Positions 1-64,000 of a stretch of 64,000 nucleotides of DNA are shown in pieces (the first letter of the stretch is position 1; every line of letters begins with the position of its first letter). The stretch is from assembly GCF_000287335.1 (NCBI RefSeq), contig NC_018419.1:186001-250000 (forward strand), written 5' to 3'. The notes under the pieces are model-generated. The model did not search any database, was not told where the DNA came from, and saw nothing but the letters and a program-made list of their open reading frames with translations. The translations under genes and the position numbers were made by a program. The stretch comes from a secondary endosymbiont of Ctenarytaina eucalypti (GTDB lineage: Bacteria > Pseudomonadota > Gammaproteobacteria > Enterobacterales > Enterobacteriaceae).

Positions 1-172
1 GACCCTCATTTTCCAGCGCAAACAGCGCGCCGATACGTTTTGTCCAGGACAAGGACTCGGACTTTCTCTAGCGACAGAAATTATTGAGCAGTACGAAAGT
101 GATTTTCTGAATAAGGGCACATGCCATCTAGCTCAGCTCTTTTTCTATCACTGCTATTATGATCCAACATAA
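1..172 (+). pseudogene. phoQ: phoQ 3' end remnant (sensor kinase tail), cut by window start
   Basis: A reading frame enters from the window edge (codons at 2, 5, 8...) and ends at TAA 170-172. It contains RADTFCPGQGLGLSLATEI followed by IEQYE. This matches the ATP-binding G2 box and the end of the PhoQ sensor kinase, whose family version reads R-V-D-T-x-R-P-G-Q-G-V-G-L-x-V-A-R-E-I-T-E-Q-Y-E. The last part of the protein (the G-G-A-R-M-E-V-I-F stretch) is not recognisable, so the gene is probably dead or truncated, but the upstream part is outside the window. PhoQ senses low magnesium and acid and controls PhoP in enterobacteria. Another HATPase kinase cannot be excluded, although the RxDTxxPGQG spacing favours PhoQ. 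Confidence 0.6.
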
Positions 173-219
173 TAACGTTTTACTCATAACCTTAGTGAAT
201 GTTAATAAGATGATTAAGG

Positions 220-470
220 GGTACATATAGCGATGGATTGATTGAATAACAAGACAGTTGCAGTCATCTAGCGCTTAGCTTGCTGGAATGCGTAGCAATA
301 AATCATTTCTATAGCAGAAGTTTAAAATTAATGACCGGATTATTTATAACACCACTTGTAAGAAGTGTCACATGCTAGATAGCATGAAGAGAAAAATCAG
401 CCGGTGCTACATGGAATAGACACTATTTTGGTCTTAGATAACGCAATAGATTTACAATCTATTGCTAAGG
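220..470 (-). mobile_element. IS903-like transposase relic (copy 1)
   Basis: On the minus strand, broken frames carry pieces of an IS903-type (IS5 family) DDE transposase in the right order: C-S-T-G in place of D-G-T-G at about 400, S-A-I-E-M-I-x-C in place of S-A-T-H-E-I-I-C at about 310, and V-I-Q-S-I-H-R in place of L-I-N-Q-T-H-R at about 235. There are many stops and shifts. Similarity is by eye to a remembered transposase; this is one of the weaker copies, supported mainly by motif order and by the better copies elsewhere. Confidence 0.4.
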
Positions 471-811
471 GCGATACAAGGGTATCAACGCTCTGTTATG
501 CATCGCATGAGATGACTGCTAAGAATGCACAAACCGTTCTTCCCTCAAAAGGTTAATAGCGACGGTTAATATAACCATAAACATGTCAACATGCAGTGCA
601 ATAGCTGTTGTATTATTCATGTTAGTGGAAGATGTATCCGCATCTAGCGCATGACCGTTGCTTGTCAGGGCGCATGACATTATGTCACCTTGCAGATCTC
701 CGTGGGTTTACTAAACTGCTCGCAGAATATCCATATGTTCACTCAAGCTAGCAGTAGCCTTAAAGTTGTTGGTATGGGAGCCGAATCAGTTCGTTTTGTG
801 GGTTTTGAAAA
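471..811. other. Non-coding gap, nothing recognised
   Basis: About 340 bases with no open frame of useful length. Synteny would place the 5' part of yccA here, upstream of the 3' remnant, but I could not read it. Confidence 0.5.
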
Positions 812-994
812 ATGAAAATTAGGGCATTCGTGTCATATGTAGAACATTCTGTTAGGAATCCTGTACATTACCTGCATCGCGTAACAATAGCCTTGCTAGC
901 AGGGCTATTGTTAAAAGTGCTTTTTTATTCAATAAATTACTTGGTTATGGAAGTGTTGCTGAGTGTTAGATTTGCTACTCTCTCTCAACATTAA
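812..994 (+). pseudogene. yccA: Possible yccA 3' remnant (inner membrane protein)
   Basis: A 60-codon frame ends 26 bases before tusE. Its C-terminal part, Y-S-I-N-Y-L-V-M-E-V-L-L-S-V-R-F-A-T, resembles the end of YccA (S-L-Y-N-I-F-V-S-L-L-S-I-L-G-F-A-S), and the stretch before it, H-Y-L-H-R-V-T-I-A-L-L, resembles N-Y-I-R-A-T-V-S-L-Y. In E. coli yccA lies directly upstream of tusE in the same direction, as here. YccA is a multi-pass membrane protein that modulates FtsH. Only about 50 of some 220 residues are visible, so this is a relic or, less likely, an unrelated small membrane peptide. Confidence 0.4.
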
Positions 995-1020
995 ATTATT
1001 TTTAATCTAGGAGGCTATCG

Positions 1021-1347
1021 ATGGAGTTTAATGGCATAGAAATTAAAACCGATGCACAGGGATATCTAATCTGCCTTCAGGATTGGACTGAGGCGTTGGC
1101 AGTGGAAATTGCCCGTATCGAAGGGATAACTCTTAGCGAAGACCACTGGGAGGTTATTCATTTCGTGCGCGCGTTCTATTTACAATATAACACGTCCCCA
1201 GCCGTCCGGTTGCTGATAAAGGCCTTGTCGCAGACTTATGGTGCAGAAAAAGGAAATAGCCGTTATCTTTTTTATTTGTTTTCAAATGGAGCGGCAAGCC
1301 AAGTAACAAAAATCGCTGGCTTGCCAAAACCCATAAAATGCCTTTAG
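1021..1347 (+). CDS. tusE: Sulfurtransferase TusE (tRNA 2-thiolation relay)
   Basis: The 108-residue product matches TusE/DsrC-family proteins over its full length. TusE takes sulfur from the TusBCD complex and hands it, with MnmA, to U34 of tRNAs for Lys, Glu and Gln in the cytoplasm. The diagnostic end [10 protein letters not shown] is present; its penultimate cysteine is the sulfur-carrying residue. Also visible are the conserved [11 protein letters not shown]-x-F-Y and T-S-P-A-V-R-L-L motifs. A good ribosome site, AGGAGG, lies at about 1009-1014, seven bases before the ATG. The length equals that of E. coli TusE. The gene stands alone next to a decayed yccA; tusBCD and mnmA are not in the window. 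Confidence 0.95.
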
Positions 1348-1959
1348 AGTTTCCTTGGTATCACATAGCAAAGAATAACTGCTTATCTTGCGTAAGGGGC
1401 GATTCTGCCTACACAATCTGAAAAAAAGAGATGCCGTTCATTCGCTATTTCTAGCACCTTTTGTCCTTGATATATTCCGTGTATATGGTCACAATCTTAA
1501 CATCCTCACCCGCTTGTTCTACAAGAACGGTGTGTTTTTTTGAAAAGCAATATTTTGAAAAAATTAATCTCATTAGAGATGGATTAGTGCCATGGTAAAT
1601 CGATTTCTCTCACGTTCATTATGCATAGGAATGTTTCATTCTGGATTTAGTTGGAGAAATAGACCTTCCTTAGTTGACTAATAACCATCTATTATTTAAC
1701 TACACTGCGCAGTGTAGCGCGAAAGAAAGTGATCTACTTCTATCCGCGATGTTATCCAAAGACCGGTAGTAACTGAGCCGAGTTTTAGAACCGGTTAGTG
1801 CTTTTTCGAATGCATTCTTGTGTGCGTCAGTGCTTTTAATAACTCCTAAAAGAATATCAGCATCTTTTTGGTACTTTTAGTACTATACCGAAACAAGCTG
1901 TCAGTCTCCGTGTAAGTAATGGGCATGCATTTTCCAGGTTATACTTAAAGAAACGGCTG
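1348..1959. other. Non-coding gap, nothing recognised
   Basis: About 610 bases after tusE without a supported gene. A minus-strand stretch of about 26 codons near 1455-1530 is free of stops, but I recognise nothing in it. The acyP gene expected here from E. coli order was not found. Confidence 0.5.
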
Positions 1960-2075
1960 ATGCGTATCCAGACACAAAGACGTTTCTATTAAGGTTAAGA
2001 GACGCCAGATGACACTAGCACCGGAAAAAACATCGACGATATGAGATACATAAACGACGGGTTATGTGGTACTAA
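1960..2075 (+). mobile_element. IS903-like transposase relic (copy 2)
   Basis: From about 1963 the plus strand reads V-S-R-H-K-D-V-S-I-K, matching V-S-R-R-x-x-x-x-D-I-S-I-K of IS903-type transposases. In a shifted frame it then gives S-T-G-K-N-I at about 2015, matching D-G-T-G-L-K-I around the first catalytic aspartate, and H-K-R-R-V-x-W at about 2048, matching E-R-R-R-V-W. Three motifs in order, in three frames, point to an old decayed insertion sequence. Its limits and terminal repeats are not recognisable. Confidence 0.45.
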
Positions 2076-2079
2076 GTAG

Positions 2080-2839
2080 GTAACGTCTACTCAGAGTAGG
2101 TAGTGCAGCCACCTACCGTAAACTACTCATTCGTAAGTGATCTGATGTAGCGGATTTTTTATCTCTTTGCATATCTAGTACTTTTACCGCGATCAGTTAC
2201 TGCCGAGTAGGCTAATGTTTATGCGTATCACGCATCTGATCATAATGTCCGCTTTTAATCAATGATCGCCAAAAATTAATCAGGCGTGTTTTTCTTCAAA
2301 CTAAGTAATTTTTTCTTTCTTGGTCAATATTATCTAAAGATTTACTATGACACTATTTATCACCTCGATCCGCGGTTCTTATGCCACTTTCTCTGCTAAA
2401 TAATTCGAATCTAAACGCACTTCTAACGTCTAATATACAGACTCGAACCTATTATGCTCGATCAGTTGTACCGTTAACGACGCTAGTGTTTTTAGTAGCG
2501 GCAGAGGAGAACAGTTTGGCTGCACAATACGCTAATGCCTGGCAACGTTAAGCATATAACTCCTGCGAAAAAAATCGTTTTTACGTTAAGGCTATTTTTC
2601 AACGCTATCTACTTTTCATCTTGGGTCATCTATGTTCTTCATGCCCTGATACGGTATTTTCATCTTATGTCATCTCAGTATGAAGAAAATCTCATTTCAT
2701 AACGCATACATTTTTTCCGCTCGGCAAAGGTTTATCGAGAATGGGTTGGAAAAAGGATGCTCGCTTGTCTCTCAGATAGACGACTATAACTTTAGCCTCA
2801 AATCGTCGCGTGCTGGACTAGAGTAGAGAAGAGTGACCC
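2080..2839. other. Non-coding gap, nothing recognised
   Basis: About 760 AT-rich bases between a transposase relic and the yfaE remnant. No gene, RNA or clear repeat was seen. Confidence 0.45.
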
Positions 2840-3055
2840 CTATACTGACAAATGCTATTCATCTTTTTATGACATTTCATTTTTCCAATCAGTAGGGAAC
2901 AGCACTCAGGCTCCGAAGTATCTCGAGTGAACTGAAGTTCAATATAACCCCCTTTTTTTTAGCTTCGTCAACTCTAGCAGTAAGCGACGGAGCTATGTTT
3001 TTATGCAAGGAACATACGATGAGTAGTTTTGCTGAAGGCAGGTGATAGATGTTTT
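2840..3055 (-). pseudogene. yfaE: Possible yfaE remnant (ferredoxin for NrdB)
   Basis: Directly downstream of nrdB, where E. coli has yfaE, the minus strand shows broken fragments: P-S-L-x-L-L-E (family H-P-S-L-L-x-A-L-E) near 2970, then a glycine-valine segment and R-Y-F-G-A-stop, which lines up with the iron-sulfur motif G-Y-C-G-S-C-R near 2915. Single-base shifts separate the pieces. YfaE is a 2Fe-2S ferredoxin that maintains the diferric-tyrosyl cofactor of NrdB. The reading is by eye and weak; position and fragment order are the main support. Confidence 0.35.
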
Positions 3056-3057
3056 AG

Positions 3058-4188
3058 TCATAGCTGGCAGTCAATCAGATCGTCGCTGTTAATTTCGGCG
3101 TCAATCTGCCCTACTAGATAAGAGCTTACCTCTACCTCCTGCGGCGCTACCTGGACGTTATCCGAGACCAGCCAGGAGTTAATCCAGGGAATTGGATTGG
3201 AGCGGGTGTTAAAGGGAAGAGACAAACCTACTGCCTTCATGCGGGTATTGGTAATATATTCCACATATTGACACAGGATTTCTCTGTTCAGGCCGATCAT
3301 CGACCCATCTCGGAATAGATAGTTTGCCCAATCTTTTTCCTGTTGCGCCGCTAACAGGAAAAGAGCATCACTGTCCTGCTGGCATTCGCGCGCAATCTCA
3401 GTCATTTCAGGATCGTCCTCACCTGAACGCATTAGGTTTAGCATATGCTGAGTACCGGTCAGATGCAGTGCTTCATCTCGGGCGATCAGACGAATAATTT
3501 TGGCGTTTCCCTCCATCAGTTCACGTTCGGCAAAGGCGAACGAGCAGGCGAAACTAACATAGAACCGGATTGCCTCCAGCGCATTGACGCTCATAAGACA
3601 AAGATAGAGCTTTTTCTTCAGCTCATGAAGATTTACTACTAGAGCTTTACCGTTGACTTGATGAGTGCCCTCTCCTAGCAGGTGATAATAGCTGGTCATC
3701 TCTATAAGACCATCGTAGTAACCAGAAATATCCTTCGCGCGTTTTAGGATCTCTTCATTGGAGACGATATCGTCGAACACGAGCGATGGATCGTTAACAA
3801 TGTTGCGTATAATGTGGGTATAAGAGCGTGAATGGATGGTTTCTGAAAATGCCCAAGTTTCCACCCAAGTTTCCAGTTCCGGTATTGAAATCAGCGGAAG
3901 AAGCGCTACATTAGGACTGCGGCCTTGGATCGAATCTAGTAGCGTCTGGTACTTAAGATTGCTAATAAAAATATGTTTTTCGTGCTCTGGTAGCGCTTGA
4001 TAGTCGATGCGATCGCGCGACACATCTACTTCTTCTGGGCGCCAAAAGAACGAGAGTTGTTTCTCAATCAGCTTCTCAAAAATATCGTATTTCTGCTGGT
4101 CGAAGCGGACAACGTTAACTGATTGACCGAAAAACATTGGCTCCAGCAGCTGGTTATTTTGCACTTGTGAAAACGAAGTATAGACCAT
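3058..4188 (-). CDS. nrdB: Ribonucleoside-diphosphate reductase 1 subunit beta
   Basis: The 376-residue product has the same length as E. coli NrdB and is collinear with it. It forms the diiron-tyrosyl radical needed by NrdA to make deoxyribonucleotides. Visible are the radical-tyrosine context H-S-R-S-Y-T-H-I (about residue 122) and the iron-ligand segments W-A-F-S-E-T-I-H and R-D-E-A-L-H. The ATG has GGGAGC eight bases upstream. nrdA ends 49 bases before it, so the two form an operon. One oddity is the C-terminal tail, which docks into NrdA: it ends D-D-L-I-D-C-Q-L where the E. coli tail ends D-D-L-S-N-F-Q-L, so the phenylalanine is replaced by cysteine. The ferredoxin gene yfaE that normally follows is decayed. 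Confidence 0.97.
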
Positions 4189-4237
4189 AAAAGCTCCCGT
4201 TACATACAGGCAGTATCGTTACCACCCGCGTTCATAT

Positions 4238-6520
4238 TCAAATCTTGCAGGCGCCGCTTTCGCAATTATTCGGATGCGCCGACTGCATGTCTTCCTGGGC
4301 GTCTTCCGCACCGTCGCGGGTATTTTGGTAATATAGCGTTTTTATCCCGAATTTGTACGCCGTTAGCAAATCCTTTAATAGTTGCTTCATTGGCACTTTT
4401 CCGGCCGGAAAACGGGACGGATCGTAATTAGTGTTAGCAGATATAGCCTGATCGACGAATTTCTGCATTACTCCCACTAAGTGAAGATACCCGTCGTTGC
4501 TAGGCATCTCCCAGAGCAGCTCATAGGCCTCTTGTAAACGGATGGAATCAGGTACGACCTGGCGAAGAATGCCGTCTTTAGAGGCTTTAATACTTACCAA
4601 GCCGCGTGGTGGCTCGATGCCATTAGTAGCGTTGGCAATCTGCGATGAGGTTTCCGACGGCATCACTGCCGATAGGGTAGAGTTACGCAAGCCGTGCTGC
4701 AATATGTTTGCTCTCAGCGCTTCCCAGTCGTAGTGCAGCGGTTCATTAACAATGCTATCGACAGCTTTTTTGTAGGTTCCGATAGGTAAAATACCCTGTG
4801 CATAAGTGGTTTGATGAAACCATGGGCAAGCACCGCGCTCGTGGGCTAAGTCATTGGAAGCTTTCAGCAAATAGTACTGAATGGCCTCAAAAGTGCGATG
4901 GGTAAGGCTGTTAGCGCTACCGTCTGAATAGCGTACGCCATGCTTAGCAAGATAATAAGCAAAGTTGATCACCCCCACACCGAGGGTACGACGTCCTCTG
5001 GCGCTGCGCTTGGCTGCTGGGATCGGATAGTCTTGATAGTCTAGCAGCGCATCTAAGGCGCGAACAACAAGCGTCGCTAACTCTTTTAAGTCATCTAAGT
5101 GATTAATCTCTCCTAGGTTGAAGGCTGAAAGAGTGCACAGGGCGACTTCACCGTTGTCGTCGGTAAGATGTTTTAGGGGGTTGGTGGGAAGAGTTATTTC
5201 CAGGCATAGGTTAGATTGTCGAATCGGTGCTACCGCTGCGTCAAATGGGCTATGGGTATTGCAATGATCTACATTCTGTACATAGATGCGTCCAGTGGAA
5301 GCGCGTTCTTGCATCATCAGTGAGAATAATTCTACTGCCTTGATGCGGTGCTGGCGTATGTTTGTGTCTTGTTCATACTGAGTATACAGCCGCTCAAATT
5401 TCTCCTGATCGGAGAAGAATGCGTTATACAGTCCCGGTACGTCGGAAGGGCTAAATAAAGTGATGTCTTGACTCTTGACTAGTCGCTGGTACATCAGTTT
5501 ATTAATTTGTACCCCGTAATCGATATGGCGAACCCGATTGGCTTCCACGCCACGGTTGTTTTTTAGCACCAATAAGCTTCGCACCTCCAGATGCCAGAGG
5601 GGGAAGAACAGGGTGGCTGCGCCGCCACGCACTCCGCCTTGCGAGCAGGATTTGACGGCGGTCTGAAAATGTTTATAAAATGGAATACATCCGGTATGGA
5701 AAGCCTCTCCGCCGCGGATCGAGCTACCCATCGCACGAATACGGCCAGCGTTAATACCAATTCCCGCGCGCTGGGAAACGTATTTTACGATCGCGTTGGA
5801 GGTGGCGTTAATAGAATCTAGGTTATCGCCGCATTCGATGAGAACGCAAGAACTGAATTGACGGGTCGGCGTACGTACGCCCGACATAATCGGCGTCGGT
5901 AGGGAAATTTTAAATGTCGAAACCGCTTCATAAAACCTTTTGACGTAGTCAAGGCGCGTTGTGCGCGGGTAGCTAGAAAACAGGCAGGCGGCTACTAACA
6001 TATAGAGAAATTGAGCACTCTCATATATCTTACCAGTTACACGGTTTTGCGCCAGATACTTTCCTTCAAGCTGTTTGACAGCGGCATAGGAGAACTTCAT
6101 GTCACGCCAGTGATCAATCACCGCGTCCATCTGATCAAAGTCATCAGCACTATAATCTGTGAGCAAATGTTTATCATATTTCCCCATGCTGACCAGCCGT
6201 GATACGTGATCATAGAGTCTCGGAGGTTCAAAACAGCCGTAGGCTTTTTTTCGTAAATGGAATACTGCCAACCGAGCTGCGAGATACTGGTAGTCAGGCG
6301 CCTCGTGCGAAATCAGGTCCGCCGCGGCTTTGATGATGGTTTCCTGAATATCAGAGGTTTTGATGCCCTCGTAGAATTGGATATGGGAACGCAATTCTAC
6401 CTGGGAAACGGAAACATTTTCTAGCCCTTCTGCTGCCCAGTCGATGACTCGGTGGATTTTATCGAGGTTAATCTCTTCTTTACGTCCGTCGCGCTTGGTG
6501 ACTAGGATAATCTGATTCAT
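4238..6520 (-). CDS. nrdA: Ribonucleoside-diphosphate reductase 1 subunit alpha
   Basis: A 760-residue class Ia ribonucleotide reductase large subunit (E. coli 761). It reduces NDPs to dNDPs with NrdB. All catalytic positions can be seen: the first redox cysteine in Q-F-S-S-C-V-L-I, the thiyl-radical site S-N-L-C-L-E-I, the partner cysteine in E-V-A-L-C-T-L-S-A-F-N-L, the radical-relay tyrosines in T-L-Y-Y-Q-N-T-R-D-G, and the C-terminal shuttle pair C-E-S-G-A-C. The N-terminal ATP-cone (about residues 5-95) is present. It leads the nrdAB operon. About 320 bases separate it from ubiG; E. coli has yfaL there, and it is absent. Confidence 0.97.
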   Translation of the reverse strand: MNQIILVTKRDGRKEEINLDKIHRVIDWAAEGLENVSVSQVELRSHIQFYEGIKTSDIQETIIKAAADLISHEAPDYQYLAARLAVFHLRKKAYGCFEPPRLYDHVSRLVSMGKYDKHLLTDYSADDFDQMDAVIDHWRDMKFSYAAVKQLEGKYLAQNRVTGKIYESAQFLYMLVAACLFSSYPRTTRLDYVKRFYEAVSTFKISLPTPIMSGVRTPTRQFSSCVLIECGDNLDSINATSNAIVKYVSQRAGIGINAGRIRAMGSSIRGGEAFHTGCIPFYKHFQTAVKSCSQGGVRGGAATLFFPLWHLEVRSLLVLKNNRGVEANRVRHIDYGVQINKLMYQRLVKSQDITLFSPSDVPGLYNAFFSDQEKFERLYTQYEQDTNIRQHRIKAVELFSLMMQERASTGRIYVQNVDHCNTHSPFDAAVAPIRQSNLCLEITLPTNPLKHLTDDNGEVALCTLSAFNLGEINHLDDLKELATLVVRALDALLDYQDYPIPAAKRSARGRRTLGVGVINFAYYLAKHGVRYSDGSANSLTHRTFEAIQYYLLKASNDLAHERGACPWFHQTTYAQGILPIGTYKKAVDSIVNEPLHYDWEALRANILQHGLRNSTLSAVMPSETSSQIANATNGIEPPRGLVSIKASKDGILRQVVPDSIRLQEAYELLWEMPSNDGYLHLVGVMQKFVDQAISANTNYDPSRFPAGKVPMKQLLKDLLTAYKFGIKTLYYQNTRDGAEDAQEDMQSAHPNNCESGACKI

Positions 6521-6838
6521 TCGGCTTTATACCTGTCTTTATAACCCAGAAACGCCTTGCTGGCGGGCGGGCAATAACGCTTTTCTAGGAGGAAACTCAA
6601 TAGTATGGAGTCTTGTCATTATTTTGTAACAAGGTAGTGACAAAGCTATTGCAATGCAAGTAAGTAACTTCTCAACTTTTTTGGATAACGTTGAGGAGAA
6701 ACTCTCAGAAAGTAGGTAAGCTATGATTTTACTTGCACCGTATCGTTGTCAAGTTCGCACCATAAAATGGTCTCAATATGCTATATTTTCCTGTTTGATT
6801 AATTTTTTTCGCGATGCGGAATACCGGAAAACAGTCAT
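6521..6838. other. Short gap between ubiG and nrdA
   Basis: About 320 bases downstream of ubiG and upstream of nrdA. It should hold the nrdAB promoter, but I could not identify clear NrdR boxes or a confident -35/-10 pair. Confidence 0.4.
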
Positions 6839-7612
6839 TTATTGGCGAAGCGCTGAAACGTATGACTCTTTTCGGTGCGTATGCAACATATAATTCACAT
6901 CTACATTGCTGCCCAAATAAAAATGATCCCACAGTAAATTGTAATGCACACCAATAATATGCCTCTCGCTCAGAAGCGTTTCATCCACCCAACTTAGCAG
7001 CTCGGCAGGTTTAATGAATCTATTGATATTATGCGTGCCCTTCGGAACCATACGCAGTACATATTCGGCACTAACAATAGCTATGAGCCAAGCCTTCGGG
7101 GTTCGGTTGATGGTTGAAAAAAACACCTCTCCGCCCGGCTTCACTAGTCCTGCGCAAGAGCGGACGACCGACTCCGGATCTGGCACATGCTCTAGCATTT
7201 CCATGCAGGTCACTACATCATATGCACAGGCATGTGAATCAGCGTGCGTTTCTACCGTCTCCTCGCGATAATCTATGGCCAAACAACCCGTCAGTGCGTG
7301 TAGGCGGGCAACTGCAAGCGGTGCTGCGCTAATATCCAGTGCGGTCACTTCCGCCCCTTCTCGGGCCATACTTTCCGCTAAAATCCCCCCCCCACATCCG
7401 AGGTCTAACACGCTTTTCCCAAACAGCCCTCCAGCGCGTTCAAGAATATAATTTAAGCGTAGCGGATTGATGCGGTGTAGCGATTTAAATGCGCCGTCAC
7501 AATCCCACCAATGGGAGGCTATGGCGTCGAATGTAGCGATTTCGTCCGGATCGACGTTTTCCTGAGTGGGAGGGGCATTATGTTGCACTGTCTTACTTAC
7601 TTCAGGGACCAT
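6839..7612 (-). CDS. ubiG: Ubiquinone biosynthesis O-methyltransferase
   Basis: UbiG carries out the two O-methylation steps of ubiquinone synthesis using S-adenosylmethionine. The SAM-binding motif [16 protein letters not shown] is intact, as are [10 protein letters not shown] and [11 protein letters not shown] chose the ATG at 7612 rather than the in-frame ATG at 7630, because AGGAG lies seven bases upstream of 7612 while nothing similar precedes 7630; this gives 257 residues (E. coli 240). The extra length is in the variable N-terminus. The gene is divergent from gyrA, as in E. coli. Confidence 0.94.
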
Positions 7613-7829
7613 ATAATACTCCTGATACATGTTATCGTTTAAATATATGTGAACACGGACTTTCTGGGCGCTGGAATTCTCGCGAGGCCGGTGTTATCGA
7701 CGTCACTGCGGTTGATATGAAATAATTCTTATACACCTGCAATAGTGAGCAGGCCCTTTTATAGAAAAAATGGTATACTTTAATACCTTTAAATCCGGGT
7801 AGAAGCTTTATTTAAGGGATGGCGGCTCC

Positions 7830-10406
7830 ATGAGCGACCTTCGCAGAGAAATTACACCGGTCAATATCGAAGAAGAGCTAAAGCGTTCTTATCTGGATTA
7901 TGCCATGTCCGTCATCGTTGGACGTGCATTGCCGGATGTGCGGGACGGACTCAAACCCGTACACCGTCGCGTTCTGTTCGCGATGAGCGTGCTCGGTAAT
8001 GACTGGAATAAACCTTATAAAAAATCAGCGCGTCTAGTTGGCGACGTTATCGGTAAATATCACCCCCATGGGGATGTCGCTGTCTATGACACCATTGTCC
8101 GTATGGCGCAACCATTCTCGTTGCGTTATATGTTGGTGGATGGCCAAGGCAACTTCGGTTCAGTTGACGGCGACGCTGCTGCGGCTATGCGTTATACTGA
8201 AGTCCGCATGGCAAAGATTGCCCATGAATTACTAATGGATCTGGAAAAAGAGACCGTTGATTGCGTATTGAACTATGATGGTACCGAGAAAATTCCTGAT
8301 GTCATGCCCACCAGGATCCCCAACTTACTAGTTAATGGCTCTTCCGGTATCGCTGTCGGGATGGCCACTAACATTCCGCCGCACAATCTTGCGGAAGTGA
8401 TCGACGGCTGCTTAGCCTATATCGATGATGAGAATATTAGCATCGAAGACCTCATGAAGCACATCCCCGGGCCGGATTTTCCCACCGCGGCTATCATTCA
8501 TGGTCGGCATGGCATCGAAGATGCTTACAGGACTGGACGTGGAAAACTTTACATCCGTGCGCGTGCAGATGTGGAAGTAAGCGATAAGAGCGCCCGCGAA
8601 ACGATTATCGTGCGTGAAATCCCTTATCAAGTGAATAAAGCGCGCCTAGTTGAGAAAATTGCTGAACTAGTAAAAGAAAGACGCGTTGAGGGCATCAATG
8701 GGCTACGCGATGAGTCCGATAAGGATGGCATGCGGATTGTCATTGAGATCAAACGTGATGCCATAGGGGCAGTGGTACTGAATAATTTGTACTCTTTAAC
8801 ACAGTTGCAGGTATCATTCGGTATTAATATGGTAGCTTTGCATCATGGGCAGCCAAAGGTTTTGCCACTGAAGAAGATTTTATCCGCTTTTGTGCATCAC
8901 CGACGAGAAGTGGTGACTCGCCGTACTGTTTTTGAGTTGCGACAGGCTCGTGATCGGGCTCATATGCTAGAAGCATTGGCGGTCGCACTCGTAAATATCG
9001 ACCAGATTATTTATTTAATTCGCAAGGCACCAAGGCCCTTAGACGCGAAGGCCGAACTTATGTCGAGTTCATGGGTGCTGGGCAGCGTCTCTGCCATACT
9101 GGAGCCTGATGGTAACACGGCGGCGCGTCCAGAGTGGTTGGGACCGCAGTATGGCGTACGCGATGGTCAATATTATCTGACTGAGCAGCAGGTACTGGCA
9201 ATTTTGGACCTTCGGCTGCAAAAACTAACCTCCCTAGAACAGAAAAAGCTGCTTGATGAATATCAAGTGCTTTTAACTGAGATAACTGAACTTGTCCGCA
9301 TCCTACATAGTCCAGACCGACTGATGGCAGTGATTCGCGCAGAGCTACAGACCATTAAAGAGGAGTATCATGATGCTCGACGTACTGAGATCACGGCCAA
9401 TACTTCAGAGATTAATATCGAGGATCTCATTAACCAGGAAGATGTGGTTGTGACGTTGTCTCACCAGGGATACGTCAAGTACCAGCCCCTTACGGAATAT
9501 GAAGCGCAACGTCGTGGAGGTAAAGGAAAATCAGCAGCCAGTATCAAGGAAGAGGACTTCATCTCTCGCCTACTAGTAGCAAACAGCCACCAGACCATTT
9601 TACTATTCTCCAGCCGAGGACGGATGTATTGGATGAAGGTCTATCAGTTACCGGAAGCAAGCCGTGGCTCTCGCGGCCGTCCAATCGTTAACCTATTGCC
9701 ACTGGAGTCGAACGAACGCATCACTGCTATTTTGCCAGTGAGTGAATATGAAGACGGATGCCACGTCTTTATGGCGACCGCTAGTGGTACTGTGAAGAAA
9801 ACCTCTCTGATTGAGTTCAGCCGACGGCGTAGCGCTGGGATTATCGCTGTTAAGCTTAACGATGGAGATGAGCTGATAGGGGTTGATCTGACCAACGGCA
9901 GCAACGAAGTCATGCTATTTTCCGCTTACGGTAAAGTAGTGCGGTTTCCAGAAAATCAAGTGCGTAGCATGGGCAGGACTGCGACCGGCGTTCGGGGGAT
10001 AAGCCTAGCAAAAGGCGATCGGGTAGTCTCTCTCATCGTGCCGCATGGCAACGGTTCGCTGCTAACGGTCACGCAGCACGGCTATGGAAAGCGCACTGCA
10101 GAGGTAGAGTATCCGACAAGATCTCGCGCGACACAGGGTGTTATATCAATCAAGGTGAGCAAGCGTAATGGAGGAGTAGTGGGTGCAGTGCAGGTAAATG
10201 ATTGTGATCAGATTATGATGATAACTGATGCGGGTACGCTGGTGCGCATGCGGGTCTCTGAGGTGAGTATCGTCGGTCGTAATACCCAAGGAGTGACATT
10301 GATCCGCGCCCCAAAAGATGAGAGCGTGGTAGGGCTGCAGCGTGTTGTCGAACCTTTAGATGATGAGGATCTAGATTCCGTAGTCCATCCCGTATGCGGT
10401 GTTTGA
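7830..10406 (+). CDS. gyrA: DNA gyrase subunit A
   Basis: An 858-residue GyrA (E. coli 875) that breaks and rejoins DNA for negative supercoiling with GyrB. The active-site tyrosine lies in [10 protein letters not shown] (about residue 122), and the GyrA box Q-R-R-G-G-K-G opens the C-terminal pinwheel domain. Numbering is identical to E. coli through the quinolone-determining region. There residue 83, serine in E. coli, is valine (GTC at 8076-8078, in [11 protein letters not shown]). Asp87 is kept. The acidic C-terminus is short. The gene is monocistronic and followed by a 2.2 kb gap. Confidence 0.98.
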
Positions 10407-10932
10407 AGTTGATTGTCTTTATATGACTGATGCGATTTTGCAATCTTTGATTTTATGTCGTATCACTATCAGAATCGTTCTAACAAGAATGTGGGTAGTC
10501 ATCTCTCATTCTATAGAGGCAGCGCGGTCTTCTAGACATGCTTCTTTTTTGTTCTAAAGCAATAGCAGCAATGCAGTGCTTCTTTGAGCAACATACGACA
10601 ATAAAGACGAGTAGGTAAAGAATTAGAGCCTTCAGAAATGTCAAATTCCTTTCTCAGCTGAGAAAGCGGGCAGGAAATAGACTTAAACCGCAAGTCTAAT
10701 AGCTAAATTTTCTGGAAACGACATTCCGGGAATATACCTTCAGCACACTAACGGAGCCATGCTACGGTTTGCTTGTTTTTTTCTAGCGATTTCCTAGGAA
10801 ATTTAAGCGATCATTTTATATCAGCAAGATAGGTCTATTACTTATCTGCTGATCTCATAAACGATTGAAGAACACCAGCGCCGCTGAGCCAAAAGACTTC
10901 TCGGCAAAACACTACTCAGAACATAATAGAAG
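10407..10932. other. Non-coding gap after gyrA
   Basis: About 525 bases with no recognisable gene between the gyrA stop and a GC-rich hairpin. Confidence 0.45.
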
Positions 10933-10951
10933 GCGCCCCTTAGGGCGCTTT
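10933..10951. terminator. Small GC-rich hairpin with T-run, terminator-like
   Basis: GCGCCC (10933-10938), loop CTTA, GGGCGC (10943-10948), followed by TTTG. A six-base-pair stem with a tetraloop and a short T-run on the plus strand. It lies about 530 bases past gyrA, so it may be the terminator of a lost downstream gene rather than of gyrA. Confidence 0.4.
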
Positions 10952-11399
10952 GCGTCATGCAATGCTAGGTCATCCGGTCATGAGGGAGGTTTTTTTGCAT
11001 CAATGAAAAATGCGGTATGGCCGCCTTGACAGCGCGTTCTCTCTCCCATATTTTCGGTGTGCAAAAGACCTAACAACCTAATCTTATCGTGAATAATGGT
11101 CTCATAAACTTAGGTAACCACTAAGTCGTTTCGTTAACCAGTAGCGTGCTATTTCTGAAAGTTAGGGAAGATAAGAAACTAATTTCTGCAGTTTAAATAT
11201 CATGAGTGTCGTTTAAGAAATATTTTAAATAAATTGAAAATTTCACTAATAAGTAGAAAAGACTATTCCCTTTATTCAAAAAATAATCGCTTTACTTAAG
11301 CAAAAACGTACCGTAAACGACTAGGCTAATCACAAGATAGCCCTCACACCACTACTTTTCTCTAAGAGAATAGAGAAATGATGTAGATACTGTCTACAT

Positions 11400-11665
11400 C
11401 TACAGGAAAAGCACTCGCTGTAGCTGTCGAAGAAGAAGATTATATAACTCAGATTGGGGTATTAGCAGAAGGAATACGTTCAGGCGATTTTTTAAATTAT
11501 ACGTCAGTCGGTAAGATGTTCAGGCTAGTGTGTGCGCAACACTCGAGAAAAGATTTTTAATAGTCGCATAAAACGTCAATACGTGTGACATTATTTATGT
11601 AGTGATTAATGGCACTGGACTGAATATTTTTAGTGAAATAACATAAAAGGTTCTAATAGTATTTA
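11400..11665 (+). mobile_element. IS903-like transposase relic (copy 3)
   Basis: A stop-free stretch of about 50 codons from 11400 includes I-R-S-G-D-F-L-N-Y-T-S-V-G-K-M, which aligns with the L-R-A-L-Q-G-F-V-D-S-I-F-K-L-M segment of IS903-type transposases. H-S-R-K follows (S-R-R). Another frame then gives I-N-G-T-G-L-N-I-F-S-E at about 11615, matching I-D-G-T-G-L-K-I-F-G-E around the first catalytic residue. The aspartate has become asparagine and stops are present, so it is dead. A similar DNA string occurs near 33710 (copy 7). Confidence 0.6.
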
Positions 11666-12510
11666 GAATCGTCAAAGATAGCATAGGGCACTAGTCATGC
11701 TATAGCGCCTGTTGATCGGTGATATTACTATCATGATACATTAAAAAAGCGTAGTTGATGCTATCTTCGCCGTTATAGTGTATTCGATGCAGTAAGATGC
11801 AAGCATCATTTAATATCAGGTGCTTAATAGCATATATAAACTTTCCTTGAATACGTTTTATCTCGATTTTGAGATCAACGCGCCCCCACTGGAAACGCAT
11901 GACACTATAGTTCATGCGATCATGAATAGCTCCTGCTGCAGCGATATGTCGCACGAGCATTAGGCCTTCACCTGAATATTGTTTTAATGAATTAAAAAAT
12001 TACGTCAAAGAAAAATGCAAATAATCTATTTCTGCACTCTAAAGTTATTTTCTTTATGTGCGTAATATCAATAAAAGTTTTATGCGAAACATTATAGATA
12101 AACATTGATGCTTGTTAGGCTTGATAAAAAAAGATAGGGCATTATTTTGGCTGAAGATATATAAACACCATAGATCATTAAGATTGTTATAAAAATTGAA
12201 TATAGATTTTTATACCCCTAATCTATATCCGATTTATAAGGTTCTCTTTCTCTGACGTAGTTATGGGTAATTAAAAAAGAATTAGCAGAAAAATTCTAGA
12301 ATAACCTGCATTGCTCTACTCTCACGAAAAGTCTAGCTAGTAAAAAATTTAAAATAAAAACAATGTATAACAAAAGCATTTAAGGGTATATGACTATTTA
12401 CAATGATCATTGTATCGACTGCACGACAACAATAAGCAACGATGGCGGATGTGTATGAGAAATATAAGTAGATTTAAAGGAAAACATTAAGCAACTGCGC
12501 TTCTATTAGA
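11666..12510. other. Non-coding gap upstream of topA
   Basis: AT-rich. A minus-strand frame of 86 codons at 11700-11960 has no family resemblance I can name and no convincing ribosome site; I do not call it a gene. The sohB and yciN genes expected from E. coli order were not recognised. Confidence 0.45.
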
Positions 12511-12548
12511 AGCGCCCGCCAAAAACAGGTTGATTTTTAGCGGGCGCT
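12511..12548. terminator. GC-rich inverted repeat upstream of topA
   Basis: AGCGCCCGC (12511-12519) pairs perfectly with GCGGGCGCT (12540-12548) across a 20-base loop rich in A and T. It is flanked by AT-rich DNA and lies 82 bases before topA. It could be a terminator left from a lost upstream gene, or a structure in the topA leader. Confidence 0.4.
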
Positions 12549-12629
12549 GACAGAGTATAAAAGTATAATCAGCCGCAGTATCGCGTAAATTTTTTAATTT
12601 CAGAAGACGTCACTCAAATAAAGGTCAAA

Positions 12630-15218
12630 ATGGGTAAAGCTCTCGTTATCGTTGAATCGCCGGCGAAAGCCAAAACAATTAATAAATATTTAGGCAAAAA
12701 CTACGTGGTCAAGTCAAGCGTCGGGCACGTTCGGGATTTACCAACCAGCGGTTCAGCAAGTCAAAAAATTGTGGATGCCAGTAAAAAGGGGAAAAACACA
12801 CCAGACTCTAATCAGGCGTTAGTGAACCGAATGGGGATCGATCCTTACCACGGGTGGAAAGCTAAGTACGAGATCTTACCAGGAAAAGAGAAAGTGATGA
12901 CTGAAATAAAAGCACTGGCGGAAACAGCTGATCATATCTACCTTGCAACGGACCTTGACCGAGAAGGAGAAGCAATTGCCTGGCATTTACGTGAAGTTAT
13001 CGGTGGAGATAATAAACGTTTTAGCCGTGTGGTATTTAATGAAATTACCCGCAACGCGATAGCCCAGGCCTTTGAACGGCCTAGAGAGCTGAACATTGAC
13101 CGTGTCAACGCTCAACAAGCACGGCGGTTTATGGACCGCGTTGTAGGATATATGGTCTCCCCATTGCTCTGGAAAAAAATCGCTCGCGGCTTATCGGCTG
13201 GTAGAGTTCAATCGGTCGTGGTCAGACTGGTCGTAGAGCGTGAACGGGAAATTAAAATGTTTATGCCGGAAGAGTATTGGGAATTACATGCTTCTCTGCA
13301 GACAAAGCAGAGGCAACCCTTAGCACTAAAAGTCACTCATCAGGAGGAAAAGCTCTTCAAACCAGTCAATAAGCAGCAAATTCAGTCAGCCCTAGACAGG
13401 CTTAAAAATGCATCTTATGTGATCAGCCATTGTGACAATAAACTGAGCATCAGCAACCCACCTCCCCCTTTTACCACCTCAACGCTGCAGCAGGCTTCTA
13501 GCACCCGCATGGGCTGTGGGGTCAAGAAAACTATGATCTTGGCGCAACGGCTTTATGAAGCCGGGCATATTACTTATATGCGAACTGATTCTACTAATTT
13601 GAGTCAAGAAGCGCTTAATATGGTGCGTGCTTATATCAAATCGTCATTCGGAAAGCTTTATTTGCCCAAGCAACCCAATAAATACTTTATTAAAAACAAT
13701 GCGAAAGAAGCACATGAGGCGATTCGCCCTTCCAATGTTTATGCCTTAGCGGAAGAATTAAAAGACATGAAAGCTGATGCACGGAAATTGTATCAGCTAA
13801 TATGGCTTCAATTTGTTGCCTGTCAAATGACACCGGCGAAATACGATGCCAGAATGCTAGTCGTGAGGGCTGGTGAGTTTCAATTGCGCGCTCGCGGACG
13901 TACGTTGCGTTTTGATGGTTGGAGTAAAGTGATGTCAACGTTGCGAAAAAGTTCCGAAGACCCGACCCTACCAACAGTAGAGGTAGGAGAGATGCTTACA
14001 CTTAGCAAACTGCTACCCAGCCAGCATTTCACTCAGCCGCCCGCCCGCTATAGTGAAGCCTCGTTGGTGAAAGAGATGGAAAAACGCGGCATCGGTCGGC
14101 CGTCAACCTATGCTTCAATCATTTCTACCATTCAGGAGCGCGGCTATGTCCATGCGGAGAATCACTATTTGTACGCAGAAAAAATGGGAGAAATCGTGAC
14201 TGATCGTTTAGAAGAGAACTTCCGCGATCTAATGAATTACGATTTCACTGCTAAAATGGAGGATACCCTAGATCGGGTGGCAGCCAATCAGCAGGAGTGG
14301 AAAAGCGTACTTGACATCTTTTTCAGCAAATTTAGCCAACAGCTGGAAAATGCTGAAAAAGATCCAGAAGACGGAGGCATGCGACCAAATCACATGGTGA
14401 TGACGAGCATTGACTGCTTATTATGCAGTCGAAAAATGGGGATCCGTACCGCAAGTACCGGTGTATTCCTGGGTTGTTCAGGCTACGCCCTGTCCTCGAG
14501 AGACCGCTGTAAAAACACCATTAATCTGATCCCCGAAGTAGCAAACTTGAACGTGTTTGAGCGCGATGATGCGGCACGCGATGCATTGCGCACAAGACAT
14601 CACTGCAGAAAATGCAGTGCCGCAATGGATAGGTATGTTATCGACGGTGAGCGAAAACTCCATGTTTGCGGCAACAATCCACTGTGCGATGGCTACTGCA
14701 TCGAACAGGGAAAGTTTCGGATCAAGGGATATGATGGCCTAGTCATAACATGTGAACAATGTAGCGCTGATATGCAGCTGAAACTAGGGCGTTTTGGAAA
14801 ATACATGGCCTGTACCAACGATCACTGCAAGAACACCCGAAAAATCCTGCGCAACGGTGATGTGGCGCCACCAAAGGTGGCGCCAGTGCCTCTACCTGAG
14901 CTACATTGTGAGAAGTCGGACGCCTATTTTGTGCTGCGTGACGGCTCGGCGGGAGTTTTTTTAGCCGCCAATACGTTCCCGGAATCTAGAGAGACTCGAG
15001 CGCCTCTGGTGGCGGAGTTAGCACGGTTTCGCGCCCGCTTACCGGAAAAATTATATTATTTAGCTGATGCACCGATCGCAGATGCCGAAGGAAATAGTAC
15101 CCTGGTGCGTTTTAGCCGTAAAACCAAGCAACAATATATCTCTTCGCAAAAGAAAGGAAAGGTCACCTGCTGGACAGCGTTCTATGTTGATGGCCAATGG
15201 CAGGTAACTAAAAAGTAA
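12630..15218 (+). CDS. topA: DNA topoisomerase I
   Basis: An 862-residue type IA topoisomerase (E. coli 865) that relaxes negative supercoils. The Toprim start [14 protein letters not shown] and the catalytic [12 protein letters not shown] are present, and the active-site tyrosine is in [10 protein letters not shown]. The three C-terminal zinc-ribbon units remain, with cysteine pairs in C-L-L-C, C-R-K-C and C-E-Q-C. AAAGGT precedes the ATG. It is followed by cysB in the same direction, as in E. coli. With gyrA it sets supercoiling balance. Confidence 0.97.
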
Positions 15219-15368
15219 TATGGTTGCTTGCACCAAGGCACAGTCGCAGGTAACATTTTTAACACATCATTAAGCAATATTCAGTCTTGCTTGATGATTA
15301 GATAATAGTCAGCATAACCAGTGCTTTTAAACGCTTTCGCGGGACCTGGTGAGTCGCCTACACGGTGA

Positions 15369-16388
<1,020 letters not shown>

Positions 16389-17574
16389 CCGTGACTCCTC
16401 TTATTAAATCACATAATCACATGCGGTCTGCTATGCGGTATTAGTAAACATTCTTATCACCTCAACTTTACGAGGATACGTATTTGTTAAATAAATCTAA
16501 GTTTTAACGTGTTAGAGAGAAAAACAGCCCCCATTACGCTACATAAACGCTTTTCAGTATGCCGCACAACGTAATTAAGTGAATTTTTTTAATCATAAAG
16601 ATCAATATATTTATTTTTTATTATCTTCACGGAAACTGCTATAACTATCTTGGATGCGGTTGTAAATCAGAAGCAGATTACTGTTGTGACCAGTTCGTGA
16701 GGCTGAATAACCTCATTCGTTTTTCTAGCTATCATAACCACTGCTGAGATGTTGGTTTCCAACCGAATGATGAGGTTGATAATATGTAAAGATAGCTTAA
16801 TTATGCATCTCCTATCATTACAGGATTAGCAAATTTTTGTTCTTTATCAGCACAGAAGAATAGTATAGTAAAGCGCATTATCACCTTTGATCGAACATTA
16901 TACCTGGTGCTTCTTTGATGCTCACTATTGCAACCCTAGTCGAGGTTGTGAAGTAGCAATGCTGCTCTGCACGTCAGTATCAATCATTTTATCTATCGTT
17001 CGGTCACTGAAAGATAGCATTTAAATCTTACTCTTCACTTGACAACACTATAAAAATATGATTCCTAATTTTCTTCACTAAACATTGACGTAGCCGTGCT
17101 ATTGCTCAATGACGTAACAGGTGCTTTCAGCGCTTGCTGATGTTTTATGAATTTCTTCAATGCCTTTTTTCTCTTGTTTTGCAAAGACCAGGCCAGGCCT
17201 CGTAGGGCTTACTTGATCAGTGTACATATTGCGTCAATAAAGCTCTTGAACGTTATTAAGAGGAAAAACAAGTACATATTTTATAATTACACTATTTCAT
17301 GACTGCAGCTGAAAAGATGGGCACTCGGTAACGTCCTCTCAGAGGGAATACTGCGTCTATTGAAGCGCGAATAAATAATGTCTCCATGCTGTCAGATAAT
17401 TAATGTGCTTAAGGGACTTGTTTTACGTACGGAAGTTGATTATTAAAAACATTCTTCACATAAGAAGCTATTGATTATCATGCATGAGGTGAGCTACAGT
17501 CATCATAACTTCACAATTAGATGCATTTAATAACGCTAGTCAGTTTTATACTGGCGCACAGAAATTATAAAAAA
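16389..17574. other. Non-coding gap after cysB
   Basis: About 1.2 kb without a recognisable gene. Some of it probably belongs to the insertion-sequence relic that becomes readable from 17575. The acnA gene that follows cysB in E. coli was not found. A loose inverted repeat (AACCTCATTCG near 16711 and CGAATGATGAGGTT near 16764) is the only structure noted. Confidence 0.45.
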
Positions 17575-17885
17575 TGTGCCCTTTACTAAAAGATAGTATG
17601 GTGCATGAAACTATCTGTACTAATGTACTCGCTATACCGGAGTGCATATAGCACACTCATTGATAATTAGGGCAGTATCACCTGATGGCACTTCTGATAG
17701 ACGTGTTAGTCTATGATGTGCTATTTAAGGGGCAATGAAAGAGCAGATTAACCACCAAAAAACGTGTGAAATACTTCATTATCCCCACGCTATAAGCGTG
17801 ACCACCTGGCTGGAAATGAGAATCTTCGTAGCAACGATACTAGCTTTAAGAAGAAAGTAAATTATTTATCGGTAATGCACTAGTA
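17575..17885 (+). mobile_element. IS903-like transposase relic (copy 4)
   Basis: The plus strand carries ordered IS903 transposase pieces: K-D-S-M-V-H-E-T-I-C-T-N (family V-D-S-A-T-H-E-I-I-C-A-D) at about 17597, T-K-K-R-V-K-Y-F-I-I-P (family L-R-K-K-I-K-P-L-I-P-P) at about 17755, and N-D-T-S-F-K-K-K-V-N-Y (family N-D-T-W-K-K-K-V-G-Y) at about 17833. Stops and frame changes separate them. The N-D-T-x-K-K-K-V motif points to the IS903 group specifically. The relic probably extends to about 18.0 kb. Confidence 0.65.
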
Positions 17886-18254
17886 AACATCTTTATCTTC
17901 GACTGACAATAGTTCTGTATAGTTACCTGATTCTACATGACCATGATGCGGAAGAAGGTTAGTTGATGGCATTAGTTAAAAACACTTAACTAAATTATGC
18001 TTCGAGTAATTTTTAATAGGGTCCGTATAACGTAATAATAGGCTTACTCATGGAGCATGCATTAAAAGCACCACTATATTATACGATGCCATTATTCGGT
18101 CTAATTGTATAACTGTACGTTGTAGAGCGACAGTGTTGTACTGAACCGACTGAATATAATTCCTTTTTCCAGCACAAGCGCGAGCCGAATTAAGAGCAAG
18201 TGGTTAGAAATCTAGGGATTGTGTTATCTAGATTTTTAAAAGTCGATATCGATG

Positions 18255-18377
18255 CGTTGATGGTCAGGTATTAGGGATCAAGAAGTGGCGTGAGCAACGG
18301 TGCGTATTTATGCGTTGACCACAGGCAGCAGGCGCTTTTTTGCGTCTAGAACCCCCCATCGATTGTCTCTGGAGACT
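18255..18377 (+). pseudogene. yaeR: Possible yaeR 3' remnant (VOC-family protein)
   Basis: Immediately before tilS, where E. coli has yaeR, two frames carry C-V-D-H-R-Q-Q and S-R-R-F-F-A-S-R-T-P-H-R-L-S-L-E-T. Together they resemble the YaeR end R-V-D-P-Y-T-x-K-R-F-T-F-F-x-D-P-D-G-L-P-L-E-L-Y. A frameshift joins them. YaeR is a small glyoxalase-fold (vicinal oxygen chelate) protein of unknown role. Support is positional plus about 25 residues of partial similarity. Confidence 0.4.
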
Positions 18378-18379
18378 GC

Positions 18380-19942
18380 ATGAAGCTTAATATCGGTTGG
18401 CAGTTCCAAGTGCTAAGCGACCGTGTCGCAGCCCGTTTAGCACCTTATCGCGCATTACTGCTAGCATTTAGTGGTGGACTGGATTCCACAGTATTGTTAG
18501 ATATCCTTTCTGCCCTACGTGAAAATGAAAAAACCCTGAATAGAAAAGACGCATTGTCGATTCGGGCAGTTCATATCCATCATGGACTAAATCGCTACGC
18601 TGATTATTGGGCCGCTCACTGCGCACATGAATGCCGGCGGCGTGACGTAAAATTTACTATAGCGCGTGTGACAACTGTTGACATGAAGCCTGATGGTATC
18701 GAGGCTGCCGCACGCGGCGCCCGGTATCGGGCGCTAGCATTAACGCTAGCGGATAATGAGGCGTTGCTTACGGCCCAGCATCAAGACGATCAGGCAGAAA
18801 CGCTATTGCTTGCGCTGAAACGAGGCAGTGGCCCTGCCGGACTAGCGGGGATTGCGGAGGATGCGTCATTTTGCGGTCAACGCCTAGTTCGGCCCCTTCT
18901 GGAGTGCGCTCGAGTGGATCTAGAGCGGTATGCTAGAGCGCGCGGATTGCGATGGATTGAGGACGATAGCAACACAAATCTACGATTTGACCGAAATTTT
19001 CTTCGCCATCAAATCCTTCCAAACCTACGGCACCGCTGGCCGAAATTCTCTTCAGCAGCGGCGCGAAGTGCACGTCTTTGCGCAGAACAGGAACGGCTGT
19101 TGGACGAAGTGCTAGCGAAGACGCTCAAAGAGCTTATCCACCCGGACGGGTCGCTGCGCTTGAGAGCGCTAATAACAATGAGTGATCTCCGTCGTGCAGC
19201 TATTTTACGCCGCTGGTTGGCTAGCCGCGACGTTAGAATGCCCTCAAGGCATAAATTAACATGTCTTTGGGAAGAGGTTGCGCTCAGCCGCCGCGATTCG
19301 GTTGCGAAAATGCAGCTCGACTACCAGCAGGTGCGACGCTTTCGCGATCGTCTTTATGTAATCCCCATCTTACCTCAGATTTCTGATGGAGTAACTATAT
19401 TGCACTGGTTGACCGAAAACGAGGAGCTGAAATTGCCGGGAGGGCTGGGAATGCTTCTTAGGCGCTTAATGCATACCAATAAAGTTTCGATATGCAAACC
19501 TATTATTTTGTTACCAAAGTGCGATGACTCATTGGGAGTGCGTCTGAACAGCCATGAGGCAATTCCTCCTATAAACGACAACGTTGCCATAAGCAGTACG
19601 ATAGCCACTGACGGCATGATAGCGGCATGCAAGGTAGTGATTGTTCGCGCACCTCTACCAGACGAACGGGTAGAGGTGCGCTTTGGCCCCGTACGCGGTT
19701 TGCTCTATATCATCGGACGGCAGCGGGGAAGAGAATTGAAAAAAATATGGCAAGAACTGGATATTCCTCCTTGGAAGCGGGCCCGCACACCACTGCTGTT
19801 TTATAATAATCAGCTCATCGCAGCACTTGGGGTATTCGTTACTCGTTCAGGTGCTGCGCGGGCATCCGAGGCGCAATGGCATATTTTTTGGTGTGAGCAA
19901 CAGCGGGAGAGAAATGAACAACCATGCCGCGCATCAGGGTAA
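18380..19942 (+). CDS. tilS: tRNA(Ile)-lysidine synthase
   Basis: TilS attaches lysine to C34 of tRNA-Ile(CAU) so that it reads AUA instead of AUG, an essential step. The ATP pyrophosphatase loop L-A-F-S-G-G-L-D-S-T-V-L is at about residue 28-40, followed by H-I-H-H-G-L, T-A-Q-H-x-D-D-Q-x-E-T and W-I-E-D-D-S-N. GGAG precedes the ATG. At 520 residues it is about 90 longer than E. coli TilS (432). Most of the surplus is an insert at about residues 357-422, between L-P-G-G-L-G and the conserved V-E-V-R-F; the N-terminus and C-terminus are also slightly longer. The C-terminal tRNA-binding part (K-K-I-W-Q-E-L-D-I-P-P-W-K-R) is intact, so it is probably functional. Confidence 0.94.
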   Translation: MKLNIGWQFQVLSDRVAARLAPYRALLLAFSGGLDSTVLLDILSALRENEKTLNRKDALSIRAVHIHHGLNRYADYWAAHCAHECRRRDVKFTIARVTTVDMKPDGIEAAARGARYRALALTLADNEALLTAQHQDDQAETLLLALKRGSGPAGLAGIAEDASFCGQRLVRPLLECARVDLERYARARGLRWIEDDSNTNLRFDRNFLRHQILPNLRHRWPKFSSAAARSARLCAEQERLLDEVLAKTLKELIHPDGSLRLRALITMSDLRRAAILRRWLASRDVRMPSRHKLTCLWEEVALSRRDSVAKMQLDYQQVRRFRDRLYVIPILPQISDGVTILHWLTENEELKLPGGLGMLLRRLMHTNKVSICKPIILLPKCDDSLGVRLNSHEAIPPINDNVAISSTIATDGMIAACKVVIVRAPLPDERVEVRFGPVRGLLYIIGRQRGRELKKIWQELDIPPWKRARTPLLFYNNQLIAALGVFVTRSGAARASEAQWHIFWCEQQRERNEQPCRASG

Positions 19943-20044
19943 TCATCTCGGGATGTAAATGTTTATCACTGAGTATAACAAAAAATTTGGAGAGCAATGG
20001 ACTAGTTGAGCAACCTCAATAAGCATGAGGGATAGATTCTCGTC

Positions 20045-20268
20045 TTCGATGATTAGCGTATCTAACTCCGGACCACTAAAGCGTTCAATTAAGTCCAGAA
20101 AAAAGAGCCTGTGTAGCTTTCACCTCTTGTATCACCAGGCATGAAAGTGCTTGATCGATCGTATCTTGCATGCGCTGTGCTAATCACTGATATCCTTACT
20201 GCAGGTAAGGGTTAATATCTAATAACCAGCACGAGTGAGATTGAGATTATCGCAATCATAAGAGTTCA
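20045..20268 (-). pseudogene. rof: rof remnant (Rho-binding antiterminator)
   Basis: Convergent with tilS, exactly as in E. coli, the minus strand reads Y-D-C-D-N-L-N-L (Rof D-D-Y-D-N-L-E-L) near 20240. It continues through in-frame stops with I-L-T-L-T-C-S-K-D (L-M-L-T-L-E-L-K-D). In a shifted frame it ends R-F-S-G-P-E-L-D-T-L-I-I (S-F-S-H-P-E-I-G-T-V-V-V) near 20050-20085. Rof binds Rho and reduces termination. The frame contains at least two stops and a shift, so the gene is dead; the remaining similarity covers most of its length. Confidence 0.6.
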
Positions 20269-20269
20269 T

Positions 20270-21349
20270 TGGATGATATTCGTCATGCATCGCGATAATC
20301 GCAAAACTCCATTTTATGATATGAAAAACATTGCATTTTATCCTTTGACATGGACACGCTACAGTATAAAAAGATAATATTCGTACGTTAAATAACGAGT
20401 ACTCCTTCAGGCGTTATAACTACAGAGATCTATCTTTCCTGAAAGACAATGCGATAAAGTTATAGAAAGCCGTTTTAGAAAAGTAGTAAAATATATACAC
20501 ATATTTAATATATACTAACAATACCCTCATATCTGAACAAATCATGCCATGCTTTTTACGCTAGAGCGCTGTGAGTATGGTCTTTTTTTGGATGTGATCT
20601 TGACAAATATACTCAAAACTTTTTTATAGATAAATCGTTTTCTGTTAATAGCATGCACATGCAGGTAATCATTTTTTGATCAAACTGAAGAGTAAGTTTC
20701 GCCCTAAACTATCTTGTCAACGTGCGAATGACCGTGGATTGCATCCGGTATGCTCTCCTGATTCTTTTTGGGACAAGCTTATGTGATAACTAATCATCTA
20801 AAGTACATGAGAGGTTATATATAACTTTATGCGCTCATGAATCATCAGATGCTTACGATATTATATTGTAGCAGCAAAGCTTTTTCTGATCTCGCCTTCA
20901 GCCAGCTAAAACCTATGATAACTATCACGAGTTTTACACAACGTCTTTTTTGAGTCTATCAAAAGTTTTGATCAGCATGTCCTTAGACGACCATCCGCAT
21001 TGCAATACATAGTCTCTATGGAAAAGAAAAAGTGTATAGTTACCTCAGTCTCGTGCTTGTAAAAAATCCTGCAAGCAGCGAGGTGTTCTGTCTATATAGA
21101 ATAGCTAAATAAATCAACTGTTCTGTATAGACAGAGTACCCTTTATCAGAAAAGGGCACGTCTTGTGAACAACGTAACCAGTTAAGCTCTCTGGTGAGAG
21201 AAGATCAGCACCACGGTGATGATGAAATTAGCATTTAGCATCTTACTAAGCGCTTGATAGAGCTTTGTGAACTCACAAATACACTTATAGTCTTTAGATA
21301 AAATACCGAGATGGACGTTTCTTAGAAATAAAGATAAGATGTTTTGTAT
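20270..21349. other. Non-coding gap with one inverted repeat
   Basis: No gene recognised over about 1.1 kb. At 21087-21096 and 21126-21135, TCTGTCTATA and TATAGACAGA form a perfect 10-base inverted repeat 29 bases apart. ClpB, which would follow pgeF by synteny, could not be read. Confidence 0.45.
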
Positions 21350-21510
21350 TAGCATAAAAATGTCAATACGAGATGCCTTAGCTATTCAGTCATACATGCC
21401 CGATAAGCTTTTTCTTTTTTGATAACGAAGCATGTCAGGTCAGACGTATGATGTAGCAACATGCGGAGTATCGGGTTAGCTTTATCTAACAGCGGATAAA
21501 CCGATAAATT
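21350..21510 (+). mobile_element. IS903-like transposase relic (copy 5)
   Basis: S-I-K-M-S-I-R-D at 21351 (family S-I-K-T-P-T-R-G) is followed in frame by K-L-F-L-F and then V-R-S-D-V-stop-C-S-N-M-R-S-I-G-L-A-L-S near 21440 (family V-R-Q-H-G-x-x-x-R-R-V-W-R-K-L-H-L-A). Stops interrupt it. The DNA around S-I-K also resembles copies 3, 7 and 8. Partial and eroded. Confidence 0.45.
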
Positions 21511-21934
21511 TTATCATCTTTGTCTATTAAGCGCACAGCAGTAGCCTTGGTGCGCGCGTTTTCGGATTTGATAAAAACCACCGGAAAATTAGATGACCAG
21601 TGTGTGAAAATTATGCTATATATAACTATCATGTGCGTATCTTGATAAAAGAATTAATCTGCTTCTTTCGTCATAACGCTTCGCCTGATATTGACTCTCT
21701 TCTCTATTATGGCGGCACCATGTAGTTAACAATGACTATATAGGAGGTAAGATGTGATATTTTGGCAAGAGATCATATTACACTATCCCTCACCTCAATA
21801 TGTTATATAAGAAAATGATTCCAGGACATCAGTTCACAGAGATTAGCTGAATCTTGTATATCTTGCAAATCAAACACTGCAAGCACCTACGGTACATGTA
21901 ACGAATGACCGCGGCGTCTCAGACCACCTTCTTG

Positions 21935-22258
21935 CTGACTTTAAATTTTTCGGGCCAATCACTGACGCCTTCGATGCTAGCAGGCCGCATGTCGCGGCTG
22001 AAATATTACTAGAATGTGTTCTATCTAGTACAGCGGATTAACTGCATACTGCCCGAGGTCGCCAACCAGAGGCAAAAATGTGCGAGCGTGCCCGCACAAG
22101 TAAGGCAGATGTTCTGGCGCAGGCTAGGGTTTCATCCCCAAAATGAGACTGAAGGTGAAGCGACCGGTAGCACGATTTTCTCACTCCGCCTTCTTTATTC
22201 CGTGAAAGAGGGTAAGGTGAATTGGGCCTGATTGAGCCGGACGGATCCGTAGTTTCAG
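21935..22258 (-). pseudogene. pgeF: pgeF (yfiH) remnant, purine nucleoside/peptidoglycan editing laccase family
   Basis: Just downstream of the rluD stop, where E. coli has yfiH, the minus strand reads E-G-G-V-R-K-S-C-Y-R-S-L-H-L-Q-S-H-F-G-D-E. This matches the family signature G-G-V-S-x-x-P-Y-x-S-L-N-L-G-x-H-x-G-D. A stop follows within 40 codons. A later frame gives A-S-K-A-S-V-I-G-P (family A-D-A-x-Y-x-x-x-P-G). The rest is unreadable. The gene is clearly broken. Confidence 0.55.
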
Positions 22259-23233
22259 TCAGCTCACGGGTACTTTAAAAAGTGCAGCATCCTCTTTTAA
22301 GGCGGCTATCAGCGCCGCCATATCCTTCGGCAACGGAGCATGCCATCTCATTTCAATCGAAGTAATTGGATGGAAGAGAGACAGAAAAATGGCATGTAGG
22401 GCCTGATGATAAAAAAGATGCAGTTGATCTTTAAAAGCTGCACTCGCGCCTTTCGGCGGTTTCGGCCTGCCTCCGTAAAGGGGGTCGCCCACTAGTGGAT
22501 GATTGATATGCGCCATATGTACGCGGATTTGATGGGTACGGCCAGTTTCCAGACGCAGGCGTAGGTGGGTATGGGATCGAAAGTGCTCTACGATGCGGTA
22601 ATGAGTCACTGCTGGTTTACCCATCGGGCGTATGGCCATATGTGTCCGCTTGGTGGCATGACGTGCAATCGACTGCCTTACACTACCGCCTGCGGTCATG
22701 GTGCCGATAGCGATAGCTTCATATTCGCGAGTAATAGCCCGCGCTTGTAGTGATTCCACGAGGTGCATTTGTGCCTGCAAGGTTTTGGCTACCACCATTA
22801 AACCTGTGGTGCCTTTGTCTAGGCGATGGACTATACCAGCTCGTGGTACATCTGCAATAGGAGGGAAATAGTGTAAGAGCGCATTTAATATAGTGCCATC
22901 AGGATTGCCGCAGCCAGTGTGAACGACTAAATTACACGGTTTATTTATGACAAGGATATCCTCATCTTCATAAATAATAGCTAATGGAATATTTTGCGCT
23001 TTCCAACAGGGCTCTTCTTTAAGAGTGACCTGCATCTCCACTGTTTCGCCACCAAGTATTTTTTCTTTTGGTATTACACTAACCCTCCCATTTATTATTA
23101 CTAGACCGGAACGAATCCAGGTTTTGATGCACGTTCTTGAATAATCAGGAAACATTTTAGCTAAAGTAAAATCTAAACGTTGACCGATGTGTGATTTATG
23201 TACCACTCCGGTGAGCCTTTGATGCTGCAGCAT
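22259..23233 (-). CDS. rluD: 23S rRNA pseudouridine synthase RluD
   Basis: RluD makes pseudouridines 1911, 1915 and 1917 in helix 69 of 23S rRNA. An S4 domain (about residues 18-80) precedes the catalytic domain, whose nucleophile lies in R-A-G-I-V-H-R-L-D-K-G-T-T-G. L-E-T-G-R-T-H-Q-I-R-V-H-M and H-P-L-V-G-D-P-L-Y-G-G are present. I chose the ATG at 23233 because its product (324 residues, M-L-Q-H-Q-R-L) aligns from the first residue with E. coli RluD (326). In-frame codons at 23248 and 23305 would add unmatched residues. No start has a strong ribosome site. Divergent from bamD, as in E. coli. Confidence 0.95.
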   Translation of the reverse strand: MLQHQRLTGVVHKSHIGQRLDFTLAKMFPDYSRTCIKTWIRSGLVIINGRVSVIPKEKILGGETVEMQVTLKEEPCWKAQNIPLAIIYEDEDILVINKPCNLVVHTGCGNPDGTILNALLHYFPPIADVPRAGIVHRLDKGTTGLMVVAKTLQAQMHLVESLQARAITREYEAIAIGTMTAGGSVRQSIARHATKRTHMAIRPMGKPAVTHYRIVEHFRSHTHLRLRLETGRTHQIRVHMAHINHPLVGDPLYGGRPKPPKGASAAFKDQLHLFYHQALHAIFLSLFHPITSIEMRWHAPLPKDMAALIAALKEDAALFKVPVS

Positions 23234-23526
23234 ATAAGATTTCTTCATTAAGATTGTTTTTTTCACAGCTATGCTGTTTAAATATTTTATTATAGCGTAT
23301 TTCATACAACGAATAAGAAGATATTTATCCTGAGTAACTCTCTTAGGATACCTTTATTTTCTACTTTAGAATCCTACTAGTGGGATAGAATCCTCGTCTA
23401 GAGTTTTCCTCATTTCTAATGAGGTATAATTGCATGGTTTTATATTGTATCGATTAATGATCTCAGTGAACGAAAAGCATAAAATTTCTTTATTTAAAAA
23501 TCATGGGGGTAAGAAAAAAAGTTTTC

Positions 23527-24261
23527 ATGCGTATGCGATATCTCGTAGCAGCAATCACACTGACTCTAGTACTAAGCGGTTGTTCTAGCAAAAAAGATTT
23601 TGTTTCAGATTACCGCTCCTCCCAGCTCTATGCCTCCGCAAATCGAAGGCTGCAGGAGGGTAACTATACCGATGCCATTAAGGAGTTAGAATTATTAGAT
23701 AACCACTATCCCTTCAGTCCTTACACACAGCAGGTCCAGCTTGATTTGATTTATGCTTACTATAAATCTGCTAACTTTCCACGCGCACATATTTTTATCA
23801 ATCGGTTTCTTCAGCTGAATCCGATGCATCCAAATGCTGACTACGTCTTCTACATGCGTGGCTTGACTAATATGACGCGGAATGATAGTGCATCACAGAT
23901 AATATTCGGTGGAGATCTTGCCGATCGTAGCCCAGAGAATGTGTACGTTGGATTTCGTGACTTCACACAACTGATGCGGTCTTATCCGAATAGTCAGTAT
24001 CTTATGGACGCCAATAAACGTTTGGTTTATATCAAAAACCGCCTGGCAAAACATGAACTGGCAATAGTTCAATACTACAACAAACGCGGCGCCTATGTTG
24101 CGGTGGCCAACCGGGTTGAGCGGATGCTGCATGACTTTCCGGATACGCGAGCGACGCGTCAGGCGCTGCCCTATCTGGAAAGAGCTTATCATTACTTGCA
24201 GTTAAACAACGAAGCGGAAAAGGTAATGAAAATCATCGCGTTAAACCCGTTACCACGGTAA
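23527..24261 (+). CDS. bamD: Outer membrane assembly lipoprotein BamD
   Basis: BamD is the essential lipoprotein of the BAM complex that inserts beta-barrel proteins into the outer membrane. A lipoprotein signal peptide (M-R-M-R-Y-L-V-A-A... ending L-S-G-C) places the lipidated cysteine near residue 19. TPR repeats follow, with E-L-L-D-N-H-Y-P-F, Q-L-D-L-I-Y-A-Y-Y, N-A-D-Y-V-F-Y-M-R-G-L-T and Y-P-N-S-Q-Y. I start at 23527 to match E. coli; an in-frame ATG at 23503 is possible. The product is 244 residues, the family size. Its presence shows the cell still builds an outer membrane. Confidence 0.95.
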   Translation: MRMRYLVAAITLTLVLSGCSSKKDFVSDYRSSQLYASANRRLQEGNYTDAIKELELLDNHYPFSPYTQQVQLDLIYAYYKSANFPRAHIFINRFLQLNPMHPNADYVFYMRGLTNMTRNDSASQIIFGGDLADRSPENVYVGFRDFTQLMRSYPNSQYLMDANKRLVYIKNRLAKHELAIVQYYNKRGAYVAVANRVERMLHDFPDTRATRQALPYLERAYHYLQLNNEAEKVMKIIALNPLPR

Positions 24262-25454
24262 CCCAAAGCATGATTAAGACTATGTTGTATTCAGCTATAA
24301 TGTCTGTATGGTTAATACAACTAAGCTGCTTCTTTTGTATTAACTGAAACAGCGTAAGAGTCAATTTTTTCTTCAGAAACAGGGATGTTAGTCAGCGGAT
24401 CCGGTGAAATATTACTCTGCAATAGTAGCGTTTCTGTTGGGTTTTCTATTCCCGGCAGCGCCTCTCCTCTTTTTCCTATAATGCATTGAGATTTAACATG
24501 ATCACATAATTTCAATAAGTAAGTCAGTCGTGTCAACTAACGCTAGGCTTGCAGCATTTTTCAGGCGTTTTAAATAGGGTCATGACCTATGGTGTGCGCC
24601 TAGATTTTCTCGGGCGGTGCTCCTGAAAATATATTTTTCTTAGCGAACGTAGCAATTTAGCTCCTGCAGGTATGGGTGTGCATAATCAGCGAGGGTCTTT
24701 TACACACAAGTCATTCTATGAATGCTGATAAATTTAAAGGTGCCGCATTTCAGGTATGCAGTGCATTTTAAGGTAATAGATAAAAGTTTGGTTCAAAACG
24801 AGATATCATAAGACATCACTGGGATTAAATGATGACGGTTACTTATCTATATTTCTGCTGTATTGTACTATACAAGCACATAACGAGTTAGCAGCTAGTA
24901 AGGCTATTTTACTTCATGAGGATTTCCTCAAACAGAGTGATATCGCATCAGTATTTGACCTTTCGAGCACAACTCTTGATACATAAGCTCGATCATAACA
25001 CTAATGAAGCTCATGCTAAGATACGCCAACTGCTCTTTTCTCTGCAAGCTAGAACAGCTGTTGAAGTTTAGTATAAAGACCTCAACATTTCATGAAATTA
25101 CTTCTTGAGTCATTTGAATGGCACGATCCTTGCAAGTTGTTAGTGCATGAAACTCTCCCTCCGGGGCGTTGAACATGAGTGCTAGTAAGATATCGAGGCC
25201 CTCCAGATGTGGTTTATAGGAAAACCCTCCGAGAAAAAGCTGGAGAGCGGTAGCTGATGGTGTTTACCGATACACATAGCTGTAACAGTAATCTTTTATC
25301 CCTATCAGCAAAAAAGTATAAAATATTACAAAAAAAATCTTATTCACCAAGACAAACTATATGCCGTATTAACACACCTCTCGGTGACTATATGAGTGAC
25401 TGTGTCCCTATGATGCATAGATGGAAGAAGAGACGATGACGATAGTTGTGGCAC
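24262..25454. other. Non-coding gap after bamD
   Basis: About 1.2 kb. A minus-strand frame of 71 codons (24321-24536) has no recognisable family and no clear ribosome site. RaiA, which follows bamD in E. coli, was not recognised. Confidence 0.45.
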
Positions 25455-25630
25455 CGCGCACAAGAGCACAAACATCCTCAGCATTCCTAACAGCACCCTC
25501 ATGACTTTACAATAAACCCGCTTAGCCTACAGACGTCAAAAGTTCTGATTTTAAAAATCTCTTAAATTAGGACGATGTGAAGTTTCCAGAGCAGTTGTTT
25601 TATGAGCGCTGGTGACTTTTAAAGCATAGT
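25455..25630 (-). mobile_element. IS903-like transposase relic (copy 6, C-terminal part)
   Basis: The minus strand carries S-H-Q-R-S near 25605 (family Y-H-R-R-S-L-A-E) and, in order, R-V-L-L-G-M-L-R-M-F-V near 25480 (family R-I-T-L-L-G-M-P-N-S-V). Only the last third of a transposase could fit here, because ihfB starts about 140 bases upstream. It is either truncated or heavily deleted. Confidence 0.45.
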
Positions 25631-25745
25631 CTTTAATATATTAAAGGTGATTAATATTTAAAAAATATCGGCTCGGCTCACTTTTCTTCCATCTATTAAC
25701 AGTATGGATGATCGCTAAAGGCCTTATTAAAAAACCCCTCAAGAT

Positions 25746-25767
25746 ACTATTGCAAATTTGCAATAGT
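25746..25767. repeat. 22-base perfect palindrome at the 3' end of ihfB
   Basis: ACTATTGCAAA immediately followed by its reverse complement TTTGCAATAGT, six bases beyond the ihfB stop. On the minus strand it is followed by TTGAGGGGTTTTTT, so together they may end the cmk-rpsA-ihfB transcript, although the stem itself is AT-rich. Confidence 0.45.
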
Positions 25768-25772
25768 CTTCG

Positions 25773-26075
25773 CTACTCAGTTTGCAAAAGTGAGTTGTAG
25801 ACGTTGGCGCGATCGCGCAACTCTTTACCGGGCTTAAAGTGAGGAACATATTTACCTTCAAGCGTTACCTTATCACCAGTTTTTGGATTTCGGCCAAAGC
25901 GCGGGGCTCGGTAGTGAAGAGAAAAACTACCAAAACCGCGGATTTCGATGCGCTCACCAGCTGCAAGCGTCATCGCCATATGCTCTAGTATCTCCTTTAC
26001 TGCATCCTCAACTACTTTTGCCTGGATATGAGCCTGATGGCCCGCTAGCCTTTCTATAAGTTCGGACTTGGTCAT
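25773..26075 (-). CDS. ihfB: Integration host factor subunit beta
   Basis: IhfB pairs with IhfA to bend DNA at specific sites. The start [11 protein letters not shown], the DNA-contacting arm [13 protein letters not shown]-x-G-R-N-P-K-T-G and the end [12 protein letters not shown] are nearly identical to E. coli. A short unmatched tail gives 100 residues instead of 94. GGGAGGA precedes the ATG. It follows rpsA in the same direction, as in enterobacteria, separated by a hairpin. It may be regulated with rpsA. IhfA is not in the window. Confidence 0.97.
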
Positions 26076-26092
26076 AAAAATCCTCCCAGTTT

Positions 26093-26117
26093 ACGCGGCG
26101 CTCTTCAAGAGCCGCGT
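26093..26117. terminator. Hairpin between rpsA and ihfB
   Basis: ACGCGGC (26093-26099) pairs with GCCGCGT (26111-26117). The 11 bases between can add further pairs. No T-run follows in the minus direction, so it is probably an attenuator or mRNA-processing structure that adjusts ihfB expression rather than a full terminator. Confidence 0.45.
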
Positions 26118-26162
26118 TACAACCTATAATAACGTCTAGGAGTAGACTTACTTCTCCCATTA

Positions 26163-27839
26163 TTACTCGCTTTTGGTTGCTGCTTTAAATGCTTCAGCCA
26201 TTGCATTGACAAAATTACTTTCTTCCTGCTTATTGTTAACGGTACTAATGGTTTCTTTCTCGTCTGCGTCGTTTTTTGCACGAACGGATAGACTTACAAC
26301 ACGGTTTTTTCGATCGACCCCGGTGAATTTGGCCTCTACATCATCACCGACGTTCAGGATCATCGTAGCATCTTCCATCCGGTCACGAGAAGTTTCAGAG
26401 GCTCGAAGATAACCTTCTACGCCGCCTGCTAATTCAACTGTAACGCCTTTTGGATCTACTGCTGTGACCTTACCAGTAACCATGGATCCTTTCTTGTTTA
26501 AAGCAAGATAGGTGTTGAATGGATCTTCAGCCATCTGCTTCACACCCAGAGAGATACGCTCGCGATCAGCATCAACCTGTAGAACTACCGCCTCAATTTC
26601 ATCACCCTTCTTGTATGCACGTACAGCTTCTTCGCCGACTAGATGCCAAGAAATGTCAGAAAGATGCACGAGGCCGTCGATACCACCATCCAGGCCGATA
26701 AAGATACCAAAGTCGGTAATCGATTTGATTTTCCCCTCAACACGATCACCTTTGTGATGAGTGTTAGCAAACTGCTGCCACGGATTTGCTTTGCATTGCT
26801 TCAGTCCGAGGGAGATACGACGACGCTCTTCGTCGATGTCCAGCACCATCACTTCCACCACATCACTCACGTTAACCACTTTGGACGGATGGATGTTTTT
26901 GTTAGTCCAGTCCATTTCTGAAACGTGCACTAATCCCTCCACACCCTCTTCGATTTCAACGAAGCAGCCGTAGTCGGTCAGATTGGTCACGCGACCGGTC
27001 AGGTGAGCACCTTCTGGGTAACGTTTCGCGATAGCTATCCACGGATCTTCTCCTAACTGCTTCAAGCCAAGTGAAACGCGGGTACGCTCACGATCGAATT
27101 TAAGTACTTTAACGGTGATTTCGTCGCCAACGGTTACGATTTCGCTCGGATGCTTCACTCGCTTCCAGGCCATGTCAGTAATGTGTAATAAGCCATCAAC
27201 GCCTCCTAAATCAACAAAGGCCCCGTAGTCTGTCAGATTTTTCACGATCCCCTGGACTTTCATGCCTTCCTGTAGGTTTTCCAGGAGCTGATCGCGTTCG
27301 GCGCTGTTTTCAGATTCTATGACGGCACGACGGGAAACAACAACGTTATTGCGTTTCTGATCTAGCTTGATGACTTTAAACTCAAGCTCTTTGCCTTCTA
27401 GATGTAGGGTATCCCGAACAGGACGAACGTCAACCAGAGAGCCCGGCAGGAACGCACGAATACCTTTTAGTTCTATGGTAAAGCCGCCTTTGACTTTTCC
27501 ATTTATAATGCCGATCACCGTGGCAGATTCTTCATACGATTTTTCGAGTATTAGCCATGCTTCGTAACGCTTGGCTTTTTCACGGGACAGCAGTGTTTCA
27601 CCGAAACCATCCTCGACTGCATCTAGGGCGACATCAACCTGATCACCCACTTCGATTTCCAGCTCGCCCTGGGCATTACGGAACTGCTCGACAGGAATGG
27701 CGGATTCAGATTTTAGGCCGGCGTCAACCAGCACTACGTCTTTCGCGATGGAAACAACAGTACCGTGAACGATGGAGCCCGGACGGGTTTCGATTTCTTT
27801 CAAAGACTCTTCAAAGAGTTGAGCAAAAGATTCTGTCAT
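26163..27839 (-). CDS. rpsA: 30S ribosomal protein S1
   Basis: A 558-residue S1 (E. coli 557) with six S1/OB-fold repeats, recognisable by recurring G-x-V-x-x-I-T-D-Y/F-G-x-F-V/I and G-L-V-H-x-S-D/E segments (for example [11 protein letters not shown] and [11 protein letters not shown]). It recruits mRNA to the 30S subunit. There is no strong Shine-Dalgarno close to the ATG at 27839; E. coli rpsA also lacks one and is self-regulated, so that leader logic may persist. It lies 112 bases after cmk and is followed by ihfB. Confidence 0.97.
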
Positions 27840-27951
27840 ATTTGATAATCTTCAGATTTTTGATGAACGGCCATCCAGCAACCTGCTTGATGGGGTTGTT
27901 GTGCGCGCCTCGCAGCTTTTCTCATTGCGGCGTAATTTAAAATCAAGATCG

Positions 27952-28635
27952 TTAAGATAGCGCCAGAATCTTCCGGATGTGAGCCAACGCGTTAACTATC
28001 ACTTCATCGATCGTCATTCGGGTGGAGTCGAGCATTAGCGCGTCATCTGCCGGTAGCAGTGGTGCTACGGTCCGATTGCGATCACGATCGTCACGTTCCT
28101 TGATTTCGGACAAAAGGTGTAAAATGTTAACGCTAACGCCTTGTTTGTGCAACTGCCACATGCGTCTACGCGCTCTTTCTTCCGACGACGCGTCAAGAAA
28201 GATCTTTACCAGTGCATCGGGAAACACCACAGTTCCCATGTCACGGCCATCGGCGATGAGCCCGGGCGAAGCGCGAAACGCACGCTGACGCTGCAGTAGG
28301 GCTTCACGTACACGAGGAAATGTGGCAATATGCGATGCGGCACTTCCGACAGCCTCGTGACGGATAGCCTCGCTGACTTCTTCCCCCTCGAGCAGCACTG
28401 TCATCTGACCGTGTGTTACATTGAAGCGAACATCGATCTGATCAGCAAGTGGCACTAATGCCTCTTCGCTGTCAATAGCGACCTGCTTATACAGGGCTGT
28501 CAGTGCCATGCTTCTGTAGATCATGCCAGAATCTAGTAAATGCCATTTTAACGCTTGTACCAATGCTTTACAGAGCGTTCCCTTTCCTGCGCCACTTGGC
28601 CCGTCAATACTGATGACCGGGGCTATAAGCATCAT
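27952..28635 (-). CDS. cmk: Cytidylate kinase
   Basis: Phosphorylates CMP and dCMP with ATP. The P-loop [15 protein letters not shown] opens the 227-residue protein (E. coli 227), followed by [25 protein letters not shown] and the lid [18 protein letters not shown] precedes the paired ATG codons at 28635 and 28632; either may be used. It heads the cmk-rpsA-ihfB group. The aroA gene normally just upstream is a relic. Confidence 0.96.
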
Positions 28636-28759
28636 TGCCTTCTCCTTTATAAGCCAATGAGTGTAAAATCCTCAGGAACATATGAGGCTTGAAAGTGAAT
28701 TACTATACCGTTAATGACATCTAAACCTTGCTCTTACTTACTATTTTAACGCTTCGTGC

Positions 28760-29430
28760 GACTATGATCGTGCTCTTGAAACTATCTGTCGGGAAAAATT
28801 AGACAAATTTCTTGATACATTAGGGCCTAAGACTGCTTACCTCTATATTCAGGGAGATCATTTTATCCCTACTTAAGAGAGGTTGTGCCCACTATATGCT
28901 GCTTGGTTGCTTTTGAGCGTCAACCGACACGTCTCTTTGACATTTCGGTCTGGTAATCGCACTCAGCACAGTAGTGTTTCCGCTGGCGACGAGTGCGGTA
29001 TTAGGGATGCTAAGCAGTGTGTCAAGGATAAGATTTATGTCTGCGTGCAACGTCATTGTTGCCCTGGTGAACAGTCGCGCTCATCCTCCGCTCGAGGGAT
29101 ATGGCGAGGCGCATAGTACCATGGGTACACTGTAGTAACCAATAACTCTCATGCTGATGGTGCACCCGAGAGCCGAGGATTTTCTTGCCACTGATAAAAA
29201 TATAACCTCCCTGAAGGCGCCTAAACCTTAGATAATTTCTAGACGCACGGCATGCTCTGTTATCGGGTCGGTTAAACACCTAAAAAGCATTATGCCTCAC
29301 CTCGATACTCAAGTCTGCAATCAAGGTCTAATTAACGTTAGACTGATGGTACTATCAAGTAGAGACATCTTACCGTAATTGTAGATTAGGGTGTTTCGTG
29401 GTGTTGCTATCAATATTTCTGTTTTTTATT
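28760..29430 (-). pseudogene. aroA: aroA relic, central and C-terminal part
   Basis: On the minus strand, fragments of 3-phosphoshikimate 1-carboxyvinyltransferase occur in order. G-E-A-stop near 29310 (G-E-P-R-M-K-E). N-Y-L-R-F-R-R-L-Q-G-G-Y near 29215-29250 (N-Y-P-P-L-R-L-Q-G-G-F). K-S-Y-P-stop-H-T-A near 29020 (K-P-Y-I-D-I-T-L), with DNA very close to the family codons. Finally F-F-P-T-D-S-F near 28785 (T-F-P-D-Y-F-E). Stops and frameshifts are frequent. AroA makes EPSP in the shikimate pathway; the loss blocks chorismate synthesis unless a partner supplies the step. Position between serC and cmk matches enterobacterial order. Confidence 0.6.
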
Positions 29431-29689
29431 ACATGCATTTAAGGAGAAGAAAAGTTTATCATTATCACATGGTCCCTTACTATGCATGTGACTCTCAAGC
29501 ACTGCGATATTTTTTACAGTTGTGGATATAAAAAATAGCTAAGCCATCCCGCGATAGAAATAGATAACCGCTCTTTGATACTATAATCAACTATTGCCCC
29601 ACTCAGATCAGCCGATCACCGCGGTGCTAATAAGCTGTTTTTAATACACACAATGTTACAATAATGAGGGTATTAGCTAAACCTTGGTC

Positions 29690-30350
29690 TGCTACCAAGG
29701 AATGCCGTTGTGCGTTTCTAAGCATTCCTAGCAGCGCAATGTGCTCAACTGCTTTTACCATTGCGATCGATGACCCTGCTTCTCATTATAGTTATACATA
29801 ATCAAATGACGACTCAGAAATCTTTTGAACCGCCTCACCGGGTCTCGCCAGCGAAAGCCCGCTGATGGTATTCATGTTATTTCTAGTGATCATTGTTGAT
29901 TTTAAGGTATTGATCTTAATTCATATAATGACTTTTATTTCATGAAGTGAGAAAATGTTTTGCTTTCCCTCTAGCGGAATAAGTGCTTTTTTCTTCTGTA
30001 AAATAGTGGCATGTGAGGCATGTCATTAACGTATATCACATAGCTGGAACCCGCCGCCTGCCGGCTGCTTTCACAGATTTTCTCTATTAAATCTGGAAGG
30101 ACGGGGCTATCGGCTGTATTACTGTGCGATAAAGCAGCATAAATAATTTTCTATCTTACTATGCACTGCCAGATATTGATTAATACCTACAATATTCTGC
30201 CTTCTCCATGCTTCTGGCTTGCAGATTCTCCTGCGCTAAAAAATTTTAGGTTCTTGCTATCCATCACTGATGTATAATATCATTTTCTGTTTCTATTGTT
30301 ATTCTAATATTGAGTATACAAGCTTGCTTGCTCATCGAGGACTTTTTCGA
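29690..30350 (-). mobile_element. IS903-like transposase relic inside aroA (copy 10 of this list, best long copy)
   Basis: Reading down the minus strand: D-G-x-x-x-P-K-I-F near 30250 (D-G-T-G-L-K-I-F). L-A-V-H-S near 30150 (L-A-V-D-S). T-A-D-S-P-V-L-P-D-L-I near 30110 (T-T-D-A-Q-A-L-P-G-L-I). Y-R-R-K-K-H near 29985 (L-L-R-K-K-I). E-Y-H-Q-R-A-F-A-G-E-T near 29860 (G-Y-H-R-R-S-L-A-E-T). F-K-R-F-L-S-R-H-L near 29825 (F-K-T-L-L-G-G-H-L). A-M-V-K-A-V-E-H-I-A-L-L-G-M near 29740 (A-M-V-K-A-L-N-R-I-T-L-L-G-M). The series covers roughly residues 90-300 of a 307-residue IS903-type transposase, with stops throughout. Terminal repeats were not identified. Confidence 0.75.
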
Positions 30351-31599
30351 GCTAATTAGCACGTTCTATTATACGTTAAACAGCAAGTCAACTAAATGCT
30401 GTATCTGCTTTTCCCCTCGCAACACGCTGTATTTTTAGCTGATCACTTATAGCGTAGTGATATCTTAATCTAAGCAGTTACCCGAGAGGTAGGAGGTTTA
30501 AGACGGAGTTTTTCTACCCATCCTGATGTATTAAAATCAAGAATCTTATACTGTCAGTGCAATAACCCCGTTAGTCTCCTCAAGTACCAGCATGACCTTC
30601 AATCTCATCAGAAAACGGCACTTCTGAGAAGATAGGCATTTTCTATTAAAATCTTTTAATAAAACAGTACGCTTTGTTATAATGCAAAAATTTTTGGTCG
30701 TTCACCAATAGCTAGTGCATCGATTTATGCGTTCTGAACATCAGGCTATTTTAGAGCGTGAGTGTTACTGGTTACTTCGTAATATTAAATATTTGCTATC
30801 TCTAGATAGGGGGGACGTTTTTATAATAACTCTTGTGCACTGTGCTAATAGTTAACTCAGGTTTTAATGTATTGACATCATAGTCATTTAAGCTGAAGGA
30901 ATGATCCCTAAAAGACAGGTTCTCGAAGAAACTGAGTGGGCGAAAACCGTCTTTTCCAACGCAACGGACTAATGGTTGTTGATTTAAAGTTACGCTGATA
31001 ATGAGAAAGATGCAGAACACTATCGCGTCATAGACCATAGCCGGATGACTATGTTGTTAACCATGCCTCACATTGCCTAAATCATGTCACGATACCTCCG
31101 CTGAGAGTGCACACAGCTAAATTTTAGTGTTTTCAAAAATACGTGCACCTAAGAGCATATTTCATATGTTACACAACGTATAACAAATGACATTTTGTCC
31201 GTACCACTGTCTGTAGCCTGATGTAGTAAACTGTTTGAAATGTACCAGAACAGCATTTAGGCTTACTTTAGTAAGACTCCCGCACTATTCCTACATCATA
31301 ATTTCTTTACAATATTAATTATATTTTAGTGTATATCTGATTGAGCGAACTGACAAGGCACGTGGGGATAGAACGTTTGGAAGTATGGCTTATAAATCTA
31401 GGATTAGACGGTTGTTATCAAATAACTATCATTCACAGCTTCATTTGGCATGTTACCACAATTGAAGAGAACATAAAAATTTTTTATAGTAAACTGATAA
31501 ATATAATCAAAGTGCAGTCAATTTATATATGCTTCTTCAATAAAAAAATTTTAAGTGCGTCACGACGCAGGTTGTAGTAAATAAGTAATACGTGACCAA
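30351..31599. other. Undefined DNA within the disrupted aroA region
   Basis: About 1.25 kb between the readable transposase relic and the aroA 5' remnant. The lower part probably holds the transposase N-terminus. Frames of 78 codons at 30802-31038 (minus) and 31341-31577 (plus) have no recognisable family. Confidence 0.4.
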
Positions 31600-31756
31600 A
31601 GAAACAAGAAGGTCATTCTTGAACAGCAGTCTCGGTAGAAGAATGCTATTCTAGAAGGGCGAAGTGAAATTAAGGCTAAGATTCTATATGTAAGAAAAAC
31701 TCTAGACGAAGATAACATTACGAGCTAGACCCCGGGTCCGACTGCAGTCAGCGACG
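31600..31756 (-). pseudogene. aroA: aroA relic, N-terminal part
   Basis: Starting within four bases of the serC stop, the minus strand reads S-L-T-A near 31750 (AroA E-S-L-T-L), then V-M-L-S-S-S-R near 31715 (I-N-L-P-G-S-K), then T-Y-R-I-L-A-L-I-S-L near 31685 (S-N-R-A-L-L-L-A-A-L). It breaks off after about 50 codons. The next recognisable aroA piece is 2.2 kb away instead of the expected few hundred bases, consistent with the insertion-sequence relic between them. Confidence 0.5.
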
Positions 31757-31757
31757 G

Positions 31758-32843
31758 CTACGCGTGTCGGCGTATAAACCCCAACATAAAGTTGACCAGC
31801 GCCTGCAAGCCTGACAGAGGCATGGCATTATACAGTGATGCGCGCATCCCTCCTGCGACTCGGTGCCCATTCAAAGCATGCAGCCCCGCGGCCTGGGATT
31901 CTTGCAAAAAGAGCTCATCAAGATTGCTGTCCAGCAATCGAAATGGCACGTTCATGCACGAGCGATTCTCCGATGCGACAGTATTGTGATAGAACGCGCT
32001 CTCGTCAATAGTGCGATATAACAGTGATGCCTTGAGCTGATTACGTTTATGTATTTCTGCTAGCCCGCCCTGCGCTTTTAGCCATTTAAAAACTAGACCC
32101 GAAAGATACCAGGCGAATGTCGGTGGTGTGTTGAACATAGAATGATTTTGGGCCAGCACGCTATAATTGAGAGCGGAAGGTAGCATTGTAGCTGCGCGCC
32201 CGAGTAAATCCTCACGCACGATGACCAGTGTCAGCCCGGCCGGCCCAATATTTTTCTGCGCGCTAGCATAGATTACTCCAAAGCGGCTCACCTCTAACGG
32301 ACGTGATAGAAGCGTGGAGGAACAGTCCGCAACTACTACCCGGTCGCCGAAATCCGGCGTTTCATTAATGGCAAGTCCGTCAATAGTTTCATTTGGGCAA
32401 TAGTGCACATATGCGCTGTCAGGTGACAACTCCCAGTCTTTCATCGGTTTAATACCTTGCCTTCCATGGATTTTAATGCTAACGTCGATGATTTTTAAAG
32501 CACAATATTTTCGTGCTTCTTGTAGTGCGCGGTGAGCCCAATAGCCACCATCGATATAATCGGCGTGGGAGGCACCCCCTAGAAGATTCATAGGAACTGC
32601 GGCGAATTGCATACGGGCGCCGCCCTGGCAAAAAAGAACTTTATAATTTTCAGGGATGGCGAGTAGCTCGCGTAGGTCTTGTTCGGAAGATTGCGCTACT
32701 TTGAGAAATTCTTTACTGCGATGACTGACCTCCATCACCGACGTACCCAGGCCATTCCAATTACATAACTCTTGCTGTGCTGTTTTCAAGACTTCTATCG
32801 GCAGCATAGCCGGGCCAGCACTAAAATTAAATACCTGATTCAT
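31758..32843 (-). CDS. serC: Phosphoserine aminotransferase
   Basis: Converts 3-phosphohydroxypyruvate plus glutamate to phosphoserine; it also acts in pyridoxal phosphate synthesis. The 361-residue protein (E. coli 362) starts [11 protein letters not shown] and carries the pyridoxal-phosphate lysine in [11 protein letters not shown]. It also has [17 protein letters not shown] and [16 protein letters not shown] precedes the ATG. In relatives it is co-transcribed with aroA, which here is destroyed. Confidence 0.96.
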
Positions 32844-33699
32844 GTCCCCTCACTCCAATGCTCTAGAACTACCGCTAGATAACCTATTATCGCTCAATGT
32901 TAAAATGACATAAATAAAAAGCGAGCTCTGTTGCACAAGAGCGTCTTATGCATCTTCTGTAATACAATGGTAGTAGACAAGACTCTGAATCTAAGGTCTG
33001 TTTTTTCATGAGATTTCACTTCATGATTATACGCTTTAGCAATCAATTAGTAAAATAAACAGAAAGCATCAAATTTTGCATGCAATGTAACCAGACGGGT
33101 ATGAGCTGAAAAAGGATATAGAAAAGTTTTTGATAGAGATGCTTATTAGCCGGAGTACTTCTAACCTTTTTGGTGCCTTCTTCTGAAAATTCATCGTCGA
33201 ATAGCATAACTCTCTAGGATTGAACAATAATCACCAGCACTTGCCTTATGGTGCAGTGTAATCGATGATGAAAATCGCATAAAGTAATAAAACTGCGCAA
33301 GTTAACTTTGTTAAACCAATCGATACTGTAAGATCATCTTTCGTATAAAACCTTACATTCCTTTCGATATAGGCCCTAGCTGCTATTAGGGCGCTTGAAC
33401 AGTTAACACTCACCCATCCACCCGACTGATAAAATAAAGTGCACTAGCACCACACTTTTCTAGCAGCATCATATAGAGCAGTTAACTCTTTTTGCATGGA
33501 GAGAGAAAGCTTCGATTTGACAGCCTGAATACACACTATGTCTGATTAGACAGGGCTATGGATTATCGGTGATCATAATGAAAAAGTTTTTAGTCTTGGA
33601 CTTAGAGCATGACAGGAATGCGTAAGATTGATTGTCAAATTTATCGCCCTGTCTCCAAGACACTTTGAATAGTTTGTGCTTAGTCAAGTAACGACAGCA
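32844..33699. other. Non-coding gap upstream of serC
   Basis: About 850 bases with no recognisable gene. The proximal part should include the serC promoter, which I could not pinpoint. Confidence 0.4.
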
Positions 33700-33850
33700 G
33701 CTAATGACAACATAAAAACGTCAATACATGCTAACAGGGTTTATGTAACAGTTGATAACAGCGGTCTGAATATTTTTGGTAAAGAAATTATAGCGCGTCC
33801 CGATGCTGTATATTGAGAAATACGGTGTATGGAGTAAGCGTTATGGGAAA
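33700..33850 (+). mobile_element. IS903-like transposase relic (copy 7)
   Basis: In one open frame from 33708: N-I-K-T-S-I-H-A-N-R, V-Y-V-T-V-D-N-S-G-L-N-I-F-G-K. This aligns without gaps to S-I-K-T-P-T-R-G-E-I-S-H-L-V-I-D-G-T-G-L plus K-I-F-G-E, including the first catalytic aspartate. The following E-I-I-A-R and R-C-M-E positions fit E-W-K-V-R and R-x-W-R-K, with two stops. The nucleotide string near 33712 is visibly similar to copy 3 near 11571. Confidence 0.6.
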
Positions 33851-34579
33851 GTGGGTGCAGAGATTTAGCTTTTTCAACAAACTAGAGTCTTTTAGGATTT
33901 TGTTGCTGGCGGGGTTGTAGTTCTGTACGGCGCACAGCGTTCGGTTTTTTCTAAAAGCATAGCAATCCAGTTTAACTCTGTTGATATGTGCATCACCTTA
34001 CCTTCTGCTTAGCATCATAGATAAATAAAGCTATAGGAATACCTAGGAGTGTTTTAAAGGGGCAGGGAACTGTTGCTCTTCAGTGAGAAGAGATGATAAT
34101 TTACTGCCCGATACTTTATATAACTCACCTCCTCCTTGATGAGAAGAGTACGGTTTTGCCAATATACCGCCTATTACGCTGCGACGTGAAGGAGGCTTAT
34201 GTTCTGCCTCAACAGATCATTATGCAAGTGATCTTTTGCGTAATCACTGGCGGTGGGCGGCTATCTACCCGGACATGCTGGTTGTAATGAGTTTTTCGAA
34301 AATTTAGAAGAGCCTGTGCATCAATAGTTCTACTATACTAAGATCAGCGCAGATATGTTTATTTTTCGCGTTTTCCATAAGACTAGATACAACAGCTTAC
34401 GGTATACGTTACATTTTTCTACACCCTGCTACTAGCAGACTGACGCGTTCCATAATTACATCGATAATGTTAGTATCTATGAAGCGTTCTATTTTACTGA
34501 AAACTTTTTTAATGCGAGTTCTGCTAAAAAATTACTCGGGTATCTTAGTAAGCGTACTGTGATTTTCAAAATCCAGTCT

Positions 34580-34618
34580 ACTCTTTAGCCTAACGTTTTC
34601 GGCGTTAGGCTAAAGAGT
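34580..34618. repeat. Perfect 16-bp hairpin with 7-base loop
   Basis: ACTCTTTAGCCTAACG (34580-34595), loop TTTTCGG, then the exact reverse complement (34603-34618). No gene lies within 700 bases on either side, so its role is unclear. It could be a terminator of a lost gene or part of a mobile-element end. Confidence 0.7.
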
Positions 34619-34760
34619 CTTCTCATCAGCAACGACAGCGGTGTTTGGCTCTCTCTGAGTAAAAGAGAGGGCTATCACGTCGTCTAGAGATAGCTACTTT
34701 ATCTCTCCCATACACAACAATAACTAACTCCTCTATTAAGATTGTCAGTACCTACGCTTA

Positions 34761-34805
34761 CCAGCCAGCCAGCCAGCCTGCATGCATGCATGCATGCAGG
34801 CTGGC
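34761..34805. repeat. CCAG tetranucleotide run plus 34-base perfect palindrome
   Basis: Four CCAG units (34761-34776) run into a 34-base palindrome (34772-34805) built from GCCAGCC, then ATGC repeats (TGCATGCATGCATGCATGCA in the centre), then GGCTGGC. The two halves are exact reverse complements with no loop. It may form a cruciform. It lies in non-coding DNA. Confidence 0.75.
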
Positions 34806-34909
34806 AAGTGCATGAGTTGGTGATTTTCAGCTTTTAGCCATATAAAGAGAATATGTTATAGTTTATGACCAGCGCGTTTACTGCCTGCAATTACCCTATT
34901 GTAGTTCAA

Positions 34910-35035
34910 AAACCTTTCAAGCAGTTATGTGAGGCTACGCGCTTTTTATCTCTACAGCTATGAAGAAATGATAACGCTTGCAGCGCTTAACTCGCTTCAG
35001 CTATTAAAAAATAGCAGGAACATCCCCATGGTGTC
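34910..35035 (+). mobile_element. IS903-like transposase relic (copy 8, C-terminal end)
   Basis: One frame gives K-Q-L and R-F-L-S-L-Q-L near 34920 (F-K-T-L-L-G-G-H-L-S-L-H-D). Another gives A-A-L-N-S-L-Q-L-L-K-N-S near 34990 (K-A-L-N-R-I-T-L-L-G-M-P-N-S). It may be the far end of copy 7 enlarged by later insertions (including the palindromes between them), or a separate copy. Confidence 0.4.
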
Positions 35036-35282
35036 AATATATCCTAGCCAGTTACTAATTCGTCCAAAATACTTGTGATTTAAAAAGATGAGCCATTTAC
35101 TAAAAAGCACTGTACCGGCATGCTTAATATAGCAATCTCAGAAAAAACTTTAGACTCTCTCCCTAGAAATTCACCAGAAGAGAAAAATTGAGAATAAAGA
35201 CCGCAACGGCACTGACCAGTAAAGTTAACACAAGACGTTTTATTTTACCTAATTCGGCTTCTTTGACGGTTATTGGCACCTC

Positions 35283-36383
35283 TCAATCGGCAAGGGTTCG
35301 GCTGAATGCATCAACAGCAATGATCGCCTGTGCCACCTCTTCAGCGCTGATGTAAGCATTTAGATTACCAAGAGTGTCCGCTTTTCTACAAGCCAGGGCA
35401 CCTACTTTCACTAGGTTTTCATAGGGTTCATTTTCTAAGTGGAGATCTTTAAGAGTGGTTGGCATGACAATTTGGCGGTAAAAGCGGATGTATCGGGCAA
35501 TTTCTTCATCTGATCGTTGCTCTAGCACCATGTGGCTCAGGGTGCCATAGGCGACTTTTTCACCATGGGTCAAATCATGAATACCCCCATGAATAGCAGC
35601 AAAACCGTTATGGATCGCGTGGGCGCCAGCCAGCCCGCCGTTTTCAAATCCTAATCCAGACAGGAGGGTATTGGCTTCTACTACTGCCTCGACAGCTGGA
35701 GTGACCTTTCGCTTGGCGACCGCCTGATAAGCGCTATATCCATAGGTGAGCAAAGTCTCTTCGCAGGCAGCTGCTATTGCTATACCGGCAATAGTCGGTT
35801 TTCCGCCCACCATCGAAAGGGCATTCGTACGCTTTACTGCCTGTGCCTCTACGTAGGTGGCAAGGCCATCGGCGATTCCCGAAGCGAATAGTCGTACTGG
35901 TGCCTGGGCGCAAACAGCAGTATCAACCAGAACTAATTCCGGGCTCTTGTTGTAAAAGCGATAGCTATCGAAAACGCCGTAGTCGCTATAGATGACAGAT
36001 AGCGCGCTACACGGAGCATCGGTCGAAGCAACCGTAGGTACAATAGCTACGGAGTGTTTTAATTCATCTGCTACTGCTTTGGCGGTATCCAGAGTTTTAC
36101 CGCCGCCGAGCCCGACTACCACAGAGGTCTGCAATTCACGAGCCAGTACCGCTAGCCGGAGAATTTCTTTACCTGATGCTTCACCGTTAAAACGCTGATA
36201 ATGATAAGCAAGACTAGATTTTTTTAATGCAACTTTCACCCGATCGCCGATAATGCCCCATACTACATCATCTGCGACAAGAAAAGCATTGGTGCCCAAG
36301 GCAGACAGGTAATGGCCCAATTCATCCAAGGCGCCGCTGCCTTGGACATATTTTCCTGGTGACGAAAAAATAAAGTTTCTCAT
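35283..36383 (-). CDS. gldA: Glycerol dehydrogenase (NAD, zinc-type)
   Basis: Similar over its full length to GldA, which interconverts glycerol and dihydroxyacetone and also acts on methylglyoxal-related compounds. Visible are S-P-G-K-Y-V-Q-G, the NAD-binding G-G-G-K-T-L-D-T-A-K, A-S-T-D-A-P-C-S-A-L-S-V-I-Y, and the zinc ligands in G-I-A-D-G-L-A-T, G-A-H-A-I-H-N-G and T-H-G-E-K-V. GAGG upstream favours the ATG at 36383 (366 residues, E. coli 367) over 36407. It is isolated between two long decayed regions. The true substrate in this organism is not certain; another iron/zinc alcohol dehydrogenase family role is possible. Confidence 0.9.
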   Translation of the reverse strand: MRNFIFSSPGKYVQGSGALDELGHYLSALGTNAFLVADDVVWGIIGDRVKVALKKSSLAYHYQRFNGEASGKEILRLAVLARELQTSVVVGLGGGKTLDTAKAVADELKHSVAIVPTVASTDAPCSALSVIYSDYGVFDSYRFYNKSPELVLVDTAVCAQAPVRLFASGIADGLATYVEAQAVKRTNALSMVGGKPTIAGIAIAAACEETLLTYGYSAYQAVAKRKVTPAVEAVVEANTLLSGLGFENGGLAGAHAIHNGFAAIHGGIHDLTHGEKVAYGTLSHMVLEQRSDEEIARYIRFYRQIVMPTTLKDLHLENEPYENLVKVGALACRKADTLGNLNAYISAEEVAQAIIAVDAFSRTLAD

Positions 36384-37129
36384 AGATGTACCTCGATCAT
36401 TAAACATGCACTATGCCGGCTTCTACCGACGGTCTCCAGAGTGGACCGCTTCTACGATTGTAGTTCAGGCGGCTGGATAGTGCGTGGCTGAGCCACACCT
36501 AAAACTATTTTAAATAAAAGGAGTGCGATCCACGAGGATGCTTACTATCGACTGACGATGAGGCTAAAAGCATAATGAGCTGTTGATATTATTCAGGCCA
36601 CACTGCATTGCTCTGGCAGTTCGGAGTTGGAGACTATACACTCGGCTATATCATGCATGACGCTTGCACCTCAAGAGTAATCCTTTTTTAGGTGATGCTG
36701 ATACTCTTAGGCATACCTGGCACTATAATCGAGCGAGGTACTTGGACTATCGACATCACCTCAGCTTATTTGAATCGCATGGTTTTCGGATGACTCGCCA
36801 TAAGGTTATTTCCCGCTACATAACTGTTTTGGTTAGAGGAATCGATTGTAAACATATTGTCTAGTTCTGGTTACTGTTACTGAGATGCTTTTTTGATATT
36901 AGCGAAGTTATGCTTACAATATCAGTGTTGCCAATATTATTTTCTACCTTCTATGGGGGTAGGCCGGGTTTTAGTTTCTTTCTTGGCAGAGAATCGTGCG
37001 AGCAACATGCGTCATGCTTTTATTAACAGAGAATCATGCTGTTCTGATATAAAGTTGTAGCAGAACATGCTGAGGCGCTCGGGTGTACCGGTTTCTCATC
37101 AGGGCTCATTGCCTCATTATATGTTAAAA
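36384..37129. other. Non-coding gap upstream of gldA
   Basis: About 750 bases. A 66-codon plus-strand frame (36664-36864) has no recognisable family. The part above 36950 may be the unreadable end of the adjacent transposase relic. Confidence 0.4.
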
Positions 37130-37560
37130 GGATCAATTAATTGATTAAGCATGCGCAAGTAGCCTAATAGCTCTTAGCCAACACTTACCCTATTTTGTAG
37201 ATAGGCTCTTCTTTATCAACTTTTAGTAGAGCCCTTAGGTGATGGGGAATGCTGCGCCATAAATCGGCGCAGATCATTTTATATAGCGTGCTATCCGAGG
37301 TGAGATGTAATGTACCCACACTCTGTATTTATCAGCTTTCGCCTTCCTGGAAAGGCTATGCGCCTTCACTAAAAAATTTTAGGCCGGTACTATCAAGAAC
37401 GAGATTAATAATTTAACCGCGTGTTGACGTTTTTATGCTGATCTTTACCGCTATTGCTTGCTTGCTGAGCAATAAATTTTTAGGTACCTTATCGGTAGCA
37501 AAATGCGTTAATACATTACGTTAACGCATCCTATTGGCCTCTTAGCTAGCGCGTGCAGCA
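37130..37560 (-). mobile_element. IS903-like transposase relic (copy 9, best preserved motifs)
   Basis: Minus strand, almost one frame: V-P-K-N-L-L-L-S-K-Q-A-I-A-V-K-I-S-I-K-T, then S-T-R-G-stop, near 37430-37490 (C-P-D-Y-S-L-V-S-R-R-A-K-T-V-D-I-S-I-K-T). L-V-L-D-S-T-G-L-K-F-F-S-E-G near 37390 (L-V-I-D-G-T-G-L-K-I-F-G-E-G). L-H-L-T-S-D-S near 37300 (L-H-L-A-V-D-S). I-C-A-D-L near 37270 (I-C-A-D-L). A L-A-K-S-Y context follows. Several in-frame stops make it dead, but codon spacing is largely intact over about 130 residues. Confidence 0.75.
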
Positions 37561-38059
37561 ACCTTACATGATCAGGAACGTCGTGATGTTACTACTGTAA
37601 GTAGAGTGGCAAATGCTTCTTTTGTCAAGAGAGCTTTGTCTATCTATACAGAGCTGGCTGATTCAGCCATGCATCACTATCAGATAATCATGCTACTTGA
37701 CGGCTTGTTACGTACATCACTAAGTGCTTTCAAACTTTGCCGTGTGATAGAGAGCATTCGCTTACATAACCTATATATCATCGATCTAGTTATCACCCCC
37801 GAATCAGGCTTTATTTAATTAAAATCTATATTGCTCTATTGTGCAGATGTCATAGGTATGCTCGCGATCCGTCAAAGCGCTTACTGAATGACACTTTTAA
37901 AAAACATAACAGTAGCTGCATCGTCTAAAAACCAGCTGATCCTTGGCGAAATTATTACAAATTTTAATGTACTCAATAAACCAGTTCACAAGACAATTTT
38001 CACTAAAGCCAGTACAGCTTTATTGCAAAAACAGCATCCGAATTATCCTAAACCAAGGG
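37561..38059. other. Non-coding gap
   Basis: About 500 bases. A 70-codon plus-strand frame (37606-37818) is present, without recognisable similarity or a good ribosome site. Confidence 0.4.
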
Positions 38060-38270
38060 AATAACAAGTAAAATATCAATAAATAAGATGATTTCGGCCT
38101 CTCTAACATAAAAGAGAACAATGGTATTTTACTATGAGGTGTTCATAGGAGATAATTGTAATCCGGGATGTCCCTTTTGCTCATGCGATCTAATCTTAAT
38201 ACTTATAAGGTGAAGACAGCCATTAGTACACAACACCGATAGCATATAATCTATTTATTCACATATGTCC
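38060..38270 (-). pseudogene. cyaY: Possible cyaY remnant (frataxin)
   Basis: CyaY lies divergently upstream of lptM in E. coli. Here the minus strand shows I-D-Y-x-x-x-x-x-C-T-N-G-C-L-H-L-I-S near 38225 (family I-D-x-E-x-N-G-G-V-L-T-I-T-F), K-G-H-P-G-L-Q-L near 38170 (K-Q-G-G-Y-H-F-D-L) and A-E-I-I-L-F-I-D-I-L-L near 38085 (G-E-T-F-W-D-L-L-E). Frames shift between pieces. This is a weak reading resting on position and fragment order. Confidence 0.28.
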
Positions 38271-38386
38271 ATTTTGGTCAAACTCAGATGTATAAATTTT
38301 TTGTTAGTTACAATTGCCCTTGCCTTTTATATGTCACCTGCGATTATAAGATGCTTAGAACAGACGACACGTAGGTGATGAGTCAA

Positions 38387-38566
38387 ATGAAAAACGTATT
38401 TCATCATGCCGCACTGGGATTAATCCTGATGGGGCTGTATGGATGTGGTTTAAAACCCCCTTTTATTGTCCAAAAGTGGGACAATACTGATCAAAAGCAA
38501 ACAGTAACAGTAGAAGCCAACGCTCACGAAGTCGTTGACTTAGTAATCCAAAAGTATCGACTTTGA
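38387..38566 (+). CDS. lptM: LPS-assembly lipoprotein LptM (YifL)
   Basis: A 59-residue lipoprotein starting M-K-N-V-F-H-H-A, with a hydrophobic signal and lipobox L-Y-G-C (cysteine near residue 20), followed by the family hallmark G-L-K-x-P. E. coli LptM has T-G-C-G-L-K-G-P at the same place and 67 residues. LptM helps mature the LPS translocon LptD. The start at 38387 has AGGTGA about nine bases upstream; the codons at 38375 and 38378 are in frame but unlikely. It precedes dapF as in E. coli. The tail beyond the lipobox is poorly conserved in the family. Confidence 0.8.
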   Translation: MKNVFHHAALGLILMGLYGCGLKPPFIVQKWDNTDQKQTVTVEANAHEVVDLVIQKYRL

Positions 38567-38684
38567 CCAGGAATGATTTCAGTAGCACTACTTGCGAGCG
38601 TCAATGAATGCAATCAAGACTCGGTCGCTTTCTACCAAAAGACGGGCTATGTTAGGCTATTAGTTACTCAAAAAGGGGTGGGAT

Positions 38685-39509
38685 ATGCGGTTCTCAAAAA
38701 TGCATAGCCTGGGTAACGACTTCATGGTCGTGGATTCCTTAACGAAAAATGTTTCTTTTTCACCTGACATGATCCGCCGTCTCTCGCACCGGCATTACGG
38801 TGTCGGTTTTGATCAATTATTAATGGTGGAACCGCCCTATAATCCGGAACTGGATTTCCATTATCGAATTTTCAACGCTGACGGTAGCGAAGTGACCCAA
38901 TGTGGTAATGGCGCGTGTTGTTTTGCCTATTTCGTGCGCCTGAAGCATCTGACTAATAAGCGCAACATCCTCGTGAGCACCCAGGCGGGGAGAATGGTCT
39001 TGACTATCACGGAAAACAATCTGGTACAAGTCAATATGGGAGAGCCAAATTTCAACCCAAAGCAAGTGCCATTTCGCGCGGCTAAAGCTGAGAGCACTTA
39101 TATCATACGCGTGGCGGGACAGAGAGTGCCGTGTGGTGTGGTGTCCATAGGGAACCCCCACTGCGTGATTACCGTAAACAGAGTGGAGAGCGCGCCAGTT
39201 CTAAGGCTAGGACCGAAGATAGAGCGTCACGAGCGCTTTCTGAACAGGGTTAATATTGGATTCATGCAAGTGTTAAACCGTGAGCATATCCGCCTAAGAG
39301 TTTATGAGCGTGGTGCAGGTGAAACCCAAGCATGCGGAAGCGGTGCTTGCGCTGCAGTCGCGGTAGGCATCATGCAGGGTAAATTAGAAGAGCAGGTGCG
39401 CGTAGAGCTACCTGGCGGCCAGCTTGATGTTAACTGGCGAGGGCCCGGTCATTTTTTATATATGACTGGCCCCGCAACTCATATCTATGAGGGATTAATT
39501 TATTTATGA
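38685..39509 (+). CDS. dapF: Diaminopimelate epimerase
   Basis: Converts LL- to meso-diaminopimelate for lysine and peptidoglycan. 274 residues, as in E. coli. The two catalytic cysteines are in Q-C-G-N-G-A and [19 protein letters not shown] and V-R-V-E-L-P-G-G are present. The first active-site motif, normally C-G-N-G-A-R-C, reads C-G-N-G-A-C-C: the arginine codon CGT has become TGT (about 38926). The protein is otherwise well kept. AAGGGG precedes the ATG. The stop overlaps the start of the decayed yigA. Confidence 0.95.
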
Positions 39510-39640
39510 CGCACGGTTTCACACAGGAGGATAGCAAAAAGACTTGATCATCAAGAGGTGATCTAATATCTATTGGCATACCGGGATGATGCTCTCCACG
39601 CTGCTAGGATCATAAACTCTAGAAAGCAGGTAGCCTTGCT
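39506..39640 (+). pseudogene. yigA: yigA remnant (DUF484 protein)
   Basis: An ATG at 39506 overlaps the dapF stop (ATGA). After 13 codons and a frameshift, the DNA reads L-D-H-Q-E-V-I-stop-Y-L-L-A-Y (YigA L-D-D-R-A-V-V-D-Y-L-I-K-N). Later parts are unreadable. YigA lies between dapF and xerC in E. coli and has no firm function. Overlap and start similarity make the identification fair, and the frame is clearly broken. Confidence 0.5.
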
Positions 39641-39757
39641 AGATCCTGCTTTCCGATACGCTGCTTTATTGCACTAACAAATTGGCACCAGAGTACCGAT
39701 ATCCCGCAGTTAGAAGATGATCTCGTGCTGATTGATGAAAAACGAGTATACTGTATC

Positions 39758-39820
39758 CGTACACCGCTCAGCTACTTATAACTGCAATGCCAATCTATAG
39801 GCATTGCAAGGCGGTGTACG
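39758..39820. repeat. Nested inverted repeats in the yigA-xerC relic region
   Basis: An outer stem CGTACACCGC (39758-39767) with GCGGTGTACG (39811-39820) encloses an inner stem TGCAATGCC (39783-39791) with GGCATTGCA (39800-39808), loop AATCTATA. Both stems are perfect. The left spacer is 15 bases and the right spacer two. No known RNA family was recognised. Confidence 0.55.
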
Positions 39821-40419
39821 TACGGGAGCCTATAAATCAGATCAAGCGCTAGGCACATCAGTTGACGACTGCAAATAAAAGCATATCTACATGCTACTTT
39901 AGTGACTAAAAGTAGCAAAGTGATCTGTCAGGGCGTGTACTGGTGCTAATAGAGAAAATGGATCACAATGATCATGCTATCAAAAATCTGTAAACAGCTT
40001 AGCATTTCTGCCCCTTCAGTTTATAGTGGAGGCTTCTTTCACCGTCTCACCACGCCGGCATGATGCATGACTAGGCTGTGCTAATGTTAACTACTCAGTA
40101 TGGAAAGAATACCGTGTTATTATAGTATTTACAAAAGCTTGTTCTGTTCTAATAGGACGCTTGGTCAAAATAAACTAGACCGACATGCGATCTCCGCTAT
40201 GGCTGAAAATAGATCCCTTGCTGCAATCTGTTCGGGTGGCGCAGCAGTGGGTCTGCTTTATGAGAATAAGGGGAGAACTTGGACGAAGTAGATCCCAGAA
40301 ACTCGAGCGCAGTAAGTCTCTCTTTTTAGTTAGCCAAGGTTGAGCCGAAAGAGTGGTGGTCGAGAGTCTCGTGTTAGATTTTTTCTAGGATGATCAATGA
40401 GCATCTTCCCGCTGAGAAA

Positions 40420-41012
40420 AAAACATGGCGTACGCTTTCCCCTCGCCACGCTACGACCTGCATCTTCTCAAGAAGACATGCATCGATAAAGTTAACCTAC
40501 TTCTAGATATCGATCATATACGAGCACTAAGCTACGCGGGCTCATGAGGTGTGGAATCATCATATATCATTTCCCACGGCGTCGAGAAAAATAAATGGGT
40601 CTAAATTCAGTCACGTTTCTCTCCGTGATTGCAATGTGTGAACGGCAAAATGGCCAATAAAAAACGTCAACGACCCCAGATTCTACCGCCGTAACCTAAC
40701 TGGGACTATGTAATCATTATGCGCATTTAGCATGATGTGGCGTTGATCCGCCAAAACAGAGTGCCGATGATTGTAGGTAACGTACAGAAACATCTTTGTA
40801 CATAGGGCATGCAGAAAAAATCAATAATTATGCTAATTCGGGTATGCTAAGTCACTTTTTCACTGTCCATATGCTGGAATAAAGTGCTAACTAGCGTTCA
40901 CTGTCAGCGCTACTTGGGCATACTAGATACAGAATGACCCAGACCTATACTCACCTTATTTTTTAGTCTTGGGTATCGTCTGACGAGGTCGCGAACCCAC
41001 TAGCTAACCGGG
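40420..41012 (+). pseudogene. xerC: xerC relic (chromosome dimer recombinase)
   Basis: Upstream of yigB, in xerC position, long stretches stay in register with XerC despite stops. L-H-L-L-K-K-T-C-I-D-K-V-N-L-L-L-D-I-D near 40460-40515 (R-H-L-P-K-N-I-D-V-D-D-M-N-R-L-L-D-I-D). V-Q-K-H-L near 40785. H-F-F-T-V-H-M-L-E-stop near 40853 (H-S-F-A-T-H-M-L-E-S). L-L-G-H near 40912 (L-L-G-H). T-Q-T-Y-T-H-L-I-F-stop near 40938 (T-Q-I-Y-T-H-L-D-F). A-N-P-L-A-N-R-G-K near 40990 (A-H-P-R-A-K-R-G-K). At least five in-frame stops exist, mostly from point mutations. The conserved L-R-H arginine is lost and the tyrosine context Y-T-H is kept. Confidence 0.85.
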
Positions 41013-41021
41013 GAAAACCTC

Positions 41022-41738
41022 ATGCATTTCTATCGTTCTTTGCGAGAGTTGCGCGCGTTAAGCTTTGATCTTGATGATACGCTTTACGATAATCGGCCTG
41101 TTATTTCGCGCACTGAATTCGAGTGCGTGCGGTTTCTGCAGCATTACCATCCCGCTCTAAGCGGGCTAGGGCAGTACGATTATGAGCGATTGCGCTGTGA
41201 ACTTCGCCAGCGTGAGCCAGAGATTTACCACGACGTCAGTTATTGGCGATGGCGCTCTATCGAACTGGCAATGCGTAAGGCGGGGCTTAGCGAGTCAGAG
41301 GCGCGCATCGGAGCCAATTCTGCTATGGAGGTCATTATGCACTGGCGTAGCCAAATAAACGTGCCAGTGGAAACCCACAGCACTCTAGAGAAATTAAGCA
41401 CCCGATGGCCGCTAGTAGTTATAACTAATGGAAACGCTTCCCCTGAGGCTTGCGGACTAATGGGCTATTTTCGCTATATTTTTCGTGCTGGCCCGGATGG
41501 CCGAGCCAAGCCCTATCAAGACATGTATCAGCTAGCGGCAATAAAATTAAATGTACCTCCCTGCAATATTCTGCATGTGGGCGATGATTTGGAGGCGGAC
41601 GTCACCGGAGCCATTCGTTGCGGAATGCAGGCATGCTGGATCAATGATCGCAGCTGTAATTTTGCTTCTGCTGCTGATGCGCGGCTGTTACCGCATCTAG
41701 AAATTTCACGACTAGCATCCCTAACAGCTTTGTTTTAA
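41022..41738 (+). CDS. yigB: HAD-family phosphatase YigB (FMN / riboflavin-precursor phosphatase)
   Basis: A 238-residue haloacid dehalogenase-type phosphatase matching E. coli YigB, which dephosphorylates FMN and the riboflavin intermediate 5-amino-6-(5-phosphoribitylamino)uracil. The nucleophile motif is [12 protein letters not shown]. The second motif is V-I-T-N-G-N-A; K in R-A-K-P-Y and G-D-D-L-E-A-D-V complete the active site. It ends [13 protein letters not shown], as in E. coli. GGGGA lies upstream of the ATG. Its retention fits a need for riboflavin cofactors. xerC before it is dead. Confidence 0.93.
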
Positions 41739-41996
41739 TTAACACTAAATTTTTAATTTTTGAATCATGGAGGATAGTGCTCTTTTACGATGAGGTTTAG
41801 TAAAGAATACTGCTCTTTGAGAATTGTCATTACCTCATTCGGCATTACTTAATGATGTTAAGTTAAAGTTATTAATCACTGTTTGTGAAAAACAGTAATT
41901 AATATATTTATTCAACACATGAATCGGGGTGTGTCAATGTCCAGTGTGTTTGTCGACCTAGGACAGTAATACCCAATTTTATATTCAAGGCCACCT

Positions 41997-44150
41997 ATGG
42001 ACGTTTGTGATTTTCTCAACATCTTAAACGAAAAACAACGGGAAGCCGTAACGGCGCCGCGAGGTAATTTACTCGTGCTAGCAGGGGCGGGTAGTGGTAA
42101 AACCCGGGTCCTAGTGCACCGCATTGCCTGGTTGCTATTAGTTAAACACCACTCTCCCCATTCGGTAATGGGAGTGACCTTCACCAATAAAGCAGCGACG
42201 GAAATGCGCTACCGTATCGAACATCTCCTTGGAACCAACCAAAACGGAATGTGGATAGGCACCTTCCATGGGTTAGCCCACCGTCTACTGCGTGCACATT
42301 ATCAAGAGGTTAACCTGCCTTCAGATTTTCAAATCCTTGACAGCGAGGACCAGCTGCGTTTGTTAAAGCGTCTCATCCGTACGATGCAGCTTAGTGAGAA
42401 GCAGTGGACTCCGCGTCAAGCGATGCGGTATATCGGTGGGAAAAAAAATAATGGCGTGCGCCCACAGCATGTGGAAAGTTATCGCTATCCAGCGGAGGCG
42501 ACCTGGCAACGTATTTATCAAACCTATCAGGACGCTTGTGACCGCTCTGGGTTGGTTGATTTTTCTGAGCTTCTTCTCCGCGCTTGTGAACTTTGGATGA
42601 ACAAGCCGCATATTCTACGCCATTACCACGAGCGGTTTACCAATATTCTGGTGGATGAATTTCAGGATACGAACCCAATGCAATATGCCTGGATACGCAT
42701 GCTATCTAGTAATGTTATGATCGTGGGTGATGATGACCAATCGATTTACGGCTGGCGCGGTGCTCAGGTGGAAAATATCCAGCGTTTTCTAGATGATTTT
42801 CCCGAGTCGAAGATCATTCGTCTAGAGCAAAATTACCGTTCCACTAACAATATCCTGCAGGCCGCTAATGCCCTAATCGCGCACAACGGCATCCGGTTAG
42901 GCAAAAAGCTATGGACCAAAAGCGTAGAAGGGGAGCCAATTACTCTTTACTGCGCCTTTAATGAAGTGGAGGAGGCCCGTTTTGTCGTAAACCGTATTAA
43001 AGTAGAAAAAGAGTATGGCAGGAGCCTCAATGACTGCGCTATTCTCTATCGTAGCAACGCCCAGTCACGTGTAGTGGAAGATGCTCTCTTGCAAGCGGGA
43101 GTGCCTTATCGTATTTATGGCGGCATGCGCTTTTTTGAGCGGCAGGAAATCAAGGATGCGCTCGCTTATTTACGACTCATGACTAACCGAAATGACGACG
43201 CAGCATATGAACGGGTGGTTAATACGCCTTCACGTCACCTTGGTGATCGGGCCCTCGCGGTGGTGCGTCAGATCGCTTCTACCAGGCAGCTGACGCTTTG
43301 GCAGTCCAGCCGGGCGCTGCTTGCCGAACGGCTGTTGTCTGGAAGATCTGCCGCCGCACTACGGCGGTTTTTAGAGCTTGTAGATGTGCTGGAGGAAGAG
43401 ACCGCGGACCTTCCGCTATGCCTGCAAACTGATCAGGTGATAAAAAAGTCCGGTCTTTGGAATATGTACGCACATGAAGAGGGCGAAAAAGGTCAGGGGC
43501 GCATTGAAAATCTGGAAGAGCTTGTCAACGCCGCCCGTCAATTTAACGACCATGATGCAGATCAGGATATATCACCATTGCAGAGGTTCCTTGCTCACAC
43601 AGCTCTGGAGTCTGGCGAGGACCATCACATTGCCTATCAGGACGCAGTTCAATTAATGACGCTACATGCTTCCAAAGGGCTAGAGTTTTCCTACGTATTC
43701 ATTATCGGGATGGAAGAAGGCATTTTTCCTAGCCAAAGATCGTTATCTGAAGACGGACGCCTAGAAGAAGAACGCCGCTTGGCGTACGTTGGCATTACCC
43801 GAGCAATGAAAAAGCTGACTATTACTTATGCAGAGAGACGAAGGTTGTACGGAAAAGAAGCCCACCATAGGCCGTCGCGTTTTGTCAGTGAACTACCGAA
43901 AGCCTGCGTGGAAGAAGTGTGTCTTCGCGCAAGAGTAACCGGGCCGGTTAGCCAACAGCCTCTAGCTGTGCATCTGAGGGGGAATGATGGCGGTTTCCCT
44001 CTTGGTCAGCGAGTGCGTCATCCAAAATTCGGTGAAGGTACTATTTTAAATGCAGAAGGTAGAGGCGCGCATAGACGGCTTCAGATAGCCTTTTCAAGTT
44101 ATGGGATTAAATGGCTGGTGCTCGCTTACGCTCGCTTAGAAACTTTTTAA
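41997..44150 (+). CDS. uvrD: DNA helicase II (UvrD)
   Basis: Superfamily 1 3'-5' helicase of nucleotide excision and mismatch repair. 717 residues (E. coli 720). Helicase motifs in order: L-A-G-A-G-S-G-K-T-R (I), V-D-E-F-Q-D-T-N (II), G-D-D-D-Q-S-I-Y-G-W-R-G-A (III), L-E-Q-N-Y-R-S (IV), M-T-L-H-A-S-K-G-L-E-F (V), E-E-R-R-L-A-Y-V-G-I-T-R-A (VI). The C-terminal Tudor-like segment G-Q-R-V-R-H-P-K-F-G-E-G is kept. AAGG precedes the ATG. Upstream, CTG and CAG are spaced by 11 bases, one more than a LexA box, so SOS control may be lost. Confidence 0.97.
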   Translation: MDVCDFLNILNEKQREAVTAPRGNLLVLAGAGSGKTRVLVHRIAWLLLVKHHSPHSVMGVTFTNKAATEMRYRIEHLLGTNQNGMWIGTFHGLAHRLLRAHYQEVNLPSDFQILDSEDQLRLLKRLIRTMQLSEKQWTPRQAMRYIGGKKNNGVRPQHVESYRYPAEATWQRIYQTYQDACDRSGLVDFSELLLRACELWMNKPHILRHYHERFTNILVDEFQDTNPMQYAWIRMLSSNVMIVGDDDQSIYGWRGAQVENIQRFLDDFPESKIIRLEQNYRSTNNILQAANALIAHNGIRLGKKLWTKSVEGEPITLYCAFNEVEEARFVVNRIKVEKEYGRSLNDCAILYRSNAQSRVVEDALLQAGVPYRIYGGMRFFERQEIKDALAYLRLMTNRNDDAAYERVVNTPSRHLGDRALAVVRQIASTRQLTLWQSSRALLAERLLSGRSAAALRRFLELVDVLEEETADLPLCLQTDQVIKKSGLWNMYAHEEGEKGQGRIENLEELVNAARQFNDHDADQDISPLQRFLAHTALESGEDHHIAYQDAVQLMTLHASKGLEFSYVFIIGMEEGIFPSQRSLSEDGRLEEERRLAYVGITRAMKKLTITYAERRRLYGKEAHHRPSRFVSELPKACVEEVCLRARVTGPVSQQPLAVHLRGNDGGFPLGQRVRHPKFGEGTILNAEGRGAHRRLQIAFSSYGIKWLVLAYARLETF

Positions 44151-44233
44151 CATAGCCTACCCCACGCTTTTTTATATAAAATAGAAAAAGGGCTTTTCTC
44201 ACGTATTGACAGTCTTTTTCTTCTCAGCGTAAC

Positions 44234-44374
44234 ATGTCTGTACTCTTTCAAAGAGTAAATAACGCCTTGGATACCCCCAGTAAATACTGGCTCGATAATC
44301 TGTGTATCAGGTACATCTACTCAGGCTGCCTCCAGCGCCGGCTGTCTCAGTGGTGGTTAGCTACCTGCAACTAG
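44234..44374 (+). other. Possible 46-codon upstream open frame before corA
   Basis: ATG at 44234 to TAG at 44372-44374, ending 113 bases before corA. It contains tryptophan codons and a cysteine near the end. In Salmonella a short translated leader upstream of corA controls it by Rho-dependent termination. I have no sequence match to that leader and no good ribosome site, so this is only a candidate. Confidence 0.25.
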
Positions 44375-44487
44375 CGTCATGCAAGATTTAGATCTTTAAC
44401 GGTCTGAAACTCGACAGTGACTCCTCACCGCCTATTTCTGTGATCTAATGCGTTTCCCGTTTGTGGCTATAAAAGAAACGAGGGCGT

Positions 44488-45438
44488 ATGCTGAATGCAT
44501 TTAAACTGGAACATCATCGTTTATCGCGTCTTGATACCGATGAGATCGGTACTCTAACCGCAGCGGTATGGGTTGATTTAATTGAACCCGGAAAAGATGA
44601 GCGTGAACGGGTACACCAGGAGCTGGGCCAGAGTCTCGCGACACGCCTAGAGTTGGAAGACATCGAAGCGTCTGCCCGTTTTTTTGAGGACCAGGACGGG
44701 CTACATATACATTCTTTTTTCTTTTATGCTGACACGGAAGATCACGCTGGCAACGCCACTGTAGCGTTTACGATCCGCGCAGGCCGGCTGTATACCCTGC
44801 GCGAGCGAGAATTGCCTGCGTTTCGACTGTACCGGATGCGAACTCGCAGCCAAACGCTCCTTGATGGTAACGCCTATGAGCTTTTGCTAGATTTGTTCGA
44901 GACTAAAATTGAACAGCTAGCAGATGAAATCGAGAACATCTATAGTGATCTTGAAGCTCTGAGCCTAGTCATTATGGATGGCCACCAGGGTGATGAGTAT
45001 GACAACGCACTCTCTACCTTGTCTGAGCTGGAGGATGTAGGATGGAAGGTTCGCTTATGCCTGATGGATACCCAGCGTGCGTTAAATTTTCTGGTGCGTA
45101 AAGCACGACTCCCTTCAGGACAGTTAGAGCAGGCCCGCGAGATTCTACGTGATATTGAGTCACTGCTGCCCCATAATGAATCACTTTTCCAGAAGGTAAA
45201 TTTTCTGATGCAAGCGGCGATGGGATTTATCAATATCGAACAAAACCGAATTATTAAAATATTTTCAGTGGTGTCGGTCGTCTTTTTGCCCCCAACTCTA
45301 GTTGCCTCAAGCTATGGAATGAATTTCGAGTTTATGCCGGAGCTGAAATGGTCTTTAGGCTACCCTAGTGCCATTATGTTTATGATTTTAGCTGGGGTGG
45401 CGCCGTATTTGTATTTTAAACGTAAAAACTGGTTATAG
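44488..45438 (+). CDS. corA: Magnesium/cobalt transport protein CorA
   Basis: Inner-membrane pentameric channel for magnesium uptake. 316 residues, the E. coli length. A large cytoplasmic funnel precedes two C-terminal transmembrane helices separated by the signature [11 protein letters not shown]. The long coiled helix (about residues 140-250) contains the expected acidic and Q/L-rich pattern. The end, Y-F-K-R-K-N-W-L, matches the family. GAGGG precedes the ATG. It follows uvrD as in E. coli and converges on cysC. Confidence 0.96.
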
Positions 45439-45672
45439 ATTGTGATCTGCAATAAAAAACCAAAGCCGAAAGTTTTTCTTTGAGACCCACTTTTACTTCA
45501 ATTCTAGAGCGTAGATATATGGCAAGAGGGCGAATGTATCAAGAGAGAGATCTTTTCTCTCTGATGTGAGGAGGATTATTTATAGCATGCATAAGATGCT
45601 AGGATTGGCATAATGACAACTATATCTTGCTAATAATTTTCAGTAAAAATTGTCTTTACGCTGAAATAGAAT

Positions 45673-46296
45673 TCAGGGATCGAGCATAAAGCGCTCATTC
45701 AAGAAACCTAATAAACAACCGGTTAAATTTGACAGTAACTCTTTGCCATCAAGATGCAAATCCGGACGCTGAGGCGTCTCATAAACGGCGTCGATTCCGG
45801 TAAAGTTAAGCAGCTCGCTGCTATGTGCTTTTTGATACAGCCCTTTGGGATCGCGTTCCTGGCAAATTTTTAAAGGCGTATCAAGAAAGACTTCTATAAA
45901 TCGGTTCACAGGCAGCATGTCACGTACTAGCTGCCGTTCGTTTCGGTGTGGGGAAATAAACGCTGTCAGTACCATAAGACCTGCGTCTACCATCAAGCGC
46001 GCCACCTCGCCGACCCGGCGAATATTTTCGCGTCGGTCCTCATCGCTGAAGCCAAGATCTCGGCAAAAGCCCTGTCGAACGTTGTCACCGTCTAACAGAT
46101 ACGTGCTTACGCCTCGCTGATACAGCTCTTTCTCTAGCAAGCCTGCGAGCGTAGATTTTCCTGAACCAGAGAGACCAGTAAACCAGACCACTGCGCCTTG
46201 ATGCTTATGCAATAACTCGCGATCCTGGCGAGTCACTGGGTGAGTGTGCCAGACCACATTGTCATTATGCGGAAGCACAGCATTATCGGCCATCAT
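45673..46296 (-). CDS. cysC: Adenylylsulfate (APS) kinase
   Basis: Phosphorylates APS to PAPS. P-loop [14 protein letters not shown], then [13 protein letters not shown][15 protein letters not shown], I-S-P-H-R and [10 protein letters not shown]. 207 residues (E. coli 201). The start is one of two adjacent ATGs (46296, 46293). AGGAG upstream and the ATGATG overlap with the cysN stop show translational coupling. It is the last gene of a cysG-cysD-cysN-cysC operon. Confidence 0.96.
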
Positions 46297-47720
46297 TTAT
46301 CTCCTAATAGACCGGTTGCCCCCCAGTGGGGGAAATAACGACGCACTAGAGCATTCAGGTCACGTTCAAATGCACTGTAATTTCCATGTTTAAGGCAGGC
46401 GTCTTTCAGCGTCTTCCGGACCATGCCAGCGCCAACAGTGACATTGCTTAACCTGTCAATGAAAATCATACCACCGATAATTGGATTATCGTTGTACTTC
46501 TCAAGGATCATCGGTTCATCAAACGCTAACTCCACCAGTCCAATGCCATTCAACGGCAACGTATCCGTTATGTGTTCGGTTAATGTATTAACATCAAACT
46601 GATACTCAATATTCAATACCTGCGCGCAAGTTTTTTTACCGGCAATTTTTATATTGAATCTCTGTCCCGACAAGAGCGGTTGTTCAGTCATCCATACTAC
46701 ATCTACCTTCGCGTTTTGCACGGGCAGTAGCGTCTCGCTCGCATCTACCAACAGATCACCACGGCTAATGTCTAGCTCATCTGACAAGACTAGCGTAATC
46801 GCTTCACCAGCCCAAGCCTCAGGCAAATCGCGATCAAACGTAACAATGCGGTTAATGGTGGAGGTCGCGCCGGACGGTAGAACTTTAAGCGCCTGACCCA
46901 CTCGCAATACACCAGCCGCTAAGGTTCCGGCGTATCCGCGAAAATCTAGATTTGGACGATTTACGTACTGCACAGGGAAGCGCATAGGTTGCAGCTCGTT
47001 AAGGTCAACCACCTCTACGGTTTCTAAGATATTCAAGAGAGTGGGGCCTAAATACCAAGGCATTCGCGTAGTTTTTGAGGCGACATTATCACCTTCTAAC
47101 GCGGAAAGAGGAAGAAACTGGATGTTTAAATCACCCGGTAACTGTTCTGCGAAGCGCAGATAATCCTGACGTATGTTCTCAAATACCTGTTGGTTAAACT
47201 TCACGAGATCCATCTTGTTCACTGCTACCACTAAATGACGGATGCCCAGCAGGGTGCTGATGAAGCTGTGGCGTCGTGTTTGGTTCAGCATCCCTTTGCG
47301 CGCATCGATCAGCAAGATGGCTAAGTCACATGTCGAGGCGCCAGTAGCCATATTGCGGGTGTATTGTTCATGGCCTGGCGTGTCGGCAATGATAAATTTA
47401 CGCTTTTCAGTTGAAAAATACCTATAAGCGACATCGATAGTAATGCCCTGCTCGCGTTCAGCCTGTAGACCGTCTACTAATAGCGCTAGATCTAGTTTGT
47501 CACCTTGGGTGCCAAGACGCTTGCTATCGGTATACAGAGTCAATAGCTGATCCTCGTAGATTTGTCGAGTATCATGTAGCAAGCGGCCAATCAAGGTGCT
47601 TTTGCCGTCATCAACACTGCCGCAGGTCAAAAAACGTAGCAGGCTTTTTTGCTGTTGGGCGTGTAGATAAGCTTCTACTCCACCCTGTAGGGTAATCTGC
47701 TGAGCTATAGCCTTGTTCAT
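46293..47720 (-). CDS. cysN: Sulfate adenylyltransferase subunit 1 (GTPase)
   Basis: The GTPase subunit drives ATP sulfurylase (CysD) to make APS. 475 residues, as in E. coli. The EF-Tu-like G motifs are intact: [10 protein letters not shown] (G1), D-T-P-G-H-E-Q-Y (G3) and V-N-K-M-D-L (G4). Beta-barrel domains 2 and 3 follow (about residues 240-440). AAGGAG lies nine bases before the ATG. It is 12 bases downstream of cysD and overlaps cysC. Confidence 0.97.
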
Positions 47721-47732
47721 GTCGATGGCTCC

Positions 47733-48641
47733 TTAAAAATAACCCTGACGCTTTTTCATTTCCATCGATCCGGATTGATCGCGATCGATCAGTCGGCCGT
47801 GGCGCTCACTGCTAGTTGACACTAGCATTTCCTCGATAACCTCAAGCAAAGTCTGAGCACTCGACGCTATAGCGCTGGTTAGCGGCCAGCAACCGAGCGT
47901 GCGAAACCGTACCATGCGTTGTTCGATCACTTCACCCGGCTGTAGGTCAATTCGGTCATCGTCTACTGTAATCAGCATGTCGTCTCGCTCAAGCACCGGC
48001 CGCTTCTTGGCAAGATATAGGGGTACGATTTCTATTTTTTCTAGAAAAATATATTGCCAGACGTCGAGCTCAGTCCAGTTAGAAAGCGGGAAAACACGAA
48101 TACTCTCGCCCTTGTTGATTTGACCGTTATAAATGTGCCATAGCTCTGGCCGCTGGTTTTTTGGATCCCAGCGGCTAGAGCGGTCACGGAAAGAGTAAAC
48201 GCGCTCTTTAGCGCGAGATCGCTCCTCATCGCGCCTGGCGCCCCCAAAGGCAGCATCGAATTTATACTGATATAGCGCCTGCTTCAGGCCCTCGGTCTTC
48301 ATGATGTCGGTATGCTTGGCACTTCCATGCAGGAAGGGGTTGATGCCCATTGCTAGTCCTGCTGGGTTTTTATGAACAAGCAGCTCGAACCCGTAGCTTT
48401 TAGCAGTGTGATCTCGAAATGCATACATTTCACGAAATTTCCAGCCTGTATCTACATGCAGCAGCGGAAACGGTAGTTTTCCTGGATAAAAGGCTTTTCT
48501 GGCTAAATGCAGCATCACGGATGAATCTTTACCGATGGAGTACATCATCACGGGATTACTAAATTCAGCAGCCACCTCCCGGATAATCAGAATACTCTCA
48601 GCTTCTAGCTGTCGTAGATGTGTAAAACGTTGTTGATCCAT
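47733..48641 (-). CDS. cysD: Sulfate adenylyltransferase subunit 2
   Basis: Catalytic subunit of ATP sulfurylase, forming APS from sulfate and ATP. The start [15 protein letters not shown] at 48641 gives 302 residues, the E. coli length, with AAGGA upstream; the codons at 48650 and 48713 would add unmatched residues. The PP-loop-like [30 protein letters not shown] and [11 protein letters not shown] are present. It ends K-K-R-Q-G-Y-F. The ribosome site overlaps the cysG stop, so the two genes are tightly coupled. Confidence 0.97.
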
Positions 48642-48652
48642 AAATGACATCC

Positions 48653-50068
48653 TTACGCCAGATTGACAACGGGCGCGCGCTTTTGCGCTGTCAGCTGTTG
48701 CTGACCAAACCAATTGATTTCATGATGAAGGGCAACGACTTCGCCTATGACTAGCACTGTCGGGAGCGGGGCCTTTTGCGCCAGTTCCTCTAGTGCAGCT
48801 AAGGTCCCCGTTTGAACGTACTGGTCGCTTCGGGTTCCGCGACTTATCACTGCTACGGGGGTTTTTTCTGATCGTCCGTGGCGAATGAGCTGATTGCTGA
48901 TTTCTGCGGCCTTCACCACTCCCATATAGATTGCAAGCGTTTGACGCCCACGTGCTAGCGCCTGCCAATCCAGGGAATCGGCACCGGCTCGAAGATGCCC
49001 GGTGATAAAAGTAATACTTTGAGCGTGTTCTCGGTGGGTCAGCGGAATGCCGGCATAGGCGGTAGCACCCACGGCCGCAGTGATACCGGGCACCACCTGA
49101 AAAGGTATGCTCGCCGCCACTATTGCTTGGAGCTCTTCGCCACCGCGACCGAAAATAAAAGGATCGCCCGCTTTGAGCCGCACTACTTTTTTACCCTGCT
49201 GCGCAAGCCTTACTAGGAGGCGATTTATTTCCTGCTGCGGCATTGATTGTTGACCGGCACGTTTGCCGACGCAGATCCTATCTGCATCGCGCCGTACTAG
49301 CTCAAGCACTTCCTGGCTGACCAAGTAGTCATAAAGTACTACATCGGCCTGCTGCATTAGCTGCAGGCCGCGCAGCGTTAATAGCCCGCTATCTCCGGGT
49401 CCAGCACCGACTAACGCCACCTCGCCTACATCCTTCTGATTGGTGTAGAGGGCGTGTTTCAGCGCTGTTTCAGCCTGGTCTAAGCGTCTTTGTGCCACTA
49501 GACTAGCAAAGCGGCCATGCAGTGTTTTTTCCCAAAATCGTCGGCGGCCAGCCATGCTGCAGATCCGTTCTTTTACCCTGCCGCGCCAGATCCCAGCTAT
49601 GGCCGCCATGGGACCGAGAAAGCTCGGGAGTATCGATTCCAGTTTCTCGCGCAGCATGCGCGAGAGCACCGGGGCCGTGCCCCCGGAAGAAATAGCCACT
49701 ATAATAGGGTTACGATCGACAATCGAAGGAAAGATGAATGAGCAATACGTCTGGTCGTCTACTACGTTGGCTAGTAAATGGCGCCGTTCGGCACACCGTG
49801 AGACTTGAGCGTTTAGTATAACGTCATCAGTTGCGGCGATTACCAGGAAGACGTCGTCTAACATAGCTGGTTCAAACGATTCGCCTAACCAGGCAAGGCT
49901 GCCGGCATGATGAATTTCTGTCAGCGCTGGACATAGCACTCTGGCCGCAACTCTAATCTGCGCACCAGCGCGCATTAACAGCTGAATTTTTCGTGTGGCA
50001 ACATCCCCACCGCCAACCACTAGTACTGGACGTCGCTTGAGATCGGCAAATAGCGGTAAATAGTCCAC
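48653..50068 (-). CDS. cysG: Siroheme synthase (multifunctional CysG)
   Basis: Makes siroheme, the cofactor of sulfite reductase CysI, from uroporphyrinogen III. The N-terminal half is the dehydrogenase/ferrochelatase ([14 protein letters not shown] with the catalytic aspartate; S-S-G-G-T-A-P-V). The C-terminal half is the methyltransferase ([33 protein letters not shown]). I prefer the GTG at 50068: its product [10 protein letters not shown] aligns with M-D-H-L-P-I-F, and CAGG lies just upstream. An ATG at 50152 would add 28 AT-rich, unmatched residues. With the GTG start it is 471 residues, about 14 longer at the C-terminus than E. coli. Confidence 0.93.
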
Positions 50069-50489
50069 AGCAACCTGTATATTCTTGTTTAGAAATATTA
50101 TTATATTACGATAAAAATTGATATCATATGAAATTCTTAATTGGAATTTCATTTATCTTTATGGAATAACAGCACTCGTCAGCCTGTCAGAGACAGAGGG
50201 GATGTTCTTTTGCTGACTTTACATATAGTATAATTGAAACTTACACGGTTGCATATTGAGAGCGTTCTCGTAAAATAAGACTTTTCATCATCCGTTGCCC
50301 CTAATCAGGAGGGGTAACTTTTAGTTAGAACCATTCCCCGTTGCTGCATCCTGTCTACCTACATTCTACCCTCACATGCAATACGAAAAAGCGTCAATTA
50401 TATAAGCTATTGTCATATCTTCGCCGACTCTATAGGCCCAGCTAAGGATTAAGAATCCTACAAGAAATACATAAAATAGGGGGTAATAT

Positions 50490-50815
50490 TATCTCTCAGG
50501 TGTTCAAAATAACCCACGCAGATTATTAAGACCTTAATAATAGCTATTTCGCAACGGACACACGCGTACGCCATACGCTGAATGAGCGTTTTATTAAGAA
50601 TCGCCGCACAGGACGCGTCCTGGTCATTGCTTCTCTTGACCTTGATATGAAAGCGCGTGGTATGTCGTTCGGAGCCTCAAGTTTGTGTTGGCCGTCTGAT
50701 GATTTATTAATACTGCGAGTTATAAGTGATTTTAAGCTTTCTTTGTACAATAATTCAGTGTCTGCTAACCGTCGGGGTTACGCATTGCTGCGGCAGGGCA
50801 GCGGCGTCTAAGATC
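50490..50815 (+). pseudogene. iap: Possible iap relic (aminopeptidase)
   Basis: Divergently upstream of cysG, in the place and direction where E. coli has iap next to cysD, the plus strand reads I-K-T then L-N-N-S-Y-F-A-T near 50520 (Iap I-R-T-F-N-S-R-Y-I-Y-T). After an open stretch it reads V-L-V-I-A-S-L-D-L-D near 50620 (I-I-I-M-A-H-L-D-T) and S-D-D-L-L near 50697 (M-D-D-N-A-A-G-L). The zinc-ligand histidine of A-H-L-D is serine and no start is visible. It has the look of a dead peptidase gene. Similarity is short. Confidence 0.38.
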
Positions 50816-51116
50816 TAAAAGGAGCAACAAGAAAACGGGGCCAGTAGTGAATTTAAGGACGCTAGTGATCGAATGTAAGATCTATTTGGATCACTCAACC
50901 TTAGTTTCAGCATCACCATTTTTGTCAAAAGCACCTGTTGTCGAGGATATGCTCCCGCTGTTCAGCTGAACACTGAGCCTTGCCGAGGGTTAAGTATGAA
51001 TTTCTAGGTCCTGCTTTCGATCCCAGCGGGGTATCACTGTAAATTCAAGCCTCGGAAAAACTCACCGCGTCTTCAAGCAACTCTAGCAAAGTAACCCAGT
51101 GGTGCGCAGTGTACTT

Positions 51117-51851
51117 TCATTCTTCATGTAGGCCGCATTCGCGTTTCAGCCCGAAAAAGCGCGTCTCCTCCTCGCTCATCCCCGGCTGCCACTTGCGCGT
51201 CGTGTGAGTATCGCCCACTGACAAATAGCCCTGCTCCCATAGCGGATGATAGCGTAGGGCGTGGCGGGTTAGATAGTGATGCACATCTCGGTCATTCCAA
51301 TCAATCAGGGGCAGCAGCTTGAACAGCCCATGCTGGATTACGAGCACTGGTAACCGGGCACGACTACCAGCCTGTCCACGACGCAACCCTGCAAACCAGG
51401 TGCCCGCACGAAGGGTTGCGAGCGCACGGCGCATCGGCTCTACCTTGTTGATGTGGTTATATCGAGTAATACCCTCGAGACCCTGTTCCCAAAGTTTTCC
51501 GTAACGCGCCTCCTGCCAGGCAGGGGAGGTGAAGGCACGAAATATTTGCAAATTCAACCCCAGCATCTCGGTTAGCTCATCAATAAAGCGGTAGGTTTCT
51601 GGAAACAGATAGCCCGTGTCGATCAGAATCACCGGAATGTCTGGAAGATAGCGAGTCATCAAATGCAAACTCACTGCTGCCTGAATACCAAAGCTCGATG
51701 ACATTATCGCTTGATCCGGAAGATGCTCCAGCGCCCAAGTGACTCGTTGTTCTGCAGTTTGGCTTTCCAGCTTCTTATTTACAGCCGACAGCACTGACGC
51801 TCGTTTGTCTTTGTCTAGCGAATTTAACTCGCTCAGCTCCCAATCTCTCAT
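51117..51851 (-). CDS. cysH: Phosphoadenosine phosphosulfate reductase
   Basis: Reduces PAPS to sulfite using thioredoxin. 244 residues, as in E. coli. [14 protein letters not shown] (nucleotide loop), [26 protein letters not shown] and the catalytic cysteine near the end in K-R-E-C-G-L-H-E are intact. A strong ribosome site, GGAGGGG, precedes the ATG, 11 bases after the cysI stop. It is the third gene of the cysJIH operon. Confidence 0.97.
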
Positions 51852-51862
51852 ACCCCCTCCAG

Positions 51863-53563
51863 TTAATCGTAAAAATCGCGAGCTGAATCTACCACCGCGC
51901 TGACTATCCCAGCCCGCACAACATAATCTCCGTAAGATTCCTTCGGCCGGCGCTCACGCGCCCAACGGCCTGCAGTGTCATCGATGATGCTTAATATTTC
52001 GTTTTCGGTAATATTTTCACGATACATGCGCGGTATTCGAGTGCCGATACGATCACCACCTAAATATATGTTATAGCGGCCGATAGCTTTACCTACCAGC
52101 CCGATTTCCGCTAACATGGCACGTCCGCAGCCGTTTGGACAGCCAGTTACGCGGAGTATGATTGCGTCATCTTCCAGCCCGTGAGCTGACATGATATCTT
52201 CTACCCTACTAACGAATGCAGGAAGGAAGCGCTCAGCTTCGGCCATCGCTAGGGGACAGGTAGGAAACGCTACGCAGGCCATAGAGGCTTTTCGCTGCAA
52301 AGTGATAGTATCGTTAATTAATCCGTGGCGCCGAGCTAGCGTTTCAATCACCGCTTTATCCGTTCTATGAACGCCAGCAATAATCAAGTTTTGGTTAGAG
52401 GTTAGGCGGAAATCTCCTTTATGGATGCCAGCGATTTCCGCCAAGCCAGTTTTAAGTGTGCGATCCGAGTAATCAAGGATACGGCCATTTTCTATAAAGA
52501 GCGTCAGGTGCCATTGATTATCGATCCCCTTAGTCCAACCGAATCGATCGCCGCGTTCGGTAAAGGCATAAGAGCGGGTGGGGGTGAATTGAATACCCGA
52601 GCGGCTTTCTACTTCCTTCCGAAACGCGCTGACACCTACATGCTCTAGTGTGTATTTGGTCTTAGCGTTCTTACGATTAGCGCGGTTACCCCAGTCACGC
52701 TGGGTGGTTACGACCGCTTCGGTGATTTTCAATGTATCTTTTAGAGTGATAAAACCAAATTCGCTAGCCTTGCGTGGATACGTGCTCTTGTCACCGAAAG
52801 TCATTGCCAAACCGCCACCGACTAACACGTTGAACCCCACCAGTTGCCCTTTATGGCTGATAGCTACAAAGTTAAGATCGTTGGCGTGAAGATCTACATC
52901 GTTCAGTGGGGGAACGACCACTGTAGTTTTAAATTTACGTGGCAGATACGTCGGCCCTAGGATGGGTTCATTTTCGGTGGTTTCGCTTTGTTTACCCTCT
53001 AGCCAGATCTCTGCATATGCACGTGTTCTGGGCAAAAGATGTTCGGAGATTTTTTTCGCCCATTCCCAGGCTTGCCGATGTAGAACGGACTCAATGGGAT
53101 TAGAGGTGCAGAGTACGTTACGGTTGACGTCTCCGGCGGTCGCGATAGAGTCTAGTCCCAGGCGGTGCAGCAGTTGATGCATTCCTTTTAACTGTTGCTT
53201 AAGCACTCCGTGAAACTGAAATGTTTGCCGGGTTGTCAGACGGATACTACCGTAGATAGTGTTTTCGGCGGCAAATGCATCAATTCCCAACCACTGCTTT
53301 GGGGTGATTACACCGCCCGGTAGGCGACAACGCAGCATGATATTAATCAGGGGCTCCATTTTTGCCTCAGCACGCTCAGCGCGTCGGTCGCGATCGTCTT
53401 GTTGGTACATACCATGAAAGCGGATTAGCTGAAAATTATCTCCAGTGAAGCCTCCGGTCAGCCCGTCTTGTAGATCTTGTGTGATGGTACCTCGTAGAAA
53501 ATTGCTTTCGCTTTTTAACCGTTCGTTGTCGGATAGTGTGACTTTTTTTTGTTGTTCGCTCAT
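51863..53563 (-). CDS. cysI: Sulfite reductase hemoprotein beta-component
   Basis: Reduces sulfite to sulfide with six electrons supplied by CysJ, using siroheme and a 4Fe-4S cluster. The four cluster cysteines are in [15 protein letters not shown] and [21 protein letters not shown] and [11 protein letters not shown] are conserved. The ATG at 53563 overlaps the cysJ stop (TGATG), giving 566 residues (E. coli 570). A TTG one codon earlier is less likely. The cofactor-making gene cysG lies downstream in the same cluster. Confidence 0.97.
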
Positions 53564-55371
53564 CAATATACATCCCGCTGATAACGGCGCTCAATGCGCA
53601 GCTCACTTAAGAATTCATCCGCCTGCTCAACATGCATGTTGCCGTGCTTAGCCACCACGGCCAAAAGTGCCTGCTCTACATCACGGGCCATGTGACGAGC
53701 ATCACCACAGACATAAATATGCGCGTTCTGCTGGATCCAGTGCCACACTTCGGCACCCTTCTCTCGAATTCTATCTTGTACATAAATTTTTTGGGCTTGA
53801 TCACGCGACCAGGCAAGATCGATGTTACTTAATAGTCCTTCTTTCACATAGCGCTGCCATTCTACCTGATAGAGAAAATCATCAATGAAATGCGGATTAC
53901 CGAAAAAAAGCCAATTTTTTCCAGGGGCGCCGTCGGCTGCGCGTTGTTGCAAAAATGCCCGGAACGGAGCGACCCCCGTACCTGGTCCTATCATAATAAT
54001 TGGCGTATCGGGATCGCTCGGAAGACGAAAGTTATCATTGTGCTCAATAAATACACGCAACTCATCTTCCTCCCTTAATCTATCAGCCAGAAAGCTGCTG
54101 GCGCCGCCGCTGCGACCACGACCATTAATTTCATACCGCACGACACCAACCGTAATATGCACTTCTTCCCCAACGTCAGCCTGCGACGAAGATATCGAAT
54201 ACAGGCGCGGTGTAAGAGGGCGAAGAAGTTTTAGAAGCTGCTCAGCGCGCAGCGCAATAGACGCGTATCGCACCATATCGACAATTGGAGTGGCTAAGGC
54301 AAAATGTTGTAATTTCGCCTGGTCTTGCACAACCGACGAAAGCAAGCCCCCTCCTACTAGGTTAGTATAGCCCTCTACTAGAGCTGGGGTGTTGTGCGTC
54401 AGCTCGTAATGTTTTTTCAGAGCTTCGCTAAGGCATAGGGTCTTCCCCGCTATGTCAACTGGTTCGTCGCCCTTCAGCAACAGCAGCTCTAACAATTCAT
54501 TGATTAACGCGGGATCGTTTTCATACCATACCCCCAGCGCATCACCAGGCTGATAATGCAGCCCTGAATCAGCCAGATCAATTTCTAGATGGCGCACATC
54601 TTTCAGAGATTCCCGGCTGGTGATTTTTTGATTCAGCAATAAATGCGCGCTAAGAGGCGCGTTTTTGGTGTAAGAGCTAACATCAATATTATTGCTATTA
54701 GAACCGACAGACACTTTTTGTTGAACTGGCCTAGAGAGCTCTACCCACGCCTTTAGCCGTTCTACGATTGCAGTACGCCAGGCCTCAGCCTGCAACTGGT
54801 AGTTTACATCAGCGTCTACCCTATCGTGTAGACGCTGTGCCCCTAACTCAGCGAGCCTGCTGTCGAAATCTTTGCCGGTTTTAGCAAAGTGTTGATAGGA
54901 GCGGTCGCCGAGGCCGAACACCGCAAAGTGCGTATCTGTCATCGCCGGTGCTTTTTTAGAAAATAGATATTTATAGAGCGCGATCGCTTCTTCCGGAGGA
55001 TCCCCATCTCCTTGCGTAGAAGTTACTACTAGTAGTACTTTTTCCTGTGACATGTGCTTGAACTTATAGTCGCCTGCCTTAATCAGGACCACAGCAAGCT
55101 GTGCGGCGATCAAATCATCACGGAGTTCCTCAGCAAGCTGCCGCGCGTTACCGGTTTGTGAGGCACTAAGCAACGTAATGGGCCTCACGGCAGAGATGAT
55201 CTCTGGAGGTAGCACTCCGGCACGGGGGGGATGACTATCGGCTACCTGCCCCCAAAAATAACCAGAAATCCAGGCTAACTGTAGGGGCGAAAGATCACCG
55301 GCCGCTTTCTGAAACTGATCAAGCTGCTTCGCGCTTAGCGGCAGTGCTGTAGAGGGGACCTGTTTCGTCAT
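53563..55371 (-). CDS. cysJ: Sulfite reductase flavoprotein alpha-component
   Basis: Passes electrons from NADPH via FAD and FMN to CysI. Flavodoxin domain (about residues 60-210): [32 protein letters not shown] domain: [10 protein letters not shown] and [14 protein letters not shown] domain: [12 protein letters not shown] and Y-V-C-G-D-A. It ends R-R-Y-Q-R-D-V-Y. The start at 55371 (M-T-K-Q-V-P) gives 602 residues (E. coli 599). Two family positions differ (Q-G-E-G-E to Q-G-D-G-D; G-D-S-S-Y to G-D-R-S-Y), probably tolerated. It leads cysJIH, divergent from queD. Confidence 0.96.
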
Positions 55372-56889
55372 GGAGATAAGAATTTCCTTGTGCAGGCATA
55401 TGAGGCCGGGCAATTAAAGATTAGCGGGAGTTTTAAGGTTAACTAGTTGACGGTCGACAATAAAGGATGTGATGTGAATAATAAATAACTAAACATCATA
55501 AGGCATAAATAAGAGACCCGGTGCTTAATAAGACTTTTTGAAAAGCAGGCCTGCAGCAAAACCTATTGTGATGCGATGCAAATGGTTTTCTGTATGTTCT
55601 TTTCACAGCATGATCCGGGTAAGTGCTTTTACCAGGCTTATTGCATCGCCTTCCTACACACAACAGTTACACAGAATAATTCTATTAAACAGATCGGAAT
55701 ATAGGCAACTATTGGTTCAGCAAAATGTATTTATTTCATATCGATAGTCTCTAGGGACAAGAGAGAGTTTGCAATTATTCACTAATCTAGTTCCTAGCAA
55801 GCCGTTAGGCCACGCCAGAATCTAGTCAAATAGAGTATATATGACTTAACTATTGTTGCGCGGATAGAACATATCTTGCCTGAATAACATGGACGACTGC
55901 TGTGCTATTCAAATAAACCTATCATTAAGATAGTACTCGTGCATGGGATATTTGGCTCTTTCACCCCAGACTTTACCGGGCGACATTGACTCGATTTTAA
56001 CTTTATAAAGCTGCTACTTTAGATTAATAGACTCTGCTTTACTCAGTCATACAGAGTAAAGACGGGTACAGAATACCATGAAAAACGTGAACACGGGGCA
56101 AAAATAACTAATTGCGTTATGGGTCCTAGACTAAACCTGAAGCTTGTAGTAAAGAACCATAACAAGCTCGGAAATAAAGGTGTTAAAAAAATGTAAAGAA
56201 AGGCTTTCGCGCTATCTGGCAAGGACCAAAAAGATACATCAAATGCATTATTTTTTCTGATGTATAGTAATACTAGCATCACTTATTAACCGGCTCTACC
56301 AAATTAGATAAAGCACACGAACTAGACTACAAACGGGCTTCGGCCGACAACATTAATGATAGCCGCCCCTGCTGCAGCGGAAGCACCGTCTTAACTCATT
56401 AATAGGCTCAGAGTAAAGAGATAATTGAGCACAAGGATCAGGTTATTATTAATGAAACTTAAAGGACTAGATTAGTCTATCACTCATACTCACGGGTCGC
56501 GGCAGGCTTATGCAGGTCATTAGAGCCTTTCTAACCATACCAAAAGAATGGGGAGACCATGCAGAAAAATAATAGCGCTCACCGGACTCTAATGCATAAT
56601 ATGCTGAGAGACACTCCCCTCATTGCTGCGCAATTATCCTTATAAGACCCTATTCATCAGATAACTTAATTGCTTAATAAAGATTAAATAATACTTACAA
56701 TTACCGAGATGATCTGATAAAATATAGAAGTAACATTTACTTAACCTTAGACATCCGCCACCTAGTAGTGGGTAATCGGGCAACCAAGGGAAAAGTATAT
56801 TACCTCGAGAAATTCCGAGGAGGAGATACATAAAATTATCATGCACTCATAGTGTCTCTGCCGTGAATGTAGTACAATGAGAAAAGATA
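55372..56889. other. Long divergent gap between cysJ and queD
   Basis: About 1.5 kb. The end next to cysJ should contain its CysB-dependent promoter, but I could not define it. A hydrophobic 79-codon minus-strand frame (56043-56282) may be a membrane-protein fragment of unknown origin. No transposase motif was recognised. Confidence 0.4.
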
Positions 56890-57252
56890 GTGATAGCCAC
56901 GTTATATAAAGATTTCATTTTTGAATCTGCCCACCGGTTGCCTCATGCCCCCCCAGGACATAAGTGTAGCCAGCTGCACGGACATTCCTTTTTAATACGC
57001 CTTGAGGTGACTGGCGAGGTAGACCCCAATACCGGCTGGATTATGGATTTTGCCGACTTGAAAGCTGCCTTCAACCCAGTCCTCAATCAACTCGACCATC
57101 ATTATCTTAATGATATCCCTGGCCTAAAAAATCCTACCAGCGAAGTATTGGCGCAATGGGTTTGGGGGCAGCTTAAACCAAATCTACCAATATTAAGCGC
57201 CGTGACGATTAAAGAAACTTGTACTGCAGGCTGTATTTACCGTGGCCAGTAA
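56890..57252 (+). CDS. queD: 6-carboxytetrahydropterin synthase QueD
   Basis: Second step of queuosine-precursor (preQ0) synthesis, converting dihydroneopterin triphosphate to 6-carboxytetrahydropterin. 120 residues, as in E. coli. The zinc histidines lie in S-A-H-R-L-P-H and L-H-G-H-S-F, the catalytic cysteine in [20 protein letters not shown] and the end [12 protein letters not shown] are conserved. The start is GTG (56890), the only initiator near the family start; the ribosome site is weak. Divergent from cysJ, as in E. coli. QueE is 1 kb away; queC is not in the window. Confidence 0.94.
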
Positions 57253-58130
57253 AAAGACTCGTGTCGCAAGCTCATTTTTATAGTGATCTTCAAGTGTCTT
57301 TGCTGACTGTGCTGTGTAAAGCATGGCGTAGCTATCTAAGCACGAGCTTTATAAGATTAAGAATCAACTCATGACAGGTTTTTCGTGACATGGTCTATCT
57401 CTGATTCACCACCAGCATGGTAATGATAGTTTGGTCTGACTACTAGCTTAGTAGTGAACCTGGCGTTCAAAAGCAACCTCCCCCTATTAGTACAGGAAGA
57501 GATATCTGCTGCATTTATACGGTTAGAAAATTGCGCTGCTTGAGGGCTGCACTTACGTTAATCATGACCTATATACATTGCGCTTTATAAAGCATATATT
57601 CAAATCACTTACATAAGTATTCTAAGAATAGACTTTTGATTACCCAAAGTGACTACTTGACGTCACAACAAAAGCGTATGATCGCGTATTCAGTCAATAA
57701 CTCCTGTTTTCTCAGGCCGTCTCACGCAACCATTGTCTGGTTGAAATATTAATCATTGCGCTGCTTCGGCAGCATGCACGCTACTGTCTTCAAGCAAGAC
57801 ATTGATCCTATGTCCGAATGTATGTGAGATGTTTCTGTATCTAGAATGATTTTTTACTATACCAAGAGTCATGTGGTGAGTGCGCTCATTGAGCGCCTGG
57901 ATAATTTTATTAAGATTACATCCCTTGAGCTGTCATTTGATATCTAATATAGTGTCGTTTTCTGGATCAAGAAAAGTACCATTGGTATCATTTTTTAGTG
58001 TTGTTGAGTCTAGAGAAGCTCGCTGATTAACTTCGAGTTAAAGGGGATTGTAGTATATTAGGTGAGTGTTTACTTATTCTATGATCAGTGTACAGTTTTT
58101 ATATTAAAGTCATTGTAGCATCTTAATCTA
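57253..58130. other. Non-coding gap between queD and queE
   Basis: About 880 bases between convergent genes. No gene, terminator or repeat that I can support. Confidence 0.45.
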
Positions 58131-58802
58131 CTATTTGATGTTAAGATACTTGTGTGTTTGTATAGATAATCGCCAATTGCGTGAAATACAGGTCTCGATA
58201 CACAATCGGTTAGCCGCCTCTTTTTGACTAATAGGCTGTAGTGAAATCACTGGCTGTTTTGCATCGTTTAGGGTCTTTAAAAGCTCATCTAGCTCTTCAA
58301 TATCACGCTGACGCGCTACAAGATGCTTAATTTCATCGCTGCGGTTTATCGCTTGAAGCAGCACTGGCAGGCCTTTGCGCATATCTATTTTTGGCGATAC
58401 CGTTACCCAGGTTTTTGGCGTACAGTGAATGTATTGGGTACCGCTAGTTTCAATCTGGCAGCTGAAACCCTGCTGTTCTAGGGCGTAAGTCAGGGGCATC
58501 AGATCATGCAAGCAGGGCTCACCACCAGTTATTACAACGTGCTGAGCTGTCCAACCTTGCTGAAAGATTATCGTGATCATTTCTTCAGCTGTTAGGTTAG
58601 CCCAGGTGCTGTTGTCTTTTTTTTTCAGGGGCGCTTCCCTCAGTGTGACTTGATCAGTCACATCCTGCTGCCAGGTATGTTTTGTGTCGCACCAACTACA
58701 CTGCACAGGACACCCTTGCAATCGAATAAAAATTGCTGGCACTCCAGTAAAGTATCCCTCCCCCTGAAGGGTCTGAAAAATTTCATTAAGAGGGTATTGC
58801 AT
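58131..58802 (-). CDS. queE: 7-carboxy-7-deazaguanine synthase QueE
   Basis: Radical SAM enzyme that forms the deazapurine ring in preQ0 synthesis, using the product of QueD. 223 residues, as in E. coli. The family's cluster motif is present as C-P-V-Q-C-S-W-C-D-T (C-x3-C-x2-C). N-E-I-F-Q-T-L-Q-G-E-G opens the protein, and the SAM-binding T-G-G-E-P-C-L and later V-S-P-K are kept. It lies downstream of eno in the same direction. Confidence 0.95.
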   Translation of the reverse strand: MQYPLNEIFQTLQGEGYFTGVPAIFIRLQGCPVQCSWCDTKHTWQQDVTDQVTLREAPLKKKDNSTWANLTAEEMITIIFQQGWTAQHVVITGGEPCLHDLMPLTYALEQQGFSCQIETSGTQYIHCTPKTWVTVSPKIDMRKGLPVLLQAINRSDEIKHLVARQRDIEELDELLKTLNDAKQPVISLQPISQKEAANRLCIETCISRNWRLSIQTHKYLNIK

Positions 58803-58960
58803 AGATTTCCCTTGAAAAATGATGATGAGAAGATTTCTGTTGTTGGCAAATCTCTAATAGAAACAATGACACTTTCCTTTCTGTTAGTAACAAAAGCACC
58901 TCGAAACAAGAAACAAGACTTTCACCCCTACAGCGTTATGGCCGCGGGGTGATACTGTAA

Positions 58961-60298
<1,338 letters not shown>

Positions 60299-60341
60299 TT
60301 AGGAATGGTGCAGCGCCGATTCTACTCGAGCCCCTCTGTTG

Positions 60342-62443
<2,102 letters not shown>

Positions 62444-62478
62444 TAGTCAAGCGTGCACTTTCCATGCACGCTTGACTA
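62444..62478. repeat. Perfect 14-bp hairpin with 7-base loop
   Basis: TAGTCAAGCGTGCA (62444-62457), loop CTTTCCA, exact reverse complement (62465-62478). No T-run follows on either strand. It lies between the mazG relic and pyrG and has the same stem-and-loop layout as the hairpin at 34580-34618, but an unrelated sequence. Confidence 0.65.
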
Positions 62479-62588
62479 AATGCATCTCCGACTATGCATG
62501 TACTAATACGTACATAGATCGATCTCCTTAGCTACTTTTAGTAGAACCTAGTTGTTGATGCAATAGCGGTCTAGAGCGATATACAGAG

Positions 62589-62816
62589 CTACTCAATTTT
62601 TGAGGTTTTCATCATAACTAGTTGTGTGAGGGGGATATCAGACAGAGGTGATCGGTGGGTGTTGCGCGCCGATCCGGCGCCTGTAGATGCTTCAAACTTC
62701 ACACTAAGATTAACCAGCGCAAGGCTGAATAGCTGTATTGCATTAATGAATTTTACGCTATCGGTTGAGTGAATCGATTGCATTTTTCGCCAAAGCGTTA
62801 TGAGGCGAGACGTCAT
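62589..62816 (-). pseudogene. mazG: Possible mazG remnant (nucleotide pyrophosphohydrolase)
   Basis: Between relA and pyrG, the mazG position in E. coli, a 75-codon minus-strand frame contains R-S-P-L-S-D-I-P followed by Q-L-V-M-M-K-T-S-K-I. This resembles H-S-A-L-D-D-I-P-R-S-L-P-A-L-M-R-A-Q-K-I of MazG. The part before it has loose similarity to the linker between the two MazG domains. The catalytic E-E-x-x-E segments are absent. A truncated, dead copy is the best explanation. Confidence 0.4.
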
Positions 62817-62989
62817 GAAAAGATGACACGACAGAGATAAGCAGCCCGTGCTAGGAACACCTCATAAGTGAAGAATATGATTCCTTATTATGCAACAATG
62901 ACATGCTGAGAGCCTATACACGACAGATCTCGCTCTTCATTCATGAAAATAGTGCCTCACTATGTTGTCATCTTGCTGGTGCCGGCAAT

Positions 62990-64000
62990 CCCCTGTGATC
63001 TTAGTATGCCCGTCAGTTTAAATGCCAGTCAAATCACGTAGAAGGCTCCGCGACAGCTTTTTTCTTGATCACCAGGAAATTCGGCTTACGCTATGGGTCA
63101 GCGATGATTTGGTTAATACGTACGACAGCGTCATCTATAAATGCCAGAAGTGCATTGATCGTATTGATATTTTTAGTTTGCTCACAAAAAATTTTTTTAT
63201 TTCGCAGACGCTAATGCTCAGACGCTTTAAGACCTTTTCAAAAGTTGGAAGCCTGGAGGTAATGTTTATTCCGTACCTGATTGAAAAATCTATGATGTTT
63301 TTTAAAGTGACTTCGTCTGGAGTTGATATGAACTAACCTGTGCTTAAGCTAGTCGCGCCTCGGGTGGAAAGTGTTTCAACCTGATCGACTATGCGAAAGC
63401 CGATGCTCTCAGAGAACGAGACGGCTATTAATTTTAGTGCTGACGCGGGGTAATCCATATCGCGACGGGTCTTTTCAAACTATGCCTTTAGACAGCCACT
63501 CTACAATGTTAACTATCGTTGTAAATATATAGACCCGGTTTTAAAACCCTGCCCTACGAACCGATGAAAGTATTTTCTGGAGTCTTTTATTGCTGCCTGC
63601 TAGGTCAGTATCTGACGCAACCAGGAGATATGCTCCTCATGACTGGATCGGCCGCCGGTCAGGGCAGTGCGGCCCTCTTTATACTTCCAATGTGCAGCTA
63701 TCCCCCGTTCGGCATCCGCATGCATCTGGTGCGCGCGAATCTGGATTTCTAGCGGTTTTTCGCGTGAGGCAAATATTACTGTATGAATCGATTGATAGCC
63801 ATTGGGTTTGGGGTTGGCCACATAGTCATCGAACTCGTCCGGCAAGTGATCATAAAGTGCATGTATAATTCTGAGGGCGACATAGCAGTCCTGTAGGCGC
63901 TCTACCACCACCCTCACCGCGCGCACGTCGAACAGCTCGCTGAATGCCAGCGTCTTGTTCTGCATTTTCCTCCAGATGCTATAGATATGTTTCGGGCGGC
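62990..64000 (-). pseudogene. relA: relA relic ((p)ppGpp synthetase I), 5' end outside window
   Basis: From the window edge the minus strand reads P-K-H-I-Y-S-I-W-R-K-M-Q, then E-L-F-D-V-R-A-V-R-V-V, Y-V-A-N-P-K-P-N-G-Y-Q-S-I-H-T, I-Q-I-R and A-A-H-W-K-Y-K-E-G, all typical of the RelA synthetase domain. A stop at 63600 ends the frame. Decayed pieces follow: R-V-Y-I-F-T (TGS domain, R-V-Y-V-F-T-P) near 63540, N-K-H-Y-L-Q-A near 63265, L-S-I-S-V-C-E near 63215, and N-A-L-L-A-F-I-D-D-A-V-V-R-I-N-Q near 63140 (D-E-L-L-A-A-I-G-G-G-D-I-R-L-N-Q). The zinc-finger and ACT domains are missing. Ribosome-coupled regulation must be lost; truncated synthetase activity is possible only if the hidden 5' part is intact. 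Confidence 0.85.

Follow-up and report, generated by a model that had tools for sequence, protein, structure and literature searches.

The window analysed here is a stretch of 64,000 nucleotides, bases 186001–250000 of the single 1,441,139-bp contig of a secondary endosymbiont of Ctenarytaina eucalypti. The genome is 99.98% complete and is labelled G000 below; coordinates without a prefix are window positions. The serC gene is located at positions 31758..32843 of the minus strand and encodes a 361 amino acid protein (NCBIfam serC, E 2.4e-149). The cmk gene is found at positions 27952..28635, also on the minus strand, and encodes 227 amino acids (NCBIfam cmk, E 7.2e-82). Both open reading frames score above the equivalog cut-offs and both genes are intact. 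The four best named relatives of the SerC protein are Sodalis symbionts, with 77–80% identity. Between the two genes is an interval of 3,122 bp (positions 28636..31757, minus strand) for which the list of open reading frames shows no long frame, and a scan of 28636–31757 shows no full-length AroA frame (~430 aa).

The gene order serC-aroA-cmk is found in the 72 relatives that were parsed out of 80 named loci; the other 8 loci were dropped because a motif was not found. The distance from the end of serC to the start of cmk in these 72 of 80 has a median of ~1,604 bp and a range of 1,483–2,364 bp, thus the interval here is ~1.5 kb longer than the relatives' median. A relic of aroA is present at positions 28861..29390 of the minus strand. 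It corresponds to nucleotides 564–1097 of aroA and displays stop codons and frame changes. The main nhmmer query, a DNA profile from 8 aroA genes, gives this match as its only one in the whole window (28861–29390 minus, E 1.4e-21). A profile of 79 aroA genes finds the same place (nhmmer, E 6.8e-10), and a profile restricted to Sodalis (4 aroA genes) matches positions 28882–29387 (nhmmer, E 3.8e-29). The translated pieces of the relic fall in different frames and are broken by stops. AroA homology is therefore present at the serC-aroA-cmk position, for the middle of the gene only. What remains here is the aroA of a Sodalis-like insect endosymbiont in a state of decay. Such a loss is nothing unusual in symbiont genomes that are shrinking, and young Sodalis-like insect endosymbionts display the same combination of a dead gene beside intact neighbours, an IS relic and loss of amino acid pathways.

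Neither end of aroA is detectable in the interval, i.e. the first 560 nt and the sequence beyond nt ~1100. A search with aroA nucleotides 1–620 (nhmmer --max) gave no match beside serC. When nucleotides 1–560 from 9 relatives were aligned with the 1,080 bp on the serC side, 7 of 40 dinucleotide shuffles attained the summed local score; for the middle of aroA against its own relic 0 of 40 did so. With single relatives, no shuffle out of 30 came up to the score of the middle for L004, L005 and L006, and 9 of 30 did so for L072. The 5′ halves of aroA against the relic of the middle gave a score of 124.1 with a shuffle maximum of 121.8, which beats 40 of 40 and is marginal. When the 5′ halves were taken one by one, none of 30 shuffles attained the score of L004, and 2, 10 and 24 of 30 attained those of L005, L006 and L072, respectively. 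This above-shuffle signal, that of L004 included, sits only inside the relic of the middle and is thus of no help to the claim of a start on the serC side. An aroA 5′ end beside serC was tried by nhmmer, tblastn, a protein HMM and shuffled local alignment, and found no support in any of them. The stretch on the serC side has room for an aroA start. The DNA of the interval has no match in E. coli genomes, and its matches elsewhere in its own genome are short (best E 0.004).

An eroded transposase fragment of the IS5 family (ISRhba5-like), with two in-frame stops, is found at positions 30070..30267 of the minus strand. A six-frame scan with stops written as X shows NCBIfam NF033579 (IS5 transposase) at positions 30067–30327 minus (E 0.0073); the same type of scan with Pfam matched no family. 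In a tblastn comparison of window positions 30001–30450 with 72,556 plasmid records, 180 records matched. Among the best 20 of these 180 (best E 0.04), 15 are annotated as IS5 and 5 have no annotation; the annotations name an IS5-like element ISRhba5. Residues 119–185 of the ISRhba5 transposase align at 30070–30267 with 36% identity (tblastn, E 3e-5). Positions 37362–37487 carry another weak trace (E 0.018), and both E-values are optimistic, as the query was picked from the plasmid matches. Homology to the DDE transposase of IS5 elements is thus present, at a weak level and in residues 119–185. Unlike elements of the ISRhba5 type, the trace has only ~200 bp that are recognisable and no open reading frame. 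At the DNA level, positions 29300–31757 gave only two short matches to plasmids (E 0.2 and 0.7). Pieces around both traces match several loci of the genome, with E down to ~1e-10, which suggests an eroded repeat family; these loci were preselected for matching, and a tblastn search of them with ISRhba5 had a single match (E 0.6). The trace faintly indicates that an IS5 element landed in the serC-cmk interval and then decayed. Projection of a 310-aa transposase would place the element very roughly at 29.65–30.68 kb, where it would overlap the projected aroA start at ~29.95 kb.

The original prediction described a dead aroA between intact serC and cmk genes with its middle just before cmk, and all of this is confirmed by the frames and matches above. 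It also described the end of aroA just before cmk and the start right after serC, neither of which was recovered. The transposase that it placed in the interval has a counterpart in the IS5 trace. For lack of a detectable aroA start next to serC, there is no support for a split of aroA by the element, and the proposed order of insertion followed by decay is likewise a conjecture. A history in which a functional aroA was killed by insertion of an IS, after which both decayed and the 5′ part of aroA was left beside serC, is conceivable but doubtful. The IS5 trace and the additional ~1.5 kb speak for it, and the overlap of the projected element with the projected aroA start would mean that some of the 5′ sequence was displaced or deleted. 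However there is no 5′ signal on the serC side by nhmmer or by shuffled alignment, and many other genes of the pathway are also gone, so that no single causal event is needed.

The sole gene of the EPSP synthase family (PF00275) in the 1.44-Mb genome is murA, thus an intact aroA was not found elsewhere. The PF00793 match is KdsA, which leaves no candidate for a class I DAHP synthase. Profile searches of the genome gave no match for aroB, aroE, aroC and type I aroD. There is also no match for chorismate-using enzymes of PF00425, the family of TrpE, PabB and MenF. The profiles PF01264, PF01761, PF08501, PF01487 and PF00425 each have 0 matches in G000 and are positive in 14, 11, 14, 7 and 14 of 14 control genomes, respectively. 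Since these other genes and families are missing too, the loss of aroA is part of a pathway-wide loss for the families searched; type II dehydroquinase, class II DAHP synthase, chorismate mutase and UbiC are outside these families. The earlier expectation that aroA loss blocks chorismate synthesis is too narrow, in that further shikimate genes are missing. Chorismate, or compounds made from it, would have to come from a co-symbiont or the host. In psyllids, Carsonella and Sodalis-like symbionts are described as complementing one another, and the C. eucalypti symbiont as complementing tryptophan and arginine (PMC10654072).

One shikimate kinase match is left in the genome. The aroK gene is outside the window at G000:C1:1141312-1141833 and encodes 173 amino acids. 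The match to NCBIfam NF003456 is full length (residues 1–172, E 2.3e-99, 330 bits against a cut-off of 195). Identity to E. coli AroK is 150/173 (87%); the comparison values are 178/269 (66%) for Dam and 174/225 (77%) for Rpe. The usual operon neighbours aroB and damX, with the order taken from E. coli, have no tblastn match by aroK. Downstream of aroK, dam, rpe and a TrpS-like open reading frame (the last named by eye) are kept. The retained aroK was not foreseen in the original prediction.

The P-loop lysine, Asp34 and Arg60 are all present in this AroK, and Arg140 of the R-x-P-L-Y motif is replaced by Gly. Arg140 is equated with R132 of HpSK from the motif and the residue numbers, without a structural alignment. 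HpSK R132 is described as strictly conserved (PMC3306394). The R132A mutant has 5% activity in the table of that source and has lost activity according to its text, R132K has no detectable activity, and both mutants show no shikimate binding or heat by calorimetry (PMC3306394). With Asp34, Arg60 and the P-loop lysine kept, catalysis on another substrate is possible. Unlike the ordinary loss of a pathway in a symbiont, one enzyme is kept intact here and its substrate site is altered.

Two profile searches on the same set of 392 genomes of this family show an aroC match in 371 and a shikimate kinase match in 387. Of the 21 genomes without aroC (the 21st, G399, by elimination), 16 keep the shikimate kinase match; thus it has survived the loss of aroC, whose product performs the final step to chorismate, in 13 genera of one family. 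All 5 genomes without a shikimate kinase are also without aroC. The orphan AroK, i.e. that of a genome without aroC, was read in 7 genomes from 6 genera: G000, G021, G181, G165, G176, G049 and G271. These readings leave out 9 of the 16 orphans, namely G045, G144, G196, G226 and G399 and a further four in which an orphan aroK was not met in the part searched: G008 (560 of 2,034 kb), G098 (200 of 538 kb), G187 (120 of 298 kb) and G104 (300 of 628 kb). Pathway loss in orphans other than G000 and G021 is judged by aroC alone. In G021 aroA is missing as well, since PF00275 matches murA only.

All 7 orphan AroKs are open, full-length frames. Arg140 is lost in 5 of the 7, where the residue is G, N, N, C or Y; thus in 4 of the 6 genera examined the retained kinase is intact yet without the substrate-binding arginine. 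The change in G000 is R140G. The sequences of G021 and G181 show GVE in place of GGG at positions 81–83, together with R120K and R140N; that of G165 shows GAG in place of GGG, S18G in the P-loop and R140C; and that of G176 shows R120H and R140Y. G049 and G271 are unchanged at the residues checked. The controls, 25 aroC-bearing genomes and E. coli, have 0 of 26 altered at Arg140, Arg120, GGG, Arg60 and Asp34. By genus and with E. coli left out, the difference in Arg140 loss between orphans and controls has a Fisher P of 0.0005, in a test which treats genera as independent and whose controls favour well-conserved AroKs. The controls include 20 of 26 from the top of a score-ranked list and only two reduced genomes, G073 and G133, and the Arg140 contrast leaves out the AroKs of low-scoring reduced genomes that keep aroC, e.g. 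G005; loss of Arg140 may thus also occur in symbionts that have the pathway. The reduced G005, with aroC kept, has an AroK match as diverged by score as those of the orphans (E 1.1e-38). G133 itself has no more than a fragment of aroB.

In residues 1–112, the orphans that lost Arg140 have 75–107 of 112 identities to E. coli and the controls 91–112; in residues 113–173 the numbers are 23–43 of 61 and 43–60. Since the C-terminal part is more variable in both groups, this regional contrast gives partial support only.

G021 and G181 belong to one genus, have genomes of 0.48 Mb and are both without aroC. The two are collinear where compared (5 of 18 probes in order on 120 kb of G021, 92–94% identity). 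Between them aroK has 20 synonymous and 3 nonsynonymous changes, which gives a dN/dS of 0.03 and departs from equal rates with a Fisher P of 7e-13. The dN/dS of the nearby rpe is 0.15. This pair gives the only usable ratio, as dS is largely saturated in the other comparison. The codon changes indicate that AroK is maintained in G021 and G181 after the change of the substrate site.

A second function of AroK that does not need shikimate would be the most economical account of the retained gene, as far as can be judged from sequences. Such a function probably uses the P-loop and the N-terminal core, in which case the arginine binding the carboxylate of shikimate would be free to decay. A second activity of E. 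coli AroK was reportedly proposed by Vinella et al. in 1996 (J Bacteriol 178:3818). Deletion of aroK is described as lowering mecillinam susceptibility independently of kinase activity and as having no effect on tazobactam susceptibility (PMC12125205, citing Vinella et al. 1996 for the former), and aroK is a listed mecillinam resistance locus (PMC5549755). A candidate for the function retained here is the activity by which AroK renders E. coli sensitive to mecillinam, which is likewise apart from shikimate phosphorylation. That activity is known as a drug phenotype whereas the evidence here is evolutionary, and we infer the link between them. The combined reading, a decayed aroA within a pathway-wide loss, with an IS5 trace, and an aroK kept for a shikimate-independent second function, appears probable. 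The wider reading, that AroK is bifunctional, that its shikimate-independent function is near a core function of Enterobacterales, and that pseudo-shikimate-kinases arose repeatedly in insect symbionts by loss of the substrate arginine, with the P-loop core under purifying selection, is evenly balanced between acceptance and doubt.

Related to this, aroK is given as universal, though not ancestrally essential, in 34 endosymbiont genomes which include two psyllid secondary symbionts (PMC11481867). The section of that source dealing with aroK is without comment on the orphan state or on loss of substrate residues, both of which were tested here. Two of the seven orphans (G049 and G271) keep all residues checked, and residual kinase use, shared pathways or recent loss are therefore possible in these.

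It may be that AroK phosphorylates shikimate obtained from a co-symbiont or the host and that shikimate-3-phosphate is passed on, but this seems rather improbable. A split of the pathway has been modelled for Buchnera and Serratia, where the partner keeps aroK, aroA and aroC together (PMC5702781), aroK redundancy has been noted in Tremblaya and Moranella (PMC4144094), and the two unaltered orphan AroKs would fit such an exchange. However with aroA and aroC absent the product would need export as the phosphate, and this genome and 3 further genera have lost Arg140. In addition, aroE is stated to be missing from all sequenced Carsonella (PMC10654072), thus the source of shikimate is not evident if the host is a psyllid. 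That aroK persists only through recent loss of the pathway, or through promoters in its DNA for the downstream dam, rpe and TrpS-like open reading frame, which are kept, is the least probable explanation, as aroA is eroded and aroB undetectable, the dN/dS of 0.03 in G021 and G181 points to selection on the protein with the substrate site already altered, and G176 has no dam or rpe match in 300 of 650 kb, the aroK stretch included.

The second-function reading, if true, would make the orphan AroKs natural alleles for asking what the second activity is, and their separation of function would allow it to be mapped. The survival of the kinase match in 13 genera without aroC, together with the loss of Arg140 in 4 of the 6 genera examined, gives independent support to the 1996 proposal. 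Symbiont models in which an orphan aroK is annotated as part of shikimate metabolism may be mistaken on this point. Among the open-access matches listed, with subscription journals largely outside, there is no recognised prior report of an orphan AroK with a lost arginine.

Weak remnants of aroC are seen in G054 (E 6e-6) and G068 (E 7e-4), both of which keep the shikimate kinase. The AroK of G054 keeps all residues checked and is counted in neither group.

The source genome (G000) retains an intact orphan aroK, i.e. a shikimate kinase gene kept in a genome without an aroC match, at positions 1141312–1141833 of its contig C1 (positions 3313–3834 of the fetched stretch L115). Among the families searched, no match to the remaining shikimate-pathway families was found in this genome. 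The AroK sequence displays a glycine in place of Arg140 (E. coli numbering), the substrate-binding arginine of the R-x-P-L-Y motif (R132 in HpSK).

Orphan aroK genes are also present in two comparison genomes, G021 (L124, positions 10962–11483) and G181 (L203, positions about 2550–3070). Both AroK sequences are altered at three sites, the GGG, the LID Arg and the R-x-P-L-Y Arg. Despite these altered sites, the dN/dS for aroK between the two genomes is 0.03. A shikimate kinase match is absent from only five of the 392 family genomes, i.e. G078 and members of the genus g118 (G117, G227, G300 and G361), and aroC is absent from all five as well.

In comparison genome G054, aroB (L116, positions 3566–4609) adjoins an intact aroK, reaches no more than 30% identity in alignment and has no long open reading frame. 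The aroC of this genome is a remnant. G054 possibly represents an earlier stage of the same shikimate-pathway loss.

The window has an intact UbiG-like methyltransferase frame on the minus strand at positions 6839–7630, named by eye from the sequence, yet no chorismate route was found among the families searched; thus the symbiont may have to import a ubiquinone precursor.

Downstream of serC in Candidatus Sodalis endolongispinus (L004), the aroA frame is 579 codons long and overruns the usual end into the cmk region, which suggests a 3′ frameshift. In another genome, of 0.5 Mb, an EPSP-synthase-family gene (G006, contig C1, positions 54299–55506) is split into two adjacent, overlapping matches, 1–202 and 201–417.

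A second, weak IS5 transposase trace is found on the minus strand of the window at positions 37362–37487 (ISRhba5 residues 90–131, E-value = 0.018).
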